Shown: in pieces, positions 1-45,843 of the stretch
How positions within the stretch are numbered: the stretch's first letter is position 1
Layout of the letters: each line of letters opens with the position of its first letter
NCBI GenBank assembly: GCA_022821145.1
Contig: JAJEEE010000042.1
Span: 1 to 45,843, forward strand
DNA length: 45,843 nt
Origin: Acidobacteriota bacterium
GTDB taxonomy: Bacteria; Acidobacteriota; Terriglobia; 20CM-2-55-15
Direction: 5' to 3'
Made by a program: the position numbers and the translations under genes
The notes under the pieces: generated by a model
Database searches by the model: none
The model's input: the letters and a program-made list of their open reading frames with translations, nothing else
Told to the model about the DNA's origin: nothing

Positions 1-8
1 ACCGGGCG

Positions 9-1265
9 GTGCCGGCGCAGTTGCTCGTGCGCTCACCCAAGGGCGGCAACAAGCCGACGCCGCTGCCTCACGCCACGTCATTGTTCGACATGCGCGCCGC
101 GATGCCGCCCCGGCGGGAGATCGTCGAGCGCCATGGCTTGAGACTGTTCTCGGCGCCGGCGGCATTGATCGCCGTTTCCCAACGGTTCTTCCGGCACGCG
201 CCAACGGACGTGCGTGCCGCGATGGCGACAATCGAAGACGCATCGGATGTTCTCGCGCTACTGCTCGAAGGCGGTCACGGCACGATCGCGGGACGCCTCG
301 TCGGCGCGTTCAGAAACGCCGGACAAGAACGCATCGCCGACGACATCGCGAAAACGATGGCGACAGCGGGCTACACCGTGCGCATCAGCGATCCGTTCAA
401 GGACGCGCCGCGCATGGTGCTTCGGACGCGCGAGCCGTCGCCCCACGTCAATCGCATAAGGCTGATGTGGCAGACGATGTGCGATCCGGTTCGCAACGTC
501 TTTCCCGCCCCGCCGGGCTTGCCTCGGGACGCCCGCGCGTACCTCAAGACGGTCGATGACATCTACGTCAATGATGCGTACCACTCATTGTCCATCGAGG
601 GATATCGCGTGAGTCGCGAGCTCATTGAGAGGGTGCGCAGCGGCGAGTGGAACCCTGATCGTAATCCGCGGGATCGGGACGACCGCGACGCGCTCGCGGC
701 GCGCGGCTACTACGACGCCTTTGTCAGTGTGATGGCAAGCGTGGAGAAAGTGCTCACCGGCGCGAACGCGGGTCAGGTCAGTCGGAATGATCATGGGGAC
801 TGGTACCGGCAGCTCTTCGCGACCGGTGTGACCGCGGGAATCGTGGGCGCGTCGGATCTCGCCGGCTACCGGGTCGGTCCGGTCCACATTCGGCGCTCGA
901 TGCATGTGCCGCCGCCGCGCGAAGCGGTGCGCGATTGCATGCCCGTGCTGTTCGAGTTGCTCGCGAACGAGGTTGAGCCGGCGGTGCGCGTTGTGCTCGG
1001 GCATTTCGCGTTCGTGTACATCCATCCCTACATGGACGGCAACGGCCGCATGGGACGTTTTCTCATGAATGTCATGCTCGCCTCCGGCGGTTATCCCTGG
1101 ACGATCATCCCGCTCGAGAGGCGCAACGACTACATGGCCGCGCTCGAGTCGGCGAGCGTCCGGCAGGACATCCGGCCCTTTGCCGAATTCGTTGCCGAGC
1201 TGGTCGATGCCAGGCTGCGAGGGAGGTCGGCGCCGACAGCGCCCGCCGGGGGCGGTGACGCATAG
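9..1265 (+). CDS. Fic-domain protein (probable AMP transferase) with N-terminal AbiEi-like region; 5' end probably outside the window
   Basis: Fic proteins usually transfer AMP or another nucleotide phosphate to hydroxyl side chains of target proteins. The catalytic motif HPYMDGNGR is complete at residues 339-347, with catalytic His339. The segment S193-L-S-I-E197-G matches the (S/T)xxxE(G/N) inhibitory motif; its place before the Fic core makes this a class II, self-inhibited enzyme. About 150 residues before the inhibitory helix have no Fic character and faintly resemble the effector part of AbiEi-type antitoxin regulators. The only start in view is a GTG at base 9, with the frame open to base 3, so the gene probably begins upstream. 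A HigBA module follows after a 530-bp gap. The Fic call is firm; the N-terminal assignment and the substrate are not. Confidence 0.85.
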   Translation: MPAQLLVRSPKGGNKPTPLPHATSLFDMRAAMPPRREIVERHGLRLFSAPAALIAVSQRFFRHAPTDVRAAMATIEDASDVLALLLEGGHGTIAGRLVGAFRNAGQERIADDIAKTMATAGYTVRISDPFKDAPRMVLRTREPSPHVNRIRLMWQTMCDPVRNVFPAPPGLPRDARAYLKTVDDIYVNDAYHSLSIEGYRVSRELIERVRSGEWNPDRNPRDRDDRDALAARGYYDAFVSVMASVEKVLTGANAGQVSRNDHGDWYRQLFATGVTAGIVGASDLAGYRVGPVHIRRSMHVPPPREAVRDCMPVLFELLANEVEPAVRVVLGHFAFVYIHPYMDGNGRMGRFLMNVMLASGGYPWTIIPLERRNDYMAALESASVRQDIRPFAEFVAELVDARLRGRSAPTAPAGGGDA

Positions 1266-1796
1266 CGCTTCGTGGTGATGGGTGGTCTCGTTCGCATTCG
1301 ATCCGAAGAAGCGAAGCCGGCTGCTTTCTCAATCGGGTAGCGTGTCGGTCGGCTTCAACCCATGTTACTCGTCAGAACCCGGAGTCCTTCTCTCGCCCGT
1401 GGGCCAAGTGGCGCTCCCAGTCATGCATCGAGGATACGGCGACGACCAAACTGGTCCGAACGCGCATAGGCGACCTCGCCTCGGTTCTGAAAACCAGCGC
1501 CAAGGCCGCCTCAAGAAACTGCCGATGAGCGAGGGCCGGGGAAAACGCGCGTGCGCTGAACGCCGGACCGCTTCGTGCCGGCGCATCTCGAGATTCGTCA
1601 TGACCCGATGCCTCCAAACGCGGCGTGTGTCCAAGCTCTCGCCTCGTTTCCAAGTGTCCGTGGAGTGTGACCGAATCGCTGTACTCTACCACGCGCTCGG
1701 CATCGACCTGCTCCAGACGTTCATCCGTGAGTCCGGTTCTGGGCGGCGGCTCAGAGTGGACTTGTGCGGTGAACGGTATTACCGTACATTCACGAA
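1266..1796. other. Intergenic stretch without a recognisable gene
   Basis: About 530 bp between the Fic gene and the HigBA module. Open frames exist on both strands, but none has recognisable protein similarity, a convincing ribosome site or the codon bias of neighbouring genes. Base composition is visibly less GC-rich than the rest of the window. A short plus-strand translation near 1632-1660 (KLSPRFQV) recalls the start of AbrB/MazE-type antitoxins, and one near 1285-1305 (FAFDPKK) recalls BrnT toxins. Both are too short to call and may be decayed toxin-antitoxin debris. The last 40 bp hold the HigBA control region. Confidence 0.5.
1762..1790 (+). promoter_or_regulatory. Putative autoregulated promoter/operator of the HigBA module
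   Basis: A near-perfect inverted repeat, ACGGTA-T-TACCGT, occupies 1773-1785, immediately upstream of the toxin start at 1797. A weak sigma70-like pair, TTGTGC (1762-1767) and TACATT (1785-1790), has 17-bp spacing and places the palindrome between -35 and -10. HigA-type antitoxins commonly bind such palindromes to repress their own operon. The palindrome is seen directly; its role as operator is inferred. Confidence 0.45.
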
Positions 1797-2087
1797 ATGG
1801 ACATTCGGTCTGTCCGCCACCGGGGATTGCTCCAGTTGCTTGAGAACGACAACGCCCGGTTCATAAGACAGGACTTGGTCGACCGCGTTCGCAAGATCTT
1901 GACGGTGCTGACCTTGAGCGAGGATCTGGACGAATTCGTTGCCAATGCGCCACGGGGTTGGCGCGTTCATCGGCTTACGGGCGACCGGCGGACCGAATGG
2001 AGTGTTTCGGTATCCGGCAATTGGCGTATTACGTTCGAAGGAACGGGCGTCTACATCGACCGCTTGAACCTGGAGGACTACCACTGA
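1797..2087 (+). CDS. higB: HigB-type RelE/ParE-superfamily toxin
   Basis: This 96-residue protein has the classic HigB layout. It opens with DIRSVRHRGL, has a helical middle, and then the conserved block GWRVHRLTGDRRTEWSVSVS followed by NWRITFEGTGVYIDRLNLEDYH. HigB proteins are ribosome-dependent mRNA interferases that cut translated mRNAs, neutralised by HigA. The length is normal for the family. The ATG follows the palindromic control site by 11 bp, and the stop overlaps the antitoxin ATG by one base (TGATG), so the two are cotranscribed. Toxin-before-antitoxin order is characteristic of HigBA. Confidence 0.93.
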   Translation: MDIRSVRHRGLLQLLENDNARFIRQDLVDRVRKILTVLTLSEDLDEFVANAPRGWRVHRLTGDRRTEWSVSVSGNWRITFEGTGVYIDRLNLEDYH

Positions 2088-2392
2088 TGGCAACCGACGG
2101 CATCAAGGTGAACATGACCCCCTCGCATCCGGGCGATTACCTTCGAACGGAGATCCTCGATGCGTTGGGTCTGAACGTGACGGCGGCGGCTCGGGTCCTG
2201 GGCGTTCGTCGAGCGACACTTTCGGCTCTCGTGAACGGAAACTCCACGCTGTCACCGGAGATGGCGTTGCGGATCGAGAAGGCCTTTGACGTGAGCATGG
2301 ACATGTTGCTCAGGATGCAGGCTTGGTACGACGCCTCGCGGATGCGGGCGCGAGCGAGTGAGATCGTCGTCGAGCGCTACGAACCTGCCTGA
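2087..2392 (+). CDS. higA: HigA-type XRE-family antitoxin
   Basis: A 101-residue helix-turn-helix protein that pairs with the preceding HigB. It begins after MATDGIKVNM with the HigA signature PSHPGDYLRTEILDALGLNV. The HTH follows (TAAARVLGVRRATLSALVNG, recognition helix about residues 45-55), then LSPEMALRIEKAFDVSMDML and a basic tail. The ATG at 2087 is chosen because it overlaps the toxin stop by one base; the frame is open further upstream but only within the toxin gene. It should neutralise HigB by direct binding and repress the operon at the upstream palindrome. Confidence 0.93.
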   Translation: MATDGIKVNMTPSHPGDYLRTEILDALGLNVTAAARVLGVRRATLSALVNGNSTLSPEMALRIEKAFDVSMDMLLRMQAWYDASRMRARASEIVVERYEPA

Positions 2393-2412
2393 TCGGTTCT
2401 TTCTGAGAAGCA

Positions 2413-2793
2413 GTGTTCGAAACGAAGCAGAAGGCATTGATGTTCGCGGCGGCGCTTGGGGCGCGGCGCGGCGACCGGGAGTCGTTGGAAGGACGAGGCG
2501 AAGGCATCCGGGTCGATATCTTCCAACGCGCAATGGATGATACGTTCATAGACGCATTGGCGGTCGCGGTCACGGAGGACCTTGGGGTGTTGGCAAAGGA
2601 TAGAGGGGAAGAGCGGATCACGATTTTCGAAGAAAGCGCGAAGGCGGGTCTGGCGGAGATGGAAAAGGTAATCGACAGACCCGGGGATAGCGTGGACGAG
2701 CTGTTGAGGTTGACGCAGAATGCACGGATTGCAATCAGGGAGGATCTGCCAGGCCTGGATCCGGAGGCACTCGCTCGACTTGAGAACTTCTAG
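2413..2793 (+). CDS. Orphan protein resembling dnd system-associated protein 4
   Basis: A 126-residue soluble protein starting at a GTG; an in-frame TGA at 2404-2406 leaves little room for an earlier start. Features recalled from the dnd-associated protein 4 family, found beside DNA phosphorothioation/restriction loci, are an opening MF(E/D)..K...FAAALG, then G-R-G-E-G-I, then a D-D-T-F-I-D-A-L-A block, then ERITIFEE with an alanine/leucine helix. This protein matches that order and length. No DndA-E, DndF-H or other restriction gene lies nearby, so it stands alone 20 bp after HigA. No function is established for the family. The assignment is from memory of the pattern and needs a profile search. 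Confidence 0.55.
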   Translation: MFETKQKALMFAAALGARRGDRESLEGRGEGIRVDIFQRAMDDTFIDALAVAVTEDLGVLAKDRGEERITIFEESAKAGLAEMEKVIDRPGDSVDELLRLTQNARIAIREDLPGLDPEALARLENF

Positions 2794-2958
2794 TGAGTCG
2801 TTGCGGATGGTGAATGTCCAATGACGGCGTCGCGAGACGGCAAATCCAGTGGCATATCTGATCGACTGGACAACGTTTGACGGCCGTTAGGTCATATGAC
2901 GTCGGCAATCCGATCTGTAAGGACCGCGGTTCGGCGGACGGAGGTTAACGGACGTACA

Positions 2959-4389
2959 TCACGCCACCCCGAATCCTTCCCAGAACGTCGCCAGGACGTA
3001 GCCCCCGGCGACGATCGCGATCCACACTAGCACGGTCAGCCACAGCGCCCACGAGAACATCGTCTTGACGTTGACGCCGTAGCCGGCCGCGATGGCCGGG
3101 CCGCCCGAGGACGACGGTAGCATGAGGCCGTAGTTGCCGGCGGCGGCCACGATGTAGACGAACGGCACGGGGTTCATGCCCAGGCCCTGGAACGTGCTGA
3201 TCGTGATGGGCACGACGATGGCGACGGCGGCCGTGTTGCTGGTGATCTGGGTGAGGACGATGGTGAGGAACGCGAACACGACGATGGCCGTGAATCCGCC
3301 GCCGCCGGCCATCGGCGCCAGGCGGTCGGCGAAGAACCGCGCCGTTCCGGTTTCGCTCAGGACCTGACCCAGGGCGGATCCTCCGGCGAACAGGTAGATC
3401 AGGCCCCACACCATGCGCCCTTGCGCGTACTCCCACCGGAGCAGCGGTTCGCCCTTGTGGCGGACGACGAAGCTGAGCACGGCGAAGGCCAGGAACGCGA
3501 ACGCCGGCGTCAGGCCCGGCAGGAGCCCCGCGTAGAACTGGCGCGTGAAGGCGAGCAGCGTGGCGGCGGTGAAGAACGCCAGTCCCCAGATTTCGGGCGT
3601 GGACATGCGTCCCAGCGCCTGCAGCTCGCCGGTGAAGAATGCGCGCGTGCCTTCCACCCGCTCCATCTCGGGCCTGAACGCGAACCGCATGAAGGCGAAC
3701 GCGACGCAGGCCGCGATGACGGTCAGCGGCATGATGCGCGTCAGCCAGGTGGTGAACAGGAACTCGTGGTCGATCAGTTGCTCTTCGATGAACTGGACGG
3801 TCAGCAGGTTGGGGGCGCCGCCGATGGGCGTGCCCGACCCCCCGATGCTGGTGCCCCAGGCGACGGCGATCAGGACGGCCGACCCGAACGCGCTCTTTCC
3901 CACGTCCTCGATGCCGATGAAGCGCAGCATCGCCACGACGATCGGCATCATGGCGGCCGCCACGACCGTGTTGGGAAGGAACGTGCTCAGCACGGCGGCG
4001 ACGCCGAAACACACCAGGATCTGCCGGCGCGTGTCCGTCCCCACGCCCAGCAGCGACACCAGCGCGATGCGCCGGTCCAGGCCCCAGCGGGTCCAGAGCG
4101 TGGCCAGGATGTTGGCCCCCAGCAGCAGGATGACGAGCTGCTGGGCGTAGGCCGGCAGGATCGTCGTGACCGGCAGGAAGTCGAACAGCGCGAGGACGAC
4201 CAGGGGCAGGAAACCCGTGACGGCCAGGTGCACCGGCTGGAAGATCCACCACCACGACATCCACACCAGCAGGCCCAGGCTGCCTCGGATCTCGTACGGA
4301 ATCGTCGGGAGCGGCGCCAGGACCAGCGCGATGAATACGGCGGGCCCGGCCAGCGCGTGCAGCGTCGTCCGGCGGCCTTCGCGCGTCAC
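2959..4389 (-). CDS. SLC13/DASS-family sodium-coupled anion transporter
   Basis: A 476-residue inner-membrane protein with about 11-12 hydrophobic segments. It has the divalent anion:sodium symporter pattern: an FLPNTVVAAAMMP loop in the first repeat, a TSIGGSGTPIGGAPN re-entrant region, and a canonical SNTA motif (TQITSNTAAVAIVVP) in the second repeat. Family members import di- or tricarboxylates, sulfate or related anions with Na+; the substrate cannot be read from sequence. The first motif reads PNTV rather than SNT(A/S), a variation in the sodium/substrate site. The GTG start at 4389 overlaps the TGA of the threonine synthase gene (GTGA, 4386-4389), implying translational coupling. The first helix begins shortly after, supporting this start. 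Confidence 0.85.
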   Translation of the reverse strand: MTREGRRTTLHALAGPAVFIALVLAPLPTIPYEIRGSLGLLVWMSWWWIFQPVHLAVTGFLPLVVLALFDFLPVTTILPAYAQQLVILLLGANILATLWTRWGLDRRIALVSLLGVGTDTRRQILVCFGVAAVLSTFLPNTVVAAAMMPIVVAMLRFIGIEDVGKSAFGSAVLIAVAWGTSIGGSGTPIGGAPNLLTVQFIEEQLIDHEFLFTTWLTRIMPLTVIAACVAFAFMRFAFRPEMERVEGTRAFFTGELQALGRMSTPEIWGLAFFTAATLLAFTRQFYAGLLPGLTPAFAFLAFAVLSFVVRHKGEPLLRWEYAQGRMVWGLIYLFAGGSALGQVLSETGTARFFADRLAPMAGGGGFTAIVVFAFLTIVLTQITSNTAAVAIVVPITISTFQGLGMNPVPFVYIVAAAGNYGLMLPSSSGGPAIAAGYGVNVKTMFSWALWLTVLVWIAIVAGGYVLATFWEGFGVA

Positions 4390-5567
4390 GGTTCGAGGGC
4401 GGCCTGCCACGCTTCCGCGTATTTGTAGCCGCTGCCGGTGTTGAAGAGCACGACCCGTTCCTCCGCTCCGATCTTGCCGTCCCGGACGAGTCTTTCGATC
4501 GCGGCCAGTCCGGCGCCGCCTTCGGGCGCGGCCAAGACGCCCTCCAGCGCGGCCATCCGTCGACACGCCGCCATCATGGCCGCGTCGTCGACGGCCACGG
4601 CCTCGCCACCGCTGGCGTAGAGCGCGTCCAGGATCAGGAAGTCGCCCAGCGCTTTCGGCACGCGGAGGCCCGAGGCCACGGTCTGAGCGCCCTTCCAGAA
4701 CTCCGACGCCCTTTCCTGACGCTCGAAGGCGCGCACGATCGGCGCGCAGCCATCGGCCTGTGCGGAGATCATGCGCGGCCGGTCCCGCCCGGCCAGCCCC
4801 ATCGCGCCCAACTCCTCGAACGCCTTCCACATGCCGATCAGTCCCACGCCGCCGCCGGTGGGGTAGACGACGACGTCGGGCAAGGCTCCTTCGAACTGCT
4901 CCCACAGCTCGTAGCCCATGGTCTTCTTGCCCTCGATGCGGTACGGCTCCTTCAGCGTCGACACCTCGAACCAGCCGTTCCGCGCGGCGTTCTCGGCGAT
5001 GAACTTCCCGCAGTCGGAAATCAGGCCGTCGATCAGGCGCACGTCCGCGCCGAAAGCGCGCGCCTCCATGATGTTGGCCGCGGGGGTGTCCGAGGGCATG
5101 GCGATGATGGAGCGTATGCCCGCCCGCGCCGCATACGCGGCCGCGGCGCCCCCGGCGTTGCCAGCCGTGGGCGCCGCGACGGTGTCCGCGCCCAGGGCGC
5201 GCGCCATCGAAACCGCCGCCGCCAGACCGCGGGCCTTGAACGATCCCGTGGGGTTCAACCCCTCGTCCTTGATGAAGAGCCGTTCCAGGCCCAGGCTTCG
5301 TCCCAGCCGGCGGGCGTGGATCAGCGGCGTCCAGCCCTCTCCCAGCGTGACCGGCTCTACGCCGGGCAGCACTTCCTCGTAGCGCCACATCGTCGGCCGG
5401 CGGCCGGCGAGCGCGTCCAGGCTCAGGGTTCGCTTGGCGCCGTCCAGGTCGTAACGGGCCAGCAGCGGGGCCTGGCAGGACGGGCACAGGTTCCTGGCCG
5501 GGGAGAAGTCGAGCGTCGCCGCGCACGCCGGCTGCGAGCATTCGAGGTGACTGAGCGCGGAGGGCAT
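4386..5567 (-). CDS. thrC: Threonine synthase (PLP-dependent)
   Basis: A 393-residue fold type II PLP enzyme converting O-phosphohomoserine to threonine. The PLP lysine is K111 in LNPTGSFKARGL. The phosphate-binding loop is PTGGGVGLIG, and a C-terminal GSGYKYAE segment contacts the cofactor. An N-terminal zinc-ribbon-like cluster (C10, C15, C28, C31) is typical of short archaeal/bacterial threonine synthases. The ATG at 5567 lies 13 bp after a VapC gene, so the module may supply its promoter. Downstream it overlaps the SLC13 gene by four bases. A related threonine dehydratase or cysteate synthase cannot be fully excluded. Confidence 0.88.
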   Translation of the reverse strand: MPSALSHLECSQPACAATLDFSPARNLCPSCQAPLLARYDLDGAKRTLSLDALAGRRPTMWRYEEVLPGVEPVTLGEGWTPLIHARRLGRSLGLERLFIKDEGLNPTGSFKARGLAAAVSMARALGADTVAAPTAGNAGGAAAAYAARAGIRSIIAMPSDTPAANIMEARAFGADVRLIDGLISDCGKFIAENAARNGWFEVSTLKEPYRIEGKKTMGYELWEQFEGALPDVVVYPTGGGVGLIGMWKAFEELGAMGLAGRDRPRMISAQADGCAPIVRAFERQERASEFWKGAQTVASGLRVPKALGDFLILDALYASGGEAVAVDDAAMMAACRRMAALEGVLAAPEGGAGLAAIERLVRDGKIGAEERVVLFNTGSGYKYAEAWQAALEP

Positions 5568-5580
5568 GGCCGGGACGCGT

Positions 5581-5967
5581 TTACCAGACGGTGCGCACCG
5601 GGTAGCGTGAGATCTGCTCGTCCGGTGTCAGCAAGACCAGTCCGTGCACGATGGCCTGGCAAATCAGGGTTCGATCGAACGGGTCGCGGTGAAGGGCGGG
5701 AAGGCGCGCCAGGTGAAGCGCCGATTCCTCGTCGAGGCGTAAGGCCTTGGCTCCCAGTCGTTCCCGGTGGGTCGGAACGAATCGTTCCGGACGCTCCCGC
5801 AACTCGATCTTGCCGAGTGCGTGCTTGATGGCGATCTCCAGGGCCGAAATCGTGCTCAGGTACCGTTCGTTCCCGGCATCGAGCAGAAGCCCGCGAGCGT
5901 GCGACGAAAGGCGGTCCGGTTCCAAGGCGGCGTTGAGAAACGCGGCCGTATCGAGCAGCAGCTTCAA
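5581..5967 (-). CDS. vapC: VapC-type PIN-domain toxin
   Basis: A 128-residue PIN ribonuclease. The acidic metal-binding residues fall in the expected places: D6 (LLLDTAAF), E44 (ALEIAIK), D95/D98 (HRDPFDRTLICQA) and D116 (TPDEQ). The TTG at 5967 is chosen because it gives the family-typical start (M)KLLLDT and overlaps the antitoxin stop (TTGA, 5964-5967). A GTG at 5997 is the in-frame alternative and would overlap the antitoxin by 34 bases. VapC toxins cleave tRNA or rRNA when freed. Threonine synthase starts 13 bp downstream, so a metabolic gene sits directly behind this module. Confidence 0.88.
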   Translation of the reverse strand: MKLLLDTAAFLNAALEPDRLSSHARGLLLDAGNERYLSTISALEIAIKHALGKIELRERPERFVPTHRERLGAKALRLDEESALHLARLPALHRDPFDRTLICQAIVHGLVLLTPDEQISRYPVRTVW

Positions 5968-6221
5968 CGTCCCCCGCCTCGGTGTCCACCTTCCCACAAG
6001 GCGAGTTCGTCGTCGTCCATGGGCTCGTAGAACGACGGAAGGACGCGGCCCTCTCCCTTCGCCGAACCCAGTACGGGTGTCTGGATCTTGTCGTCTTCGA
6101 TCGGGCAGAGGCGGGCGACAGGCAGGTTGCGTTTGCAGACGATCACCGTCTCGCCGGACTCCACCATTTCGACATAGCTCGAGAGACGCGCCTTGATCTC
6201 GTGGATGTTGGCCTTGATCAT
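5964..6221 (-). CDS. Phd/YefM-type antitoxin
   Basis: An 85-residue antitoxin from the ATG at 6221. It has the Phd/YefM N-terminus: IKANIHEIKARLSSYVEMV, then SGETVIVCKRNLPVARL. The acidic C-terminal half (SFYEPMDDDELALWEGG) is where such antitoxins wrap the toxin. An in-frame ATG also exists at 6227. The later ATG is preferred because the predicted -10 (6228-6233) would place the transcript start at about 6221, giving a leaderless message. It overlaps the VapC gene by four bases and probably represses its own promoter through the ATGGTC/GACCAT repeats. Confidence 0.85.
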   Translation of the reverse strand: MIKANIHEIKARLSSYVEMVESGETVIVCKRNLPVARLCPIEDDKIQTPVLGSAKGEGRVLPSFYEPMDDDELALWEGGHRGGGR

Positions 6222-6256
6222 GGTCATAAATTAGACCATATCATGGGTCATGTCAA
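6220..6256 (-). promoter_or_regulatory. Promoter/operator of the Phd-VapC module with interleaved repeats
   Basis: On the minus strand a perfect -35 TTGACA (6256-6251) is followed by 17 bp and a weaker -10 TAATTT (6233-6228). The inverted repeat ATGGTC-N8-GACCAT (6220-6225 and 6234-6239) spans the -10, and a further direct copy of ATGACC lies just downstream of the -35 (about 6252-6247). The -35 overlaps the stop codon of the upstream acyl-CoA synthetase gene. The layout suits repression by the antitoxin. Sequence elements are seen; regulation is inferred. Confidence 0.55.
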
Positions 6257-8100
6257 TCCGGGCGCTCGCCGGCCGAGGCATGGCGCGCCCGGAGCGCGCG
6301 GCGCAGGACCTTGTTCGAGGCCGTTCGAGGCAGCGCGTCCACCATTCGGAGGTCGGCGATCTTGAACAGCGGATTCAGCTCGGCGCGGATCCGCTGCTGG
6401 AGCCTGGCCTTCAACTCGGCCGCATCGGCGTCCGCGTCCGCGACGGCGTAGACCACCAGCTTGGCGGGGCCGCCCCCGGCGGGCGAGACCGCGATGGCCG
6501 CGGTTTCCAGGACGCCGTCGTCGCGGTTCATCACGCGCTCCAGCTCCGCGGAGGCCACCTTGATGCCGCCCAGGTTCATCGTGTCGTCGGCGCGGCCCTC
6601 GGCCCGGTAGAACCCGCCGCCCAGGTCGCGGACCGCATCGCCGTGGCGGCGGAGGATCTGACCGCGCGGGCCGGGCGGGCAGCCGTCGAAGTAGACCGCG
6701 TGATGGTCCGCGTTCAGCAGGCGCGTCGACAGACCGATCGCGGGGGGAACCAGGTACGCCTCTCCCTGGCTGGACTCCCGGCCCTCCTCGTCGAGGACGA
6801 CGAAGTCGGAGGCGATGGCCTTGGCCGAAAAGCACCCCGGGCGGTTCGGCCGAACGACGGTCGAAGTGACGTAGGCGCCGCCGATCTCCGTGCCGCCGCA
6901 GTACTCGATCACCGGCTTGTGGCCGGCCATGGCTGACAGCCACCGCATGTCGTCGGCGTTCGACGCCTCGCCGGAGGAGCTGAACGCGCGGACGCCGCTC
7001 CAATCCAGATCGGTCATTCCGTCCATGGCTTTCCACGATCGAACCAGGCTGGGGACGACGCCCAGCATCGTCACGCCCGCGTCCTGGACGAAACGGCCGA
7101 AACCGAGCGAGTTGGGCGCGCCCTCGTAGAGCGCGATGGCGGCCCGGTTGACGAGGGCCGCGAAAATCAACCACGGCCCCATCATCCAGCCCACGTTCGT
7201 CGGCCATGCGACGACGTCGCCCGCCCGGATGTCCTGGTGGACGTAGCCGTCCAGCGCGCACCGCACGGGCGTCGCGTGGGTCCAGGGAATCGCTTTCGGC
7301 GCGCCCGTGGTCCCGGACGAGAACAGCACGTTGATGGTGTCGGACGGGTCGGCGGCCGCGTTGTCGTATTCCGCGTTGTCGGAGAGGAACTCATCGAATG
7401 GCGTATCGCCGTTGCGCAACCCCGCGCCCGCGCCGGCGGCGCCCACGACGACAGCCCTCGGCGCGCCGGCCGCGGCCACCTTCTCGTAGAGCGGGATGGT
7501 CTTGCCTCCACGTTGGATGGCAAATTGCGTGAACACCGCGCGGGCGCCGGCGATGGACAGGCGCGCCGCGATCTCTTCCGGGGCGAAGCTGTCGGCGATG
7601 GAAACCACGGCCATGCCCGCGCGGACGATACCCAGGTAGGCCGCGACGCATTCGGGCGTCATCGGCATGTCGACGGCGACGGCGTCGCCGCGCGCGAGCC
7701 CCATGGTCCTCAGCCCGTTGGCCACGCGCGCCGACAGGGCCTCCAGCTCGGCGACGGAGACGACGCGGAGCCCGTGTTGGCCTTCCCGCCGGGAGACGAT
7801 GGCCGGCGAGGCGGCATCGGCATGGAAAACGCTGTCGGCGATGTTCATGTGGGCGCCGGCGAACCACACCGGGCGCTCCACGCCGCCGGAGACGTCCAGG
7901 ACGCGTTCCCATGGCGTGCGGAAACGGATCCCCAGTTTCGCGACGGCGCTCTCGATGAACGCTTCCATGTGGGTGACGCTGTAGCGGTGCAGCGCCTCGT
8001 AGGTCTCCAGGCCGAGCTCGCGCATCCAGCGGCCGGTGTTCGAGGCGGTCCGGACGCCCTCGGGCGGCGGCACGGCGTCGCGGGTCGAAAGTTCGCTCAT
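6253..8100 (-). CDS. AMP-forming acyl-CoA synthetase, plant AAE17/18-like
   Basis: A 615-residue member of the ANL superfamily, making acyl-CoA via an acyl-adenylate. The ATP-binding loop is FSSGTTGAPKAIPWTH, the later signature is EYCGGTEIGG, the hinge/core motif is RADDTMNLGGIKVASAELE, and the near-C-terminal catalytic lysine is in RTASNKVLRR. The SGTTGxPKAIPWT form and the long N-terminal region resemble acyl-activating enzymes 17/18 and acetyl/acetoacetyl-CoA synthetases more than medium-chain ligases. The ATG at 8100 is chosen over an upstream extension because MSELSTRDA precedes the conserved region. The gene is divergent from homogentisate dioxygenase (47-bp gap), so activation of acetoacetate or an aromatic-derived acid is a reasonable inference. 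Confidence 0.82.
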   Translation of the reverse strand: MSELSTRDAVPPPEGVRTASNTGRWMRELGLETYEALHRYSVTHMEAFIESAVAKLGIRFRTPWERVLDVSGGVERPVWFAGAHMNIADSVFHADAASPAIVSRREGQHGLRVVSVAELEALSARVANGLRTMGLARGDAVAVDMPMTPECVAAYLGIVRAGMAVVSIADSFAPEEIAARLSIAGARAVFTQFAIQRGGKTIPLYEKVAAAGAPRAVVVGAAGAGAGLRNGDTPFDEFLSDNAEYDNAAADPSDTINVLFSSGTTGAPKAIPWTHATPVRCALDGYVHQDIRAGDVVAWPTNVGWMMGPWLIFAALVNRAAIALYEGAPNSLGFGRFVQDAGVTMLGVVPSLVRSWKAMDGMTDLDWSGVRAFSSSGEASNADDMRWLSAMAGHKPVIEYCGGTEIGGAYVTSTVVRPNRPGCFSAKAIASDFVVLDEEGRESSQGEAYLVPPAIGLSTRLLNADHHAVYFDGCPPGPRGQILRRHGDAVRDLGGGFYRAEGRADDTMNLGGIKVASAELERVMNRDDGVLETAAIAVSPAGGGPAKLVVYAVADADADAAELKARLQQRIRAELNPLFKIADLRMVDALPRTASNKVLRRALRARHASAGERPD

Positions 8101-8111
8101 CGTGACTTCGA

Positions 8112-8117
8112 TATAAT
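8112..8117 (+). promoter_or_regulatory. Consensus -10 box for the homogentisate dioxygenase gene
   Basis: A perfect TATAAT lies in the 47-bp divergent gap, 30 bp before the ATG at 8148. No good -35 stands at standard spacing. A GAGG ribosome site at 8138-8141 is correctly spaced from the start. The -10 is part of a TATAATGCC string resembling the TAGAATGGC boxes upstream of other genes in this window. Confidence 0.45.
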
Positions 8118-8147
8118 GCCCGGCGCCGGCCGGCCGCGAGGCACAAA

Positions 8148-9440
8148 ATGTCCACACCGGAGTTGCGCTACCAGACCGGGTTCGCCAACGAGCTCGAGAC
8201 CGAGGCGATTCCCGGCGTGCTGCCGGAGGGACAGAATTTTCCCCAGCGCGTGGCGCGGGGCCTCTACGCCGAGCTTCTGACCGGAACGCCGTTCACGTCG
8301 CCGCGGGAATCGAACCTCCGCGCCTGGACATACCGCATCCGGCCCTCGGCGCTCCACGGCCGTTTCGAGGAAATCGACGCGGGGCGGATCCGGAGCGGAC
8401 CCTTCGACGAGGTTCCGCCCTCGCCGGAACAGATGCGTTGGGACCCGGTCGAGATCCCGTCCGTTCCGGCCGACTTCATGGAGGGTCTGGCGACGATCGG
8501 CGGCAACGGCGACCCCGCGCTGCAGGCCGGCGTGGCCATCCACGTCTACGCCGCGAATCGCGACATGTCGGAACGGTTCTTCTACGACGCCGACGGCGAG
8601 CTGCTGATCGTGCCGGAGCGCGGCGGCCTGCGCCTGGCCACCGAAATGGGCGTGATCGAGCTGGTTCCGAACGAGTTCTGCGTCGTGAGGCGCGGGGTCA
8701 AGTTCCGCGTCGAGTTGCCGGACGGAGAGGGGCGCGGCTTCGTCTGCGAGAACTACGGGGCGCCGTTCCGCCTGCCCGAGCTCGGCCCGATCGGTTCCAG
8801 CGGTCTGGCCAATGCCCGCGATTTCATGACGCCCATCGCCGCGTTCGAGGACCGGGAAGGCGATTTCGAGCTTGTCGCCAAGTTCCAGGGGCGGCTCTGG
8901 TCGGCGCCCGTCGGCCACTCCCCGCTCGACGTCGTGGCCTGGCGCGGGAACTACGCGCCGTACAAGTACGACCTGATGCGGTTCAATTCGATCCAGACGG
9001 TGTCCTACGATCACCCCGATCCGTCGATCTTCACGGTGCTGACCTCGCCCAGCCCCGTGGCCGGGACCGCGAACGTCGACTTCGTCGTCTTCGCTCCGCG
9101 CTGGATCGTGGCGAACCACACGTTCCGGCCGCCGCCGTTCCACCGGAACGTCGCCAGCGAGTACCTGTTCCTGATCCGCGGCGCCTACCACGGCAAGGGC
9201 GGGGGCTTCGCGCCCGGCGGGGCCAGCCTCCACAACTCGATGTCCGGCCACGGTCCGGACACCGAGACGTTCGAGCGCGAGGCGTCGGCCGCCCTCGAGC
9301 CGGAATACCTGGACGGCACGCTGGCGGCCATGTTCGAAACCCGGTTCGCGATCCGTCCGACCCGCTTCGCCGTGGAGGGCGAATTCCGGCAACGGAACTA
9401 CACGGACGTCTGGAAGGGACTGGGGAAGCGGTTCGAATAG
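8148..9440 (+). CDS. hmgA: Homogentisate 1,2-dioxygenase
   Basis: A 430-residue cytosolic non-haem Fe(II) enzyme that opens the ring of homogentisate to maleylacetoacetate in tyrosine/phenylalanine degradation. It aligns along its length with the family, from [16 protein letters not shown] to the C-terminus. The iron ligands are H332 (PFHRN), E338 (SEYLF) and H368 (SGHGPD), and the acid-base histidine is H289 (SYDHPD), each three residues before its human counterpart. The ATG at 8148 has a GAGG ribosome site and a TATAAT upstream. No maleylacetoacetate isomerase or fumarylacetoacetase is present in the window. A 23-bp repeat array begins 15 bp after the stop. Confidence 0.96.
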
Positions 9441-9455
9441 ACGCGGCCGCCCTCC

Positions 9456-9547
9456 GGCGTTACACGCCTCAGAGCGTCGGCGTTACACGCCGCAAAGCGC
9501 CGGCGTTACACGCCGCAAAGCGTCGGCGTCATACGCCGCAGAGCGCC
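9456..9547. repeat. Four tandem 23-bp units, each with a small perfect hairpin
   Basis: Units lie at 9456-9478, 9479-9501, 9502-9524 and 9525-9547. Each starts GGCGTnnnACGCC, a 5-bp stem with a 3-nt loop, followed by a tail of the form (T/G)CA(G/A)AGCG(T/C)C. The loop is TAC in three units and CAT in the fourth, while both stem arms stay intact. The array lies between the hmgA stop and the convergent aspartyl-protease gene, and its last unit supplies the end of that protease frame. A diverged copy occurs at 40632-40658. Confidence 0.85.
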
Positions 9548-9909
9548 GCGGATATGGGTCCCCGGTCGACGAGTTCCTTCGCGACCGGATCGACCATCAG
9601 GTTCAGCCCCTCCATGGTCCGCGCGCCCAGAAGCGGAAGATCGCCTTCGTCGGCAAAAACGACCTCATCGATGGTCTGCCGCTCCCCGATGCGGATGATC
9701 GCGAAACCGATGGAACGGGAGACCGGCTGGCCGTTGGCCAGGATCATGTTCAGCCGTTTCGACTCCGGAAAAATCCCGATCGCTTCCAACAGGTGCGACG
9801 GTATCCACGTGCGCTCGCTTCCGGTATCGACGAGGATTTCGGAAACCTCGACCGTGCGCTCGCGGTGCGTGTGGTTCTGGACGATACAATGCGTGCGAAA
9901 GGAACCCAT
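9529..9909 (-). CDS. Small retropepsin-like aspartyl protease (clan AA)
   Basis: A 126-residue single-domain protein with the clan AA pattern. The catalytic motif is D28-T29-G30 (ILVDTGSERTWIP). A flap-like middle follows (NMILANGQPVSRSIGFAIIRIG), then the LPLLGARTMEGLNLMVDP segment corresponding to the second hydrophobic-hydrophobic-Gly motif. One active-site Asp per chain means it must dimerise to act. No signal peptide is seen. Similar stand-alone proteins are common in cyanobacteria and acidobacteria and mostly lack known substrates. The last residues (AALCGV) and stop lie inside the fourth 23-bp repeat unit, so the repeat has set or altered the C-terminus. Confidence 0.8.
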   Translation of the reverse strand: MGSFRTHCIVQNHTHRERTVEVSEILVDTGSERTWIPSHLLEAIGIFPESKRLNMILANGQPVSRSIGFAIIRIGERQTIDEVVFADEGDLPLLGARTMEGLNLMVDPVAKELVDRGPISAALCGV

Positions 9910-9979
9910 GGTGTCTCCGTTTCGTTACGGAAGGGCCGGTCCATTCTACAGGATCGCTTCGAGAAAGGGGTGACAGTCA

Positions 9980-11173
9980 GTGTCGGAACAGGGGGCGTCG
10001 TCGACCGGCCGGTTTGCGGCCGTTCCGGAGTGGGTCCATGTGTCCTATCCCGAAACCGGTGCGTTCCGCGAAGTGTACGGCTTCGCGGGCGGGCAGGGAC
10101 ACGTCCACCTGGAAGGTATCCGCTATCGCCCCGTGGGACGCGCCGCTTCGACGCTCGTCATTTTCATGCACCCGGCGTCCACGCTCCAGTTGATGCCCAT
10201 GCCCAACGCGATGGCCCGGGCCGGCGCCCACGTCCTGTGCGCCGGCAGCCGGTACGCGCGCAACGACACGCCGCTGATCATGGAGAAGGCCTTGCTGGAC
10301 CTGGGCGCCTACGTGCGGCACGCCCGCGAAGCGTGGGGTTACGAGAAGGTCGTCCTGGCGGGATGGTCCGGGGGCGGGTCGCTGGCGCTGTTCTACCAGG
10401 CGCAGGCCGAGAACCCGACGATCAGGGAGACCCCGGCGGGCGACCCGGTCGACATCGCGGGCGCGGGGCTGATTCCGGCCGACGCCGTCGTATTCCATGC
10501 GGCGCACGCGTCGCGCGCGCGAATCCTGAGCGAGTGGATCGACCCCTCGGTGCGTGACGAGGACGACCCCGAGGACCGCGACCCGGAGCTGGACCTCTAC
10601 GACCCGCAAAACCCCAACCGGCCGCCCTACTCACGGGATTTCATCGAACACTTCCGGGCGGCCCAGCGTGGTCGCGTGCGCAGGCGCACGGCCTGGGTGC
10701 GCGAGACGCTCGACCGTTTGCGGAAACGGGGCGGCCTCGAAACGGAACGTGGGTTCGTCACGCACCGGACCCTGGCCGATCCGCGCTTCCTGGACCCCGC
10801 CATCGAGCCCAACGACCGCCGGACGGGCCACACCTACCTCGGGCATCCCGAGACCGTGAACAACGGTCCGGTGGGCCTGGCGCGTTTCTCGACGTTGCGC
10901 GCGTGGCTGTCCCAATGGTCGCTCGACGACTCCAACGCCGACGGGGAGCGCTCGGCCCGGGGGATTTCCGTGCCGTTGCTGGTGATCGAGAACACGGCCG
11001 ACGACGCGATTCCCGCCGCGCATCTCCGGCGGGTCTACGAGGCGGCCGCCGCCCGTGACAAGACGTTCGCGTCGATCGAAAAGGCCACCCACTACTACGT
11101 GGACCAGCCGGAGCTTCTCGAACGCGCCGTGCGGACAACGCTGTCCTGGATGGCGGAACGGAGGCTGGCTTGA
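9980..11173 (+). CDS. Alpha/beta-hydrolase fold protein
   Basis: A 397-residue hydrolase. The nucleophile elbow is GWSGGG with Ser130; the acid is probably D341 or D342 (ENTADDAIP) and the base His371 (KATHYYVD), completing the triad. A substrate-side loop FMHPAST occupies the usual oxyanion position after the first core strand. A long insertion (about residues 175-300) rich in charged residues forms a lid between core halves. The start is a GTG with an AAAGGGG ribosome site nine bases upstream. No signal peptide is seen. The substrate is unknown; esterase, lactonase or aromatic-degradation roles are all possible next to hmgA. Confidence 0.75.
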   Translation: MSEQGASSTGRFAAVPEWVHVSYPETGAFREVYGFAGGQGHVHLEGIRYRPVGRAASTLVIFMHPASTLQLMPMPNAMARAGAHVLCAGSRYARNDTPLIMEKALLDLGAYVRHAREAWGYEKVVLAGWSGGGSLALFYQAQAENPTIRETPAGDPVDIAGAGLIPADAVVFHAAHASRARILSEWIDPSVRDEDDPEDRDPELDLYDPQNPNRPPYSRDFIEHFRAAQRGRVRRRTAWVRETLDRLRKRGGLETERGFVTHRTLADPRFLDPAIEPNDRRTGHTYLGHPETVNNGPVGLARFSTLRAWLSQWSLDDSNADGERSARGISVPLLVIENTADDAIPAAHLRRVYEAAAARDKTFASIEKATHYYVDQPELLERAVRTTLSWMAERRLA

Positions 11174-11208
11174 GTCGCGACGGAACGATTCGCCGAGCCG
11201 GCGCGGGC

Positions 11209-11217
11209 TGTTAGACT
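11209..11217 (+). promoter_or_regulatory. Extended -10 promoter element upstream of the exported DUF4350-like gene
   Basis: The string TGTTAGACT has the TGn extension directly before a 4/6 -10 hexamer (TAGACT, 11212-11217), 20 bp upstream of the ATG at 11238. The same form recurs at 32124-32132 (minus) and 41727-41735 (plus). Confidence 0.4.
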
Positions 11218-11237
11218 CACCCACGGGAGCGCTGAAA

Positions 11238-12101
11238 ATGCGAAGGACGCTGATCACACTCGCGATCGCCATTGCACCGGCCCTTCCCGGCTCGGCGCAG
11301 TTGGCGTTCGATCCACCCGTCGATTCGCCGGCCTACGCGGCGGGGCGGGGCCCCGTGGTGGGGATCGACGGCAGCCATGGCAACCTGCATACGGTTGACG
11401 GGACATATGCGCCGTTCGCCTCGCTCCTGCGGAAAGACGGTTATCGGGTCGACGGGTTCGCGGGGGCGTTTACCGATGACAGCCTGCGGGGCCTGGACAT
11501 CCTGGTGATCGCGAATGCCCTGGCGGAGGACCGCGCCGGCCCGGCGTTGAACGATGCCGAGGTCGACGCGGTGGAGCGTTGGGTGCGGGCGGGCGGTGCG
11601 TTGATCCTGGTCGCCGACCACGCGCCGTGGCCCGCCGCGATCCAGCCGCTGGCCGGGCGTTTCGGCGTGGAGTTCAGCAACGCCTACGCCTACGACGGTC
11701 CGCCCGACGCGCGCCAGGGAAGTCTCACCTACGGCAAGGCCGCCGGATCGCTCCTCGAGCACGCGGTCACGGACGGCGTCGAGGCCGTGGCCACTTTCCT
11801 GGGATCCGCTTTCCGCGTCGAGGGTCCGCACGCCGCGTTGATGCGGATGGGTCCCGGCGCCGTCGCGCAGCCCGGCATGGGACAGGCGTTCGCCGCCGAT
11901 GCCGAACCGATCGGGGGTTGGTTGCAGGGGGCCCTGCTCCAGCGGGGGGACGGCCGGGTGGCCGTGTTCGGCGAAGCGGCGATGTTGAGCGCGCAGGAGC
12001 GGGGTCCGGACCGCCGTCCGATGGGCATGAACGCGCCGGGCGCCGAGGACAACGCGCGATTCGTCCTGAACGTCCTCCATTGGCTTTCGTCCGCCCCCTG
12101 A
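11238..12101 (+). CDS. Exported protein with DUF4350/ThuA-like (class I glutamine amidotransferase-like) domain
   Basis: A 287-residue protein with a signal peptide (MRRTLITLAIAIAPALPGSA, cleavage near residue 20). The body has alternating strands and helices: GPVVGIDGSHGNLHTVDGTY, a segment LRGLDILVIANAL, and WVRAGGALILVADHAPW, typical of DUF4350/GldG-like Rossmann domains that resemble glutamine amidotransferases without the catalytic Cys. The C-terminus has RGDGRVAVFGEAAMLSAQ and a final helix NARFVLNVLHWL. The ATG at 11238 is chosen because it starts the signal peptide and is followed by consistent coding bias. The related GldG domain in the operon starting at 12381 may point to a shared surface or envelope function, but this is inference. 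Confidence 0.65.
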   Translation: MRRTLITLAIAIAPALPGSAQLAFDPPVDSPAYAAGRGPVVGIDGSHGNLHTVDGTYAPFASLLRKDGYRVDGFAGAFTDDSLRGLDILVIANALAEDRAGPALNDAEVDAVERWVRAGGALILVADHAPWPAAIQPLAGRFGVEFSNAYAYDGPPDARQGSLTYGKAAGSLLEHAVTDGVEAVATFLGSAFRVEGPHAALMRMGPGAVAQPGMGQAFAADAEPIGGWLQGALLQRGDGRVAVFGEAAMLSAQERGPDRRPMGMNAPGAEDNARFVLNVLHWLSSAP

Positions 12102-12380
12102 TTCGACGCGAACCCGGCGCCGGGGACGGAACGTCGCCATGAGCGATCTCCAGGATTCTCCCGGCCGCGCGAACCCTCGCGCAGGCCCGTTGCCTCTCGA
12201 ACCCTGAATGCGTTAACGTTTTTTCGCGGGTTCCGTCCAAATCTCCCCGTCGGGTCGCCCGACGCGCCGTTCGGCGGCGCCGAGGCGATCCTGCCGGGCC
12301 GGGCTCTCGATGCCCTTGCGCGGAGGTTTTTGGCGGATTCCATCGACACGGACTGAACTTCGGCGGAGAGGCGAACACCC

Positions 12381-13145
12381 ATGGAAGTTGCTCGAAACGG
12401 CGCGCCCATGATCGAGGCCCGGGGCCTGACCAAGTACTTCGGCCCGTTCGTGGCCATCGAGGACATCTCGTTCACGATCCCGCGCGGACAGATCGTCGCG
12501 TTTCTCGGGCCGAACGGCGCCGGCAAGTCGACGGCCATGAAGATCCTGACCGGGTACATGGCCCCCAGCGCCGGCAGCGCGCGCATCGCCGGCCACGATG
12601 TTCACGCCGATCGGATCGAGGCGGCCCGGCGTTTGGGCTACCTCCCCGAGAACGGTCCGCTCTACCTGGACATGACGCCTCTGGAACTGCTGCGGTTCTT
12701 CGGCGAGGCGCGCGGGCTGGAGCCGGCCGTGCTGGATGAGCGGCTCGACTTCGTCACCCGCGGGTATTCGCTCGAGACGGTGCTGGAAAAGCCCATCGGC
12801 AAGCTGTCGAAGGGTTACCGGCAGCGGGTGGGGTTGGCGCAGGCGTTGATCCACGACCCGGACGTCCTGGTCCTGGACGAGCCGACGGTGGGCCTCGACC
12901 CGAACCAACTGCGCCTCTTCCGCGAGAACGTCCTGCGGTTGGGCCGGACCAAGACGATCCTGATTTCGACGCACATCCTTCAGGAAGTCGACGCCGTCGC
13001 CCACCGTGTCCTGTTCGTTCACGACGGCCGCCTGATCTTCGACGGGACGCCCGGCGAGCTCAAGCGGGACGGGTCGCTCGAGACGCCGTTCCACGAGATG
13101 ACGATGGCGGAAGCTCCGTCCGGCGCGGCGGGAGGGGAAGCATGA
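12381..13145 (+). CDS. ABC transporter ATP-binding protein, GldA-like
   Basis: A 254-residue ABC ATPase. Walker A is GPNGAGKST (residues 43-51), the signature LSKGYRQRVGLAQAL, Walker B VLVLDEPTVGLDPNQ, and the switch histidine is in LISTHILQEVDAVAHR. The QVGYLPE-equivalent Q-loop region reads RRLGYLPENGPLY, as in GldA and other ABC-2 exporters. It powers the membrane protein encoded next, which its stop codon overlaps (ATGA, 13142-13145). The preceding 279 bp contain no gene. A GTTAACG string at 12212-12218 sits in the only AT-rich patch there and may mark the promoter. In Bacteroidetes GldA-F-G serves gliding; in other phyla the same set has no settled role. Confidence 0.9.
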   Translation: MEVARNGAPMIEARGLTKYFGPFVAIEDISFTIPRGQIVAFLGPNGAGKSTAMKILTGYMAPSAGSARIAGHDVHADRIEAARRLGYLPENGPLYLDMTPLELLRFFGEARGLEPAVLDERLDFVTRGYSLETVLEKPIGKLSKGYRQRVGLAQALIHDPDVLVLDEPTVGLDPNQLRLFRENVLRLGRTKTILISTHILQEVDAVAHRVLFVHDGRLIFDGTPGELKRDGSLETPFHEMTMAEAPSGAAGGEA

Positions 13146-15865
13146 CGTCCGTTCGAACGCTCAATCGCGATTTCATTCGCGCGTTGGTCCGGCGCGACCT
13201 GTGGAAGTACTTCACCAACCCGACGGGTTACGTCTTCATCACGCTGTTCATCTTCCTGAGCGCCGCCGGGGCCTTCTGGCAGGATCGCTTCTTCCTGGAG
13301 AACCTGGCCAACCTGGACCAACTCAACGCCGTATTCCCCTACCTGCTGGTCTTCTTCATCCCGGCCCTCACCATGGCCGTGTGGTCGGAGGAGAGGAAGC
13401 AAGCGACCGACGAGCTGCTGTTGACCCTTCCGGCTTCCAGCCTCGACGTCGTCGCCGGGAAGTACCTGGCCGTTCTGGCGATCTACACCGTGTCGCTCGT
13501 CCTTTCGTTCAGCCACGTGCTGGTGCTCTTCTGGCTGGGCGCGCCCGACCTTGGCCTCCTCGTCGGAAACTACATCGGCTACTGGCTGATCGGCGCGGCC
13601 ATGATCGGCGTCGGGATGCTCGCCTCGTTGTTGACGGCGAACGTCACCGTGGCGTTCGTCGCCGGCGCCGCGTTCTCCGGCGTCCTGGCCTTCGGGCCGC
13701 TGGCGTTCGCCTTCAGCGAATCCCTCGGCGGATGGTTCGCGCCGTTGACCGTCGCAGGATATTTCGAGGACTTCGCGCGCGGCGTCGTCAGCCTTTCCGG
13801 GATTCTGTACTTCGTCTCGCTGGCGGGAGTGAGCCTGTATCTGAACGTGCTCGTCGTCGACAGCCGCCACTGGCCGCATCGTCAGGAGGGCATCTCCGCC
13901 CGGGCGCACCACACCGTGCGCGCCGCGGCCGTGATCGTGGCGGTCATCGCCCTCAACGTCCTCGTCGGCCGGGCCGCCTTCCGGATCGACGTGACGGCCG
14001 AGCGGCTCCACTCGCTCAGCGGCGAAACGCGGGAACTGATCGCCGAAATCCCCGAGGACCGGCCGGTCTTCATTCAGGCGTACATCAGTCCGGAAGTACC
14101 GGAACAGTATGTCCAGACCCGCGAGAACCTGTTGAGCGTGCTGCGCGAGATCGATTCGATCGCGGGGCCCCGCGTCCAGGTGCGCATCGAGGACGCGGAG
14201 CCGTTTACGCAACAGGCACGGGACGCGCGCGAGACCTTCGGCATCACGCCGCGGCAGATACCCGTCCTGGCCGGCGCCCGGGCCAGCGTGGTCGACGTGT
14301 TCCTGGGCGTGGCGGCCACCTCCGGCGCGCGGGAACAGGTGATTCCGTTCCTCGACCGCGGGCTGTCGCCGGAGTACGAGCTGACGCGCAGCATTCGCGT
14401 CGTGGCCCAGACGGACCGCAAGCGCGTGGGCATCGTCGACCACGACCTGCGCATCATGGGCGGGGTCGACTTCCAGACCATGCAGAGCTCGCCGGAATGG
14501 TCCGTGGTCGCGGAGCTCCGAAAGCAGTACGAGGTGGTCACGGTCTCCCCCGAGGGTGAAATCGGCCAGGACCTGGACGCGCTGCTCGTCATCCTGCCCT
14601 CGGCGCTGCCGCAGCCGGCGATGGACCGGCTCCAGGCGTACATCCAGACCGGGAAGCCCGCGATCCTGCTCGTCGATCCGCTGCCGGTGGTCAACGTGTC
14701 GATGGCGCCTTCCGAGCAGGGCGGCAACACGAACCCGTTCGCCCCGCAGCAGCCGCCCCCCGTGCCCAAGGGGGATATCGCCGGGTTCATGGCCAACCTC
14801 GGCATCGACTGGAATCCGTCCGAGATCGTGTGGGACGCCTACAACCCGCATCCGGACCTGGCGCACCTGGCGCCCGAGATCGTTTTCGTCGGCCCGGGCA
14901 ACCAGAACGAGGCGGCGTTCAACGCCGAGCATGCGTCGTCGGCCGCGCTGCAGGAGCTGGTCCTGCTGTATCCGGGTCACGTGAATCCCGTGGCGAACCC
15001 GGCGCTGGAGTTCCAGCCGCTGGTGCGGACGGGTGTGCAGTCGGGTCCGCTCTCGTATTTCCAACTGGTGCAGCGCACGCTGTTCGGCGTCCAGCTCAAC
15101 CCGAACCTCCCGCATCAGCCGGACGCACGGGACTTCGTCGTGGCCGCCCATGTTCGAAGCCGTGCCCCGGACGCCGTCGAACCGGAGGTTTCCGATACCG
15201 AAGACGCCCCGACGGAATCGCCGGACGCGGAACCGACCGGCGAATCCGGGGACATCGACGTCATCGTGGTGGCCGACGTCGACTTCATCTCGGAGCAGTT
15301 CTTCCAGGTGCGCGCCCAGGCGCCGGCCGACCTGAACTTCGACAACGTGTCGTTCTTCCTGAACGCCATGGACGTGTTGACCGGGGATACGGAGTTCGTC
15401 TCGCTGCGCGGCAAGCGGGCGCGCCACCGGACGCTCGAGCGCGTCGAAGCGCAGGTCCAGGAGTTCATCGAGGCGAGGATCGCCGAGGAGGCGCAGGCCG
15501 AACAGGATGCCGAAACGGCCCTGGACGAGGCGCAGCGGCGTCTGGACGAGCGCGTCGCGGCGGTGGAACAGCGGACGGATCTGGACATCCAGACCAAGCA
15601 GATCATGGCGCGAAACCTCGAGGAGGCGGAGAACCGCCGCCTGGACGTGTTGCGGGCCAATATCGAGGCCGAGACGGACGCCCGAATCAACGCCAGCGAA
15701 GAGGAGATGGAAGCCCAGATCCGGCGGATCCAGAACAACATCAAGACGTTCGCTGTATTGTTACCGCCGCTGCCGGTGTTCGCGGCCGGAGTGCTGATCT
15801 TTCTCCGGCGCCGCGAAAAGGAACGCGAGGGCGCGGAGGCGGCGCGCCGTCAAAGAAGTGAATGA
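13142..15865 (+). CDS. Fused ABC-2 permease / GldG-like protein
   Basis: A 907-residue fusion. Residues 1-245 form an ABC-2 permease of the GldF type (WKYFTNPTGYVFITLF, then PALTMAVWSEERKQATDELLLTLP) with about six membrane helices. A helix near 257-277 leads to a GldG/ABC_transp_aux periplasmic domain (DVTAERLHSLSGETRELI through LPVVNV, about 285-525). An acidic, low-complexity linker lies near 678-708. A charged coiled coil (about 760-865) and a final membrane helix (about 866-887) with a basic tail complete it. In Bacteroidetes GldF and GldG are separate; here they form one chain. It overlaps the ATPase gene by four bases and is followed at 36 bp by a DUF4340 gene. Confidence 0.85.
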   Translation: MTSVRTLNRDFIRALVRRDLWKYFTNPTGYVFITLFIFLSAAGAFWQDRFFLENLANLDQLNAVFPYLLVFFIPALTMAVWSEERKQATDELLLTLPASSLDVVAGKYLAVLAIYTVSLVLSFSHVLVLFWLGAPDLGLLVGNYIGYWLIGAAMIGVGMLASLLTANVTVAFVAGAAFSGVLAFGPLAFAFSESLGGWFAPLTVAGYFEDFARGVVSLSGILYFVSLAGVSLYLNVLVVDSRHWPHRQEGISARAHHTVRAAAVIVAVIALNVLVGRAAFRIDVTAERLHSLSGETRELIAEIPEDRPVFIQAYISPEVPEQYVQTRENLLSVLREIDSIAGPRVQVRIEDAEPFTQQARDARETFGITPRQIPVLAGARASVVDVFLGVAATSGAREQVIPFLDRGLSPEYELTRSIRVVAQTDRKRVGIVDHDLRIMGGVDFQTMQSSPEWSVVAELRKQYEVVTVSPEGEIGQDLDALLVILPSALPQPAMDRLQAYIQTGKPAILLVDPLPVVNVSMAPSEQGGNTNPFAPQQPPPVPKGDIAGFMANLGIDWNPSEIVWDAYNPHPDLAHLAPEIVFVGPGNQNEAAFNAEHASSAALQELVLLYPGHVNPVANPALEFQPLVRTGVQSGPLSYFQLVQRTLFGVQLNPNLPHQPDARDFVVAAHVRSRAPDAVEPEVSDTEDAPTESPDAEPTGESGDIDVIVVADVDFISEQFFQVRAQAPADLNFDNVSFFLNAMDVLTGDTEFVSLRGKRARHRTLERVEAQVQEFIEARIAEEAQAEQDAETALDEAQRRLDERVAAVEQRTDLDIQTKQIMARNLEEAENRRLDVLRANIEAETDARINASEEEMEAQIRRIQNNIKTFAVLLPPLPVFAAGVLIFLRRREKEREGAEAARRQRSE

Positions 15866-15901
15866 CGGCGCGGGGGCCGCGCGCCGCCAGAGGAGCGATT
15901 C

Positions 15902-17275
15902 ATGAGCGAGGCACGAAAGACCGCGGCTTACGGGGGCGTGGCCGTGGCGTTGCTGTTGACGGCGGTTGCGACGGCGCCGGAGCGGGTCACGCCCGACGCG
16001 TTTCTGGACCAGGGCGAGACGTTCTTCCCGGACTTTGCCGATCCCAACGCGGCCACGACGCTGGAAGTCATCGACTTCGACGAGGAAACCGCCACGGCGC
16101 GGCCGTTCCAGGTCATGTTCCGCGATGGCCGGTGGACGATTCCATCGCATCACGACTATCCGGCCGACGGCGAGGACCGCCTGGCACGAACCGCGGCCGG
16201 CCTGATCGGCACGGTCAGGGACGACGTCCGCTCCGACAACGTCGCCGACCACGAGGAACTGGGCGTGATCGATCCGCTGGACGAAACCGTGAGCACGCTG
16301 ACCGGACGCGGACAGCGCATCACGCTGCGCGACGCCGGCGGCAACGTCCTGGCCGACATGATCGTGGGCCACGCGGTGGAGGGCCGCGACAACCTGCGTT
16401 TCGTCCGCCTTCCCGATCAGAATCGCGTCTACGTTTCCCGCATGGACCTGGACCTGTCGACCCGGTTCGCCGACTGGATCGAGCCGGATCTTCTGGAAGT
16501 GACGCGCGACGAGGTTCGCCAACTCACCGTGCGGGACTATTCCATCGACGAGCGGACGGGGATACTCGACAACCGGGACACGCTGATCCTCGATCGCGGG
16601 GACGACCCGAACGCCTGGTCCGCCAACCGGATGGCGGCCGGCGAGGAGGTGGACTCCACGGCGATGAGCAACCTGCTGGGCGCGATCGACACGCTGTCGA
16701 TCGTCGGCGTGCGGCCCAAGCCGGAAGGGCTCTCCGACAGCTTGACGCGTCTGGACGCCGGCCTCAGCATCACACAGGCCGATCTGTTGTCGCTCCGAAG
16801 CCGCGGGTACTTCTTCACCGGCGGCGGGGAGCTGGTTTCCAACGAGGGCGAGCTGGAGGTGCGGACCGATGACGGCGTCGTCTACGTGCTCCGGTTCGGC
16901 GAGGTCCTCTTCGGCGACGGAGAGGCGGTCAGCGCCGGGACCGAGGCCAGCGACGACGCCGACAGCGGCCCCGGCGAGAACCGTTACCTGTTCCTGACCG
17001 CGTCCTTCGACGATGCCGGGTTGCCGCCGGCGCCGCAGCGCCCGTCCAACACGGAATTCATGGACAAGGACGAGGCGGACTGGTCCGACGAAGACCGTAG
17101 CAACAAGGAGTTGCAGGACGCGTGGGATGCTTGGGAGGTTGACGTCGAGGCGGGCCGACAACGCGCCGAGGCGCTGAACGGCCGTTTCGCGGATTGGTAC
17201 TATGTGATTTCATCCGACAGCTACGAACGTATCCGGTTGACCCGATCCGATCTGGTCCAGCCGGAAGAATCGTAA
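15902..17275 (+). CDS. DUF4340-domain protein, partner of the Gld-like ABC exporter
   Basis: A 457-residue protein with one N-terminal membrane helix (TAAYGGVAVALLLTAVATA) and a large periplasmic part. The body has the DUF4340 pattern: a repeated strand-rich unit with FRDGRWTIPSHHDYPADGEDRL, DHEELGVIDPLDETVSTLTG and FVRLPDQNRVYVSRMDL. DUF4340 genes regularly follow GldG-type ABC auxiliaries, so it probably works with the two preceding proteins. The C-terminal third is acidic (TEASDDADSGPGENRY and following). Start at ATG 15902 with GGAG at 15891-15894. Function is unknown. Confidence 0.8.
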   Translation: MSEARKTAAYGGVAVALLLTAVATAPERVTPDAFLDQGETFFPDFADPNAATTLEVIDFDEETATARPFQVMFRDGRWTIPSHHDYPADGEDRLARTAAGLIGTVRDDVRSDNVADHEELGVIDPLDETVSTLTGRGQRITLRDAGGNVLADMIVGHAVEGRDNLRFVRLPDQNRVYVSRMDLDLSTRFADWIEPDLLEVTRDEVRQLTVRDYSIDERTGILDNRDTLILDRGDDPNAWSANRMAAGEEVDSTAMSNLLGAIDTLSIVGVRPKPEGLSDSLTRLDAGLSITQADLLSLRSRGYFFTGGGELVSNEGELEVRTDDGVVYVLRFGEVLFGDGEAVSAGTEASDDADSGPGENRYLFLTASFDDAGLPPAPQRPSNTEFMDKDEADWSDEDRSNKELQDAWDAWEVDVEAGRQRAEALNGRFADWYYVISSDSYERIRLTRSDLVQPEES

Positions 17276-17287
17276 CGGAGGGCTTGC

Positions 17288-17662
17288 ATGATCGATCGAC
17301 TTTTGCCAGCCTTGGCTCTCTCGCTGGCCGTGGGCGCCGCGCCGGCGCTGGCCCAGACCGACGACCTCAGGGGTACGTGGTCGGGAAGCTGGACCCCCGA
17401 GGGTGGGATTCGGGACGCCGTCACCGTGCGCTTCGAGGTCATCGACGACGCGCTCGCGGGCGAGATCGTGAATCCCGAGAACGTGGAGTTCGACAGCGTC
17501 GCATTCGATCCCGCCGACCGCAGCGTCGTGGCGGAGGGCGGCGATTTCCGCATCGAGGCGCGGATCGAAGAGGAGACGCGCCTGAACGGAACGCTCAGCC
17601 AGGGCGGGACCACGGGTGAGCTGCGGCTCACGAAGTGGACCTTCGTTCCGCGGATCCGATGA
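17288..17662 (+). CDS. Small exported beta-rich protein of unknown function
   Basis: A 124-residue protein with a clear signal peptide (LLPALALSLAVGAAPALAQ, cleavage after about residue 22). The mature part begins DDLRGTWSGSWTPEGG, followed by alternating strands (AVTVRFEVIDDALAGEIVNP, DFRIEARIEEETRLNGTLS, GELRLTKWTFV). This is the outline of a small lipocalin-like or copper-resistance-like barrel, but no family is recognised with certainty. It is 12 bp after the DUF4340 gene and 28 bp before a PQQ dehydrogenase, so it could belong to either unit. Confidence 0.7.
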   Translation: MIDRLLPALALSLAVGAAPALAQTDDLRGTWSGSWTPEGGIRDAVTVRFEVIDDALAGEIVNPENVEFDSVAFDPADRSVVAEGGDFRIEARIEEETRLNGTLSQGGTTGELRLTKWTFVPRIR

Positions 17663-17690
17663 CCGCGAGACGGCGAAAGGAGTGTGGACG

Positions 17691-19475
17691 ATGCCGCGTG
17701 AACGCAGTCGTATACGGTGGTGGGGTCTGGCCATGGGGGCCGGCCTGTTGTCCGGGGCGGCCGTCGCGCAGCAATGGGTGGACGAGGCCGCTGTCCTGCA
17801 ATCTCCCAACGCGGAGTGGTTGACCTACGGCGGGGACTACGCCGAGCGCCACTACAGCCCGCTGAACCAGATCGACGCGTCGAACGTCCACCGGTTGGGG
17901 TTGGCCTGGCAGTGGGAGGTGACCGGAACCGCCGGCGCGCTGGAAGCCACCCCTCTGGTCGCCGACGGCGTCCTCTACGGGACCGGCACCTGGAGCGACG
18001 TCTTCGCGCTCGACGCGGCGACCGGAGAGTTGATCTGGCGATGGAACGCCGGCATCGTCCGCGGCGGCGTCGAGAACGGCGGGCCCAGCATCTGCTGCGG
18101 TCCGGTCAACCGGGGCGTGGCGCTGTGGGGCGACAAGGTCTTCGTGGGGCTGCTCGACGGGCGCCTCGTCGCGTTGAACAGGGACACCGGCTACGTCGAA
18201 TGGGCCGTCCAGACGACGCCGATCGGCGCGGACTACAGCATCACCGGCGCACCCCGCGTCGTGAAGGACAAGGTCGTCATCGGCAACAGCGGCGCCGAGT
18301 TCGGCGTGCGCGGGTTCGTCACCGCATACGACGCCGAGACCGGGGAACAGGCCTGGCGGTTCTACACCGTGCCCGGGAATCCCGCCGACGGGTTCGAGAA
18401 CGAGGCCATGCGCGAAGCGGCGCGCACCTGGAGCGGCGAATGGTGGACCATGGGCGGAGGCGGGACCGTCTGGGACGGCTTCGCCTACGACCCCAAGCTG
18501 AACCTGCTGTACGTGGGCACCGGCAACGGCTCGCCGTGGAGCCGCGACCTGCGCAGCCCGCTGGGCGGCGACAACCTGTACCTGGCTTCGATCCTGGCCA
18601 TCGATCCCGACGACGGCGAGCTGGAGTGGTACTACCAGACCACGCCGGGCGACGACTGGGACTACACGGCCGTCCAGCCCATGATGCTGCTCGATCTCGA
18701 GATCGACGGCCGGCAGCGGCGCGTCATCGTCCAGGCCCCGAAGAACGGCTTCTTCTATGTCCTGGACCGCGCCACCGGGGCGCTGATCTCGGCCGAGCAG
18801 TTCGTCGACACGGTGACCTGGGCGACGGGAATCGACCAGGAAACCGGACGGCCGATCGAGAACCCCGCGGCCCGGTACACGCGCGAATCGGGCGGGGGCG
18901 TGTGGGTGTCGCCCGGTCCCGGGGGCGGCCACAACTGGCATCCGATGGCGTACAACCCGGATACCGGCTGGGTGTATTTCTCCGCCGAGAACTCGCAGTC
19001 GTTCTACTCGGTGAACACGGAGTTCGAATACCGGCCCGGCCGGACCAACACCGGCACGGCCGGCCGGGGCGCCGAGCGGCCCGAACCGCCGGAGCTGGGC
19101 GGCCCGGTGGGCATGTTCCTGGCGTGGGACCCGGTCTCCAACAGCGAGGTCTGGCGCGTCGAGCGCCAGGGCGCGGGCCGCGGGGGCACGTTGTCGACAG
19201 GCGGCGACCTGGTGTTCCGAAGCGACAGCAGCACGATCTTCGCCCACGACGCCGCGACGGGGGAGCAGCTCTGGTCGGCGTACCTGGACGGACCGCTGGC
19301 GTCTCCGATCAGCTACATGATCGACGGGCGCCAGTACATCGCCATCCTGGCCGGGGGCAGCGCCGGGCGCGGCGTGCCTACGGCGCCTGGCCGGGTATGG
19401 GCGTTCACGCTGGACGGCGAGCCGGTGGCCGCAGCAGCGCCGCCGGAAGAACCGGAAGAAGACGAGGACGACTAG
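17691..19475 (+). CDS. PQQ-dependent dehydrogenase (quinoprotein alcohol-dehydrogenase type)
   Basis: A 594-residue periplasmic quinoprotein with a signal peptide (WWGLAMGAGLLSGAAVAQQ). It has an eight-bladed propeller with repeated W-docking motifs such as ALDAATGELIWRW and AYDAETGEQAWRF. The vicinal disulfide that contacts PQQ is C135-C136 (SICCGPV). The catalytic Asp is D324 in GDDWDYTAVQ; the residue two positions later is Thr, not the extra Asp of lanthanide-dependent XoxF enzymes, so calcium is the likelier metal. There is no fused cytochrome domain, and the C-terminal tail is Glu/Asp-rich (EEPEEDEDD). The ATG at 17691 is chosen as the signal-peptide start. Electrons may pass to the dihaem cytochrome at 21144. 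Confidence 0.9.
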   Translation: MPRERSRIRWWGLAMGAGLLSGAAVAQQWVDEAAVLQSPNAEWLTYGGDYAERHYSPLNQIDASNVHRLGLAWQWEVTGTAGALEATPLVADGVLYGTGTWSDVFALDAATGELIWRWNAGIVRGGVENGGPSICCGPVNRGVALWGDKVFVGLLDGRLVALNRDTGYVEWAVQTTPIGADYSITGAPRVVKDKVVIGNSGAEFGVRGFVTAYDAETGEQAWRFYTVPGNPADGFENEAMREAARTWSGEWWTMGGGGTVWDGFAYDPKLNLLYVGTGNGSPWSRDLRSPLGGDNLYLASILAIDPDDGELEWYYQTTPGDDWDYTAVQPMMLLDLEIDGRQRRVIVQAPKNGFFYVLDRATGALISAEQFVDTVTWATGIDQETGRPIENPAARYTRESGGGVWVSPGPGGGHNWHPMAYNPDTGWVYFSAENSQSFYSVNTEFEYRPGRTNTGTAGRGAERPEPPELGGPVGMFLAWDPVSNSEVWRVERQGAGRGGTLSTGGDLVFRSDSSTIFAHDAATGEQLWSAYLDGPLASPISYMIDGRQYIAILAGGSAGRGVPTAPGRVWAFTLDGEPVAAAAPPEEPEEDEDD

Positions 19476-19476
19476 C

Positions 19477-19491
19477 CCCCGTGCGGCGGGG
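19477..19491. terminator. Possible hairpin between the convergent PQQ dehydrogenase genes
   Basis: CCCCG-TGCGG-CGGGG (5-bp GC stem, 5-nt loop) begins one base after the plus-strand stop and ends nine bases before the minus-strand stop. It lacks a U-tract on either side, so it is at best a weak, possibly bidirectional, terminator. Confidence 0.3.
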
Positions 19492-19500
19492 CATCGGGGC

Positions 19501-21132
19501 TCACTCGGGCAGGGCCCACGCCGTCAGGTTCGTGCCGGCCGGGACGAGCACGTGCTGGCGTCCGTCCAGCATGTAGGTGATGGCCGAGGTGCCGTGCAGC
19601 GGCGAGCCCATCTGGTAGCGCCACAGCAGCTCGCCGCTCCGGGAGTCCAAGGCCAGGAAGTTGCCCTCGATATCGCCGGTGAAGACGAGCCCGGACGCCG
19701 TGGTCAGCAGCCCCGACGTGGACGGGTTCATGTAGCGGAACTCCCACAAGCGCTCGCCGGTGGCGGGGTCCAGCGCCCGAAGGGCGCCGTATAGGGGCAT
19801 CGTCGGGTCGTCCCGGATCCGCTCGCCGGCGCCGCCGGTGAAGCGTTCTCCCTCGATGTATTCCTGGTCCCAAGCGTAGTAGATCATGCACGACTCGCGC
19901 GCGTTGACGAAGTACACGCCCTGGGCCGGGTCGTAACTCGGCGGCCAGAAATTCGTCCCGCCGGCCAGGTCCGGACACGTGAGGCTGCCTTCCTCGTTGG
20001 GCTCGTGACCCGGCAGGAGGACGGGCCGGCCGTCGGCGCCGATTTCGGTGGCCCAGTTGGTGAACACGAACGGAGTGGCGAGGAGCACCTCGCCCGTCAC
20101 CCGGTCCAGGGTGTAGTAGAAGCCGTTGCGGTTGGCGAACATCACCACCTGACGCGTCCGCCCGCCGATCTCGATGTCGGCCAGAATGGGCACCTGGGTG
20201 GCGTCCCAGTCGTGGACGTCGTGCGGCGTGAACTGGTAGTGCCAGACCAGCTCGCCGTTCGCCGCGTCCAGGGCCACGATCGACGCGCTGTACAGGTTGT
20301 CGCCCAGCCGGCTGTCGCCGTAGTAGTCGGGCCCCGGGTTGCCGATCCCGTAGAACACCACGTTCTGCTCGGGATCGTAGGCGCCGGTGACCCAGACGCT
20401 CGCGCCTCCGGTCATCCAGGAGTCGCCGGACCAGGTGTCGTTGCCGGGCTCGCCCGGCCCCGGAATCGTGTAGAAACGCCAGGCGCGCTCACCGGTCTCC
20501 GCGTCATAAGCGTCGATGAAGCCGCGGATGCCGAACTCGCCGCCGGCGACGCCGACGACGATCTTGCCGTCCACGGCCAGCGGCGCAATGGTCGACGCGT
20601 AACCGGATTGGTACTCCGCGAGCGTCGCATCCCAGACCACTTCGCCCGTCGGCATGTCCAGCGCGACGAGGTGCGCGTCGAGCGTGGCCATGTAGAGCTT
20701 GTCGCCGAGCATGGCGAATCCCTTGTTGACCAGGCCGCAGCAGGCTCTCAGATCCGTGGGCAGCTCGCGGGCGTAGGACCAGATCTCGCGTCCGCTGCGC
20801 GCGTCGATGGCCCAGGCCGTGTTCGACGGTCCGGTGACGTACAGGATGTTGTCGCGATAGAGCGTGGTCGTTTCGAAGTCGTCGAGCGTGTTCGTCTGAA
20901 ACGTCCACTGCGGCGCGAGCCGGGCGACGTTGTCCGGCGTGATCTGGGTCAGCGGGCTGTGCCGCTGGTTGCCGTAGTCTCCGCCGAACGTCAGCCACCG
21001 CGATCCGTCCGGAGTGAGGCCTTCCTCGATCTCCGCCTGGGTGACCCTGCCCGGGCCGCCCTGCGCGGCCCGCGCGTCGGCCGGGGTTCCGATCGCGAGA
21101 AACAGGCATGTCGCGGCCGTCATCCATCGCAT
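19501..21132 (-). CDS. PQQ-dependent dehydrogenase, second paralogue
   Basis: A 543-residue exported quinoprotein (signal MTAATCLFLAIGTPADARA). It has the PQQ vicinal disulfide C131-C132 (RACCGLV), propeller repeats (ALDMPTGEVVWDA, AYDAETGERAWRF, ALDAANGELVWHY), and catalytic D310 in HDWDATQVP. Thr312 stands where lanthanide enzymes carry an extra Asp. It shares the same fold as the plus-strand paralogue but is clearly diverged and lacks its acidic tail. It is the last gene of a minus-strand operon after the TonB receptor and cytochrome c (11-bp gap), so the dihaem protein is its likely electron acceptor. The substrate is not predictable. Confidence 0.9.
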   Translation of the reverse strand: MRWMTAATCLFLAIGTPADARAAQGGPGRVTQAEIEEGLTPDGSRWLTFGGDYGNQRHSPLTQITPDNVARLAPQWTFQTNTLDDFETTTLYRDNILYVTGPSNTAWAIDARSGREIWSYARELPTDLRACCGLVNKGFAMLGDKLYMATLDAHLVALDMPTGEVVWDATLAEYQSGYASTIAPLAVDGKIVVGVAGGEFGIRGFIDAYDAETGERAWRFYTIPGPGEPGNDTWSGDSWMTGGASVWVTGAYDPEQNVVFYGIGNPGPDYYGDSRLGDNLYSASIVALDAANGELVWHYQFTPHDVHDWDATQVPILADIEIGGRTRQVVMFANRNGFYYTLDRVTGEVLLATPFVFTNWATEIGADGRPVLLPGHEPNEEGSLTCPDLAGGTNFWPPSYDPAQGVYFVNARESCMIYYAWDQEYIEGERFTGGAGERIRDDPTMPLYGALRALDPATGERLWEFRYMNPSTSGLLTTASGLVFTGDIEGNFLALDSRSGELLWRYQMGSPLHGTSAITYMLDGRQHVLVPAGTNLTAWALPE

Positions 21133-21143
21133 CGGCGCGTCCC

Positions 21144-21947
21144 CTATGGAACCGCGGGATCGAACCCGCGGAGCGTTTCCAGGTAGGCCAGCAGGTCTTC
21201 CAGGTCGGCGTCGCTCAGTTGGTCCGGACCGAACACGGGCATCAGCGAGCCGTCCGGCTTTTCCAGCGCCTCGAGCCCGTCCTTGGCGTAGCCCTGAATA
21301 CGGCCTTCCACTTCCATGACCTGAATCGAGAACATGTCCTCGTTCTTGGTCACGCCGCGAACGGCCCGGCCTTCATCGGTCGTCAGCGCGACGGGCGCGT
21401 AGCCGGAATTCGAGCGGGGCCGGGATCCCTCTCGAACGTGCGATATCAGGGTCGCGCGCGACCGCGCGGACCCGATGCGGGAGAGATCCGGACCCAGCCG
21501 GCCCCCGGCGGCGTTGACACGGTGGCACCCGGAACAGTTCTGCCCGAAGATCTCGGCGCCGTTGGCCGCGTCGCCGGTCGAGGCCGCCGCCGGCGTGGGC
21601 GTCGCCAGCGTCCGCAGGTAGGCCAGGATCTTCCAGATCTCATCGTCGCGCGCGCGCCGCGGGGGGATCATCTCCGTCCCGGCCACGCCGTTCCGAACCG
21701 TCTGGAAAAGCCCCGCGTCGGTTCGGCCGGCGGCCCAGACCCCGGTGATGTCGGGACCTCGAACGCCGGTGGCGTCCACCCCGTGGCAGTCCGCGCAGTT
21801 CAGGCGGTACAACCCCATCCCGGTCCGGATGGCTTCGGCGTCGCCGGTGTAGGGGTTCCCGTCCGGGAGATCCTGCGCGGCCAGCCAACCGGTGCCCGCG
21901 CAGGCCAGACAGGCCAGGGTCAGCAGCGCCCGTGTCCGGTTGGCCAT
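21144..21947 (-). CDS. Exported dihaem cytochrome c
   Basis: A 267-residue periplasmic cytochrome with two haem-attachment motifs: C51-A-D-C54-H55 and C138-S-G-C141-H142. A signal segment (RALLTLACLACAGTGWLA) precedes them. Candidate axial methionines are M93 (GTEMIPPR) for haem 1 and those in the EDMFSIQVMEVEG segment for haem 2. The C-terminus (LSDADLEDLLAYLETLRG) is a typical class I cytochrome helix. It lies between the TonB receptor (9-bp gap) and the second PQQ dehydrogenase (11-bp gap), consistent with taking electrons from the quinoprotein. Confidence 0.9.
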   Translation of the reverse strand: MANRTRALLTLACLACAGTGWLAAQDLPDGNPYTGDAEAIRTGMGLYRLNCADCHGVDATGVRGPDITGVWAAGRTDAGLFQTVRNGVAGTEMIPPRRARDDEIWKILAYLRTLATPTPAAASTGDAANGAEIFGQNCSGCHRVNAAGGRLGPDLSRIGSARSRATLISHVREGSRPRSNSGYAPVALTTDEGRAVRGVTKNEDMFSIQVMEVEGRIQGYAKDGLEALEKPDGSLMPVFGPDQLSDADLEDLLAYLETLRGFDPAVP

Positions 21948-21956
21948 TGCCTTCTC

Positions 21957-24893
21957 CTAGAAATCGAAGCGCACCGACAGCGTCATGCGCCGCGGTTGCC
22001 GGGCGCGCGTGGGCAAACCGAAGAGCCTGGAGGTCTGGACGCCGCTGATGGTCTGGTAGTTGGCGCCGTTCAGCAGGTTGGTGACGTTGGCCGAAACCGT
22101 CATCCGCAGGCCCGTGCGCTGCCCGTAGTACCCGCCCGAAGCCACCGGGCCGCCCGCGCCCGGCGCGGGCTCCACGGTGTCGGAGCGCAACTGGATCGCC
22201 TTGGAGAGATTCAGTCCCAGCTCCCTGAACCCGGGGCCGGTCAGCGAGTTGCGGGGCACGCCCGGCGGGCGGTCGTTGGTGCTGGTGTCCTGGTTGTCGT
22301 CCCGCCCCGTGGTCAGCGTATAGGGTTCCCCGGAACTCCAGTTGAGGATCGTGTTCGCGTTCAGGTCCCAGGGGAACCGGACGTTGAACGCCATGTTGAA
22401 GACGTGGCGCGCCCCGGAACGGCCCCATTCCGACGCCAGGTCGAAGTTGTCGGCGGGCAGCGAGAACGCCTGGATGCCGCTGAAGCCTTCGTCGCCCGCC
22501 GGGAGGTCGTCGTAGTTGGAGTTGAAGTTGTAGCTGCCGTTCAGGTTCAGGACGCGCAGCCGCTGCCGGAAACCGATCCGGAAATTGTGGTTGGCCGAGT
22601 TGCCCGTCGATTCCAGTTGGTTGACGTTCCCGCGCGTCGGATCGGGGCGGACGCAGGTGAGGGGACTCTGCCCCGGGCGGCACGCCTGCGGAAACGGCGC
22701 CGTGACGTCGTAGGGCGAATTGACGTTCCGGCTGCGGAACAGGTGGACGCCGCGGACCAGTCGATACGCGCCGGTCAGGACCAGCCCGCCGGAGAACGTC
22801 GTTTCGATCGACAACTCCGAATTCCACGTGTACGGCGCCGCCAGGTCGTCGGCGCGGGACAGTACCCGGGAGTTGCGGGGGTCCCCCTCGGCGCCTCCGG
22901 CGAACGGATCCGGATAGGACGGGTTCCGAACGATGAACGTCTGCTGGCGGGTTCCGTCGAACCGACCGAGGTAATAGACCGCGCGGGCGTCCAGGCGCTG
23001 GTGGAATATCCCCGAGCCGCCGCGCAGCACCGTCGTCGGCCCGAGCGAGTAGGCGAAGCCCAATCGCGGATCGACGTTGTTGGAGTCGTCCAGGCTGCCT
23101 TGCCATTCGTAGCGGACGCCGAAGTAGAGCGTCAGGTCGGGGCGCGCGCGCCAGTCGCTCTGAATGAACACGGCCGAATGGAGCTCGAAGAGATCGCTCT
23201 TCGATTCCCCCTGGTTGATGCTGTACTGAACCGGGCGGCCCGCCACGAAGTCGTCGAGGCTCGAGAAGATGAACGTCCCGTTGAAGTTGGACTGCGCGTC
23301 GGCCACGATACGCCGCAGGTTGCCGTCGTAGCCCATGCGCAACGCCACGCGGTTGCCCGTGTACATCAGCAGGTTGCCGAACTCGTAGGTGCGCGAGATG
23401 TAGTCGACGTTTTCGATCGAGCCGCCGGCCCGGAACGCGCCGAGCACGTTGATATGGGGCTCGAAGCTGACCGGCTCGCGTTCCTGGACCGTCTCGTTGA
23501 CCCGGAATCGGACCTCGTTGTTCAATCGCGTGGACAGGACCGCCGTTTCCTTGATCTGGAAGTTGGAGTTCGTGCCCGTCCGCGTGAAGAACTGTTCTGG
23601 GAGGCCGAAGTCCGGGTCGCTCGTCTGGTTCACGGCGCGCACGTTGCCCCAGGTGTAGCTCACGTTCAGCACGTTGTTCTCCGACAACTGGGCCGTCGCG
23701 CGCGTGGTGTACTCCCGCGTCCAGTTGGGACGGACGACGGCGTCGTTGACCAGGCCGGAGGGCGTGATGGCCTGCAGCGTGTCGCCGTCCTCGAACGTGT
23801 CCCTCCGGACGGTGAACGTCGCGGTCACCCGGTTGCGGATGACCGGGCCGCTCAGGTTGGCCGTCAGGTTGCGCTGCTGGTATTGGGGACGGAACTTGGC
23901 GATGGCGTTGCGCGCGTCCATGCGGTGGTCGGCGAAGCTGAACGTGGCGTCGCCGTTGAAACGGCCGGCGCCGCCCCGGGTGATGATCTCGGTGCGGCCG
24001 CGCGTCTGGGCGCTCTGCTCGGCGGTGAACGAGTTCTCGTTGATCCGGATTTCCTGGATCTCGTCGCGGTTGGGCATGCGGCCGCCGGTGAACCCGTCGA
24101 TGACGATGCCCGCGGCGGCGCTTTGCGAACTCGCGTCGGCCGTCGTGTTGCCCGAGCCCGACTGGTTGCCGTCGCCGCCGGTGGACGCCGCCGGGTCCTG
24201 TTCGCCTTCGGTTCCCGCGGGGCTGCGCAAATCGCCCAGGTACTCGATCAACTCGGCTTCGTCTTGGGGCAGGTCGCTGTTCAGGTCGGCGAAGCTGTCG
24301 GCGGCCACCGAACCGGTCAACGCGGTCCGCTGGGCCGGGTTCAGGAACTTGAGCGCGGCCAGCAGGAGCTGCTCTTCGATTCCGCGCACCTCGGAGTCCG
24401 AGACGTCCCCGGCGTTGCGCAACTCGTCGAGCACCCGGACGTGGTCTTCGTAAACGACCCGCACCTGCGTTTCCTGGTTGAAGGTCAGCGGGGGGGAGCT
24501 GGCCGCGGCCAGGACGTCCTGCAGCCCCTCGACGCCGGAAGTCAGCAACAGCCGTCCCGCCTCGGCCTGACGGATCAGGCTCATCTGTTCCGGGCTGAGG
24601 ACGTCCTCGGCGCCCTGACCGAGCCGCTCCGTGATGACCGGCCCGCCGTCGGCGGTTGCGTTCAGCAGACCGTCGAGCACCGCGGCCTGGTCGTCCGCCA
24701 ACGCCAACCCGCCTGCGTCCAGGATCTGGCGGATTTCGTCCAGAACGGCCTCGCTCCCGTCCTGGGGCGGCGGCGAACCGGCCGACAGCGCCGGAATCGC
24801 GAAGAGAAGGACCCAGGAAACGGCCCAACGCGCTCCGGAAACGTCAAGGAACGGGGCCGCCGCAGTCGTGTTTTCATGGGCCGATGTGCGCAT
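21957..24893 (-). CDS. TonB-dependent receptor-like outer-membrane protein with helical N-terminal extension and abbreviated plug
   Basis: A 978-residue protein. A signal-like helix (WAVSWVLLFAIPALSAG) is followed by a 170-residue helical region (about 45-222) with LSPEQ/NPAQ-like motifs near 68, 100, 139 and 185, recalling LTxxQ periplasmic chaperone/metal-binding repeats. A Gly/Ser/Thr-rich linker (about 225-262) follows. Next is only the second half of a plug (IVIDGFTGGRMPNRDEIQEI, then TEIITRGGAGRFNGDATF), then a long barrel with many strand pairs, ending in VRFDF, the C-terminal aromatic needed for BAM insertion. The usual N-terminal carboxypeptidase-like and full TonB-plug regions are missing, as in many acidobacterial receptors. 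It probably takes up a large or scarce ligand, perhaps linked to the downstream PQQ enzyme. Confidence 0.82.
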   Translation of the reverse strand: MRTSAHENTTAAAPFLDVSGARWAVSWVLLFAIPALSAGSPPPQDGSEAVLDEIRQILDAGGLALADDQAAVLDGLLNATADGGPVITERLGQGAEDVLSPEQMSLIRQAEAGRLLLTSGVEGLQDVLAAASSPPLTFNQETQVRVVYEDHVRVLDELRNAGDVSDSEVRGIEEQLLLAALKFLNPAQRTALTGSVAADSFADLNSDLPQDEAELIEYLGDLRSPAGTEGEQDPAASTGGDGNQSGSGNTTADASSQSAAAGIVIDGFTGGRMPNRDEIQEIRINENSFTAEQSAQTRGRTEIITRGGAGRFNGDATFSFADHRMDARNAIAKFRPQYQQRNLTANLSGPVIRNRVTATFTVRRDTFEDGDTLQAITPSGLVNDAVVRPNWTREYTTRATAQLSENNVLNVSYTWGNVRAVNQTSDPDFGLPEQFFTRTGTNSNFQIKETAVLSTRLNNEVRFRVNETVQEREPVSFEPHINVLGAFRAGGSIENVDYISRTYEFGNLLMYTGNRVALRMGYDGNLRRIVADAQSNFNGTFIFSSLDDFVAGRPVQYSINQGESKSDLFELHSAVFIQSDWRARPDLTLYFGVRYEWQGSLDDSNNVDPRLGFAYSLGPTTVLRGGSGIFHQRLDARAVYYLGRFDGTRQQTFIVRNPSYPDPFAGGAEGDPRNSRVLSRADDLAAPYTWNSELSIETTFSGGLVLTGAYRLVRGVHLFRSRNVNSPYDVTAPFPQACRPGQSPLTCVRPDPTRGNVNQLESTGNSANHNFRIGFRQRLRVLNLNGSYNFNSNYDDLPAGDEGFSGIQAFSLPADNFDLASEWGRSGARHVFNMAFNVRFPWDLNANTILNWSSGEPYTLTTGRDDNQDTSTNDRPPGVPRNSLTGPGFRELGLNLSKAIQLRSDTVEPAPGAGGPVASGGYYGQRTGLRMTVSANVTNLLNGANYQTISGVQTSRLFGLPTRARQPRRMTLSVRFDF

Positions 24894-24917
24894 GGTTCCG
24901 ACAGAGGCGTATCGACG

Positions 24918-24945
24918 AGTGTAACGGCTTCCGGATTCGGTTCAA
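24918..24945 (-). promoter_or_regulatory. Promoter of the TonB receptor-cytochrome-PQQ operon
   Basis: On the minus strand TTGAAC (24945-24940) and TACACT (24923-24918) are separated by 16 bp, in the 158-bp gap divergent from the DUF6152 gene. Transcription would start about 20 bases before the ATG at 24893. The opposite gene has only a TAAACT box (25022-25027) without an obvious -35. Confidence 0.45.
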
Positions 24946-25051
24946 AGCCTATAAACCGGAACCGGGGCCGAGCCGGTGCGCGCCGGCCGCAATTCGTGAC
25001 GCCGCCATCGTGGGGCCGATGTAAACTCTATCGCCTATCGGGAGGTGTTCC

Positions 25052-26086
25052 ATGATTCGATCGGGCCTGGTATGGACGGCCGCCCTGGCCGTCTCCGGCG
25101 CGGCCGCTCACCACAGCACCGTTGCGATCTACGATCAGAATCGCACGATCGAGGTGACGGGCGTCGTCAACGAGATCCATTGGCGGAACCCGCACGGACG
25201 GATCCTCCTCGACGTGGAGGACGCCCCGGGGGAGACGGTGCAATGGGAGGTCGAGACCCCGGCCGTCGTCATACTGCGAATCCTCGGCATCGGCCAGGGA
25301 TTCATCGCGCCCGGCGACCGCATCACGATCGCCGGCCCGCCGGCCCGCCGCGACCCGCACGGGATGAACGCGCGCAACATCCTGCTCGCAAGCGGTTACG
25401 AACTGGCCTTCGGACAGAACGTTCCCTACTTCGACGCCGGCAGGAACGGCAACCTGATCGGGCGCGCCTTCGACGATTCCAACGTCGAAGCCGCCATCGC
25501 CGCCGCCGACGGCATATTCCGCGTCTGGGCGACCAACATGGGCGACCCGGACGCGTTTCCGATGTTCAAGGGCGGCTACCCGCTGACGCCGGCGGCCGAA
25601 GAGGTGGTTGCGGAATGGGATCCGCTCGACAACGACCTGCTTCGCTGCGGCACGAAGGGCGCGCCCCTGATCATGATCACCCCGGCGCCGATCGAGCTCG
25701 TGCGCGAGGGCGACCGCATCCTCATGCGCATCGAGGAATACGATGCGCGCCGCGTCATCCACATGAACCCGGACGCCGCGCCGCCGGATGAGCACACGCA
25801 GATGGGGTTTTCCCGCGGGCGGTTCGAGGGCGACACGCTCGTCGTGGAGACCGACCGCATCCAGGCGCAGTACTTCGATCCCGACGGCGTGCCGCAGAGC
25901 GAGAAGATGTCGCTAGTCGAACGCTTCATGCCGAACGCCGATCACAGCCGCCTCGACTACCGGATCACCGTCACCGACCCGGTGTATTTCACGGAGCCGT
26001 TCGAGCTGACCCGCTACTTCGTCTGGAAGCCCGAAATGACCGTCGCGCCGTACGACTGCCTCGAACGTGACTGGAGGGTCGACTAG
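25052..26086 (+). CDS. DUF6152-family exported protein
   Basis: A 344-residue protein with a short signal peptide (SGLVWTAALAVSGAAA). The mature start is HHSTVAIYDQNRTIEVTGVVNEIHWRNPH, the hallmark of DUF6152: AHHS, then VxGxVxxxxWxNPH. The rest adds two strand-rich blocks (TAPDDEHTQ-like EHTQMGFSRGRFEGDTLVVE) and ends in a charged tail. The family is exported, common in acidobacteria and proteobacteria beside PQQ/cytochrome genes, and has no known activity; the conserved His pairs suggest metal binding. GGAGGT at 25041-25046 is a strong ribosome site. The stop codon (26084-26086) lies inside the left arm of the downstream foldback element. Confidence 0.82.
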   Translation: MIRSGLVWTAALAVSGAAAHHSTVAIYDQNRTIEVTGVVNEIHWRNPHGRILLDVEDAPGETVQWEVETPAVVILRILGIGQGFIAPGDRITIAGPPARRDPHGMNARNILLASGYELAFGQNVPYFDAGRNGNLIGRAFDDSNVEAAIAAADGIFRVWATNMGDPDAFPMFKGGYPLTPAAEEVVAEWDPLDNDLLRCGTKGAPLIMITPAPIELVREGDRILMRIEEYDARRVIHMNPDAAPPDEHTQMGFSRGRFEGDTLVVETDRIQAQYFDPDGVPQSEKMSLVERFMPNADHSRLDYRITVTDPVYFTEPFELTRYFVWKPEMTVAPYDCLERDWRVD

Positions 26087-26248
26087 GAGCCTGTGGTGAA
26101 ACCCCTGCTGCATTCGACCGGCGATGCATCCCGTCCGGACTGCGTTGCTCGTCGGTCACATATCGGGAATATGCTCCCTCCTCGCGCCTTGCCGGACGGG
26201 CGCCTCACCGGTCTCGGTGCGACGCGGGGTCTCACCACGGGCTCCTAG
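26083..26248. mobile_element. 166-bp foldback element resembling a MITE
   Basis: Terminal inverted repeats of 23 bp (26083-26105 and 26226-26248) match at 21 positions and begin CTAGGAGCC. Inside, the pairing continues with interruptions: for example CCCGTCCGG near 26130 with CCGGACGGG near 26192, and an apex CATAT-CGGGA-ATATG near 26159-26173. The whole element can fold into one long imperfect hairpin. There is no coding capacity of its own. It overlaps the stop codon of the DUF6152 gene and ends 35 bp before the next gene. The transposase family that would recognise these ends was not identified. Confidence 0.7.
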
Positions 26249-26283
26249 GACCGGACCCGTCCGGCGCTCGAAATGGAGACGCG

Positions 26284-28776
26284 GTGACGACGGAAACCCT
26301 CGCCCGGTACCGGTCCGTGCCGGGCCACTACGACGAGTTGACCGGCCCGGACGGGACGACGCGTCCGCACTGGCGTCCGCTTCTCGACGTGATGGAGCGG
26401 TTGGGCCCCATCGAGCTGGAAAAGCGGGTCGAGGAAAGCCACCGGATCCTCAAGGACAACGGCGCCACGTACCATATCCAGCGCGAGTCGGGACCGCAGC
26501 GCGTGCGCCCGTGGCCCCTGGATCTGGTTCCCGTGGTCCTGGACGGCGCCGAATGGGACCGTTTGGCCCAGGGGGTCGCCCAGCGGGCGACGCTGCTCAA
26601 CACGATCCTGGCCGACCTCTACGGTCCCCGAAACCTGATTCGCGACCGGAAGCTGCCCGCCGATCTCTTGTACATCCACCCCGGTTTTCTCCGGCCTGTT
26701 TCCGGCATCGAACCCGTGGACGGGAACTGGCTGATGGTCTACGGCGTGGACCTGGCCCGCTCGGAAGACGGCGGATGGTGGGTCATCGGCGACCGGACCG
26801 ACGCGCCGGCGGGCATGGGATTCGCGCTGGAAAACCGCCTGGTTTCCAGCCGTACGCTGCCCGAGGCGTTCCATGCAGGGGTTCGCCGGCTATCGGGGTT
26901 CTTTCGCACACAGAAGGACACGTTCACCCGGCTGGCGCGCCATCATCGCGACAATCCGCGCGTCGTGCTGCTGTCGGGTGGGCCGGACACGGCGACCCAC
27001 TTCGAGCACGCGTTCATGGCGCGGTACCTTGGCTGCACGCTGGTCGAGGGGGCCGACCTGGCGGTGAAGGACCGGCGCGTGTTTCTCAAGACGCTCGGCG
27101 GCGCCTTGCCGGTCGACGTCGTTTGGCGCTGCCTGGACTCGGAATCCTGCGACCCACTGGAATTGGGGTCCGATTCGCTGGACGGCGCGCCCGGCCTGCT
27201 CGACAGCATGCGCGCCGGCAACGTCGTCATCGCGAACGCCCCGGGCGCCGGGTTCGCGGAGTCGCCGGCGCTGATGGCGTTCCTGCCGAACCTGGCGCGC
27301 CATTGCCTGGGCGAGGACCTCGGGATTCCGTCCGTCGCCACGTGGTGGTGCGGCCAGCCGCAGGCGCTGTCGGAAGCGTCCGAGCGCCTTTCCAGCCTGG
27401 TGGTCAAGCCCGCGTTCCCCGGCGCCGGCCGGGAACCCGCGTTCGGAAGCGCGCTGGCCGAGGCCGAACGCGCGGCCCTGCGCGACCGCATGTTCGCCGA
27501 TCCCCGCGCCTTCGTCGCGCAGGAACAGGTGTCGCTGTCCACGGTGCCCGTCCGCGAGGACGGCGACCTGGCGCCCCGGTATCTCGTGATCCGCGCCCTG
27601 GCGGTTTTCGACGGACAGGGTTACACGGTGATGCCGGGAGGGTTGGCGCGCGTTTCGCCCGACGCGACGTCGCTGGACGTCTCCGTGGCCGCCGGCGGCA
27701 GCAGCAAGGACCTCTGGGTCATGGGCGAGAGCGACGATCCGCCCGGAACGCTCCTGCCGGCCGTGCAGAAGCCCATTACCGTCAGCCGCGCGACGTTCGA
27801 CCTGTCCAGCCGCGTCGCCGGCAACCTGTACTGGCTCGGGCGCTACACGGAGCGCCTCGACGCGGCGGCGCGGCTCATCCGGGCGGCGTTGCCACTGTTG
27901 TCCCGTGAGTCGTCGACGACCGACGCGGCGTTGGCCGGGGCTCTGGGGTTCGTCCGCGCGCTGGGTTACGCGCGCACCGGCGCGGGCGCGGATCCCGGCG
28001 CCGACCTTCGGCGGACGCTGGCCGACGAAGTCCGGTTCGCCGTATCGGATGCGGACCGGAGGGGCGGGCTCGGGTGGCAGATCCGGCAGATCCACCGGAT
28101 GGCGTGGCTGCTCCGCGACCGTCTGTCGGCGGATGCCTGGATGATCGTCAGCGAGCTGCTCGCCGACTACGAGGATCCGGCGGCGGGGCCGCGGGAGCGG
28201 AATCTGGGCGCGGTGCTCGATCGGATCGTCATCGATCTGACCAGCTTCGGCGGCGCGGTGTCCGACACGATGACGCGCGGCCACGGATGGCGAATTCTGG
28301 AGATCGGGCGCCGGCTCGAGAGAGGCCTGCAACTCGGCGAGCTTCTGCGGCACGGGCTGGTCCGCGTGACCGACGACGAGCGCGCCCGGATCGAGCTGCT
28401 GCTGGTAGCCGCCGACAGCGGCATGACCTACCGCTCGCGGTACCTCACGTCGCTCCAGGCCGACCTGGTCATCGACCTGCTCCTCTTCGACGACGCGAAC
28501 CCGCGCGCCGTCGTGTTCCAGCTCGAGCGGCTGCGCGACCACGTGCAGTCCCTGCCCGCGGCCTCCCCGGCCGAGCGCCGCTCCCCGGAGGCGCGCCGGC
28601 TGACCGACGCCCTGGCCGCCGTCGAGCTCGCCGACCTGGACGCGCTGTCGGCCGCCGCCGACGGCGTTCGGACCGGGTTGGAACGGCTTCTCGACCGGCT
28701 GAACGCGAACCTGACCGGCCTGTCGGAAGACCTCACCCGGGACTATCTGGCCCACGCCGCGCTGTCGAAGCAGTAG
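26284..28776 (+). CDS. Fused circularly permuted ATP-grasp protein and alpha-E domain
   Basis: An 830-residue fusion. Residues 1 to about 490 form the type 2 circularly permuted ATP-grasp domain (COG2308 type): ESHRILKDNGATYHI, then RPWPLDLVPVVLD, FLRPVSGIEPVDGNW, NPRVVLLSGGPDTATHFEHAFMA, VVKPAFPGAGREPAFGS and GSSKDLWVMG. Residues about 515-830 are an alpha-E domain (COG2307), starting SRVAGNLYWLGRYTERLDAAARLIRA and later MTYRSRYLTS. ATP-grasp enzymes of this type are predicted to make amide bonds; alpha-E has no known activity. It starts at a GTG (26284). A transglutaminase gene follows after 7 bp. The same two domains recur as separate proteins on the opposite strand (29673-32100). Confidence 0.9.
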   Translation: MTTETLARYRSVPGHYDELTGPDGTTRPHWRPLLDVMERLGPIELEKRVEESHRILKDNGATYHIQRESGPQRVRPWPLDLVPVVLDGAEWDRLAQGVAQRATLLNTILADLYGPRNLIRDRKLPADLLYIHPGFLRPVSGIEPVDGNWLMVYGVDLARSEDGGWWVIGDRTDAPAGMGFALENRLVSSRTLPEAFHAGVRRLSGFFRTQKDTFTRLARHHRDNPRVVLLSGGPDTATHFEHAFMARYLGCTLVEGADLAVKDRRVFLKTLGGALPVDVVWRCLDSESCDPLELGSDSLDGAPGLLDSMRAGNVVIANAPGAGFAESPALMAFLPNLARHCLGEDLGIPSVATWWCGQPQALSEASERLSSLVVKPAFPGAGREPAFGSALAEAERAALRDRMFADPRAFVAQEQVSLSTVPVREDGDLAPRYLVIRALAVFDGQGYTVMPGGLARVSPDATSLDVSVAAGGSSKDLWVMGESDDPPGTLLPAVQKPITVSRATFDLSSRVAGNLYWLGRYTERLDAAARLIRAALPLLSRESSTTDAALAGALGFVRALGYARTGAGADPGADLRRTLADEVRFAVSDADRRGGLGWQIRQIHRMAWLLRDRLSADAWMIVSELLADYEDPAAGPRERNLGAVLDRIVIDLTSFGGAVSDTMTRGHGWRILEIGRRLERGLQLGELLRHGLVRVTDDERARIELLLVAADSGMTYRSRYLTSLQADLVIDLLLFDDANPRAVVFQLERLRDHVQSLPAASPAERRSPEARRLTDALAAVELADLDALSAAADGVRTGLERLLDRLNANLTGLSEDLTRDYLAHAALSKQ

Positions 28777-28783
28777 TCGAATC

Positions 28784-29662
28784 GTGGACGACACCTCGGC
28801 GCGCGCCCTTCGTATCCGTCACAGAACGCGTTACCTCTATGCCGAACGCGTTTCGCAATCGCGGCACCGCAGTTTTCTGACGCCACGGACGACACCGCGC
28901 CAGCGGCTCGCGTCCAGCGCGGTCGCGATCGAACCGCCGCCGGACGGGTCGACGTCCTTCCTGGACTACTTCGGCAACCCGGTGACGCTCTTCGCCGTCG
29001 ACTCCCCCCACCAGACGCTGGTGATCGAAGCCCGCAGCGCCGTGACCCTCGGCGCCGAGCCGCCGGGCGGCGCGCCGGCGTCCGACGGCGCCGATGCCGT
29101 GCGGAGCGCGCTCACAGGAGCGGAATCGCCGGACGACCTGCAGGCGCTGGAATTCTGCTTTCGTTCCCCGCACATCCCGCTCGAAGATCGGCTCGGAGCC
29201 TACGCCCGGGAGGCGTTCGGCGCCGGGAGCTTCCGGTCCGGCGTGGCCCGGCTGATGCGCCGGATTCACGACGAGTTCGAATACGACCCCGCCGTCACGA
29301 CGGTCTCGACGCCGGTTTCGACCGTATTCGAGCACAAGCGTGGCGTGTGCCAGGACTTCGCCCACGTCATGATCGCGTGTTTGCGTTCCGCGGGCCTGGC
29401 CGCGCGCTACGTCAGCGGATACCTCGTGCCCGCGCCGGGCGTCGTCGGTGCGCAGGCGTCCCATGCGTGGGTGTCGGTGTACGAGCCGGGAGCGGGTTGG
29501 ATCGACTTCGATCCGACCAACGACGTGACGCCGTCCACCGGACACGTGACGCTGGCCTGGGGCCGGGACTATTCCGACGTCACCCCGTTCAGCGGCGTGG
29601 TGACGGGCGGCGGCGAGCACGACGTGTCGGTCGATGTGGAGATCGAGCTCGAGCGCGAATAG
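28784..29662 (+). CDS. Transglutaminase-like cysteine protease-fold protein
   Basis: A 292-residue protein with an N-terminal beta-domain (RIRHRTRYLYAERVSQSRH, the usual lead-in) and a C-terminal transglutaminase core. The triad is C189 (RGVCQDFAHV), H227 (QASHAWVSVY) and D243 (WIDFDPTND). It likely cleaves or forms a peptide/isopeptide bond. These enzymes are regularly found with alpha-E and circularly permuted ATP-grasp genes. It starts at a GTG seven bases after the fused ATP-grasp/alpha-E gene. Its stop is only 10 bp from the stop of the convergent alpha-E gene. Confidence 0.9.
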   Translation: MDDTSARALRIRHRTRYLYAERVSQSRHRSFLTPRTTPRQRLASSAVAIEPPPDGSTSFLDYFGNPVTLFAVDSPHQTLVIEARSAVTLGAEPPGGAPASDGADAVRSALTGAESPDDLQALEFCFRSPHIPLEDRLGAYAREAFGAGSFRSGVARLMRRIHDEFEYDPAVTTVSTPVSTVFEHKRGVCQDFAHVMIACLRSAGLAARYVSGYLVPAPGVVGAQASHAWVSVYEPGAGWIDFDPTNDVTPSTGHVTLAWGRDYSDVTPFSGVVTGGGEHDVSVDVEIELERE

Positions 29663-29665
29663 CGC

Positions 29666-29687
29666 CGCGGCGTCAGGTTCCGCCGCG
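29666..29687. terminator. GC-rich hairpin at the convergent gene ends
   Basis: The ten bases between the two stop codons (29663-29672) are the perfect palindrome CGCCGCGGCG. Part of it also forms a 7-bp stem, CGCGGCG (29666-29672) with CGCCGCG (29681-29687), around an 8-nt loop. It lacks a U-tract. It could slow or stop transcripts from both sides, but this is not proven. Confidence 0.35.
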
Positions 29688-30632
29688 CGGAGGTGCGGCC
29701 CCCGGCGCGGGGCAGAACGTCTCGAGAATCGCCGCGCTTGCCTCGTTGAGCTTGAGTTGCAGGGCGTCGATGAACTCGTGGACACCCTTCTCGATGATCT
29801 CGTCCTCGTGCGTGTAGTCCAGGTCGGCGCGCAGCCTTCCGAGCAACTGCTCCGCCCGGTTCCGAAACGTCGAGTTGGGCGTGCCCGACACGGCTCGCAC
29901 GGCCTCCTCGGCGACGGCCACGCAATGCCGGATCGATCGTGGAAACGCCATGTCCAGGACCAGGAACGAAACCAGGCGTTCCGGCGTGATCTGGCGGTGC
30001 CGCTGCCGGAACATCTGGAGGCCGCTGGTGGACCGCAGCAGGGCCGCCCACAGGAGGCCCTCGTACGGTCGGACGCGGCGCGCGTCCTCGGGCAGGCGGA
30101 ACAGGTAGCGCGCGTCGAGCATGCGGGACGTCTTGTCGGCGCGCTCGATCATCCGCCCCATGCGGACGAAATGCCATCCCTCGTCGTGCGACATCGTGCT
30201 GTCGGTGATGCCGTCGATCAACTGGCACGACCGGACCACGTTCGTGTAGAAGTCGGCCGAGGTGTCGCCGGCGTCACGGGCCCGTCCGAGGTCCAGGTAG
30301 AGCCGGTTCACCTGCTCCCACATCTCGAGAGTGATGAACTCGCGGACCGATTGCGCGTTCGAACGCGCCCGGTGGACGCTGGCCGCCAGCGAATCCGGGT
30401 TCTCCGTGTCGTAGGTCAGGAAGCCGACGACGTTGTCGGCCGTGGGAGCTCCGTGGGCGGCGTCGAACGACGCCCGGCAGCCCATGGCCTCCACCAGGGG
30501 CGCCCAGTGATCCTCCTCGGACGGCAGGTCGAGCGTGAGCGAGGCGTTCACCGCGATCATCCGCGCAGTGTTCTTCGTCCGCTCGAGGTATCGGCTCGTC
30601 CAGTACAACGACTCTGCGACGCGGCTCAGCAT
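29673..30632 (-). CDS. Alpha-E domain protein (COG2307/DUF403)
   Basis: A 319-residue, mostly helical protein starting MLSRVAESLYWTSRYLERTKNTARMI, the canonical alpha-E opening. Later comes WHFVRMGRMIERADKTSRMLD, then RSIRHCV and a final helix region. The family has no assigned catalytic activity but always accompanies circularly permuted ATP-grasp proteins. It is 7 bp downstream of such a gene on the same strand. It is the stand-alone counterpart of the C-terminal half of the fused protein at 26284-28776, but with only moderate resemblance, so the two are not a recent duplication. Confidence 0.9.
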   Translation of the reverse strand: MLSRVAESLYWTSRYLERTKNTARMIAVNASLTLDLPSEEDHWAPLVEAMGCRASFDAAHGAPTADNVVGFLTYDTENPDSLAASVHRARSNAQSVREFITLEMWEQVNRLYLDLGRARDAGDTSADFYTNVVRSCQLIDGITDSTMSHDEGWHFVRMGRMIERADKTSRMLDARYLFRLPEDARRVRPYEGLLWAALLRSTSGLQMFRQRHRQITPERLVSFLVLDMAFPRSIRHCVAVAEEAVRAVSGTPNSTFRNRAEQLLGRLRADLDYTHEDEIIEKGVHEFIDALQLKLNEASAAILETFCPAPGAAPPRGGT

Positions 30633-30639
30633 GACGCGG

Positions 30640-32100
30640 CTATTGATCCTGCACCGACGGGTCCGACGGTTCGTCGGACAGGACCCAGGTGTCCTTGCTG
30701 CCGCCGCCCTGGGACGAGTTGACGACGAGGGAGCCTTTCCTCAACGCGACGCGCGTCAGCCCGCCGGGCAGAACGAAGATTTCCTTGCCGTACAGGACAT
30801 AGGGCCGGAGGTCGACGTGACGCCCCTCGAAGCCGTCGCCCGCGATGACGGGCACGCGCGAGAGCGCAAGCGTCGGCTGCGCGACGTAGTTTCGGGGATT
30901 CGCCTCGATGGCCCGGCCGAACTCTTCCCGTTCTTCGCGGGTCGAATGCGGGCCGACCAGCATTCCGTATCCGCCGGCTTCGTTGGCGCTCTTGACCACG
31001 AGCGTGTCCAGGTTGTCCAGCACGTGCCGGCGTTCCGTGTCGTCGTGGCACACGAGCGTGGGCACGTTCGGAATGATCGCGTCCTCGCCGAGGTAGTAAC
31101 GGATGATCTTCGGCACGTACGCGTAGATCACCTTGTCGTCGGCGACGCCGCACCCCGGGGCGTTGGCCAGCGCGACGCGTCCGTTCCGGAACGCCTCGAA
31201 GATGCCGGGGACCCCGAGCATCGAATCCTCCCGGAACGCGAGAGGATCGAGAAAATCGTCGTCGATCCGGCGGTAGACCACGTCGACGCGTTCCGGTCCC
31301 TGGGTGGTCCGCATCACGACGACGCCTCCGTCGACCGCAAGGTCGCTTCCCTCGACCAACTCGGCGCCCATCTCCCGGGCCAGGAACGCGTGCTCGAAGT
31401 AGGCCGAGTTGAAGCGGCCGGGAGTCAGGACGACGACGTTGGGATTCTCGCGTCCCGGCGCCAGGGACTGCAGCGTCGACCACAGGTGGCTGGAGTAGTC
31501 GCTCACCGGGCGCACGCGGGAGGTATTGAAGACCACTGGAAACGTCTGCTTGAGGACCCTCCGGTTCTCCAGGACGTAGGACACGCCCGACGGGCATCGC
31601 AGGTTGTCCTCCAGCACGAAGTAGCGCCCGTCGCCGTCCCGCACCAAGTCGGTCCCGGTGACGTGGCACCAGACGCCCTCGGGCGGGTTGGCCCCGATGC
31701 AGGCCGTCCGGAACGAGCGCGCCGACCGGATCAGCTCCCGCGGAACGACGTTGTCCCGTAGGATCTTCTGGTCGTGGTAGACGTCGTCGATGAAGAGGTT
31801 GAGCGCCCGGACCCGCTGCCGCAGGCCATTCTCGATCTGCCGCCACTCTTGCGCCTCGACGATCCGGGGGATGATGTCGAACGGGAAGATGCGTTCGGTT
31901 CCCGACCGGTCTCCGTACACCGTGAAGGTTACGCCGGATCCGTAGAAGGCCTGTTCCGCCGCCCGCTGCCGGGCATGGATTTCCTCCAGAGGGAGCGACT
32001 CGAGCCGTTCGGCCAACTTCCGGGCGCCGCGCCGGGGCCGGGCCGGCGCCTCGAACATCTCGTCGTAGAAGCCGTCCGGATCGTATTTCTCGAAGTGCAT
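30640..32100 (-). CDS. Circularly permuted ATP-grasp protein (COG2308 type)
   Basis: A 486-residue stand-alone ATP-grasp protein. The family blocks are present in order: EEIHARQRAAEQAFYGSGVT, FPFDIIPRIVEAQEW, ALNLFIDDVYHDQKILRD, GTDLVRDGDGRYFVLEDNLR, PSGVSYVLENR, VVLTPGRFNSAYFEHAFLA, LVVKSANEAGGYGMLVGP, LPGGLTRVALR and GGGSKDTWVL. The PSGVSYVLENR-type segment and the ...SSQGGGSKD end mark the type 2 group. The ATG at 32100 (MHFEKYDPD) is preferred; the frame stays open upstream but without family similarity. The extended -10 box at 32124-32132 fits this start. The alpha-E gene follows at 7 bp. Confidence 0.9.
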   Translation of the reverse strand: MHFEKYDPDGFYDEMFEAPARPRRGARKLAERLESLPLEEIHARQRAAEQAFYGSGVTFTVYGDRSGTERIFPFDIIPRIVEAQEWRQIENGLRQRVRALNLFIDDVYHDQKILRDNVVPRELIRSARSFRTACIGANPPEGVWCHVTGTDLVRDGDGRYFVLEDNLRCPSGVSYVLENRRVLKQTFPVVFNTSRVRPVSDYSSHLWSTLQSLAPGRENPNVVVLTPGRFNSAYFEHAFLAREMGAELVEGSDLAVDGGVVVMRTTQGPERVDVVYRRIDDDFLDPLAFREDSMLGVPGIFEAFRNGRVALANAPGCGVADDKVIYAYVPKIIRYYLGEDAIIPNVPTLVCHDDTERRHVLDNLDTLVVKSANEAGGYGMLVGPHSTREEREEFGRAIEANPRNYVAQPTLALSRVPVIAGDGFEGRHVDLRPYVLYGKEIFVLPGGLTRVALRKGSLVVNSSQGGGSKDTWVLSDEPSDPSVQDQ

Positions 32101-32123
32101 GTGCGTTTTCGCGAGCCGCGGCC

Positions 32124-32132
32124 ATTCTAGCA
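32124..32132 (-). promoter_or_regulatory. Extended -10 promoter of the split ATP-grasp/alpha-E operon
   Basis: Read on the minus strand, TGCTAGAAT (32132-32124) combines a TGn extension with a 5/6 -10 box, 23 bp before the ATG at 32100. It resembles the M28-gene box (TGGTAGAAT) closely. No clear -35 is seen, as allowed for extended -10 promoters. Confidence 0.45.
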
Positions 32133-32217
32133 GGTAGCCGTCGGGCGGATCGGGCCGCGGGGCGCACCGACGTACCGGTGGCGGACACGTGTTTTCCGTC
32201 ATCCCGCCGCATGGTGT

Positions 32218-32246
32218 CTGACCGACGCGCTGCGAGAGTGTATACT
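32218..32246 (+). promoter_or_regulatory. Promoter of the second VapBC-type module
   Basis: CTGACC (32218-32223) and TATACT (32241-32246) are separated by 17 bp. The palindrome GTATAC (32240-32245) overlaps the -10. A ribosome site (AAGG, 32272-32275) precedes the ATG at 32284 by eight bases. Confidence 0.4.
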
Positions 32247-32283
32247 TGTCAGCAATGAATGCGCTTTTTTGAAGGCAGATCTC

Positions 32284-32520
32284 ATGGCTCAACTCACTGT
32301 CCGGAACTTGGACCCGCAATTGGTTCGCTCGCTGAAACGGAGGGCGGCCGCCCATGGCCGCTCCGCCGAGGCCGAACACAGGGAAATACTCCGCAACGCG
32401 CTTCTTGAAAGCGGCGGGGACTTCGCCTCGCGCGCCGCGGAGTTGCGGGCGCGCCTTCGATCCTCGATCGACAGCAGCGTCGTCATACGGGCTGATCGGG
32501 ATCGGGACAACGCCGGATGA
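32284..32520 (+). CDS. FitA-like ribbon-helix-helix antitoxin (VapB type)
   Basis: A 78-residue protein starting MAQLTVRNLDPQLVRSLKRR, then AAAHGRSAEAEHREIL, the textbook FitA/Arc ribbon-helix-helix antitoxin. The ATG at 32284 is chosen over a nearby in-frame TTG at 32269, because it gives the family-typical start and has a properly spaced ribosome site. The stop overlaps the toxin start by four bases (ATGA, 32517-32520). Confidence 0.9.
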   Translation: MAQLTVRNLDPQLVRSLKRRAAAHGRSAEAEHREILRNALLESGGDFASRAAELRARLRSSIDSSVVIRADRDRDNAG

Positions 32521-32945
32521 CGGGCTACGTCGTCGACGCCAGCGTCGTCGTGAAGTGGATCGTGACGGAGGAATGGTCCGACGAGGCGTCGACCCTGCTG
32601 GAGGCGAACGCGATTCTGATCGCCCCGGAGCTGCTCTTCGCCGAAGTGTCGAACGCGCTATGGACCATGCGCCACCGCGGCGACATCGAACCCGAAGATC
32701 TCGCCGAGGCGACGGACGCGCTGAGAGCCGCTCCCGTGGTGGTTCCCGTATCCATGCGCCAACTGGCTTCCTCGGCCGTGCGGCTGGCCGTGGATCTGGG
32801 TCACCCCGCCTATGACTGTTTCTACCTCGCTCTGGCCATCCAGGAACAACACCGGGTGGTCACCGCCGATACGCGGTTTCATGACAAGGTACGCGGTCAT
32901 CCCTACCTGTCGGACCGCGTGATCCACGTTTCGTCGTTGCGATGA
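32517..32945 (+). CDS. vapC: VapC/FitB-type PIN-domain toxin
   Basis: A 142-residue PIN ribonuclease with metal-binding acids D7 (YVVDASVVVKW), E43 (LFAEVSNALW), D100 (HPAYDCFYLALA) and D118 (VTADTRFH). The motif HPAYDCFYLALA is typical of the FitB/VapC group. It should cleave RNA when released from the upstream antitoxin, with which it overlaps by four bases. It differs clearly in sequence from the VapC at 5581, so the two modules were acquired separately. Confidence 0.92.
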   Translation: MTGYVVDASVVVKWIVTEEWSDEASTLLEANAILIAPELLFAEVSNALWTMRHRGDIEPEDLAEATDALRAAPVVVPVSMRQLASSAVRLAVDLGHPAYDCFYLALAIQEQHRVVTADTRFHDKVRGHPYLSDRVIHVSSLR

Positions 32946-33184
32946 CCGAGAAGACGCCGGTGGCGGCGCGGTCGCTTCCGGCAGAGCACCCGGACGTGAT
33001 CTTCGCGAAGGTTTCGCACGGCGCTCGGAGTGGGTGCGCTTCTCGCGGATCAAGCGGTTCGAAATCGAAAAATGCTGGAGCCGCGACGGAAAAAACTGGA
33101 CAATCACTCCATGTGTTGGACGCCCGAGGCGCCCTCCGAAAGGCGTGATCCGTTTCCGCGAATATCGCTGCACGGCCGGGTCTC

Positions 33185-35596
33185 ATGAGAACCGCCATCG
33201 CGATCGGTTCGACGTGGATCGGCCTCGCGGCCGTGTCGTTGTCCGCGCAGACCGGACCGTCCACCGCCGCCGAGCACGCACGCGTCGTCCTGGACACCTA
33301 CTGCGTCGGTTGCCACAATTCCACTGCGCTGGCCGGCGGCGTGGACTTCGAGGCGATGCGTTTGGACGCCGTCCACGACAACGCCGCGGTCTGGGAAGCG
33401 GCGGTGCGGAAACTGCGCGGACGCCTGATGCCCCCTCCCGGCAGCCGGCAGCCCACCGAGGGAGACATCGACGCGTTCGTCGCGTGGATGGAGAGCGCGC
33501 TCGACGCGGCCGCCGCCGAGGGTCCCATCTCGGGTCACGTGCCCATCCAGCGGATGACGCGGACCGAGTACGGGATCGCCGTCAACGACCTGTTGGGAAT
33601 CGAGATCGACGCCGAGGAGCTGTTGCCGAGCGAGATCGAGGTCGACGGCTTCGACAACGTCGCCGCGGCTCTCAGCGTGTCGCCCGCGTTTCTCGACCAG
33701 TACGTCGCCGCGGCGCGCCGGGCGGCCCGGCTGGCCGTCGGCGAGCCGGCGCCCAAGCTGGCCAGCGCGCACTATGCGCAACCCGAAGGCAGCCAGGCCG
33801 TCTACATCGACGGCCTGCCGCTCGGCACGCGCGGGGGCATGAAGTTCCGCCACAATTTCCCCGCCGACGGCGAGTACCGTTTCACCGTTCCCGACCTGGA
33901 CGTGGGCCTCTACACGCGGACGGTCGAGACGCGCCACACGCTGATCATCCTGGTCGACGGGCGGGAAGTCTTCCGCGGGCAGCTGGGCGGCCTGGAAGAC
34001 CTGAGCATCGTCGACCGCGGCGGGGCGCCGGGCCGGGCCGAGATCATGGAGCGGTTCGCGAACATTCCGGTCCAGGTCCAGGCCGGGATGCGCGACGTGG
34101 TCGTGACGTTCATCGAACGGTCCCGGGCCGAGTCGGACGAATTCGTGGGAGGCGCGCGCGGCGAATCGTTCGGCCGCGGCACGCGCGCCCCGCGCCTGCT
34201 GGACGGCGTTCAGGTCGTCGGCCCGTTCGACTCGCCCGGCGTGTCGTTGACGCCGAGCCGCGAACGCATTTTCGTGTGCGAGCCGCAACCGGACGAGGAG
34301 CGCCCCTGCGCGCGGCGCATCGCGGAGAATCTGGCCCGCCGCGCGTTTCGGCGTCCCGTCACGGACGCGGAAGTCGACTCGCTCATGCCGTATTTCGACG
34401 CCGGAAGCCGGGGGCCCGGCGGCTTCGACGCGGGTGTGGAGCAGATGGTGGCCGCCGTGCTGGTCAGCCCGGAGTTCCTGTACCGGGCGATTCGAACGCC
34501 TGAACGCGCCGGCGATCCGGCCGGCGATCCGGCCGGCGATCCGGCCGTGTTCCCGCTCAGCGACCTGGAATTGGCGTCGCGCCTCTCCTTCTTCCTCTGG
34601 GGGCAAGGTCCCGACGACGCGTTGCTGGAGCGAGCGGGGGCGTTCGATCTCGGCCGGCCGGAAGTTCTCGAGGTCGAGGCGCGGCGGATGTTGGCCGATC
34701 GGCGCGCCGTGCATCTCGTGCGCAACTTTGCACTCAAGTGGCTGAACCTGGACAACCTCGACGAAGTCGATCCCGATCCCGAACTGTTCCCGGAGTTCAG
34801 CGAACCGTTGCGCCGGGACATGGCCGTCGAGATCGAATCGTTCGTGGCGAGCGTGCTTCTCGAGGATCGGAACGTGACGGACCTGCTGACGGCGGACCAC
34901 ACGTTCGTGAACGAGCGGCTCGCGCGGCACTACGGGATGAGCACGGTCCTGGGCCCGCAGTTCCGCCGGGTCGTCATGGACGATGCGGCGCGCTGGGGCC
35001 TTCTCGGGAAGGGCGCGGCGTTGATGCGGACCTCCTACGGCGATCGCACCTCGCCCGTGCTGCGCGGCGCGTGGGTGATGGAAAAGCTGATGGGGACGCC
35101 GCCGACGCCGCCACCGCCCGACGTCGAGACCGACTTGTCCAGCCCCGAGGGCGCGGAACCCACGACGTTGCGCGCGCGTCTGGAGAGCCATCGCGCGAAT
35201 CCCGGCTGCAACCAATGCCACGGCGTCATCGATCCGATCGGCCTCGCGCTGGAGAACTTCGACGCCATCGGCCGCTGGCGCGACGTCGAACGGGATAGCC
35301 GGGAACGCATCGACGCCGCGACGGTGCTGCCGAGCGGACGGGCCGTGGACGGTCCGGCCGAATTGCGGCGGGCGTTGCTGGAGGGTACGGATCTGTTCGT
35401 CCGCTCGCTGACCGAGAAGCTGATGATGTTCGCGATCGGCCGCGAGCTGGAGTACTTCGACATGCCGCAAGCGCGCGGCGTGGTCCGGGACGCCGCGGCG
35501 GAGGACTACCGGTTGTCGGCCATCGTCGCCGGGATCGTGAAGACCGACGCGTTCCGGATGCAGGCGCGGCCGGAGGCCGTCGCGCGGAACGATTGA
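33185..35596 (+). CDS. DUF1592/DUF1588-type cytochrome-like exported protein
   Basis: An 803-residue protein with a signal peptide (IAIGSTWIGLAAVSLSAQ) and two haem-c motifs: C40-V-G-C43-H44 near the start and C675-N-Q-C678-H679 near the end (GCNQCHGVIDPIG). Between them lies the domain train seen in planctomycete and acidobacterial proteins of this kind: DUF1587-like (PIQRMTRTEYGIAVNDLLG), a carbohydrate-binding-like region, DUF1595 (CARRIAENLARRAFRRPVTDAEV), DUF1592 (LSDLELASRLSFFLWGQGPDDALLE) and DUF1588 (WVMEKLMGTPPTPPPPDVE). A redox role is inferred. A DUF1552 gene follows, as usual for the family. Three perfect 12-bp repeats add GDPA triplets at residues 443-454. Confidence 0.9.
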   Translation: MRTAIAIGSTWIGLAAVSLSAQTGPSTAAEHARVVLDTYCVGCHNSTALAGGVDFEAMRLDAVHDNAAVWEAAVRKLRGRLMPPPGSRQPTEGDIDAFVAWMESALDAAAAEGPISGHVPIQRMTRTEYGIAVNDLLGIEIDAEELLPSEIEVDGFDNVAAALSVSPAFLDQYVAAARRAARLAVGEPAPKLASAHYAQPEGSQAVYIDGLPLGTRGGMKFRHNFPADGEYRFTVPDLDVGLYTRTVETRHTLIILVDGREVFRGQLGGLEDLSIVDRGGAPGRAEIMERFANIPVQVQAGMRDVVVTFIERSRAESDEFVGGARGESFGRGTRAPRLLDGVQVVGPFDSPGVSLTPSRERIFVCEPQPDEERPCARRIAENLARRAFRRPVTDAEVDSLMPYFDAGSRGPGGFDAGVEQMVAAVLVSPEFLYRAIRTPERAGDPAGDPAGDPAVFPLSDLELASRLSFFLWGQGPDDALLERAGAFDLGRPEVLEVEARRMLADRRAVHLVRNFALKWLNLDNLDEVDPDPELFPEFSEPLRRDMAVEIESFVASVLLEDRNVTDLLTADHTFVNERLARHYGMSTVLGPQFRRVVMDDAARWGLLGKGAALMRTSYGDRTSPVLRGAWVMEKLMGTPPTPPPPDVETDLSSPEGAEPTTLRARLESHRANPGCNQCHGVIDPIGLALENFDAIGRWRDVERDSRERIDAATVLPSGRAVDGPAELRRALLEGTDLFVRSLTEKLMMFAIGRELEYFDMPQARGVVRDAAAEDYRLSAIVAGIVKTDAFRMQARPEAVARND
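34511..34546 (+). repeat. Three tandem 12-bp repeats inside the DUF1592 gene
   Basis: GGCGATCCGGCC occurs three times in perfect tandem and encodes GDPAGDPAGDPA in an inter-domain linker. It is an in-frame expansion and could vary in copy number between strains by slippage. Confidence 0.9.
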
Positions 35597-35611
35597 CACG
35601 GAGAATCACTC

Positions 35612-36952
35612 ATGTTTCTGACCAGAAAGCACCTGTCACGCCGCACGCTGCTCCGGGGCGCCGGCGCCGCGGTGGCGCTGCCGCTCCTGGACGCGATGAT
35701 CCCGGCCGCCACGGCGTGGTCCCAGACGGCCGCCGCGCCGCGGATGCGGATGGGTTTCTTCTACATTCCACACGGCGCGATCATGGGGAATACGTCGCAC
35801 GGCGAGGCGATGGACCGGTGGACGCCGAGCGGCTCGGGACAGGATTTCACGCTCAGCCCCATCATGGCGTCGCTGGAGCCGTACAAGCACTACGTCACCT
35901 CGTTCGGCCACCTGGAGAATCGGGCGATGGTGGGCGGCGTTCACAGCCTGGCGCCCGCGACCTGGCTGAGCGGCACGCGGCCCGACGACAACGCGGCGGG
36001 TGCGGCCATGTCCGCCACCCTCGACCAGGTGGTAGCCGGGCACATCGGCCAGGACACGACGCTGCCCTCGCTGGAGTTGGCGTCCGAAACGACGAGCCAG
36101 GTAGCCGCCTGCGGCGGTTCCGGGTGCTATTACAGCTCCACGCTCTCGTTCCGCGACGCCCATTCTCCCTTGCCCATGGAGTACAACCCGCGGAAGGTCT
36201 TCATCCAGCTCTTCGGCGAGGGGGACACGCCCGAGGAACGCGAGGCGATCTCGAACCAGACCGTCAGCCTTCTGGACCGCATCACCGACCGCACGCGCGC
36301 GTTGCAACGCGAGCTCGACCCGGGCGACCGCGTCGTCCTGGACAACTACCTGGACACGGTGCGGGAAATCGAGCGGCGGGTCGAGATGGCGTCGGCGCGC
36401 GACCTGTCGGGCATCGATCTGCCCGAGGCGCCGATCGGAGAGCTGGACGCGTTCGACGAGCAGGTGCCCCTGCTGTTCGACCTGATCGCGCTGGCCTACC
36501 AGGCCGACCTGACGCGCGTGGTTTCGTACATGATGGTGTCGGAGGGCACGAACCGCACCTACAACCACATCGGCGTCTCGGATTCCTTTCATCCCGTGTC
36601 GCACCATGCGAACGATCTCGGCCGGCTGGAGAAGCTGGTCGCGATCCAGACGTGGCACATGGAACGATTCGCCGATTTCCTGGGCAAGATGGCGGCGATT
36701 CCCGACGGCGACGGAACGCTGCTGGACCACGCGGTCTTCATGTACGGGTCGAACATGTCCAACAGCGACCGTCACAACGGATACCCGTTGCCGAACATCC
36801 TGGTCGGCGGCGGGGCCGGCTTGAGGGGCGGACGGCTCATCGACCTGCCCGAGCGGACGCCGATCGCGAACCTGCACCTGAGCATCCTCGGGAAGCTGGG
36901 CGTGGAGCGGGAGAGTTTCGGAGACAGCACGGGCACGATCGCCGAGCTTTGA
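35612..36952 (+). CDS. DUF1552 exported (Tat) protein
   Basis: A 446-residue protein with a twin-arginine signal peptide (LSRRTLLRGAGAAVALPLLDAM). The body has the DUF1552 blocks: RMGFFYIPHGAIMG, SPIMASLEPYKHYVTSFGHL, then YSSTLSFRDAHSPLPMEYNP and GSNMSNSDRHNGYPLPNILVG. Its fold resembles sulfatase/alkaline-phosphatase-like proteins, but its activity is unknown. Tat export implies folding, perhaps with metal, before secretion. It begins 16 bp after the DUF1592 cytochrome gene and overlaps the next gene by one base (TGATG). Confidence 0.9.
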   Translation: MFLTRKHLSRRTLLRGAGAAVALPLLDAMIPAATAWSQTAAAPRMRMGFFYIPHGAIMGNTSHGEAMDRWTPSGSGQDFTLSPIMASLEPYKHYVTSFGHLENRAMVGGVHSLAPATWLSGTRPDDNAAGAAMSATLDQVVAGHIGQDTTLPSLELASETTSQVAACGGSGCYYSSTLSFRDAHSPLPMEYNPRKVFIQLFGEGDTPEEREAISNQTVSLLDRITDRTRALQRELDPGDRVVLDNYLDTVREIERRVEMASARDLSGIDLPEAPIGELDAFDEQVPLLFDLIALAYQADLTRVVSYMMVSEGTNRTYNHIGVSDSFHPVSHHANDLGRLEKLVAIQTWHMERFADFLGKMAAIPDGDGTLLDHAVFMYGSNMSNSDRHNGYPLPNILVGGGAGLRGGRLIDLPERTPIANLHLSILGKLGVERESFGDSTGTIAEL

Positions 36953-37860
36953 TGATCGATCGACGACAGCTTCTGTTGGCCGCCCTGGGCGGCGCGGCCG
37001 CGGGTCTGATTCGCCCCCGCCGGAGCGCGGCCCGGCAGGCGGACATCCTCGGTCTGACCGACCGGCTCTCGCTCGCATCGGCCGGGACGAACGTCCTCGC
37101 GCTGTCCACGCCGGACGGCTGGATCCTGGTGGACAGCGGCGAGCCGAATCACGGCGAGTTCCTGATGGACTCGCTGGAACGGCTGCCGGGCGACGTGCGC
37201 ACGGTCTTCAACACGCACTGGCACCTGGAGAACACCGGTGCGAACCGGGCCCTCGCCGAAACCGGCGCGAGGATCGTGGCGCACGAGAACACGCGGCTCT
37301 GGATGGCGACGCCCCACTGGGCGCCGGCCGAGGACCGTTACCGGGAGCCGCGGCACGCGTCGGCGCATCCGACGGAGACGTTCTACATCGACGGCTCGAT
37401 CGACGCCGGCGTCGAACGCATCGACTACGGTTACCTCATCGAAGCCCACACGAGCGCAGACATCTATGTCTTCTTCCGGGACTCGAACGTCCTGGCCGTC
37501 GGCGACGTCGCGTCTCCGGCGCGCGACCCGGAGCTCGACTACTTCACCGGCGCCTGGCTCGGGGGACGCGTCGACGCGATGAGCCGGCTGCTGGAGCTTG
37601 GCGATCCGGAGACGCGCTTCGTCCCGGGGTACGGTCCGGTGATGAGCCGCGCCGAGCTCGAGGCCGAGCGCGACATGATGGCGACGATTTACGATCGCGC
37701 CGTCGACCGGGTGCGCCAGGGAGACAGCGTCGACGACATGCTCGAGGCGGGCGTGATGGAGGGGCTGGTTCGGACTTGGAACGACCCTCGCAAGTTTCTG
37801 TACGACGTCCACAAGGGCTTGTGGGCGCATCACAACAAGTTGGCGCCGAATGTCGTATAG
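36952..37860 (+). CDS. Exported metallo-beta-lactamase-fold protein with an altered second metal site
   Basis: A 302-residue MBL-fold protein with an N-terminal signal (DRRQLLLAALGGAAAG, twin-arginine-like). Site-1 ligands are present: H89 and H91 (NTHWHLEN) and H166 (EAHTSADIY). Site-2 ligands differ from the HxHxDH/PGH pattern: E93 and N94 replace Asp-His, and Y227 (VPGYGPV) replaces the final His; the bridging D185 (VGDV) is kept. It may bind one zinc, or have lost hydrolase activity. The ATG at 36952 overlaps the DUF1552 stop by one base. The ankyrin gene begins 11 bases before its stop. The QRR/quinoprotein-relay-like MBL group is the closest resemblance. Confidence 0.85.
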   Translation: MIDRRQLLLAALGGAAAGLIRPRRSAARQADILGLTDRLSLASAGTNVLALSTPDGWILVDSGEPNHGEFLMDSLERLPGDVRTVFNTHWHLENTGANRALAETGARIVAHENTRLWMATPHWAPAEDRYREPRHASAHPTETFYIDGSIDAGVERIDYGYLIEAHTSADIYVFFRDSNVLAVGDVASPARDPELDYFTGAWLGGRVDAMSRLLELGDPETRFVPGYGPVMSRAELEAERDMMATIYDRAVDRVRQGDSVDDMLEAGVMEGLVRTWNDPRKFLYDVHKGLWAHHNKLAPNVV

Positions 37861-39385
37861 GGTTTTCTTCACGGTCGCGTGGATCGCGGCGTCGGCGGGC
37901 GCCGCCACCGGTTACGCGCAGGCCGACGCCGTTCTGGCCGGATTGATCCAGTCCGGGGACCGCGGCGCCGCGCTGGATGCGGTCGCCGCCGGCGCCGACG
38001 TGAACCGGGCGCAGCCCGACGGGACGACCCCGCTGCACTGGGCCGCCTACCGCGTGGATCGGGAGCTGGTGGCGGCGCTGCTCGACGGCGGCGCCCGCGC
38101 CGACGTCGTCAACGACTATGGCGCCAGCCCCTTGGCCGAGGCCGTCAAGGTGGCCCAACGTGACATCGTCGAGATGTTGCTTCGGGCCGGCGCCGATGCG
38201 AATGCCGCCAACCAGGACCAGCAGACGCCGCTGATGCTGGCGGCGCGCACGGGCAGCGTCGAGGTCGTCGAGCTCCTGGTCCGCCACGGGGCCGATGTCA
38301 ACAGGCGCGAGCGGTTCCGCGACCAGTCGGCCGTGATGTGGGCCGCGGCCCAGGGTCATTCCGGCGTCGTCGACTTCCTGATCGGACACGGGGCGGACCT
38401 GGACGTGCGCGCCCGGGCCAACGACTGGCCGAACCAGATGACGAACGAGCCGCGCGTGCAATACCGCCCGACCGGCGGCCTGACCCCCCTGCTCTACGCG
38501 GCGCGCGCCGGGTGCCTCGGCTGCGTCCGGGCGATGATCGACGCGGGGGCGGACATGGACCGCCCCAACCCGGACGGGATGACGCCCATGATCATGGCCC
38601 TGGACAACGGCCATCACGATGTCGCGCGGTTGCTGCTCGAGCGGGGCGCGAACCCCCATACGTGGGACTGGTGGGGGCGGACCCCGTTGTACGTGGCCGT
38701 CACCACGCGCGGCGGGCCCGACAGCCACCCCGGCCCGCGTCCGCCGGAGTCTCTGGAACTCATTCATGCGCTGTTGGATGCGGGCGTCAACCCGAACACG
38801 CAACTCGCGTTCAAGGAGCCCAGCCGCGGCGGCAACAGCAACCGGTTCAAGGACGACCTGCTGACCACGGGCGCCACGCCGTTGCTGCGGGCCGCGCAGT
38901 CCTTCGACAACGACGTGGTCCTCGCCTTGCTGGAACACGGGGCCCTCGTGGACCTGCCCACGGCATCCGGCGTCACGCCCTTCATGGCGGCCGCCGGCAT
39001 CGGCACTCGGACCGGACTCAGCGTCCTGGGCCCCGGACCGCCCGACAACGTCGTCGAGCTTTCGCTCGAGACCCTGGGCATCCTGCTCGAGGCGGGCGCC
39101 GACATCAACGCCCGGATCGCGGACACGACGAGCCTCACGGCGCGCATCGCGCGCGGCAACACACTGAGGGGCCGGCAGGGGCAGACCACGATTTTCTTCG
39201 CCGCGCAGGTGGGACGGTTGCCGGTCGTCGAGTACCTGCTCCAGAACGGCGCCCGCGTGGACGTGGTCGACGAGATGGGGCGGACGCCCGTCGACGCGGC
39301 CCGCGGCGACGGCGGCGGGCGGGACGAAACGGGCTCCGAGGCGATCGTCGCTCTGCTGGAGAGCGTGCTTCGGGACGACGGCTGA
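37850..39385 (+). CDS. Exported ankyrin-repeat protein
   Basis: A 511-residue protein with a signal peptide (VFFTVAWIAASAGAATGYAQ) and about ten ankyrin repeats. Examples are DGTTPLHWAAYRVDRELVAALLDGGA, DQQTPLMLAARTGSVEVVELLVRHGADVN and GQTTIFFAAQVGRLPVVEYLLQNGA. Irregular insertions near residues 185-215 and 285-345 carry Pro/Gly-rich loops. A periplasmic or surface ankyrin scaffold would bind partners, perhaps the three exported proteins of the same operon. The ATG overlaps the MBL gene by 11 bases, so it is probably cotranslated. No enzymatic domain is seen. Confidence 0.88.
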   Translation: MSYRVFFTVAWIAASAGAATGYAQADAVLAGLIQSGDRGAALDAVAAGADVNRAQPDGTTPLHWAAYRVDRELVAALLDGGARADVVNDYGASPLAEAVKVAQRDIVEMLLRAGADANAANQDQQTPLMLAARTGSVEVVELLVRHGADVNRRERFRDQSAVMWAAAQGHSGVVDFLIGHGADLDVRARANDWPNQMTNEPRVQYRPTGGLTPLLYAARAGCLGCVRAMIDAGADMDRPNPDGMTPMIMALDNGHHDVARLLLERGANPHTWDWWGRTPLYVAVTTRGGPDSHPGPRPPESLELIHALLDAGVNPNTQLAFKEPSRGGNSNRFKDDLLTTGATPLLRAAQSFDNDVVLALLEHGALVDLPTASGVTPFMAAAGIGTRTGLSVLGPGPPDNVVELSLETLGILLEAGADINARIADTTSLTARIARGNTLRGRQGQTTIFFAAQVGRLPVVEYLLQNGARVDVVDEMGRTPVDAARGDGGGRDETGSEAIVALLESVLRDDG

Positions 39386-39399
39386 GCCGGCGGCGGGCG

Positions 39400-40587
39400 T
39401 CAGTCGGCGGGCTCGATGCGCAGGACCGTTCCCGAGTTCGGCGTCCGATCCGCGTCCTGGCGCGTCACCAGGTAGATCGACCCGTCGGGCCCCTGCTGGA
39501 TGTCGCGCACCTGCTGCCGCAACGGCGTCAGCATCGTTTCGCGTTCGCTCGGGCCGATCCGGATACCCGGGCCTCCGAGCCGCACGCTCTGGATCATCAT
39601 GCCGCTCATCCCGGTGACGAAGAGGCGCCCCGTCCATTCCGGAAAACGGTCGCCCGTGTAGAAGAGCATCCCCGAGATCCCGATCGACGGCACCCAGAAG
39701 TAGCGCGGCGGCTCCATGTCCTCGCGCCACGGCTGCTCGCTGATGGTCTCGCCGCCGTAAGTGCGGCCGAACGACACCTCGGGCCACCCGTAGTTGGCGC
39801 CCGCGCGGATGACGTTGACCTCGTCCCCGCCCATCGGGCCGTGCTCGCTCGCCCAGATCTCTCCGGTGTCGGGATGGCGCGCCATCCCCTGCGGGTTGCG
39901 GTGCCCGTAGGAATAGATCTCGGGTTTCGCACCGGGCCGGTCGAGGAAGGGGTTGTCGTCGGGAACGCGCCCGTCGTCGTGGAGCCGCACGATCGTTCCG
40001 TTGTGGTTGGACAGGTCCTGGGCCAGCGGCTCGGTGTTCGGACCGCGGTCGCCCACCGACACGTAGAGCATGCCCGCGTCGTCGAACGCCGCGCGGGAGC
40101 CGAAGTTGAGGCCGGCCTCCTGCCAGGCGTCGGCGACGAACACGTCCTCGGCGTCGACGAGCCGGGCGCCGTCGAAGCGCGCGCGCATGACGGCGGTGGT
40201 CCCGCCCCGCTCGCCCGTCTTCGAATAGGTCAGGTAGACCCAGCCGTTGGCTTCGTAGTCCGGATGCAGCGCGACGTGCATCAGTCCGCCGTGGTTCCGG
40301 TCCTGGACCTCGGGCGCCCCCGCGATCGGCGTCGCTTGGAGGATCCCGCCGCGGATCGACCTCAGGCGTCCGGGCCGTTCGGTGACCAGGATGCCGCCGT
40401 CGGGCAGGATCGCCATGCTCCACGGGCTGTCCAGGCCCTCCGCGACGGTCACGATTCGAATCCTGTGGCTGCCGGTGTCCAGTTCCAGACCCTGTCCCAG
40501 GATTGCCGAAGGACCGACCAGGGCCGGCCCGACGCACAGGGAAGCCGCCAGGGCCGGCCGCAAGAGGCGCGATGCGATGTGTTGCAT
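39400..40587 (-). CDS. Soluble PQQ aldose sugar dehydrogenase (glucose/sorbosone dehydrogenase family)
   Basis: A 395-residue exported quinoprotein (signal RPALAASLCVGPALVGPSA) of the six-bladed YliI/GSDH type, oxidising aldoses. Motifs are GLDSPWSMAILPDGGILVTE, RNHGGLMHVALHPDY with the candidate base His99, SYGHRNPQGMARHP, WASEHGPMGGDEVNVI, GANYGWPEVSFG, and the final RDIQQGPDGSIYLVT. It differs in fold from the eight-bladed PQQ enzymes at 17691 and 19501. The ATG at 40587 is preferred over a TTG at 40638. A 23-bp-repeat relative lies directly upstream (40632-40658), between it and the AEC transporter gene. Confidence 0.88.
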   Translation of the reverse strand: MQHIASRLLRPALAASLCVGPALVGPSAILGQGLELDTGSHRIRIVTVAEGLDSPWSMAILPDGGILVTERPGRLRSIRGGILQATPIAGAPEVQDRNHGGLMHVALHPDYEANGWVYLTYSKTGERGGTTAVMRARFDGARLVDAEDVFVADAWQEAGLNFGSRAAFDDAGMLYVSVGDRGPNTEPLAQDLSNHNGTIVRLHDDGRVPDDNPFLDRPGAKPEIYSYGHRNPQGMARHPDTGEIWASEHGPMGGDEVNVIRAGANYGWPEVSFGRTYGGETISEQPWREDMEPPRYFWVPSIGISGMLFYTGDRFPEWTGRLFVTGMSGMMIQSVRLGGPGIRIGPSERETMLTPLRQQVRDIQQGPDGSIYLVTRQDADRTPNSGTVLRIEPAD

Positions 40588-40631
40588 GACGGAAGCGATA
40601 CCAGAGCCCGCCGGGGCCGTCAACAGAATAG

Positions 40632-40658
40632 GGCGCAAAGCGATCGGTGTTACACGGC
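40632..40658. repeat. Diverged single copy of the 9456 repeat family
   Basis: CGCAAAGCG, an inserted A, then TCGGTGTTACACG matches the 23-bp repeat tail and stem core (CGCAAAGCGTCGGCGTTACACG) with few changes. Here the stem is weaker (GTGTTACAC). It sits in the 94-bp gap between the minus-strand AEC and sugar dehydrogenase genes. Confidence 0.55.
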
Positions 40659-40681
40659 CCGTCGAGTTCTGCAGTATCGAT

Positions 40682-41611
40682 TCAGGGCAGCAGGAGCAGC
40701 AGCAGCGACAGCGACACCACCGACACGCCGGTCGATGCGACCACCGACGCCGCCATCGTCGGCGCCAGGACCTCCGAGTCCGAAGCGAAGAGATAGGCGT
40801 TGATTCCCATCGGCATCGCCGCCATCGCCACGGTGACGGCGGACCATACGGGGTCGAGCGCGAAGACGTGGAACGCCAGGGCGTAGACGACGAGCGGGTG
40901 GAGCAGGTTCTTCAGGCCGATCAGCACCGCGGCCTGATCGAGCTCACCGGCAATGCGGTATCCGGCCAGCGATGCGCCCAGGGTGAACAGCGTCGCCGGG
41001 ATGGCGGCCGCCCCCAGCATGGACGCCACCGTGTCCACGGGGCCCATCAGGCGAATCCCCGTCAGGTTCAGCGCGAAGCCGATGGCCAGCGCGACGAATA
41101 TCGGGTTCCTCACCTGCGACCGCAGGACCGCCGTGGGCAGGCTGGCGGGCTCCGATTCCGCCGCGCCGCGCGCGGCGCGGAGCAGCGACGTCCCCACCAT
41201 GTAGAGGACAGGCCCGTGAATCGACAGGATGATGTAGAGGGGCAACAGCGCCGCGTCGCCGAACGCGGCCTGGACGAACGGGATGCCCACCATCAGGTTG
41301 TTGGAGAACGCCGATCCGAAGCCGAAGACGACACGGCGATCCGGGGCGTGGCGGAACAGCAGCCGCCCCGCCAGGATCCCGGCGCCGAACACCAGGAACG
41401 TCCCGCCGAAGTAGACGGTCAGCAATTCCCATTCGAAGCTCAGTTCGAGTTCCGAGACGGCGCGGATCAACATGGCCGGTATCGCGATTCGGAAGGCGAA
41501 TCGGGACAGCCCGCGGATGCCGTGCTCGTCGATCACGCCGGCCCGGCCCGCCACGTAGCCGATCAGGGCGACGCCGAATATCGGGGAGATCAGTTGGAGC
41601 GTCTGCAACAT
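40682..41611 (-). CDS. AEC-family (auxin efflux carrier) transporter
   Basis: A 309-residue inner-membrane protein with about ten membrane helices in two halves. Typical elements are FRIAIPAMLIRAVSEL, FGFGSAFSNNLMVGIPFVQAAFG (SNN...GxP), VRNPIFVALAIGFALNLTGI and MPMGINAYLFASDSEV. AEC carriers export or import small organic anions such as malate; the substrate is unknown. The ATG at 41611 (MLQTLQLISPIFGVALIG) is chosen because the first helix begins at once. The sugar dehydrogenase gene follows 94 bp downstream. Confidence 0.88.
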   Translation of the reverse strand: MLQTLQLISPIFGVALIGYVAGRAGVIDEHGIRGLSRFAFRIAIPAMLIRAVSELELSFEWELLTVYFGGTFLVFGAGILAGRLLFRHAPDRRVVFGFGSAFSNNLMVGIPFVQAAFGDAALLPLYIILSIHGPVLYMVGTSLLRAARGAAESEPASLPTAVLRSQVRNPIFVALAIGFALNLTGIRLMGPVDTVASMLGAAAIPATLFTLGASLAGYRIAGELDQAAVLIGLKNLLHPLVVYALAFHVFALDPVWSAVTVAMAAMPMGINAYLFASDSEVLAPTMAASVVASTGVSVVSLSLLLLLLP

Positions 41612-41726
41612 GGAAACGGTACGCGTCGCGTTCCGGGACGCCGGTGCCGCTATTGTCGCCGACACCGCCGCCGCCGGGCGGTGAAAACCGGTCGAGACCG
41701 CTGCGCCTCCTCCGTGCCGGCGGCTT

Positions 41727-41735
41727 TGGTAGAAT
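41727..41735 (+). promoter_or_regulatory. Extended -10 promoter of the M28 peptidase gene
   Basis: TGGTAGAAT (TGn plus a 5/6 -10 hexamer) followed by GGC lies 40 bp upstream of the ATG at 41776. The same nine-base form occurs upstream of the split ATP-grasp operon (32124-32132). Confidence 0.45.
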
Positions 41736-41775
41736 GGCGCCCGAACGGCCAGCCGTCCGTTTCGAGGGAGTTCGA

Positions 41776-42678
41776 ATGCCGCGCATCCTGCTCGCCGCCG
41801 CCGCGTGCGGCCTCCTCTGCCCCTGGGCCGCGGCCCAGGATGCGGCGCGGCTCGACGCCATGCTGGCCGACGTCCGCCGAATGGAGGTCGACTCCAACGA
41901 CGGCCGCGGCGACGCGCTGATGCGCATCCTCGAAGAGCGCGGCGTCCCGTACGCGGTCGAGTCGTTCGAGATCGAGCCGCGCGCCGACTATCCGCGCACC
42001 GTGGGGCGCAACATCGTCGTGACGCTGGGCGCGGACGCGGGCGACATCGTCGTGGGCGCGCACTACGACGCGGTGTGGTTGGGCGACGGCGCGTTGAGCC
42101 GCGGCGCCGTCGACAACGCGGCGTCGTCCGTGATCCTGGTGTGGCTGGCGGAGACGCTGTCGATGGAACCGCTCGAGCATCGCGTCCGGATCGTCTTCTT
42201 CGACATGGAAGAGATCGGCCTGGTGGGTTCCCGTGAATTCGTTCGAAGACACGCGGACGCGCCGATCGCCGCCGCCGTCAACCTCGACGTGAACGGATAC
42301 GGGGATACGGTCTTCTTCGGTCCCACGGCGTCCGGCGGCAACGGCGGCGTGCATGCCGCGATGCGGCAGGCGTGCACCGAGGTGGAACTCGAGTGCGTGG
42401 AATTCCCGCGGTATCCCGCCAGCGACTACCTCAGCTTCCAGCGGGCCGGCGTCCCGAACGTTTCCGTCAGCGTGCTGCCTTCGAACGAGGCCCAGGAGAT
42501 GTACGCCGCCTATAACGGCGCGGCGGGGCAGGGCGGGGGCGTGCCCGCGTTGTTTCGGCTGATCCATACGGCCCGCGACACGTCGGAATCGGTCGACCCC
42601 GCCGCCATGGACACGGTCTACCGCACCGTCCTGGCTCTCCTGCGCCAGCTCGACGCCGGTCTGGAGTCCGCACCGTGA
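41776..42678 (+). CDS. Exported M28-family zinc aminopeptidase
   Basis: A 300-residue peptidase with a signal peptide (MPRILLAAAACGLLCPWAAA). The di-zinc ligands are all visible: H96 (VGAHYDAV), D113 (GAVDNAAS), E145/E146 (FDMEEIG, general base and ligand), D171 (VNLDVNGYG) and H264 (LIHTARDT). It is short for the family and has no PA insertion, so it is probably a simple periplasmic aminopeptidase. GGGAG at 41766-41770 is the ribosome site. The stop overlaps the HupE-like gene's GTG by four bases. Confidence 0.9.
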   Translation: MPRILLAAAACGLLCPWAAAQDAARLDAMLADVRRMEVDSNDGRGDALMRILEERGVPYAVESFEIEPRADYPRTVGRNIVVTLGADAGDIVVGAHYDAVWLGDGALSRGAVDNAASSVILVWLAETLSMEPLEHRVRIVFFDMEEIGLVGSREFVRRHADAPIAAAVNLDVNGYGDTVFFGPTASGGNGGVHAAMRQACTEVELECVEFPRYPASDYLSFQRAGVPNVSVSVLPSNEAQEMYAAYNGAAGQGGGVPALFRLIHTARDTSESVDPAAMDTVYRTVLALLRQLDAGLESAP

Positions 42679-43994
42679 CAGGCGCCGGACGCCTCGCCGC
42701 GGGCGCCGCCATCGCGACGGCGCTCTTCTGTCTCCTCGTCCCCTTGGCGAGCGCCCACGACATCCCCAACGACGTCACGGTCCAGGGTTGGCTGCGGCCC
42801 GAAGGCCGGACCCTGAGCGCGCTCCTGCGGGTGCCGCTCGAGGCGATGCGCGACATCAACTGGCCCGTGGGCGGACCGGGTTACCTGGACATCGAGGCCG
42901 CCGAGCCGTTGCTCCGGGACGCCGTCACCGTCTGGCTCGCCAACGACGTCGCGGTGTACGAAGAGGGCCAGCGGCTCCCGGCGCCCACGATCGCCGCCGC
43001 GCGGTTGTCGCTGCCGTCCGATCCGTCCTTCCGGACCTACGAGGAAGCCCTCGCCCACGTGACGGACGGGCGGCTCGATCCATCGACGCAGATCGTCTGG
43101 CAGCAACTGATGCTCGACACGGTGCTGGAGTATCCGATCGCGTCGGAGACGTCGGAGTTCGCGTTGCGCCCGGGGACCGAGCGCCTCGGCCTCCGGGTGT
43201 TGACGGTGATCCGCTTCATGCTTCCCGACGGCGCCGTACGGCCGTTCGAGTTCCTGGGCGACCCCGGCGTCGTGCCGTTGGACCCGCGCTGGCATCAGGC
43301 CGCGTTACGCTTCGTGAGCCTGGGATTCTTCCACATCCTCGACGGCCTGGATCACCTGCTGTTTCTGCTCTGCCTGATCATTCCGATCCGCCGCGTGCGG
43401 CCGCTGGTGCTGGTCGTCTCGGCGTTCACGGTCGGCCATTCCATCACGCTGATCGGGTCGGCGCTGGAGTGGGCGCCCAACGCGCTATGGTTTCCGCCCA
43501 TGGTCGAGACCCTGATCGCGGTTTCGATCGTCTACATGGCGCTGGAGAACATCGTCGGCGGCGGCGCCGAGCGCCGGTGGCTGATCACGCTGGGTTTCGG
43601 CCTGGTTCACGGATTCGGCTTCTCGTTCGCGCTGGGCGAGACCATGCAGTTCGCCGGGGCGCATCTGCTGACGTCGCTGCTCGCCTTCAACGTCGGCGTC
43701 GAGCTCGGGCAGCTCCTGGTGCTGGCGATCCTGTTGCCCGCCATCGTCCTGCTGTTCCGCCACGTCGTGCCCGAGCGCATCGGCGTGATCGTGCTGTCGG
43801 TGATCATCGCCCACACGGCCTGGCACTGGATGACGGACCGTTTCGAGATTCTCCGGCAGTACACGTTTCCCGCCGTCGACGCGCCCTCGTTCGCGACGTT
43901 GCTGCGCTGGCTGACGGCCATCGTGTTCGCCGCCGGCGTCATCTGGCTGGTCAAGGTTCTTCGGAAGCCGCGTTCCACGGAAACCGCCGACTGA
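42675..43994 (+). CDS. HupE/UreJ-family membrane protein with N-terminal periplasmic domain
   Basis: A 439-residue protein. A signal-like segment (AAIATALFCLLVPLASA) leads to a periplasmic domain of about 180 residues (AHDIPNDVTVQGWLRPEGR, then a strand-rich body). This is followed by about seven membrane helices with the HupE/UreJ signature: FFHILDGLDHLLFLLCLI, FTVGHSITLIGSAL and FGLVHGFGFSFALGE, each with conserved His/Asp that may bind nickel or cobalt. The family is thought to move or accept metal ions. The start GTG overlaps the M28 peptidase stop (GTGA, 42675-42678), implying coupled expression. No hydrogenase or urease genes are nearby. Confidence 0.85.
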   Translation: MTGAGRLAAGAAIATALFCLLVPLASAHDIPNDVTVQGWLRPEGRTLSALLRVPLEAMRDINWPVGGPGYLDIEAAEPLLRDAVTVWLANDVAVYEEGQRLPAPTIAAARLSLPSDPSFRTYEEALAHVTDGRLDPSTQIVWQQLMLDTVLEYPIASETSEFALRPGTERLGLRVLTVIRFMLPDGAVRPFEFLGDPGVVPLDPRWHQAALRFVSLGFFHILDGLDHLLFLLCLIIPIRRVRPLVLVVSAFTVGHSITLIGSALEWAPNALWFPPMVETLIAVSIVYMALENIVGGGAERRWLITLGFGLVHGFGFSFALGETMQFAGAHLLTSLLAFNVGVELGQLLVLAILLPAIVLLFRHVVPERIGVIVLSVIIAHTAWHWMTDRFEILRQYTFPAVDAPSFATLLRWLTAIVFAAGVIWLVKVLRKPRSTETAD

Positions 43995-44124
43995 CGGGTC
44001 GTCTACGTCGAACGGCACGATCGTCGGTTCGCGATCCTCGCCGGGTCCGACCTCATCGGTCCGAAACAGACCTCGCTTGCAGATATGTACCTTATATGGT
44101 TCAATGCACATCGAAAGGTGCATG

Positions 44125-44481
44125 ATGGTCGACGAGTCGAAGCCACGGAAGATTCCGATGCGCTTCTACCGCACGCGATCCGGTAGGGAACCCGTGAGGG
44201 AGTGGCCGAAGGCGCTGGACGAGGCCGAGCGTCAGGCGATCGGGAAGGACTTGCTGCGGGCGCAATGGCGATGGCCGGTCGGCATGCCTCTGTGCCGTCC
44301 GATGGGAGACGGCCTTTGGGAAATCCGGACGGATCTACCCATGAAACGGACGGCGCGCGTGCTGTTGTGCTCGTATCGAAACCATCTGGTCGTGCTGCAT
44401 GGGTTCGTCAAGAAAACGCGGACGACACCGGATTCGGACATGGCGACGGCGCGAAAGCGTCAGAAGGAGTTGGAACGATGA
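44125..44481 (+). CDS. HigB-2/Gp49-like toxin of the RelE superfamily
   Basis: A 118-residue toxin with the phage Gp49/HigB-2 pattern: MRFYRTRSGREPVREWPKAL, QAIGKDLLRAQW, then MGDGLWEIRTDLPMKRTARVL and LVVLHGFVKKTRTTP. An AAAGG ribosome site (44114-44118) stands six bases before this ATG; another in-frame ATG at 44122 is three bases from it. The stop overlaps the antitoxin start by four bases. It is unlike the HigB at 1797, so it is a separate acquisition. Confidence 0.88.
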   Translation: MVDESKPRKIPMRFYRTRSGREPVREWPKALDEAERQAIGKDLLRAQWRWPVGMPLCRPMGDGLWEIRTDLPMKRTARVLLCSYRNHLVVLHGFVKKTRTTPDSDMATARKRQKELER

Positions 44482-44756
44482 GTGAGAAGCGTATGGGATC
44501 CAGCATCGACGCCTTTCTCAAGGAGGAAGGCATCTTCGAAGAAACCCAGGCGCAGGCAATCAAGGAAGTCGTGGCGTGGCAACTCGCGGAAGCCATGAAG
44601 AAGGAAAGGATCTCCAAGAACAAGATGGCGAAGCTGCTGAAGACGAGCCGCACACAGGTGGACCGGTTGCTCGATCCGAAAAACGATATCACGCTCGGCA
44701 GCCTTCAGCGGGCGGCCGCCATGGTCGGGCGCCGCGTGAACATCGAGTTGGTGTAA
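44478..44756 (+). CDS. XRE-family antitoxin of the HigB-2 module
   Basis: A 92-residue protein with an N-terminal tether (SIDAFLKEEGIFEETQAQAIKE) and a C-terminal helix-turn-helix (ERISKNKMAKLLKTSRTQVD, recognition helix about residues 57-66). The end, DITLGSLQRAAAMVGRRVNIELV, is the common tail of this antitoxin group. The ATG at 44478 overlaps the toxin stop (ATGA, 44478-44481). Its putative DNA site upstream of the toxin was not identified. Confidence 0.9.
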   Translation: MSEKRMGSSIDAFLKEEGIFEETQAQAIKEVVAWQLAEAMKKERISKNKMAKLLKTSRTQVDRLLDPKNDITLGSLQRAAAMVGRRVNIELV

Positions 44757-44802
44757 CGCGGGATCCTTATGATGGCTGCTTACAGGCGCGACGTCTGCGA
44801 CG

Positions 44803-44964
44803 TCACGTGTCCGCCGGGACAACCGGGTGCGTGCGGCCGTCCCGATGCTCGGCGAGCGCTTCGTCAGCAAGGGACTTGAGGGTGTCTGGGGACGAGGTGA
44901 GAAACTCGCCCCACCTCCGTTCGGAGGCCAGTTCATCGAGCAGCCATTGCGCCAGCCGGTTCAG
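44803..44964 (-). pseudogene. Truncated antitoxin-like fragment directly behind the LarA-like gene
   Basis: The minus-strand frame here encodes WLLDELASERRWGEFLTSSP, then DTLKSLADEALAEHRDGRT, the C-terminal half of a common 75-85-residue small protein usually encoded just before RelE or PIN toxins. The N-terminal half and any ATG/GTG/TTG start are missing; only a CTG at 44964 opens the segment, one base from the LarA stop. No toxin follows. It looks like a remnant of another toxin-antitoxin module joined to the end of the LarA gene, though a short gene read from CTG cannot be excluded. Confidence 0.5.
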
Positions 44965-45812
44965 GCTCCCGCTTCGCCGCGGAGGTACGGGATCGTCTGG
45001 GGGCCGCGGGGAAGAACGCACAGTGTGGCGTCGGGGCCGGCGCGCTCCAGGGCGCCAACAGTGGTTCCGGCGACGTCTCCGGCCGGTTCGAAATGCGCGG
45101 CCCGCAACGCGTGGTCCGAGAGTCCGCCGGCGTGCACGAACACTTCGGCCTTCAGTTGAATCTGCGCCTGGATCTGGACCTGCCACTGGTCCGGCCGCGA
45201 ATATCCCGGCGCCTGGATCATGTCCAGCAGCGACTGCGCGGACGGCCGGGACCGTAGAATTTCGCCGTAGGCGCCGTGGTCGGGCAGGCCGTCGCGGCAT
45301 TCCGCCGCGCATACGATCGTCCCGCCCGGCTTGACGACCTTGGCCGCGGCCGACATGCCCTTGACGGCCTGGTAGAGGTTCTGGTCCAACGGATACCCCG
45401 AGTTGGTGGTCAGGACGACGTCGAACGGCGCCTCGACCGCGCGCATGGCGTCGGCCCGGGCCGCGCGGCACGCGGCGGCGTGCTCCACGGATAGCTCTCC
45501 GGCGAAGACCGCGGTGATCGCCTGCCGGCGGTTGAGCGTGACGTCCACGGCGAAGTCGACCCCCGTCATCCGGGCGATCTCGCGCACGTCGTCGTGGACG
45601 GGGTTCCCCTCGGTCACGCCCCACGTGGCGCTGGGGTGGCCGATGCGCCGCGCGTCATGCAGGTGCATGACGGTTTCCAGGCCCGCCAGTCCGGGCGCAA
45701 CCATCTTCGGACCGCCGCTGAACCCCGCGAAGAAGTGCGGCTCTACGAACCCGGTCGTTAAACGTACTTCGGAGTTAACCCACTCCCGGTTCAGAAGTAC
45801 CTGAACCCCCGT
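44961..45812 (-). CDS. LarA-like nickel-pincer racemase homologue; 5' part beyond the window, with an in-frame TAG near the edge
   Basis: This is the C-terminal part of a LarA/DUF2088 protein. Key residues of Lactobacillus LarA are matched with the same spacing: the His of EPHFFAGFSGGPK (LarA H174), its Lys, which carries the nickel-pincer cofactor (K184, codon 45707-45705), and the second His of VMHLHD (H200). Family similarity continues upstream through LNREWVNSEVRLTTGFVEP. A TAG (45815-45813) interrupts the frame there, while codons beyond it (SSLVEVGET) still look like LarA. The ATG at 45704 would drop the cofactor Lys, and no standard start lies between, so a longer gene with a nonsense mutation or a contig-end sequencing error is likely. 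Confidence 0.75.
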   Translation of the reverse strand, partial: TGVQVLLNREWVNSEVRLTTGFVEPHFFAGFSGGPKMVAPGLAGLETVMHLHDARRIGHPSATWGVTEGNPVHDDVREIARMTGVDFAVDVTLNRRQAITAVFAGELSVEHAAACRAARADAMRAVEAPFDVVLTTNSGYPLDQNLYQAVKGMSAAAKVVKPGGTIVCAAECRDGLPDHGAYGEILRSRPSAQSLLDMIQAPGYSRPDQWQVQIQAQIQLKAEVFVHAGGLSDHALRAAHFEPAGDVAGTTVGALERAGPDATLCVLPRGPQTIPYLRGEAGA

Positions 45813-45843
45813 CTACGTCTCGCCGACTTCTACGAGCGACGAC

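Follow-up and report, generated by a model that had tools for sequence, protein, structure and literature searches.

The window, by which we mean the whole 45,843-nucleotide stretch analysed, contains a 166-bp foldback element at positions 26083-26248. It lies between a gene for a DUF6152 protein and a gene with circularly permuted ATP-grasp and Alpha-E domains. The features of the locus are:

25052-26086, plus strand: upstream open reading frame (ORF), DUF6152 protein (Pfam DUF6152), 344 aa, ending inside the element's left CTAG
26083-26086, plus strand: left target copy CTAG, read from the sequence and from the 12/29 comparisons in which the empty site has just one 4-mer; its TAG is the stop of the DUF6152 ORF
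26087-26105, plus strand: left terminal inverted repeat GAGCCTGTGGTGAAACCCC, from comparison of the arms, conserved in the copies
26138-26193, minus strand: structured core at the apex, a hairpin surrounded by three tandem G.A/A.G motifs, from the match to model R2 and from covariation
26226-26244, plus strand: right terminal inverted repeat, from comparison of the arms
26245-26248, plus strand: right target copy CTAG, from the sequence, the copies and the empty sites
26284-28776, plus strand: downstream ORF, circularly permuted ATP-grasp and Alpha-E protein, 830 aa, starting 35 bp past the element

The arms of the element (26083-26105 and 26226-26248) are 23 nt long, complementary at 21/23 positions (91%) and separated by 120 nt. 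A sequence-only reading of this DNA had described these terminal inverted repeats, and it had also correctly placed the DUF6152 stop codon (TAG, 26084-26086) within the left arm and the element next to the ATP-grasp genes. On either strand, the ends read CTAGGAGCC. Folded as single-stranded DNA, the 166 nt reach -46.6 kcal/mol vs. -30.3 ± 3.25 kcal/mol for 200 shuffles (z -5.0, no shuffle as good). The same reading held that the interior folds back nearly throughout; strict pairing in the family consensus is confined to 41 of 83 mirror positions (38 Watson-Crick and three G.T). Being an imperfect rod, the interior needs bulges and internal loops for the rest of its fold. ORFs listed across the element run on into the flanking genes, and the element has no coding capacity of its own. 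A T-run is absent from the sequence to its right (GACCGGACCC). On both sides, the outermost 4 bp (CTAG) are most plausibly target copies, which leaves 158 bp (26087-26244) for the element proper.

The element is present in multiple copies. A DNA search found 21 copies (88-100% identity, two truncated at contig ends) in its own genome (G000; 4.18 Mb, 89 contigs) and about 40 (40 scored matches) in the sister genome (G001), which alone among the relatives searched belongs to the same genus. Per-copy tests were made on 48 complete copies from 51 loci, namely all 21 own-genome loci and 30 of the 40 sister loci. By flank similarity two sites are common to both genomes, and a third (L002) is probably shared as well. 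The window site is one of the two, and both species of the genus carry an identical element there. Joined flanks were searched in both directions, 17 own-genome sites against the sister and 26 sister sites against the own genome, which yielded 29 comparisons. Twelve of these found an empty site whose flanks are joined by exactly one 4-mer (CTAG four times, GTAG, TTAG and ATAG twice each, TCAG and ATAA once each); the remaining 17 came close with 2, 3, 5 or 6 nt, aligned poorly or contained a longer insert. Most copies have CTAG at both sides. Matching variants also occur, i.e., ATAG/ATAG (L005), TTAG/TTAG (L079, L093) and CTAA/CTAA (L015), and the variant target copies at the shared site L014/L102 likewise match on both sides. 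Since these variants are identical on both sides, they support a 4-bp duplication. Often a single base distinguishes the left target copy from the right one. L007 and L088 have on the left the 4-mer of the empty site (GTAG and ATAG, respectively) but CTAG on the right, which is not explained by a plain 4-bp duplication. As guesses, a mismatch of element and target may have been repaired, or the hairpin may have mediated a correction. With its copies, the empty sites in the sister and the target duplication, the feature is a mobile element, a non-autonomous MITE with a CTAG-type target duplication, and here the sequence-only reading was right.

Two sites, both among the 17 comparisons without a single 4-mer, have solo-end relics of 13-14 nt that start with ATAGGAGCC (L117 in the sister and L141 in the own genome), opposite a full element in the other genome (L020 and L095); the relics look like deletion scars of the element. 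The insertion site of L007 reads GTAGGAGCCTGT in its empty form (L113). This sequence resembles an element end, and either an older scar or a target preference may account for it.

CTAG, a palindrome, occurs eight times in the 45.8-kb window, and two of these are the element's own ends. A gene ends exactly in the element's TAG in 37/48 complete copies. Targeting of stop codons was considered and rejected, because background CTAG sites are gene ends as often by the same test (27/37 at other own-genome loci, 5/6 in the window). The elements sit at stop codons because the CTAG target itself mostly sits there. The proposal that insertion had altered the end of DUF6152 is thus unlikely: the target is CTAG/NTAG, empty sites elsewhere keep one such 4-mer and background CTAG sites are mostly gene ends. 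As the TAG belonged to the target, DUF6152 probably kept its end, and the TAG was most likely already its stop codon before insertion, although both genomes carry the element here and neither shows the site empty. Of these 37 copies, in the orientation of the window, 26 have the gene only on the left and eight only on the right (p 0.003; 25:8 without the duplicate site), so that a gene ending at an element is mostly antisense to the strand that folds better. This bias argues against a simple 3′-end mRNA stabiliser here. Among the Myxococcota elements described below, six are sense and four antisense and a bias of the 26:8 type was not seen; the orientation bias is lineage-specific or weak. Avoidance of a stable hairpin on the lagging-strand template would be a replication explanation, and is a guess.

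A mismatch-tolerant search with the element ends found an inverted pair 1.48 kb apart on contig C71 of the own genome. The insertion sequence (IS) that they delimit (G000:C71:7505-8987) has the ends CTAG followed by CAGCCTGTGGTGCAAT and encloses a 457-aa protein with DUF772 and DDE_Tnp_1 domains, a pair that is typical of the IS1182 family. The best of six NCBIfam models for this transposase is IS1182 (NF033551), with 168.1 bits, below the cut-off of 270. Transposase homologues (E ≤ 1e−40) are found in 39/399 genomes of the own class. Our survey of IS ends covered 27 loci (26 from the class and C71), 19 of which had usable ends by eye and 16 a recognisable end core; identical 4-bp target copies flank 11/16 such ISs with both ends located. 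The ends of these ISs read CAGCCYGTG, to which the window's GAGCCTGTGGTGAAAC is related. Those of the own-genome IS read CAGCC, not GAGCC, and agree with the element's terminal repeat at only 14/20 positions. The sequence-only reading had proposed looking for an intact element with a transposase and the same ends; the C71 IS is a candidate, with ends that are related rather than identical. In Myxococcota, the terminal repeat of element L224 agrees with the IS repeat of L142 at 19/20 positions. The 1.48-kb IS, with its related ends, CTAG target and IS1182-like transposase, is the likely candidate for the mobiliser. No such transposase was found at E ≤ 1e−40 in the sister genome (85% complete, about 40 copies), and none of 66 loci examined around Myxococcota and class elements contains a homologue. 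The core described below and the transposase occur together in three genomes (G000, G104, G304) vs. about 2.2 expected (from 23 and 39 of 399), i.e., there is no association by genome. A truncated relic of the IS transposase lies at G000:C23:39916-40588 (L068), in two pieces that are 87 and 74% identical, with the right end GGGCTGTTAG.

The interior carries a conserved single-strand core that the sequence-only reading missed. In most elements it reads 5′-C-GA-G-GA-GG-GA-GC, hairpin, GU-GA-CC-GA-C-GA-G-CAA-3′, with variants in some, and consists of three tandem G.A/A.G motifs and a CAA bulge. A 56-nt core model (R2) was built from 16 rows, the core from the window included; that core scores 76.3 bits against it (E 8.9e−18) as one of these 16 training rows. 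Covariation in the 16 cores is 0.417 vs. 0.175 ± 0.022, with 0/500 shuffles as high and slid structures at or below 0.104. Double-changed cells number 32 vs. 8.3 in shuffles. Paired cells make up 88.2% vs. 73.3% in shuffles, a measure favoured by a structure that was drawn from the same sequences. At E ≤ 0.01 the core is found in 23/399 genomes of the own class, and besides G000 and G001 there are at least 14 scored matches each in G343 and G366. It is common to elements with unrelated terminal repeats, including loci without identified CTAG ends (L073, L227, L228). No family in Rfam 15 fits the elements, on which only miRNA models match, below the gathering score; the core may represent a structured RNA family that Rfam lacks.

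Folding is biased to one strand. All 27 Myxococcota loci fold better on the model strand, having been chosen by a structure model, and the arms alone show the same bias in 24/24 Myxococcota elements of at least 150 nt, which were chosen with the full-length model. The strand bias is measured on structure-model matches throughout, and only the test on class arms avoids most of this circularity: of 26 class loci found by the core model alone, 22 give the better fold on the core strand when just the 50-nt arms flanking the core are folded; several of the 26 are near-copies of one another and so not all independent. The strand difference of random 106-mers from the window has a standard deviation of 6.5 kcal/mol, so that single cases say little. 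It is the consistent direction of the bias that points to selection on one folded strand, which may be RNA or else single-stranded DNA that arises in replication or transposition.

An exact 20-mer of the element end was searched in 84,980 species genomes and matched a sister-type Acidobacteria MAG, Plesiocystis pacifica SIR-1 and Nannocystaceae NORP301, the latter two belonging to another phylum, Myxococcota. The P. pacifica and NORP301 elements have an identical 22-bp end (CTAG included) on both sides and are also 166 nt long. Their interiors are 39-42% identical when aligned ungapped, vs. 33 and 29% when flipped (two comparisons), a similarity that exceeds that of shuffles (p 0.0006-0.003 per pair). 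A covariance model (R1) from 29 Acidobacteria copies and the two Myxococcota elements matched 19/29 genomes of the Plesiocystis order at E ≤ 0.01, often with many copies. We read 27 of these loci and, leaving out those with the core only, obtained 25 elements, of which 14 have CTAG at both ends, seven at one end and four at neither. The ends vary (CAGCCTGTGGTG, GAGCCTGTCCCC, TGCCGCGACCGG, TACCTCGCCGCA), and 23/25 are 163-167 nt long, the others being 152 and 115 nt. Elements of about 166 bp with other interiors or other terminal repeats occur in Myxococcota, P. pacifica included. A universal length of 166, suggested by three unrelated interiors, was rejected in view of the 152- and 115-nt elements and of class elements of about 197-271. 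In the own class, elements with the core and other ends have a length of about 197 nt in L366 and of about 264-271 nt elsewhere; these ends were placed automatically, and several rows are unreliable. L366, L367, L369, L372, L375 and L378 share the same core under other ends, at about 197 to 271 bp, and the right arm of some of these seems to contain another core-like stretch in inverted orientation. In one Myxococcota genome a tRNA gene (L215:1400-1478; Rfam, 56 bits) lies about 20 bp from an element. Among viruses there were 0 matches to the terminal repeat pattern and 0 to the core pattern; a 16-mer matched 120 stretches, none with the core, and 12 fuzzy matches had 8-9 mismatches. Plasmids and phages gave no match to a 54-nt core.

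We favor, with a probability of about 0.7, a MITE copy moved in trans, likely by an IS1182-like DDE transposase with a CTAG/NTAG target, the interior of which has a conserved single-strand core. The terminal repeats would be used in trans by the transposase, most likely of the IS1182-like DDE kind, and insertion would take place at CTAG/NTAG with about 4 bp duplicated. Surviving copies lie mostly exactly at gene ends because CTAG is rare here and mostly at stop codons. The interior is more than filler, since one strand, here the minus strand, folds to a long rod with the conserved core at its apex. In the mechanism that we prefer, the folded core may help the element to persist or to move, through binding of a host factor or because the hairpin is shown to a transposase that recognises structure.

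Three other explanations were weighed. The element could be a passive MITE, an IS-derived palindrome whose fold is a by-product and whose strand bias comes from strand-specific mutation. Its terminal repeats do resemble those of an IS, any long palindrome folds and there is little variation among the copies in one genome. We consider this unlikely, since the core is conserved and covaries across unrelated terminal repeats, also where CTAG ends were not identified, and tandem G.A mismatches are unexpected in a decaying palindrome. A structured RNA that spreads via an RNA or single-stranded DNA copy (retro- or HUH-type), with the terminal repeats as mere parts of the fold, would account for the folding on one strand, the conserved rod architecture and the mixed left and right target copies. 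The CTAG target copies and terminal repeats that the element has in common with a DDE insertion sequence make such a route improbable.

A regulatory hairpin fixed at the DUF6152/ATP-grasp locus and kept for its effect on these genes is the least probable of all. The sequence-only reading had tied it to the lack of a second copy and a conserved position in all relatives. Both species of the genus do have the same element at this site; however, the same sequence stands at 20 other places in the genome, many of them empty in the sister, which refutes this as the origin. A secondary local effect of the MITE on the locus is possible.

Among known systems, bacterial MITEs with folded transcripts and the IS1182 family come closest. 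In its passages on these families, a review describes ERIC/RU-1, Correia/NEMIS, RUP and YPAL/RU-2 as MITEs of 100-200 bp with terminal repeats, target duplication, a long stem-loop and folded transcripts, which an IS transposase is proposed to move, e.g., RUP with IS630-Spn1, and its table lists each for one genus or related bacterial group (PMC2229807). The element shares the size range, terminal repeats, target duplication, stem-loop and proposed IS mobilisation of ERIC, NEMIS and RUP. By these descriptions it differs from them in its target, CTAG/NTAG, which contains TA, vs. TA alone, and from ERIC, Correia, RUP and YPAL in a core common to different terminal repeats and two phyla. Some IS1182 members target palindromic sequences, and IS1272 replaces a stem-loop without duplication, according to the sections on this family in PMC5678879. 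The likeness to that account lies in the palindromic target and in a candidate transposase nearest to the NCBIfam IS1182 model; the differences are the score below the cut-off (168 vs. 270) and the target, duplicated here and not in IS1272. The paper suggests that transposases of this type may read structure, which for the present element would be an extrapolation (PMC5678879). Multicopy intergenic sequences of Geobacter metallireducens, paired or palindromic and in class 1 associated with ISs at a fixed distance, are alike in being multicopy, intergenic and palindromic, and by their descriptions a relation is no more than a lead (PMC2700814). In the literature searched we found no published account of the element or the core, and nothing on point on IS1182 with a CTAG target, as judged by title and abstract. 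Among the full-text matches to core words, those listed look like primer sequences, by their titles and abstracts.

Bacterial MITEs are usually regarded as IS debris. The recurrence of this core under different ends and in two phyla suggests an undescribed hitchhiking module. More tentatively, and somewhat against the odds, this could be a transferable module, a rod that folds strand-specifically around three tandem G.A motifs, rides different IS end types, has spread through at least two phyla, retains its fold when its ends are swapped and is mobilised partly by recognition of its structure. A core that survives the exchange of terminal repeats, covaries as a single strand and is common to Acidobacteriota and Myxococcota would mean that such elements carry a selected nucleic-acid structure, and it gives a test of how small gene-less elements persist and move.
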